Assembly (NCBI GenBank): GCA_036939975.1
Contig: JALLPB010000417.1
Coordinates: forward strand, 1 to 16,090
From: Cyclostephanos tholiformis
Lineage: Eukaryota > Bacillariophyta > Thalassiosirophyceae > Thalassiosirales > Thalassiosiraceae
DNA: 16,090 nt
Reading direction: 5' to 3'
The position numbers and the translations under genes are program-made. Below, in pieces: positions 1-16,090 of the stretch (the stretch's first letter is position 1; each line of letters opens with the position of its first letter). The notes under the pieces are model-generated. The model did not search any database. It saw only the letters and a program-made list of their open reading frames with translations, and had not been told where the DNA came from.

Positions 1-103
1 CCCCCTTTGTGATAGGAAAAAGTACCAATGAGCTTTACGTAACACTTTGTGTTATGGGCCTAGGCTAGTTAATAATTATTATTGGTACTATTATTTGCCT
101 GCC

Positions 104-1740
104 ATGGTGGCACCCAGACGGCTAAGACGAGGATGGGGGCCATCATTCTCATCGTACAAATTACTAAGACGCCTCGTGATAACGCCATTCCTAATATCGG
201 GAATATCCATACTATGGTCGATATTCGCGAGTGACGGCGGCATCCGCGGCTGGGGTGGGACGACGAACGGCGACACTTCGCCCCCCACCCCCGGCGACGT
301 GGCGGGAGGAGGCGGGATGGAGGACGTCGTCGATCGGGCATTGGAGGGGAACGTCAAGGACGACGTCGTCGTCCCGCCCATCCCCTCCTCCTCCATCGTG
401 CACGATGGAAGGACGTGGAAATCCGAGAAGTCCGCGGTATTGAGCATGGCATCGTCGTCGGGATTGGACGATCACGCTCGCTTCGTGGGCAGTCTCCGAG
501 CGACGGGATACGACGGCAGGATCATACTCGGGATATCGCACGACTCGTCCGACGACGTGATCGAGTATCTCGATTCCAAAAACGTAACGTACCATCGCGT
601 GTACAAATCCGAAACGGGCTGCGCGCACAACGGCACGGCCGGGGCCGAACCCATGTACATGACGTACGACGACAATGGCATTGGCACGCCGAGACGCATT
701 ATCATAAACGCGGACGGTACAGGATGGAACTGTCCGAGGGAATATCCGGAATACAAATTAACCTGGGCGAGATTCTTCTATTACAGGGATTGGCTAATGT
801 CGGAGGAGGACTGCGGCGTCGGCATGGTGGAATGCGCGGATGGGATCATGGTTACGGATTATCGCGACGCGTATTTCCAGGCGGGTGAGTTACGTACATA
901 GTAGTGAAAGGTCGAATGGTTCGTCATGTTCCCCGTGCGTCTTACGCGAGATTAATGCTGTACAATATACATACTTGCTAGATCCATTTCAGACCGCGGT
1001 CAGGATGGGTCTACATCGACATCCCATCCTCGTCTTCGAGGAGCATCCGAATATGGTCAACACGCACTGGCTAACGGACCTGCCCGTAATGTCGTGCAAG
1101 AAGCACAAGGTTGGACCGACGCCCGGTGAGTTTTAAGTCCTCGTTGTCCCTCCCTCCTCCTTCGACTACTCGGATGGATTTTAGTGAGCGAGTTTGATTG
1201 AAACGTTCCGCATACATCCTTCCCCACGACTACTACTCCCCCAAAGTGCTTTGCAGCGGCGGAACGATGGGATCGAGGGAGGGTATGCTCGAATATCTGA
1301 ATGTTATGATTGAAGAATTCAAGCACTGGATGACTCAGCCGGATTGTCGCATGCAGGGTTATGGCGACGATCAGGCCGTGCACAATTACCTCTATTATGC
1401 CGGTAGATTCGGGGATATTGCCAAGGCGATCCCCCATCGCACCGGACCGATACACGTTGTGGGGTACGAGGCTAGTAATATCAACGAGGAGGCCATGAAG
1501 AAGGCGAAGGGGAGGGGATTGTCCGACGTACCGAAGGATTTTTACGTCAAGTACGCTTGGCAACGGTGGCTACCGGAGGAGTATGGCCTAATCAATCCTG
1601 ATACCGGCATGGTGGTAAATCTCGACGGTCTACCGTCGGCGCAGGTTCACCAATACGATAGATTCGGCAATCTCATCGACGGTTGGCTGGGTAAGATGAA
1701 AGAGCAGGGATGGCCTAACAATAATGCAACATTTGGATAG
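104..1740 (+). CDS. Type II membrane protein with glycosyltransferase-like lumenal domain, three exons
   Basis: Exons 104-884, 982-1125 and 1247-1740 give 472 residues; introns 885-981 and 1126-1246 start GTGAGT and end TAG and AAG. The phases (1 and 1) restore continuous frames: residues 252-263 read DYRDAYFQADPF across the first junction, and CCC-G/TG-CTT gives PVLCSGGTMG across the second. The start at 104 has a strong GCCATGG context; the frame is open a little further upstream but without an ATG. Residues about 22-42 are a hydrophobic segment after a basic stretch, fitting a Golgi-type signal anchor. The domain from about residue 105 carries DYRD (252-255, a possible metal/nucleotide-sugar motif in place of DxD), GYGDDQAV (about 347-354) and HQYDR near the C-terminus. 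This pattern occurs in uncharacterised algal and plant nucleotide-diphospho-sugar-transferase-like proteins. Substrate is unknown. Exon structure is well supported; the family call is moderate. Confidence 0.72.
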
Positions 1741-1833
1741 ACATGTTATGCCTTTTTTGGCGGAGTGAGATGGAGAAGGGTGTGACATGGATGCCGAATC
1801 TATAGTCCGTTTGCGATCAATTCGAATAGGGCG

Positions 1834-2007
1834 TACATCGGTTTAACGCACTCTTTCTAATTTTTGTGGGCCCCGCTCTTGTTTATCATGAACTCGAACG
1901 GCCTTCGAAGGCCAGGACGTTACATCGGTTTAACGCACACTGTCTAATTTTTGTGGGCCCCGCTGTTGTTTATCATGAACTCGATCGGCTTTCGAAGGCC
2001 AGGACGC
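1834..2007. repeat. 87-bp tandem duplication across the 3' end of the minus-strand gene
   Basis: Positions 1834-1920 and 1921-2007 are two head-to-tail copies of an 87-bp unit, differing at about six positions. The right-hand copy contains the last codons and the TAA stop (1930-1932) of the minus-strand gene. The left-hand copy repeats the same codons and stop in the same frame (87 = 29 codons) and now lies in the 3' untranslated part. The convergent gene to the left ends at 1740, so the copy sits in the short space between the two genes. Confidence 0.93.
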
Positions 2008-5000
2008 GCATTCCTCGAAAAAAGTTCGAGTCGTAGGATTGCATTTCATCATATCCTTTTTTGGCAACCATTTATCATGACTTTTACTAAACTCCAAGTA
2101 ATGTACAAGATATTCAATGCTACCCAACTTCTTTTCTCTCCACCCTGAAACCATCGCTTCATATAGATGACCTTTGTCCCATGCAAAAATGATTTCGTTG
2201 ACCTTGAACTCATGAATCAATCTAGGTGATTTGCGTCGGCTGGACGCGTCCGACATTGTTCCATCACACGACACCTCAACTGGGAGTGTACTTCTCTCCG
2301 AGCAAGGCACTTGATTTTCAGCCACGCCATTGGCGAATTTTTCCTGGCAGATGCTACTGGAAATTCCCCATTTTACGGATACGCTCTTCACGAGCATCCT
2401 TCTTCCTATAGAATAAACTGCCTCCAACTGGGGAGATATCGACTCTGTTCCCTTTAATTCATCCGTTACGAATCGAGGCACGATACACCGAGACAGCTTA
2501 ACAGGTACAATTTCGTCCGGCGTTTTGGGCAGAGTCAGAAGCCTAGCCTTAGTAGTTCGCACAGGCACTGATTTTGCTGTGGCAAACAATTCATATGTCA
2601 ATCTAGGTGACTTCTGTCGTCTGGATGCATCTGATAATACATTTTTTCTTTTGCCACAAGGCTCTCGATTATCGACAAGGCTTTTTATTGGTGTCGCATG
2701 GCATTTGCTAGGAATACTCCACGTCACATTTACTCTCATTTTATCGAAATTTCTTTTGCCTTTGGAAAATGATGCCGTTAACTGAGGAGATATCGATTCT
2801 GTTCCCTTTTCCTCATCCGTTACGAATCGTTTTCCAATAAACCGAGAATGCTCAACTGTGTTTATTTTGTGGTTTGATAGCTTTAAAGTTCCACCAGACA
2901 CTAACTTCTTATGACTCTTCGTATACTGCGCTTGATCCCCACCCGAAAAGCACAGTGATTCTTTCCGGCGTTGATTGGGGATTCTCCATTTCAAAATAAC
3001 TCTGACCAGTTTCCTTTTTCCTAGGGTATACGATGCTTCTAAATTAGGACAAACAGTTTGAATCCCTTTGTCACGGTCGATGATGAACCGAGGTATAATT
3101 TTCAGATTTGTTTCGACGGCTTTTGTTGGGTCAGCTATTTCAGGCGTACCATCAAAAATAAGTTGAATAGAATCTGACAAAAATGCCTCAAGCGCAAAAA
3201 TAGCCCTGCCAGCGAGTTTTATTGATTTCAATTCTGGTGGTCTGTTGATGCCACACTTCTTGTTCCAGTGCTGCCTCCAGTTCTGTTTTCTATTGGAGAG
3301 CCACACATTAAATTCCTGCACAATACAAGATAATTGGCACTTTAAATAACATACGTGCAACGCTTAAGACTAAGAAATCACAAACCAATCTCACTTTTTC
3401 CGGGACTTTGTGTCCAAGCAGTAGCATGCGACCAGCCGGAACATCTCCCACGACATGTTCATCCCATTTCTTTTGCCGTTTTTGTCTCCATCTATTTTTT
3501 CGATCGGCAAGCCACACATGAAATATCTGAAGTACAAGTTTATATACATGCATGAGACGACAAATCTAAAACGCGTCGCGTGTAAGTTATGGTCTCAAAG
3601 CAGTCAACGGTCTCACTTCTACTGGTTGTAACTGCCCCCAAAAAAGCTTTGAACGATCACGATTCTCGTGTACCTCCTCTTCCCAGTTTCGGCCGAATCT
3701 TGGTTGTTTTTGTCTCCATCTATTTTTTCGATCGGCAAGCCATACATGAAATATCTGAAATACAAGTTTATAATCATGCATGAGACGACAAATCTAAAAC
3801 GCGTAGCGTGCAAGTTATGGTCACAAAACAGTAAACGGACTCACTTCTACTGGTTGTAACTGCCCCAAAAGAAGCTTTGGACGATCACGATTTTCGTGCA
3901 CCACTTCGTCCCAGTTTCGGCAGAACTTTTGCTGTTGTTGTCTCCATATATTTTTTCGATCGACAAGCCATGCATGAAATATCTGAAGTGCAAGTTTATA
4001 ATCATGCGTGAGACGACAAATCTAAAGCACGCAACGTTCAAATTATGGTCACGAAACAGTAAACGGACTCACTTCTACTGGTTGTAACTGCCCCAAAAGA
4101 AGCTTTGAACGATCACGATTCTCGTGCACCACTTCTTCCCAGATTCGTTCGAACTGTTCCCATTCTACCACACCAAGTGTTTCTCTTTCCTCATTAATAA
4201 TACTCGTCTTGAATTGATCCCGCAGTTCATTAGCCGGATCACGCAAATCACGAGCATACCGCATTATTTTCTCCTGAACTTTTCCTGTATGCCCCAAAAG
4301 AAACATTGAACGATCACAATTCTGGTGCCCCTCTTTCGCCCACTTTCGTTCGAACTGTTCCCATTCCACCACACCCATTGCTTCCTTTCCCTCTCTCATC
4401 GTATTGGTCATGCATTGATCCCGCAGCTCAATACTCTGATCAGGCCAATCAAGAGCATACGGCATTATTTTCTTTTCAAACTTTGCTGTTTCTGACAAGA
4501 TGGGTGTCAGTTGGCTCGGTATAACGCAATTCAAAATGCTTTTCGTGTCAGTGAAGTCATGATGTGGAACTGATGCGTGGAAGGGTCGATGATTTCCTTG
4601 CCATTTTCCGAGTGAACTCCTGTGGTGCGATGAGGGAAACGCATGATGTCGTGCAGGCATATCAGATAAATCGTACCTTGGTCTGATGGGTCTAGGCGGA
4701 AGTGACGCCCACGGAATCAGCGAAGACAAATATGAAACAAGACCTAGACGAGCGTCGTACTGGGGTCTCGTCCACTCCCCCAAAGGAGCCCACGGCATGC
4801 GAGAAGATGGACATGAAACAGAACCAAGATGAGCGTCATACTGGTATCTCGTCAACCGCTCAAAAGGATTCCAACTAAATGACCTTAGTGGCGGTTGATT
4901 CGTCACATCGTTTGCATCCCGTTTCTTCACTTGCAGGTGAATATCATTCGGCAGTTCAGGCAAGTTGCCATTGTGCTTTGGAGGGCAAACCACAAACGGC

Positions 5001-6240
5001 AATACTGACGTTCGCCCATGCGAGAGCTGAATTTTCCCCCAGAGCTCCTGCAAACTCAGGGAGTTGGGCATCTCAGTGGGAGACGGCCTTTCGGGCAGAC
5101 GCTCTAGATGGAAAGTGTACTGAATGCCACCTGCGGAAATATGTAATTTTCCCTCGGTCCTTGAATGACCTGCTGCATCCCAAATATCAGTAACTAAATC
5201 TGAAATTGCGTGATGCGGATGGACGGGTGAAACGGTCAGTCGCGACATCTTAGGTTTTTCTAAACAGCCCCAATTGAAGCATTCATTAAGGCTTACATAG
5301 GCCATCGTATCTGTAGGATGTTCGGCCGCCATCAAACTCCGGAGGGGCGAACTCCGTTTTAAGTCTGGATGATCGAAACACACGAACTGGGCGTAATCGA
5401 TCACGACTCAGGCATAGGGCACCTGCACCTTGACTACGATTGCTGGTGTAACGAAGCCACTGCAGACCTGAGCGAAGAAATGACATGGACGATGAGAATA
5501 CACGAGGATCGACATGACTGAATTCTTGAAATAATCTGGTCACCATTCATCGGACTCACCGTCCTCTTCTCGATGGTCCGGGCATTGTCGAGAAACGACG
5601 ATTGAATCGGCTCCGTCTTGAACATTCCCATTCACGCCTCGTTGATCGGATCTATGACCGTACGATGAGTACAGGAACCGCCTGCTGTACAACGACCCCT
5701 CCACGATTCCCTGTGGATGGCCAAACGATACCAACCTGTATCGGAGAATGCAAGAATGATCCATGCGATGCCATTGCGTGAGACTGACGCGAAAACGGCG
5801 GGGGGGGGGGGGAAGAAAAAAATCATTCCCAAACTCACGGACGTTTGACCCTAAGGAGCGAGAACATCGACGCTACATCGCCATCCATATCGAGATCGTC
5901 GCATCCAACGATATCGGCTACAGCCATCCCGGAGTCGATCGGTACCGACGCCACGTCGCCGTGTCGAAAGATTAGAACGAACCTGGGCGACGGACTGTCC
6001 GTCCTCTTCGGCAATCGATGCTCGTATCCGCATTGCATGACACCGTCCATATCGTACCCGTCGGTCTCGCCAACGTATAGCTGTATTTCCTCGTCCCCGT
6101 CCATCAGGGGACAGGATCTCACGTTCGGTCGGAAGTGTACCGGCCTCGGTTCGCCGGGGGCGTCGACGACCACGCACAGTACTACCGATTCGCCTTAATT
6201 TTTTATTTTTTTCGCGGCGTGTTGTTTTGAGGAAAGCGCG

Positions 6241-6282
<42 letters not shown>

Positions 6283-7394
6283 GAAAGCGACGAGATGAGA
6301 GGAGGGGACGACGACGACGACGACGACGGCTGGAGGCGGGTCCTCCCTCCCCTCGTTCCCCTCCATATATACATATATATATATATAGGTATATATATTT
6401 ACCCTGCGTGTCGTCCGCGTGCCATCCTATACCGTCCTCCCCATCGCGATACGCGATCAAATCCACGCCTATGCCCCATGCATCGTTCGGCAATCCGTAA
6501 TGACGAGCGAGCTCCCTGGCGTAATCTTCCACGTCGGGCATGACGTTCATGGGCAACGCCCTCATTCTTATCCCGTGATACGAGTATCCCGGCCGAGGAT
6601 ACGATGATGCGGGCGGGTTTTCGTCGTCGTCGTCGTCGTCCGATGACGACTTGGCAATAATGTCGGACGCCATCGAGGACAGCAGGACGTGGAATCTCGG
6701 TTCCTGATATACACCCATTCGGGCGTATTGTCGGTAATGTTTGCAGGTTCGCATCGACGCCGACAATGCCGATCGCCTCGAGGTAGATAGCATGTTCGGA
6801 CGCATCCCGAGCTTGCCACCACGACGAAGCGATATGTCTGCCCTCCGCGCGAGGGAGCGAGCGGGTGGGGGAGAGAGAGCGGGTGCGACGACGATGATAC
6901 ATGAGGTGGGGCGGAAATGGATTTGACAATGATTGCAACTCGATGGATCAATGGACGTATATATAACCTCTCCCCCCACCCAGAAAATCCCCCCAAAGAA
7001 AACCGCTCCCCGTGGGACGGGGGGGAAAAAATTCATCCAACAACGAAACAACACCCTCCCCCCCCCTCGTACCTACGCGATCCATATTCCCTCCGCCCCC
7101 GTCCGTCGACCCTCCGATCAAAGGAGGGGACATTATGTCATTCCACTCCCCGTACCTCCGTTCGCGCTCATCGTATCGACGGATACGACCTATGATCCTC
7201 CTCTCGGGAGAAGGGTGTGGCAATGATGGCGATGACGACGGCGACGACGATGATGAGGTTGAGGAGGAGGAGGAGGCGGAGGAGGAGGATGGCTCATTCG
7301 TCTCCACTCTCATCGTTGTCGTCGTAGTCTCCGTTTCATCGTGGTCGTATTCGAGGCGTTGGATCGTCGCCGCTGCCCGGGCGAGAACGTCCAT
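1930..7394 (-). CDS. AlkB-like dioxygenase fused to SRA/YDG domain, tandem repeats and C-terminal chromo-barrel (about 1475 aa, ten exons)
   Basis: Exons, 5' to 3' on the minus strand: 7394-7073, 6837-6403, 6193-5839, 5783-5560, 5467-5297, 5199-4073, 3982-3845, 3754-3617, 3526-3395, 3315-1930. They sum to 4428 nt (1475 codons plus TAA), with matching phases and GT-AG ends at every junction. ATG 7394 has an ACCATGG context. Residues 1-107 are Ser-rich. Residues about 108-345 are AlkB-like: YQEPR (151-155), an acidic insert, H247-A-D249 (Fe ligands), H311 as the third ligand and R323...R329 in an RxxxxxR pattern for 2-oxoglutarate. Residues about 390-541 form an SRA domain: FGHPQGI, GVNGN, DGADSIVVS, PVRVFRS and YRYDGLY (497-503) across the 5297/5199 junction. 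Residues 746-1060 are repeats, 1085-1334 a triple repeat, and about 1386-1440 a chromo-barrel (LYEAMVSG, EYLVHY, DKWLPKKDMM). A nuclear, chromatin-bound enzyme on modified bases is inferred. The 55-nt intron 5784-5838 decides one gene or two: read through, the AlkB part stops at a TGA at 5837-5835 and an SRA gene could start at ATG 5764. Confidence 0.7.
2356..3105 (-). repeat. Triple protein repeat (PRF...KG...SPQL...GKR...W) in the last exon
   Basis: Three diverged units of about 45-50 residues lie at roughly 3105-2971, 2856-2707 and 2499-2356. Each reads (I/K)(P/R)RF(I/V)xDxxKG, then a (C/S)P(N/Q)L core, then a (G/K)(K/R)R segment and a W followed by I(P/S). The second and third units are the closest and share TESISPQL. 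Each of these two is followed by a basic SDAS-RR-KSPRL motif, so the duplicated piece is larger than the core. No known fold was recognised. The position between the WL-RK-WRQ repeats and the chromo-barrel suggests a structural or protein-binding array. Confidence 0.7.
3479..4140 (-). repeat. 228-bp tandem exon-plus-intron repeat
   Basis: Two 138-nt exons (3982-3845 and 3754-3617) and a shortened third (3526-3395, 132 nt) are separated by introns of 90 nt each (4072-3983, 3844-3755, 3616-3527). The exon donors lie at 4073, 3845 and 3617, exactly 228 bp apart. Exons begin ATA-TTT-CAT and end GTA-GAA, both phase 0, so each can be gained or lost without a frameshift. The introns are nearly as conserved as the exons, including the GTGAG donor, an internal TTTTAGATTTGTCGTCTCA stretch and the CTTCAG acceptor, which points to recent duplication. 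The encoded unit reads IFHVWLADRKNRWRQ..., then HENRDRSKL and GQLQPVE. The end of the upstream exon (4073-4140) matches the second half of the unit. Confidence 0.9.
4073..4471 (-). repeat. Tandem 66/67-residue protein repeat in the large central exon
   Basis: Two adjacent units (4471-4271 and 4270-4073, about residues 746-812 and 813-878) share KIM-YA, ELRDQ, GVVEWEQFER and CDRS/RDRS followed by a LLLG-type end. The second half of the second unit is also homologous to the second half of the downstream 138-nt exons, so the whole repeat field seems to have grown from one ancestral module. The same exon also holds two copies of a 24-residue Tyr/Ser/Pro-rich stretch (QYDAHLG / QYDARLG, roughly 4690-4850). 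Confidence 0.75.
6194..6402 (-). other. Simple-sequence-rich intron of the AlkB part
   Basis: This 209-nt intron lies between the HxD exon (ending CAG-G) and the exon starting GC-GAA-TCG, giving DDTQGESVV across the junction. On the plus strand it holds a run of 40 G (6242-6281), a GAC run (about 6307-6327) and a TA-rich run (about 6364-6400). On the transcript the G run is 40 C, a very long pyrimidine tract some 50 nt before the TTAAG acceptor. Homopolymer length may be unstable or wrongly assembled. Confidence 0.8.
6838..7072 (-). other. First intron of the AlkB-SRA gene (or alternative promoter)
   Basis: The donor is GTACGA after GCGTAG at 7073. The acceptor is GGGCAG after a long CT-rich tract, at 6838-6839. 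Both ends are phase 1, and joining them gives MDRV-DISLRRGGKLGMRPN without a stop. On the minus strand a TATATATA stretch occurs near 6958-6966, so the same 235 nt could instead hold a promoter for a shorter protein starting at ATG 6805 or 6793. The strong ACCATGG at 7394 and the phase match favour an intron. Confidence 0.6.
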
Positions 7395-7797
7395 GGTGTT
7401 GCTTAAGTGTAGTGTGTGCCGTCGTTGGCGGTTGATTCGTCCTGGTCGTTTTGTGTTTTCGGGGTGTCAGGTAAGACGGTGCATGCACAGCATGCATGCG
7501 AAGTAGCCAAAACCAAGCGTATGTGGGAATAAGTATGCGATACCTTCGGATCATCAGGATCGACATCATCACAATGTCAGTTTTCTCTCAATACATCGTC
7601 CTCAACACCCCGACCGGCTCGTACGCCGCTACGATCGACGACATCCCTCGCCCCCCCCCCCCCCCCCCCCCGCCCCCCCCCCCCCCCCACTACCACTACC
7701 ATCGTCGTAACTCCAGTTATCCTCGATCCACGTCGTTGGAACATCTTGCTTCGAATTCTCCCATCGACCCCATCGGCAACGGGGGGGAAAGAACGTC
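7395..7797. promoter_or_regulatory. Divergent promoter region between the AlkB-SRA and Tudor/UDG-like genes
   Basis: About 400 bp separate the minus-strand ATG at 7394 from the plus-strand ATG at 7798, so both 5' leaders and core promoters must fit here, unless the introns next to them carry promoter elements. Visible elements are a cluster of TGCATGCA-like palindromes (about 7480-7500) and a long interrupted C run. No convincing TATA box was found. An open frame of about 30 codons from an ATG near 7574 runs into the C run and is not supported as a gene. Confidence 0.6.
7651..7688. repeat. Interrupted poly-C tract (21 C, G, 16 C)
   Basis: This is a run of cytosines broken by a single G at 7672, about 110 bp upstream of the ATG at 7798. 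It would be in the 5' leader or core promoter of the plus-strand gene. The complementary strand is G-rich and could form a G-quadruplex. Exact length is unsafe because such runs are prone to sequencing and assembly error. Confidence 0.9.
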
Positions 7798-9128
7798 ATG
7801 CCGAGACGTCGCGTCATCGGAGATTCCGACTCCGAAGATGACGACAACGACGACGATGGTGGGTGCTTGGCTCCCGAGAACAATTGCGGTGGTGGTGGCG
7901 GCGGCGAGGAGTTCTTCACGAACGACGAGATGGAGGCCATCGAAAGGTGCAAAATACGTATCAACGACAATGGGGGGATATACTCCGACGAATGCACCTC
8001 GCATGCCATCGCGAGGGTGGGGATGCCGCCCCTCGAACTGATCGCGCATGACGCCGTTCCCCTCCCCCCCCTGTATCAAAGGCACCGCGTGAAAGTCGGG
8101 TACGAGAGGGCGTACTTCGACAGGGACATTTACAAGGTCCACGGTACGAGATTCGACGTTACCGACGATGATCCCGACCACGGGGGTCGTTGTTATTCGG
8201 AGGAGGCGATACTGCTCGAGATCGAGACCGTCCGTAAATCCGAGAAGGCCGCCAAGAATAGATTGTTCAAGAACGGGGAGACCGGGGGGATGGTCGTGTT
8301 CGGTCCCTGGTTCAATTACGCCCTTCGACGATTGTTGCATCTTTCATCGAGTGACGCATGTCGAACGTCAACGGCCTCGGAGTACACCGCGATAAAGATC
8401 GTTAGGTCCCTGTTCTCTTTCATCGCCGAGGACATGAGAGATGTCGTAAGGCCCGGGAGATTACGCGACTTGAAAAATATCGCGGGGGTCGATTGGGAGG
8501 GAAATGTTAGCGCGGCACGTAGGGTCATCGATTATTGCGGCGGATCGGCCCATTTCCTTCACGAGGAATTCGCCGTCGTGGAATCATACGTGGAGAGCCT
8601 CAAGAGGAGGAGGAGGAAGACTCCGAAGGCATCGATACCCGTCGCGGTTCCGCCGTCGTCTGCATCGAGTACGGCATCACCCTCGCGCGACGGACTCGAT
8701 TCGACGGCAACGGGCGAGGAATCGTCCGCCGGCACAAGTGCCCGGTCGTGCGATTCCCCGGATCTCGGATATCGCACTCCCGCCTCCAGTCCTCTCATCG
8801 CGACGACGACCCCATCGTCTCGTTCGACGATGATTCGACCATGCCCTCGATCGTCGAATTCCACGCGGCGTCCTCCGCCGACGGGTGCGGCGAATACGAT
8901 GAAGAAGAGGAAGGACAAGTCGCACGTCGTCGAACGATTTTCAATGGACGAATCATCGTCGGGGGAGGAGGAGGAGGAGGACGACGACGACAGACGACGT
9001 GATGACATTGCGTTGCCTCGAGGTAAACGAAAGGACTTGGTAAGTCGCGGCGGCGAGGGGGGGTGCATCGTGGATGCATCCACGTCGTTCGAGTGCCGCC
9101 GTCCCGATCGCTACTCCAATATGCCGCC

Positions 9129-9176
<48 letters not shown>

Positions 9177-12100
9177 TAACGATTCGAACGGCCCGGAGAA
9201 TATCGAGATCGGCGACGTCGGTTACGTATTTCGCAAGGAATTCAGGTCGGGTTGGTTCCTCGGGAAAGTGATGGAGATACGCCCGTGGGTCGGTGAGTCC
9301 ATCTATAGAGAGTCGTAGAGAGAGAATATCGCCCCCCCCCCCCACCCCTCCCAACTATCGTGATTTTTCTTTTGCTCTCCTCCTCGTACCCTGATCGTTT
9401 CCTTCCGACCCCCCCCCTCCTTTGACCCATTGCCATCTCTCCAGCGAACGGACGTGACAGACGATGCGTCTTCATCAACGGCGTTGTCGAGGATCTGAGT
9501 TTGGCGGATCTCGAGGTTCTCGCCTGGCACGATCCCGATAACGTCTCCACTCCCGGCAACGTCGCCGTCGCCGATAAGGGGGGGCGAAGTTCGATCAATG
9601 ACGGCGACGCCGCTTCCGCCCCGATGACCGAACGAATCGACGAGCGATCGCGGGAGGACGATGGCGGACGCGATGATGACACCGCGGTACGGCGGCCGCG
9701 AAAACGACCGATGGACGCTGCGGGACGCTGCGTCGAGGAAGGGAAGTGCCTCTCCCCCGATCGAAAGGACTCCAATGCGCCGCTAGTGTCGAGGACGGGG
9801 AGCATATCGCCGATGATCGACCTTACGATGGATTCGGGCGACGACGATGATTACGGCGTGGAGGACGGGCAGGCCCCCCTCGTGGCGACATTGCGTCGCG
9901 ATCGCGGCGGTCGAACGACTCGGGAGGTTAGGGTGACAATTGTGTGGGATGATGAGTTCGAGTCGTCAGAGGCCATCCGTCGTCCCGATTACCGAGCTGT
10001 CGCATCCGGGACGAGGAAAACGATGGAACGCAATCGTCGCATCGACGACGACGACGATGATGACGACGACGGCGACGATGGAGATCCGCCCTTTCGCCGG
10101 TCGGGCCATCCCTTTCTAGGGCGGCGCGTACGCTACTTCCTCCCCCCCCATCCAGCCGCCGCCGCCGCCAACTACCACGTTGAAGATATCGCCATCAATG
10201 GAACCATCACCGGATACCTTTCCCCCAACGACGTAGATTCCGATGGACGTCCGGCCTTCATGTGCAGCCGCGATCCGACGCGCCCGGCGGCATTGTTCCG
10301 AGTCGACTTCGACGTCGATGATGATGATCCGCGAGTGAAGACGACCGCGAACTTGGAGGAGTGGGAGATCGAGGAGGACTGCTCCTGGCTGCCTTTGCAA
10401 AAAGAGGGGGTCGTCAATGACGATGAGAAGATGACGGAAAAGTCAGGGGAGGTCGGGTCACCTTCGAAGAAGTGTCGCAAGCGAAGGCGGACTGTCGTGC
10501 CCCCCCTGCCGGACATCCAGACATCAAACGGGAGTCAGACCCCCGAAGAAGGGCAGGACGGGGTAGGCCTACTCGACGAGGACGATTACGCGAGTCTCCA
10601 CATCAGGTACCTCAAGCCACGGATTCGTGAGAACGTCGAGCTTGCCGGGGGGATGACCCTTCGAAGGCAATGCCGTGGCAGGCTCATCGATCAAAACACG
10701 TCAGGATTTCGCATGCTTAGGTCTAGGATCGACGCCCTAACGAAAAAGAACGATCGTCCGGAGATCTATCGAATATTATGCCAGCTACGGGACTGGGAGC
10801 TGGACCCGCGGAGGGTGCCCGCGGCATTTCAGGATGCGGGAGAGAACAAGGACGTCATTGAAATATTAGATATGACAAAAGGTATGAACGAAACTTCCAA
10901 GGGTGAATGCATAAACGTGGATGACTACATCGCTGATGTTCTTCTCGCCCCGGTCGAAACTCTGAGCGGTTACATACCACCGCAAACCACCTCGAGCAAG
11001 CAAGAACAACGCGTTACTTCTCATGACAAGCCTACGGATGGGTGCAATGGGATAGCTATAGAAACGTTATCTAAAGCCAGCAACTGCCAGAATGATGGAC
11101 CAGCAACTACTACTTATGACTGCCATCAACAAAGCCTACCATCAAATGCCCTGTTCCGGGTGCAGTTCACCCACTGTGGAATTGAAGAATTGGATGCATA
11201 CGCGTATGCTGTGATTGAGACTTTACGCAATGAATGTGGGTTTGTCTCAACTCATGATGATGCTCATTCGGCAACTACAAGCGGAGAACCACAGAACAAC
11301 ACATGTGCTACTTGCAATCGAATTTCGTCAGTTGATGAGAACCTGCAGGTGATTGAGAAGCAAAAGAGACAACAGAAGAAGATTACGTCCTTCGCAAACA
11401 GTCATTGGACGTGCGAATGCGCCGCCGGCGAAAGTTGGCACTGGAGCAAGGGAAAGCGACCGAGAGAGCAGATCGATGAACGAAGCGACTCCAGTTCGAT
11501 ACAATTGAGTGCGGTCTCTTCTTTGTCTTCTTCGTCAACAGATCATTCTACCCCAATGCTTCGACGATTCCGGAGTAATACCCCAAAACAAAGAGGTTCT
11601 TCTGCAATCAGTGCTTATGCAAATTTGAATGACCGTATGAAACCACCGGGCCAACTGACGATTCACGAGTGCCGCGGATTTTATGTCCTAGGTTCAACAA
11701 GACGTCCACAGTTCCGGAATAGTGAAGATCTACTGCCCTCCATGCAATACAACTCAGGCCCAGGACTTTCATCTGGTGGCGCGGCGATGCCTAACTTCTA
11801 CAATTCTGCTGGAAGTGTCACACTTCAAAATAAGACCTATGTCCCATTATTTGATGATCAGATACCCATATTAGGCGAGGGCCCAATGTTACATCACAGA
11901 ATCCCACCTCCCAAGTCTGAAGCCAGTACAAACATTTCCAACTCGCAGTCTAGCTTGCCTTCAAATGAGTCTCAGGTTTCACAAGTTGTCACAGTTGTCA
12001 CGCCGGAAGCTAGACGACAGAAGCCTCGTCCTCGTATGTCGAAGAAGAAGCAGAAGAGCATTCACGTCAATTCGAATCTAGGAAAAAAGTCGCATTTTAC

Positions 12101-13831
12101 GAAGAGTGTCGCCAAATTCTCTATCACTGATTTTGGGTTCCCTCCCCAGAGCATTCCCATTTATCCCTTGGCGTCATCTTCCTCTGCCCGCAGCGTGAGA
12201 AAGGGACGTAATCGACACTTGACAATGAAAGCCGATGAAACATCACACCAACGAGATCCTTTTAATTGTTGCTCGGCCAGGGCTTTGCCTAATTGCACCA
12301 ACCTCTCAGTCATACCGGCATCACGATTACTTGATAAAGAATTCAAATCGATCAAAACTGAATGTCTGCGGGAGCAATGGAACATGCAAACTGCACTGAG
12401 GAGAACTGGGCAGTGGACTCCAAGTGGTCATGTGACTGGACGGTGGAAGCCTCCACCATGGGCAGTTGTCCAAGGCCTCGGGAAGTCATATGGCACCATG
12501 AGTGTGCAGATCCAAAAGCAAAAAAAATATCCAGGCTGTAGAAAGTCGTTGTTGCCAAAATTGGATATCCTCGTATCAAACTTCTCAGCTGAAATGCGAA
12601 TGAGTTGTGACTACAGCGATATAAACCACGCTTCTGCCTCACTTCAGGATGTGGTCTGTCCTCAGTATGTCAGGCCCACCATCAATCTTCTGTGCAGCGC
12701 GCATTCGGCTGTTGAATCTCTGCTCCCAAAGGGCGACTGCGAGGACTGGGAGGTTGTAGCAATGGCGTGGCGCTACTACAATCATTGGCGCCCGAGCGAG
12801 ACCAAGGTTATCCTCCTTGCCGAATCGCATGCGTTTACATCTAAGGCGAGTTCTCCGGTTCTTTTTTTTTCATTACTCGAGCGCGCTAATTGTAAAGAGT
12901 TTTTGTGAATGATGTTAGGAGCGTGCATATGGACCAGGGTTGGATAAAGGAATGCTGCAGGACTCATACTTCGGGCCAAGAGGATTCGTCTCTCTTGTAT
13001 ATTGCCTGTCTTATGGCGAGAATGAGTCCTTAAGTGGTGGTGGGGTGATTGATAGCACCAACAAAGGAACGCCGCAGTTTTGGACTTTATTTGCTGCGTG
13101 CTCCAGAGGAGTAGATCATGTTGCAGAAACAATGGCGAAGAACGCATCAAGCTCTCCCTTTGCATCGGATCTTCTGAAAGGAGGCAACTTGTCGGTGGAA
13201 GAACGATTGAAAGCCAAGCTTGAGGTGCTTGAAGACCTTCGCAGTCGTGGCATCTGGCTTCTTGATGCATCAATATTTGGCTGGTACATGAGCCAGCCTC
13301 AGGTGTATTCAAAGTCATCTTTATCCGGTGAAGTGCATCGCAAGCAGAAGAATCGACCCCCAAAGGAACTCAAAATACCATCACTGGTGCTGTCCTGGGA
13401 ATTATTCACGAAGCATCTGATTAGAGAAGTAGCCGATGAAGGACATCTCAAAGTGCGTCTCCGCCAGATTGTCTCGCTGCTTCGTTCATGCTTATCATCG
13501 TCTCAAATATCTTATTGTTCTATTTTTATTCCGCTCGCATCGTTACTTTTGTTTCCTCCTATAAATATTTTTAATGATGATTTGCCCCACGCTCCCCATG
13601 TTCGAGAAGTTGCTGATTCCGATCGGGATGGAAGTTGAGGCGGCACTCACTCGAGAGCGTATGGAAGATGCTGTCAGGGGGGAATCAACTGCGTCGGTTT
13701 CAGAGACTTTTCCCGCTCCAAATGCGTGGATACCAGGTGGATACGGTAGATTCCACGCGAGGCTCGCTGCATTGGTGACTGAGGCAGCTCCAAAAGTCGT
13801 CCACGACATGAACAAGGGTGTTAGATGTTAG
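7798..13831 (+). CDS. Large nuclear protein with two Tudor-like segments and a C-terminal uracil-DNA-glycosylase-like domain (about 1883 aa, four exons)
   Basis: Exons 7798-9292, 9445-12845, 12919-13452 and 13610-13831 total 5652 nt. Intron 9293-9444 (GTGAGT...CCAG, phase 1) restores GKVMEIRPWV-ANGRDRRCVF. Intron 12846-12918 has a GC donor (AAG/GCGAGT); a weaker in-phase GT lies at 12858. Residues 1-470 hold acidic stretches, basic KRRRRK and a Ser run; about 20-270 look ordered but are unrecognised. Residues about 470-527 (VFRKEFRSGWFLGKV, then FINGVVEDLSLADLEVL) and about 720-815 (GRRVRYF, NGTITGYL, LFRVDF, LEEWEIEEDCSW) are Tudor-like. A basic stretch at about 1360-1390 could be a nuclear signal. 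Residues about 1573-1883 follow the motif order of the UDG superfamily: VILLAESHAF (1620-1629), GTPQFWTLF (1682-1690), GIWLLDASIF (1743-1752), LLIPIG (1811-1816) and FPAPNAW (1844-1850). A similar family of unknown function exists in cyanobacteria and plants. Base-excision activity is inference. The plain UDG catalytic motifs are not present in exact form. Confidence 0.66.
9130..9177 (+). repeat. TCG trinucleotide repeat encoding poly-Ser
   Basis: About 16 TCG triplets in a row encode the Ser run at residues 445-460 of the plus-strand gene, just before the first Tudor-like segment. Other GAC/GAT and TCN runs in the same exon and around 10046-10080 give poly-Asp. Length variation here would change a linker only. 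Confidence 0.95.
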
Positions 13832-14018
13832 AACGATCATTAAGCACCTTTTATTATTGATATTTCACTATTCGATAGCCTCCTTGGGGGGGTAGGTAGT
13901 AGGTAGTCCTGTCGCCAACGATAGCGGGAACGCGTATGTGTGTGTGTGTGGTATGATACTACGTATAATATGGTACCATACGCACAACACGCATTATTCT
14001 CTGAGGTGTTTTCGCGGC

Positions 14019-14237
14019 ATGACCATGATGGATGAGTCTTCCGCCGACGGCGGCACCTCGAACGCCGGGGTAGGACGTGATGGACGCACCCTCGACGATG
14101 ATGACATCAACAACGGCGACGATAAGGGGGGAGCGGAGAGTAGCGATGACGAGGACGACGATAACTTGCTCGACGTCGTGTTTCCCGTCGTGGACGACCA
14201 TGACGACGACAACGCCAACGACGGCGCTATCAGATCA

Positions 14238-14270
<33 letters not shown>

Positions 14271-14447
14271 GCGTTAGGAGAGCTTAAGGAGAGGTGCGAA
14301 TACGATGAGGATGCCGTATTACGATGCCTTTCCATGTCCGTGGATTCGCACATCCACGGCATCGGGGATGTTGTGGCGTTCGAGGCCATTGCGACAACGG
14401 CGTTGACGCCGACCACGGGGAGTGGGATGCCGTCGATGAAAAGTTAA
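14019..14447 (+). CDS. Hypothetical acidic, Asp/Ser-rich protein, possibly incomplete
   Basis: The ORF begins at ATG 14019 (the frame is open upstream to 13938 with no better start) and ends at TAA 14445-14447, giving 142 residues. It is rich in Asp (DDDD, SSDDEDDD) and has a Ser run from TCG/TCA triplets near 14236-14271. A more ordered part follows: LGELKERCEYDEDAVLRCL, then HIHGIGDVVAFEA. No family was recognised. Just before the stop another frame reads GEWDAVDEKLKARRW and looks more coding than the annotated end, and a third frame further on reads RRRRRPRRGRPSN before a GTGAGT. The true gene may therefore have an intron or a frameshift here. It could also be non-coding low-complexity DNA. 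Confidence 0.35.
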
Positions 14448-14771
14448 AAGCGCGACGATGGACATCTACGTCGACAGGGTGATATGTAGGCGAAGGAGAA
14501 GGCCACGACGAGGACGGCCATCCAACGTGAGTGAGGTATCGGCGGCACACGATACATCACCCTTCCCCCGACCCCCCTCCTAGGCCGGTGGGATATGATG
14601 GTGAAATCGAACTATAGGATGATATCCATTTTTTTCACTACATCGACCAAGAAGTAAGTGCCCATCCAGCGATTCGTCGGATTCTTCCCCCCCCCCCCCC
14701 CTCCCGGACTCTTTGAAGAAGCTGGATTCCAAAACTACGGCGAAGACGATTCTTCAATGTAGGACTAATAT

Positions 14772-14803
14772 AAGCCTGACATTTTGATGATCATGTCAGG
14801 CTT
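14772..14803. repeat. Perfect 11-bp inverted repeat
   Basis: AAGCCTGACAT at 14772-14782 is exactly complementary to ATGTCAGGCTT at 14793-14803, with a 10-nt loop. It stands alone in intergenic DNA, and function is unknown. A transcript from either strand would form a stable stem-loop. Confidence 0.85.
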
Positions 14804-14869
14804 TTGGAGACGGCGGGGTCCCGATCATGCTTAGATTGAGCAATTCGGTACCAATGAGGGAGGAGGCCG

Positions 14870-14891
14870 ATGAGGCATGAGGCATGAGGCA
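14870..14891. repeat. Short tandem repeat of TGAGGCA
   Basis: Three consecutive copies of the 7-mer TGAGGCA lie in intergenic sequence. Nothing connects it to a gene. Confidence 0.85.
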
Positions 14892-15839
14892 TTTGGAAAT
14901 CGTGTAAGATGAAGTGGGGAAGGGGGGGGGCACTCAAATGAGGACTCAAGCCTCATCCAAGCGCAAGATGTTTCAGTCATCGGAGGCGAAGATGTTGGAG
15001 GTACCCCATACTGATTTCTTACATGAATCTTGACGGGTTCAGCCCGGGAAATGGTAATTTCTTTTTTCGTGCGCAAGAGACTACAGAAATGTTAATAGCG
15101 CAATGTGGTCCTGCGTGCAGGATATCACCAAGAACGAGAGGCGCTATGCCAACTCTTGTCTATTTTGATCATGAGAATAAATACACACATCATTTTAAAT
15201 TATCGTGTGTTATCTATATCATCGCTTCCCTGGCACTTCCATGCATCCAGTGGTTGCCTTGTTATCATCACCATCATAATCTGACTCAAAATTCTACGTG
15301 GCCTTTATTGATGTCATTGATTTATAACAATCCATGGCTTTCTAATTCTAAACTATAATCACTTTCATCATCATCATCATTACTATAGCCAAAACCGTTG
15401 CTGTCGCAACCATCACATAGGAAAGACAGGAACAATTATAATAACCATTGTGTAAGAGAATGAGTACGACACTGTTGTCTAATTGTTACTTCATATTTTG
15501 GTCCCTAAAATGGTGGTTTTGATGAATTCAGCTAGTTAGCATGCCTTAAGTCATTATGTCATAACTCTGTGAAAATCGGTCAAAACCAAGAAAGTAGCTA
15601 GCCTGTGGAAAGAGCACATCGAGACGCGTCAAATGGTACATGGGTTGGCAAAGTAAAAAATCACCACAAATAGGACCTACGACAGGGTTTTCATTTATGT
15701 ATTAGTTATGAAAAATTCAAAAAAATAAAAAGACTGACCTGCTGACAATGACATTCATCCGATCGGGCCCTCATCATGAGCTCATCATGGTGCTGATAGT
15801 GCAGCCCTATACCCAGGACACATGTGGAATAAGTTCCGG

Positions 15840-16068
15840 TCTTTCTCCTGCTCCGGGGGGGGGAATGTGTGTCTTGAATTGATTTGGTGGAGCTCTATAA
15901 ACTCCACCTAATGGAAGATTCTAAAAGTGTTTCCTTTTGGTACTATGTACCACTTTGGTACCACTACAAATTTGATGCCAACATTTTTTTACTTTGTTCA
16001 AATAAGTCAACATCCTGTAAAAAAGCCCACCAAATCACCAACCACAGAACAAATAACAAATAACAAAC
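15840..16068 (+). promoter_or_regulatory. Putative promoter and 5' leader of the gene at the right edge
   Basis: A CTATAAA stretch at about 15894-15900 sits inside a 7-bp inverted repeat (GGTGGAG...CTCCACC, about 15887-15909). Downstream there are repeated TTGGTAC-type words (about 15938-15962), then an A/C-rich leader with AACAAATAACAAATAACAAAC just before an ATG. Such A-rich leaders are usual upstream of highly expressed algal and fungal genes. Confidence 0.35.
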
Positions 16069-16090
16069 ATGTCCAGACCCACAACTTTCC
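16069..16090 (+). CDS. Possible start of a gene cut by the window edge
   Basis: ATG at 16069-16071 follows CAAATAACAAAC, a favourable start context with A at -3, and reads MSRPTTF before the window ends. Only seven codons are visible, so neither the product nor its reality can be judged beyond the promoter-like upstream sequence. Confidence 0.3.

What the first reader, a model, noticed from the sequence alone, without database searches (positions are those of the whole stretch)
4073..7394. AlkB dioxygenase domain joined to an SRA/YDG modified-base reader in one predicted protein
Frames across five introns join an AlkB core (H247xD249, H311, R323/R329) to an SRA domain with GVNGN, DGADSIVVS, PVRVFRS and YRYDGLY. 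The SRA was hidden because exon boundaries cut it into three pieces in different frames. SRA domains read 5mC or 5hmC in UHRF1 and SUVH proteins and in MspJI/PvuRts1I-type enzymes. AlkB enzymes oxidise alkylated bases. A fusion suggests an enzyme steered to modified cytosine or another modified base in chromatin, possibly an alternative to TET. I do not recall this exact architecture as a characterised enzyme.
Basis: partly seen in the sequence, partly recalled or inferred. Interest (0 to 1): 0.88.

Follow-up and report, generated by a model that had tools for sequence, protein, structure and literature searches.

The report
Chromatin-reading AlkB–SRA dioxygenase of diatoms
A diatom-like gene encodes one predicted protein that joins a DNA-repair-type oxygenase (AlkB) to a modified-DNA reader (SRA) and a chromatin-reader fold; it likely oxidises a methylated DNA base, perhaps 5-methylcytosine, which would give these algae their own way to rewrite DNA marks.

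The parts
7073..7394 (-). exon 1, low-complexity N terminus with a GRxRRY..Y..W motif, ATG at 7394
   Evidence: the motif is shared with P0003, P0006, P0093
6403..6837 (-). exon 2, AlkB N-terminal half with H247 (6419-6421) and D249
5839..6193 (-). exon 3, AlkB C-terminal half with H311, R323, R329
5560..5735 (-). exon 4, SRA first part (FGHPQG..GVNGN..DGADSIVVSRQ..REED); the alternative acceptor at 5783 is disfavoured by homologs
5297..5467 (-). exon 5, SRA middle part (GLQWLRYTS..PVRVFRSS..YRYDGLY)
4073..5199 (-). exon 6, SRA end (Pfam match to about 5096) and linker with first helical repeats
3845..3982 (-). exon 7, 46-aa helical-looking repeat (IFHAWLVDRKNIWRQ..)
3617..3754 (-). exon 8, 46-aa helical-looking repeat
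3395..3526 (-). exon 9, 44-aa helical-looking repeat
1930..3315 (-). exon 10, three RFxxDxxxxxxxxSPxLxA...VxVxxKW-like repeats and C terminus, stop at 1930
2050..2196 (-). Tudor-knot / MRG-MSL3-type chromo-barrel domain
   Evidence: fold of homolog P0118
6407..6409 (-). codon of Thr251, four residues after the first iron His; Glu in ALKBH2 and ALKBH3

Best explanation
The gene encodes one predicted protein with an AlkB dioxygenase domain of the ALKBH2/3 type, an SRA domain and a chromo-barrel; it likely sits on modified DNA in chromatin and would use iron, oxygen and 2-oxoglutarate to oxidise the methyl group of an uncharged base, most likely 5-methylcytosine. Shown here: the open ten-exon frame, the domain order, the same order in diatom homologs and the AlkB-SRA core in bolidophytes and pelagophytes, the HxD..H..R..R set, and the fold matches of models of homologs. 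Inferred: that the SRA holds a flipped modified cytosine and tethers the enzyme at methylated, mostly transposon, DNA; that the chromo-barrel reads a histone mark or nucleosomal nucleic acid; and that the AlkB site takes 5mC rather than a charged alkyl lesion, because the acidic residue used for charged lesions is Thr/Ser.
Against: No substrate, expression or activity is shown for this gene. PF13532 is under its cut-off in the window protein itself. The residue two before the active-site Tyr is Asn in 30 of 31 bacterial AlkBs but Ile/Val/Leu in 56 of 56 homologs with the full set, and the residue two after the first Arg is Val, Ala, Cys, Gly or Ile instead of the Asn of ALKBH2/3; in AlkB these Asn contact 2-oxoglutarate (recalled), so co-substrate binding may be altered or weak. 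Glu254, three residues past the Thr/Ser, is present in 56 of 56 and could take over the acidic role. The SRA lacks the Gly-Gly and first sandwich Tyr of UHRF1/TagI (VSRQ in place of LAGGY/LNGGY). In a sister clade five proteins have a broken HxD, and C66 of this genome has SRA and chromo-barrels without an AlkB match, so reading can be kept without catalysis, though P0015 and P0101 of the same clade keep the full set. The chromo-barrel has Phe and His where MRG15 has two cage Trp (recalled), so methyl-lysine reading is unsure.
Confidence: 0.4

Rival explanations
1. It is a targeted alkylation-repair enzyme: the SRA and chromo-barrel would bring an ALKBH2/3-type demethylase to methylated transposon islands, where DNA methyltransferases leave 3-methylcytosine as a by-product, and the enzyme would reverse it.
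For: The best fold matches are ALKBH2 and ALKBH3, whose substrates are 3mC and 1mA (abstract start of PMC13390031). DNMT1/DNMT3 co-evolve with ALKB2 and DNMTs make 3mC off target (PMC9246332, passage). The genome encodes a C5 methyltransferase, and no separate ALKBH2/3-like gene turned up (low sensitivity across introns). Glu254 is kept in 56 of 56 and might serve a charged lesion.
Against: The acidic residue that binds charged lesions is Thr/Ser in 56 of 56 homologs with the full set, against Glu in 29 of 31 bacterial AlkBs.
Confidence: 0.23
2. It is an eraser of N6-methyladenine or another neutral N-methyl mark (as FTO, ALKBH5 and ALKBH1 act on neutral bases), with the SRA and chromo-barrel placing it in chromatin.
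Against: Sequence and fold place it nearest ALKBH2/3. No MT-A70 writer was found in the genome, but the control of that search was silent, so this says little.
Confidence: 0.15
3. The AlkB domain has little or no catalysis and the protein is a reader or adaptor, a functional stand-in for UHRF1 that links methylated DNA to histones.
For: In a sister clade with SRA and several chromo-barrels P0097, P0099, P0102, P0103 and P0104 have a broken HxD, and C66 of the same genome has no AlkB match. Two Asn near the 2-oxoglutarate site are replaced in the family. PMC9998398 says that UHRF1-type accessory proteins should be investigated in this context (passage).
Against: 56 of the 64 readable homologs keep all five catalytic residues, P0015 and P0101 of the sister clade among them, which is hard to explain without catalysis. 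Tyr237 and Glu254 are also nearly invariant (76 of 84, 74 of 76).
Confidence: 0.17
4. The fusion is a false join of neighbouring genes or of exons.
For: No cDNA of this organism was seen, and GC content falls from 53-59% in exons 1-5 to 43-48% in exons 6-10.
Against: Single proteins flagged with all three domains in 8 of 30 long homologs, annotated diatom genes among them, and two MMETSP transcripts with AlkB and SRA, P0015 and P0019; nearly full-length alignment with Stephanodiscus.
Confidence: 0.03

Closest known systems
ALKBH2 / ALKBH3 (AlkB family, group II)
   Different: Acidic +4 residue replaced by Thr/Ser, two active-site Asn replaced, fused to SRA and chromatin readers; ALKBH2/3 are small single-domain enzymes (recalled)
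TagI and the SRA of UHRF1/UHRF2 and SUVH proteins
   Different: Gly-Gly and first sandwich Tyr replaced; two residues longer before Tyr-Thr; no HNH nuclease, RING, PHD or SET beside it in the Pfam scan of the window protein
TET/JBP dioxygenases
   Same: Would be an iron/2-oxoglutarate enzyme on modified DNA bases joined to a DNA reader, as some TETs carry CXXC (recalled)
   Different: Another branch of the superfamily: no Tet_JBP match in the window protein and none in this genome, where the control was silent
MRG15 / MSL3 chromo-barrel proteins
   Different: No MRG domain in the Pfam scan; aromatic cage only partly kept (recalled comparison)

Membership tests
AlkB family (PF13532, ALKBH2/3 group) | HxD..H iron triad and R(x5)R | tested here: met
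   H247, D249, H311, R323, R329 in the window; HDHRR in 56 of the 64 homologs with all five positions readable, of 115
AlkB family (PF13532, ALKBH2/3 group) | Double-stranded beta-helix fold of ALKBH2/3 | tested here: met
AlkB family (PF13532, ALKBH2/3 group) | Pfam gathering score in the window protein | tested here: not met
   14.4 bits against 31.2 on the exon, not listed for the spliced protein; met by 10 of 17 rescanned homologs; P0086 reaches 26.6
ALKBH2/3 as repair enzymes | Acidic residue four after the first His | tested here: not met
   Thr251; Thr/Ser in 56 of 56 homologs with the full set, Glu in 29 of 31 bacterial AlkBs
ALKBH2/3 as repair enzymes | Oxidative removal of 3mC/1mA | not testable with these tools
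   needs an enzyme assay
SAD/SRA (PF02182) | Pfam gathering score and fold | tested here: met
SAD/SRA as 5mC reader | Flipped-base pocket of UHRF1 | tested here: inconclusive
   Acidic 427 and Asp429 (93 of 93 each) and Tyr436-Thr437 (83 and 72 of 93) kept, Gly-Gly-Tyr lost (window row counted); no DNA-bound model
UHRF1/VIM | PHD and RING beside SRA | tested here: not met
   No PHD or RING in the Pfam scan
SUVH | SET domain after SRA | tested here: not met
   No SET in the Pfam scan
TET/JBP (PF12851) | Tet_JBP domain | tested here: not met
   Not among the 8 families of the Pfam scan at E up to 10
MRG/MSL3 chromo-barrel (PF11717, PF22732) | Domain score and fold | tested here: met
MRG/MSL3 chromo-barrel (PF11717, PF22732) | Aromatic cage for methyl-lysine | tested here: inconclusive
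   By eye: Tyr and Phe kept, second Trp is His; cage positions recalled

The most novel reading that the evidence does not exclude
Ochrophyte algae evolved their own 5mC oxidase from an AlkB repair enzyme, independent of TET: one polypeptide that reads modified cytosine (SRA), reads chromatin (chromo-barrel, CW or PHD) and oxidises 5mC with an AlkB site retuned from charged to neutral bases, with relatives that kept only the reading half.
Probability: 0.32. Interest if true: 0.92.

Novelty: new variant of a known kind. Interest (0 to 1): 0.78.

Why it matters
Diatoms methylate transposons (PMC9998398, passages), and the same paper says that UHRF1-type accessory proteins should be investigated. 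This family is a concrete candidate for both reader and eraser, is present in a cultured species with reported 5mC (Cyclotella cryptica), and its remodelled AlkB site gives a sharp prediction (neutral, not charged, base) that one assay can settle.

Tried and rejected
Exon 4 acceptor at 5783 (16 more residues): disfavoured, 27 of 35 aligned homologs have nothing there and the other 8 have short unrelated letters. False gene join: rejected by single-protein homologs and the alignment with P0086.

Homeodomain reading of the repeats in exons 6-10 (VWLxxRKxxWRQ): considered by eye only; no Pfam support; a homolog has a Helicase-associated (HA) domain in its tail (P0111), so an HA-like repeat is as likely. 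Left open. The model of the tail was poor outside the chromo-barrel (mean pLDDT 44.7).

Bacterial or viral origin of the fusion: in genome contigs 31 loci matched the AlkB part only, in viral contigs 5 loci the SRA part only; each scan rests on one or two peptide patterns, so a fusion elsewhere is not excluded.

TET_JBP and MT-A70 searches of the genome gave nothing, but their controls were silent, so absence is not shown. PF13532 gave no hit at E 0.001 and two weak hits at E up to 10; by eye the C395 one reads like ALKBH7 and the C390 one like a prolyl 4-hydroxylase; not tested further.

Literature: no paper on an AlkB-SRA fusion stood out in the lists (20 of 85 listed; 10 of 10; 20 of 119; 16 of 16; 20 of 101; 19 of 20; 2 of 2); papers below the listed rows were not seen. 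AlkB and SRA have no occurrence in PMC9998398 and PMC12344493; AlkB has none in PMC9861306 and PMC10538959; SRA has none in PMC3265494 (passages only). The library holds only CC0, CC BY and CC BY-SA papers. PMC3265494 marks its ALKBH12 group in stramenopiles as diatoms (section read); whether those are these proteins could not be checked. Reviews by Iyer, Abhiman and Aravind on DNA-methylation domain architectures (recalled, not read) may mention the fusion.
Full report
What is there. The window is a whole contig (C411, 16,090 bases) of a 24.95-Mb, 1,566-contig genome. On the minus strand an open reading frame runs from ATG at 7394 to a stop at 1930 through ten exons with GT-AG introns. The exons are 7394-7073, 6837-6403, 6193-5839, 5735-5560, 5467-5297, 5199-4073, 3982-3845, 3754-3617, 3526-3395 and 3315-1930; the product has 1,459 residues. 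One boundary was ambiguous: exon 4 can start at 5783 or 5735.

Domains. The spliced protein matches SAD_SRA with 53.6 bits (E 2.7e-14; cut-off 30.7), while two single exons give 22.7 and 18 bits. The AlkB part is weak alone: 14.4 bits for PF13532 on one exon (cut-off 31.2), no listing for the whole protein, and phmmer E 6.7e-4 to human ALKBH3. A profile of 24 homologs finds TagI SRA at 1.9e-13, ALKBH3 at 6.6e-12 and UHRF1 at 4.8e-7 among solved structures. The C terminus holds a Tudor-knot/chromo-barrel, 23.8 bits on its exon and 20.9 on the whole protein against a cut-off of 20.8. Between lie helical-looking repeats, three of them on exons 7-9, and three copies of a RFxxDxxxxxxxxSPxLxA..VxVxxKW-like unit of unknown kind.

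Is the join real? Two protein searches gave 85 and 30 homologs. By the precomputed annotation 47 of these 115 carry both PF13532 and PF02182 (25 of 85 and 22 of 30), and 8 of the 47 carry PF11717 too. Named members with all three flags are Stephanodiscus triporus ACHAW5_009421 (P0086) and Thalassiosira profunda ACHAXT_001471 (P0093). In my own rescan P0086 stays under the cut-offs of PF13532 (26.6 against 31.2) and PF02182 (27.2 against 30.7), and P0093 under that of PF02182 (26.3); both annotated proteins lack part of the SRA. Cyclotella cryptica CCRYP_016037-RA (P0094) has AlkB and SRA over the cut-offs; its MAKER quality string reads 1 in the splice and exon support fields (meaning recalled) with 10 exons. 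Two MMETSP transcripts carry both domains (P0015, P0019). P0086 aligns with the window protein from residue 123 to near the C terminus. The third search, with the C-terminal 461 residues, found 8 homologs, 7 with a precomputed Tudor-knot. The closest named kin, Stephanodiscus, belongs to Thalassiosirales, so the window is likely from a diatom of that order.

Spread and variants. Triparma (Bolidophyceae), Chrysophaeum and Aureococcus (Pelagophyceae) hold AlkB-SRA members. Of the 47 two-domain proteins 7 also carry PF13771, a PHD-like domain, and 3 a CW zinc finger. A tree of 90 SRA rows puts the window with Stephanodiscus in a starred set of 8 rows (98/93), a pelagophyte-type set of 10 (100/98), and the C66 paralog of the same genome in a set of 12 (99/95). 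The tool warns of long branches, so deep joins are unsure. The C66 gene has SRA and three Tudor-knots over threshold but no AlkB match. In its clade P0097, P0099, P0102, P0103 and P0104 have a broken HxD, while P0015 and P0101 keep the full set. So AlkB is being lost there while the readers stay.

Active site. All five catalytic positions could be read in 64 of 115 homologs (51 have a gap at one or more); 56 keep HDHRR (one search prints 57 of 65 because it counts the window row). The eight others are P0014, P0069, P0070, P0097, P0099, P0102, P0103 and P0104. Four residues after the first His stands Thr (48) or Ser (8) in the 56. In ALKBH2 and ALKBH3 it is Glu, or Cys in cross-linked variants. 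As a control, 31 bacterial AlkB loci found with a pattern that leaves this position free have Glu in 29 and Phe in 2. E. coli AlkB uses Asp135 to bind positively charged lesions (PMC8508711, passage; that Asp135 is four after His131 follows from the numbers). So the family has lost the feature that favours 3mC and 1mA, unless Glu254, three residues on and present in 56 of 56, takes its place. A second switch: the residue two before the conserved Tyr is Asn in 30 of 31 bacterial AlkBs but Ile, Val or Leu in 56 of 56. A third: two after the first Arg the Asn of ALKBH2/3 is Val (37), Ala (13), Cys (4), Gly (1) or Ile (1). I recall that both Asn touch 2-oxoglutarate in AlkB; this counts against easy catalysis.

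SRA pocket. Asp429 is invariant (93 of 93), residue 427 is Glu or Asp in 93 of 93, Tyr436 is kept in 83 and Thr437 in 72 of 93 (window row counted). The Gly-Gly-Tyr of TagI and UHRF1 is replaced, mostly by Arg-Gln and a variable residue. A flipped-base pocket is plausible, its specificity unknown.

Mechanism. I commit to a chromatin-bound dioxygenase that likely oxidises an uncharged methylated base, most likely 5mC. Support: SRA and chromatin readers in one chain, an intact iron site, the loss of the acidic lesion-binding residue, the reported in vitro 5mC oxidation by ALKBH2, ALKBH3 and AlkB (PMC8508711, section read), and 5mC in T. pseudonana and C. cryptica (PMC9998398, passage). The genome has a C5-methyltransferase domain at C425 (profile positions 2-321 of 324) and pieces at C446. 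The main rival, repair of 3mC made by methyltransferases (PMC9246332, passage), fits the fold but not the +4 residue. A reader without catalysis and a 6mA eraser remain. Nothing here measures activity.

Novelty. No paper describing an AlkB-SRA fusion stood out in the listed rows, in a library limited to open licences. The domains are known kinds; their union and the retuned AlkB site are a new variant.

Noticed in passing
window 3526-4090: Tandem duplication of a 228-bp exon-plus-intron unit: introns 4072-3983, 3844-3755 and 3616-3527 are 81-90% identical, and exons 7 and 8 are 88% identical.
   Followed up: partly
window 1846-1923: The last 26 codons of the gene are repeated just downstream of its stop, 77% identical in protein.
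   Followed up: no
window 7394-1930: GC falls from 53-59% (exons 1-5) to 43-48% (exons 6-10); third-position GC from 0.63-0.72 in the first 400 codons to 0.34-0.53 after.
   Followed up: no
L017 (G000:C66:17500-26500): Paralog with SRA and at least three chromo-barrels but no AlkB match; in its clade five relatives carry a broken AlkB iron site and two an intact one.
   Followed up: yes
P0086 and P0093: Annotated Stephanodiscus and Thalassiosira profunda proteins both lack the SRA stretch RVFRSS to YRYDGLY; a shared annotation slip or a skipped exon.
   Followed up: no
L018 and L020 (G000:C425, C446): A C5-methyltransferase domain at C425; at C446 methyltransferase pieces beside an ORF that looks by eye like the end of a Copia-type retrotransposon polyprotein.
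   Followed up: partly
window 7790-13830, plus strand: Divergent long gene, likely multi-exon, with no Pfam match in the three frames scanned.
   Followed up: no
window 91-1740, plus strand: Likely multi-exon gene, no Pfam match in the two pieces scanned.
   Followed up: no
P0056: Homolog that seems by eye to carry a second, diverged SRA-like copy after the first; Pfam reports one stretch.
   Followed up: no
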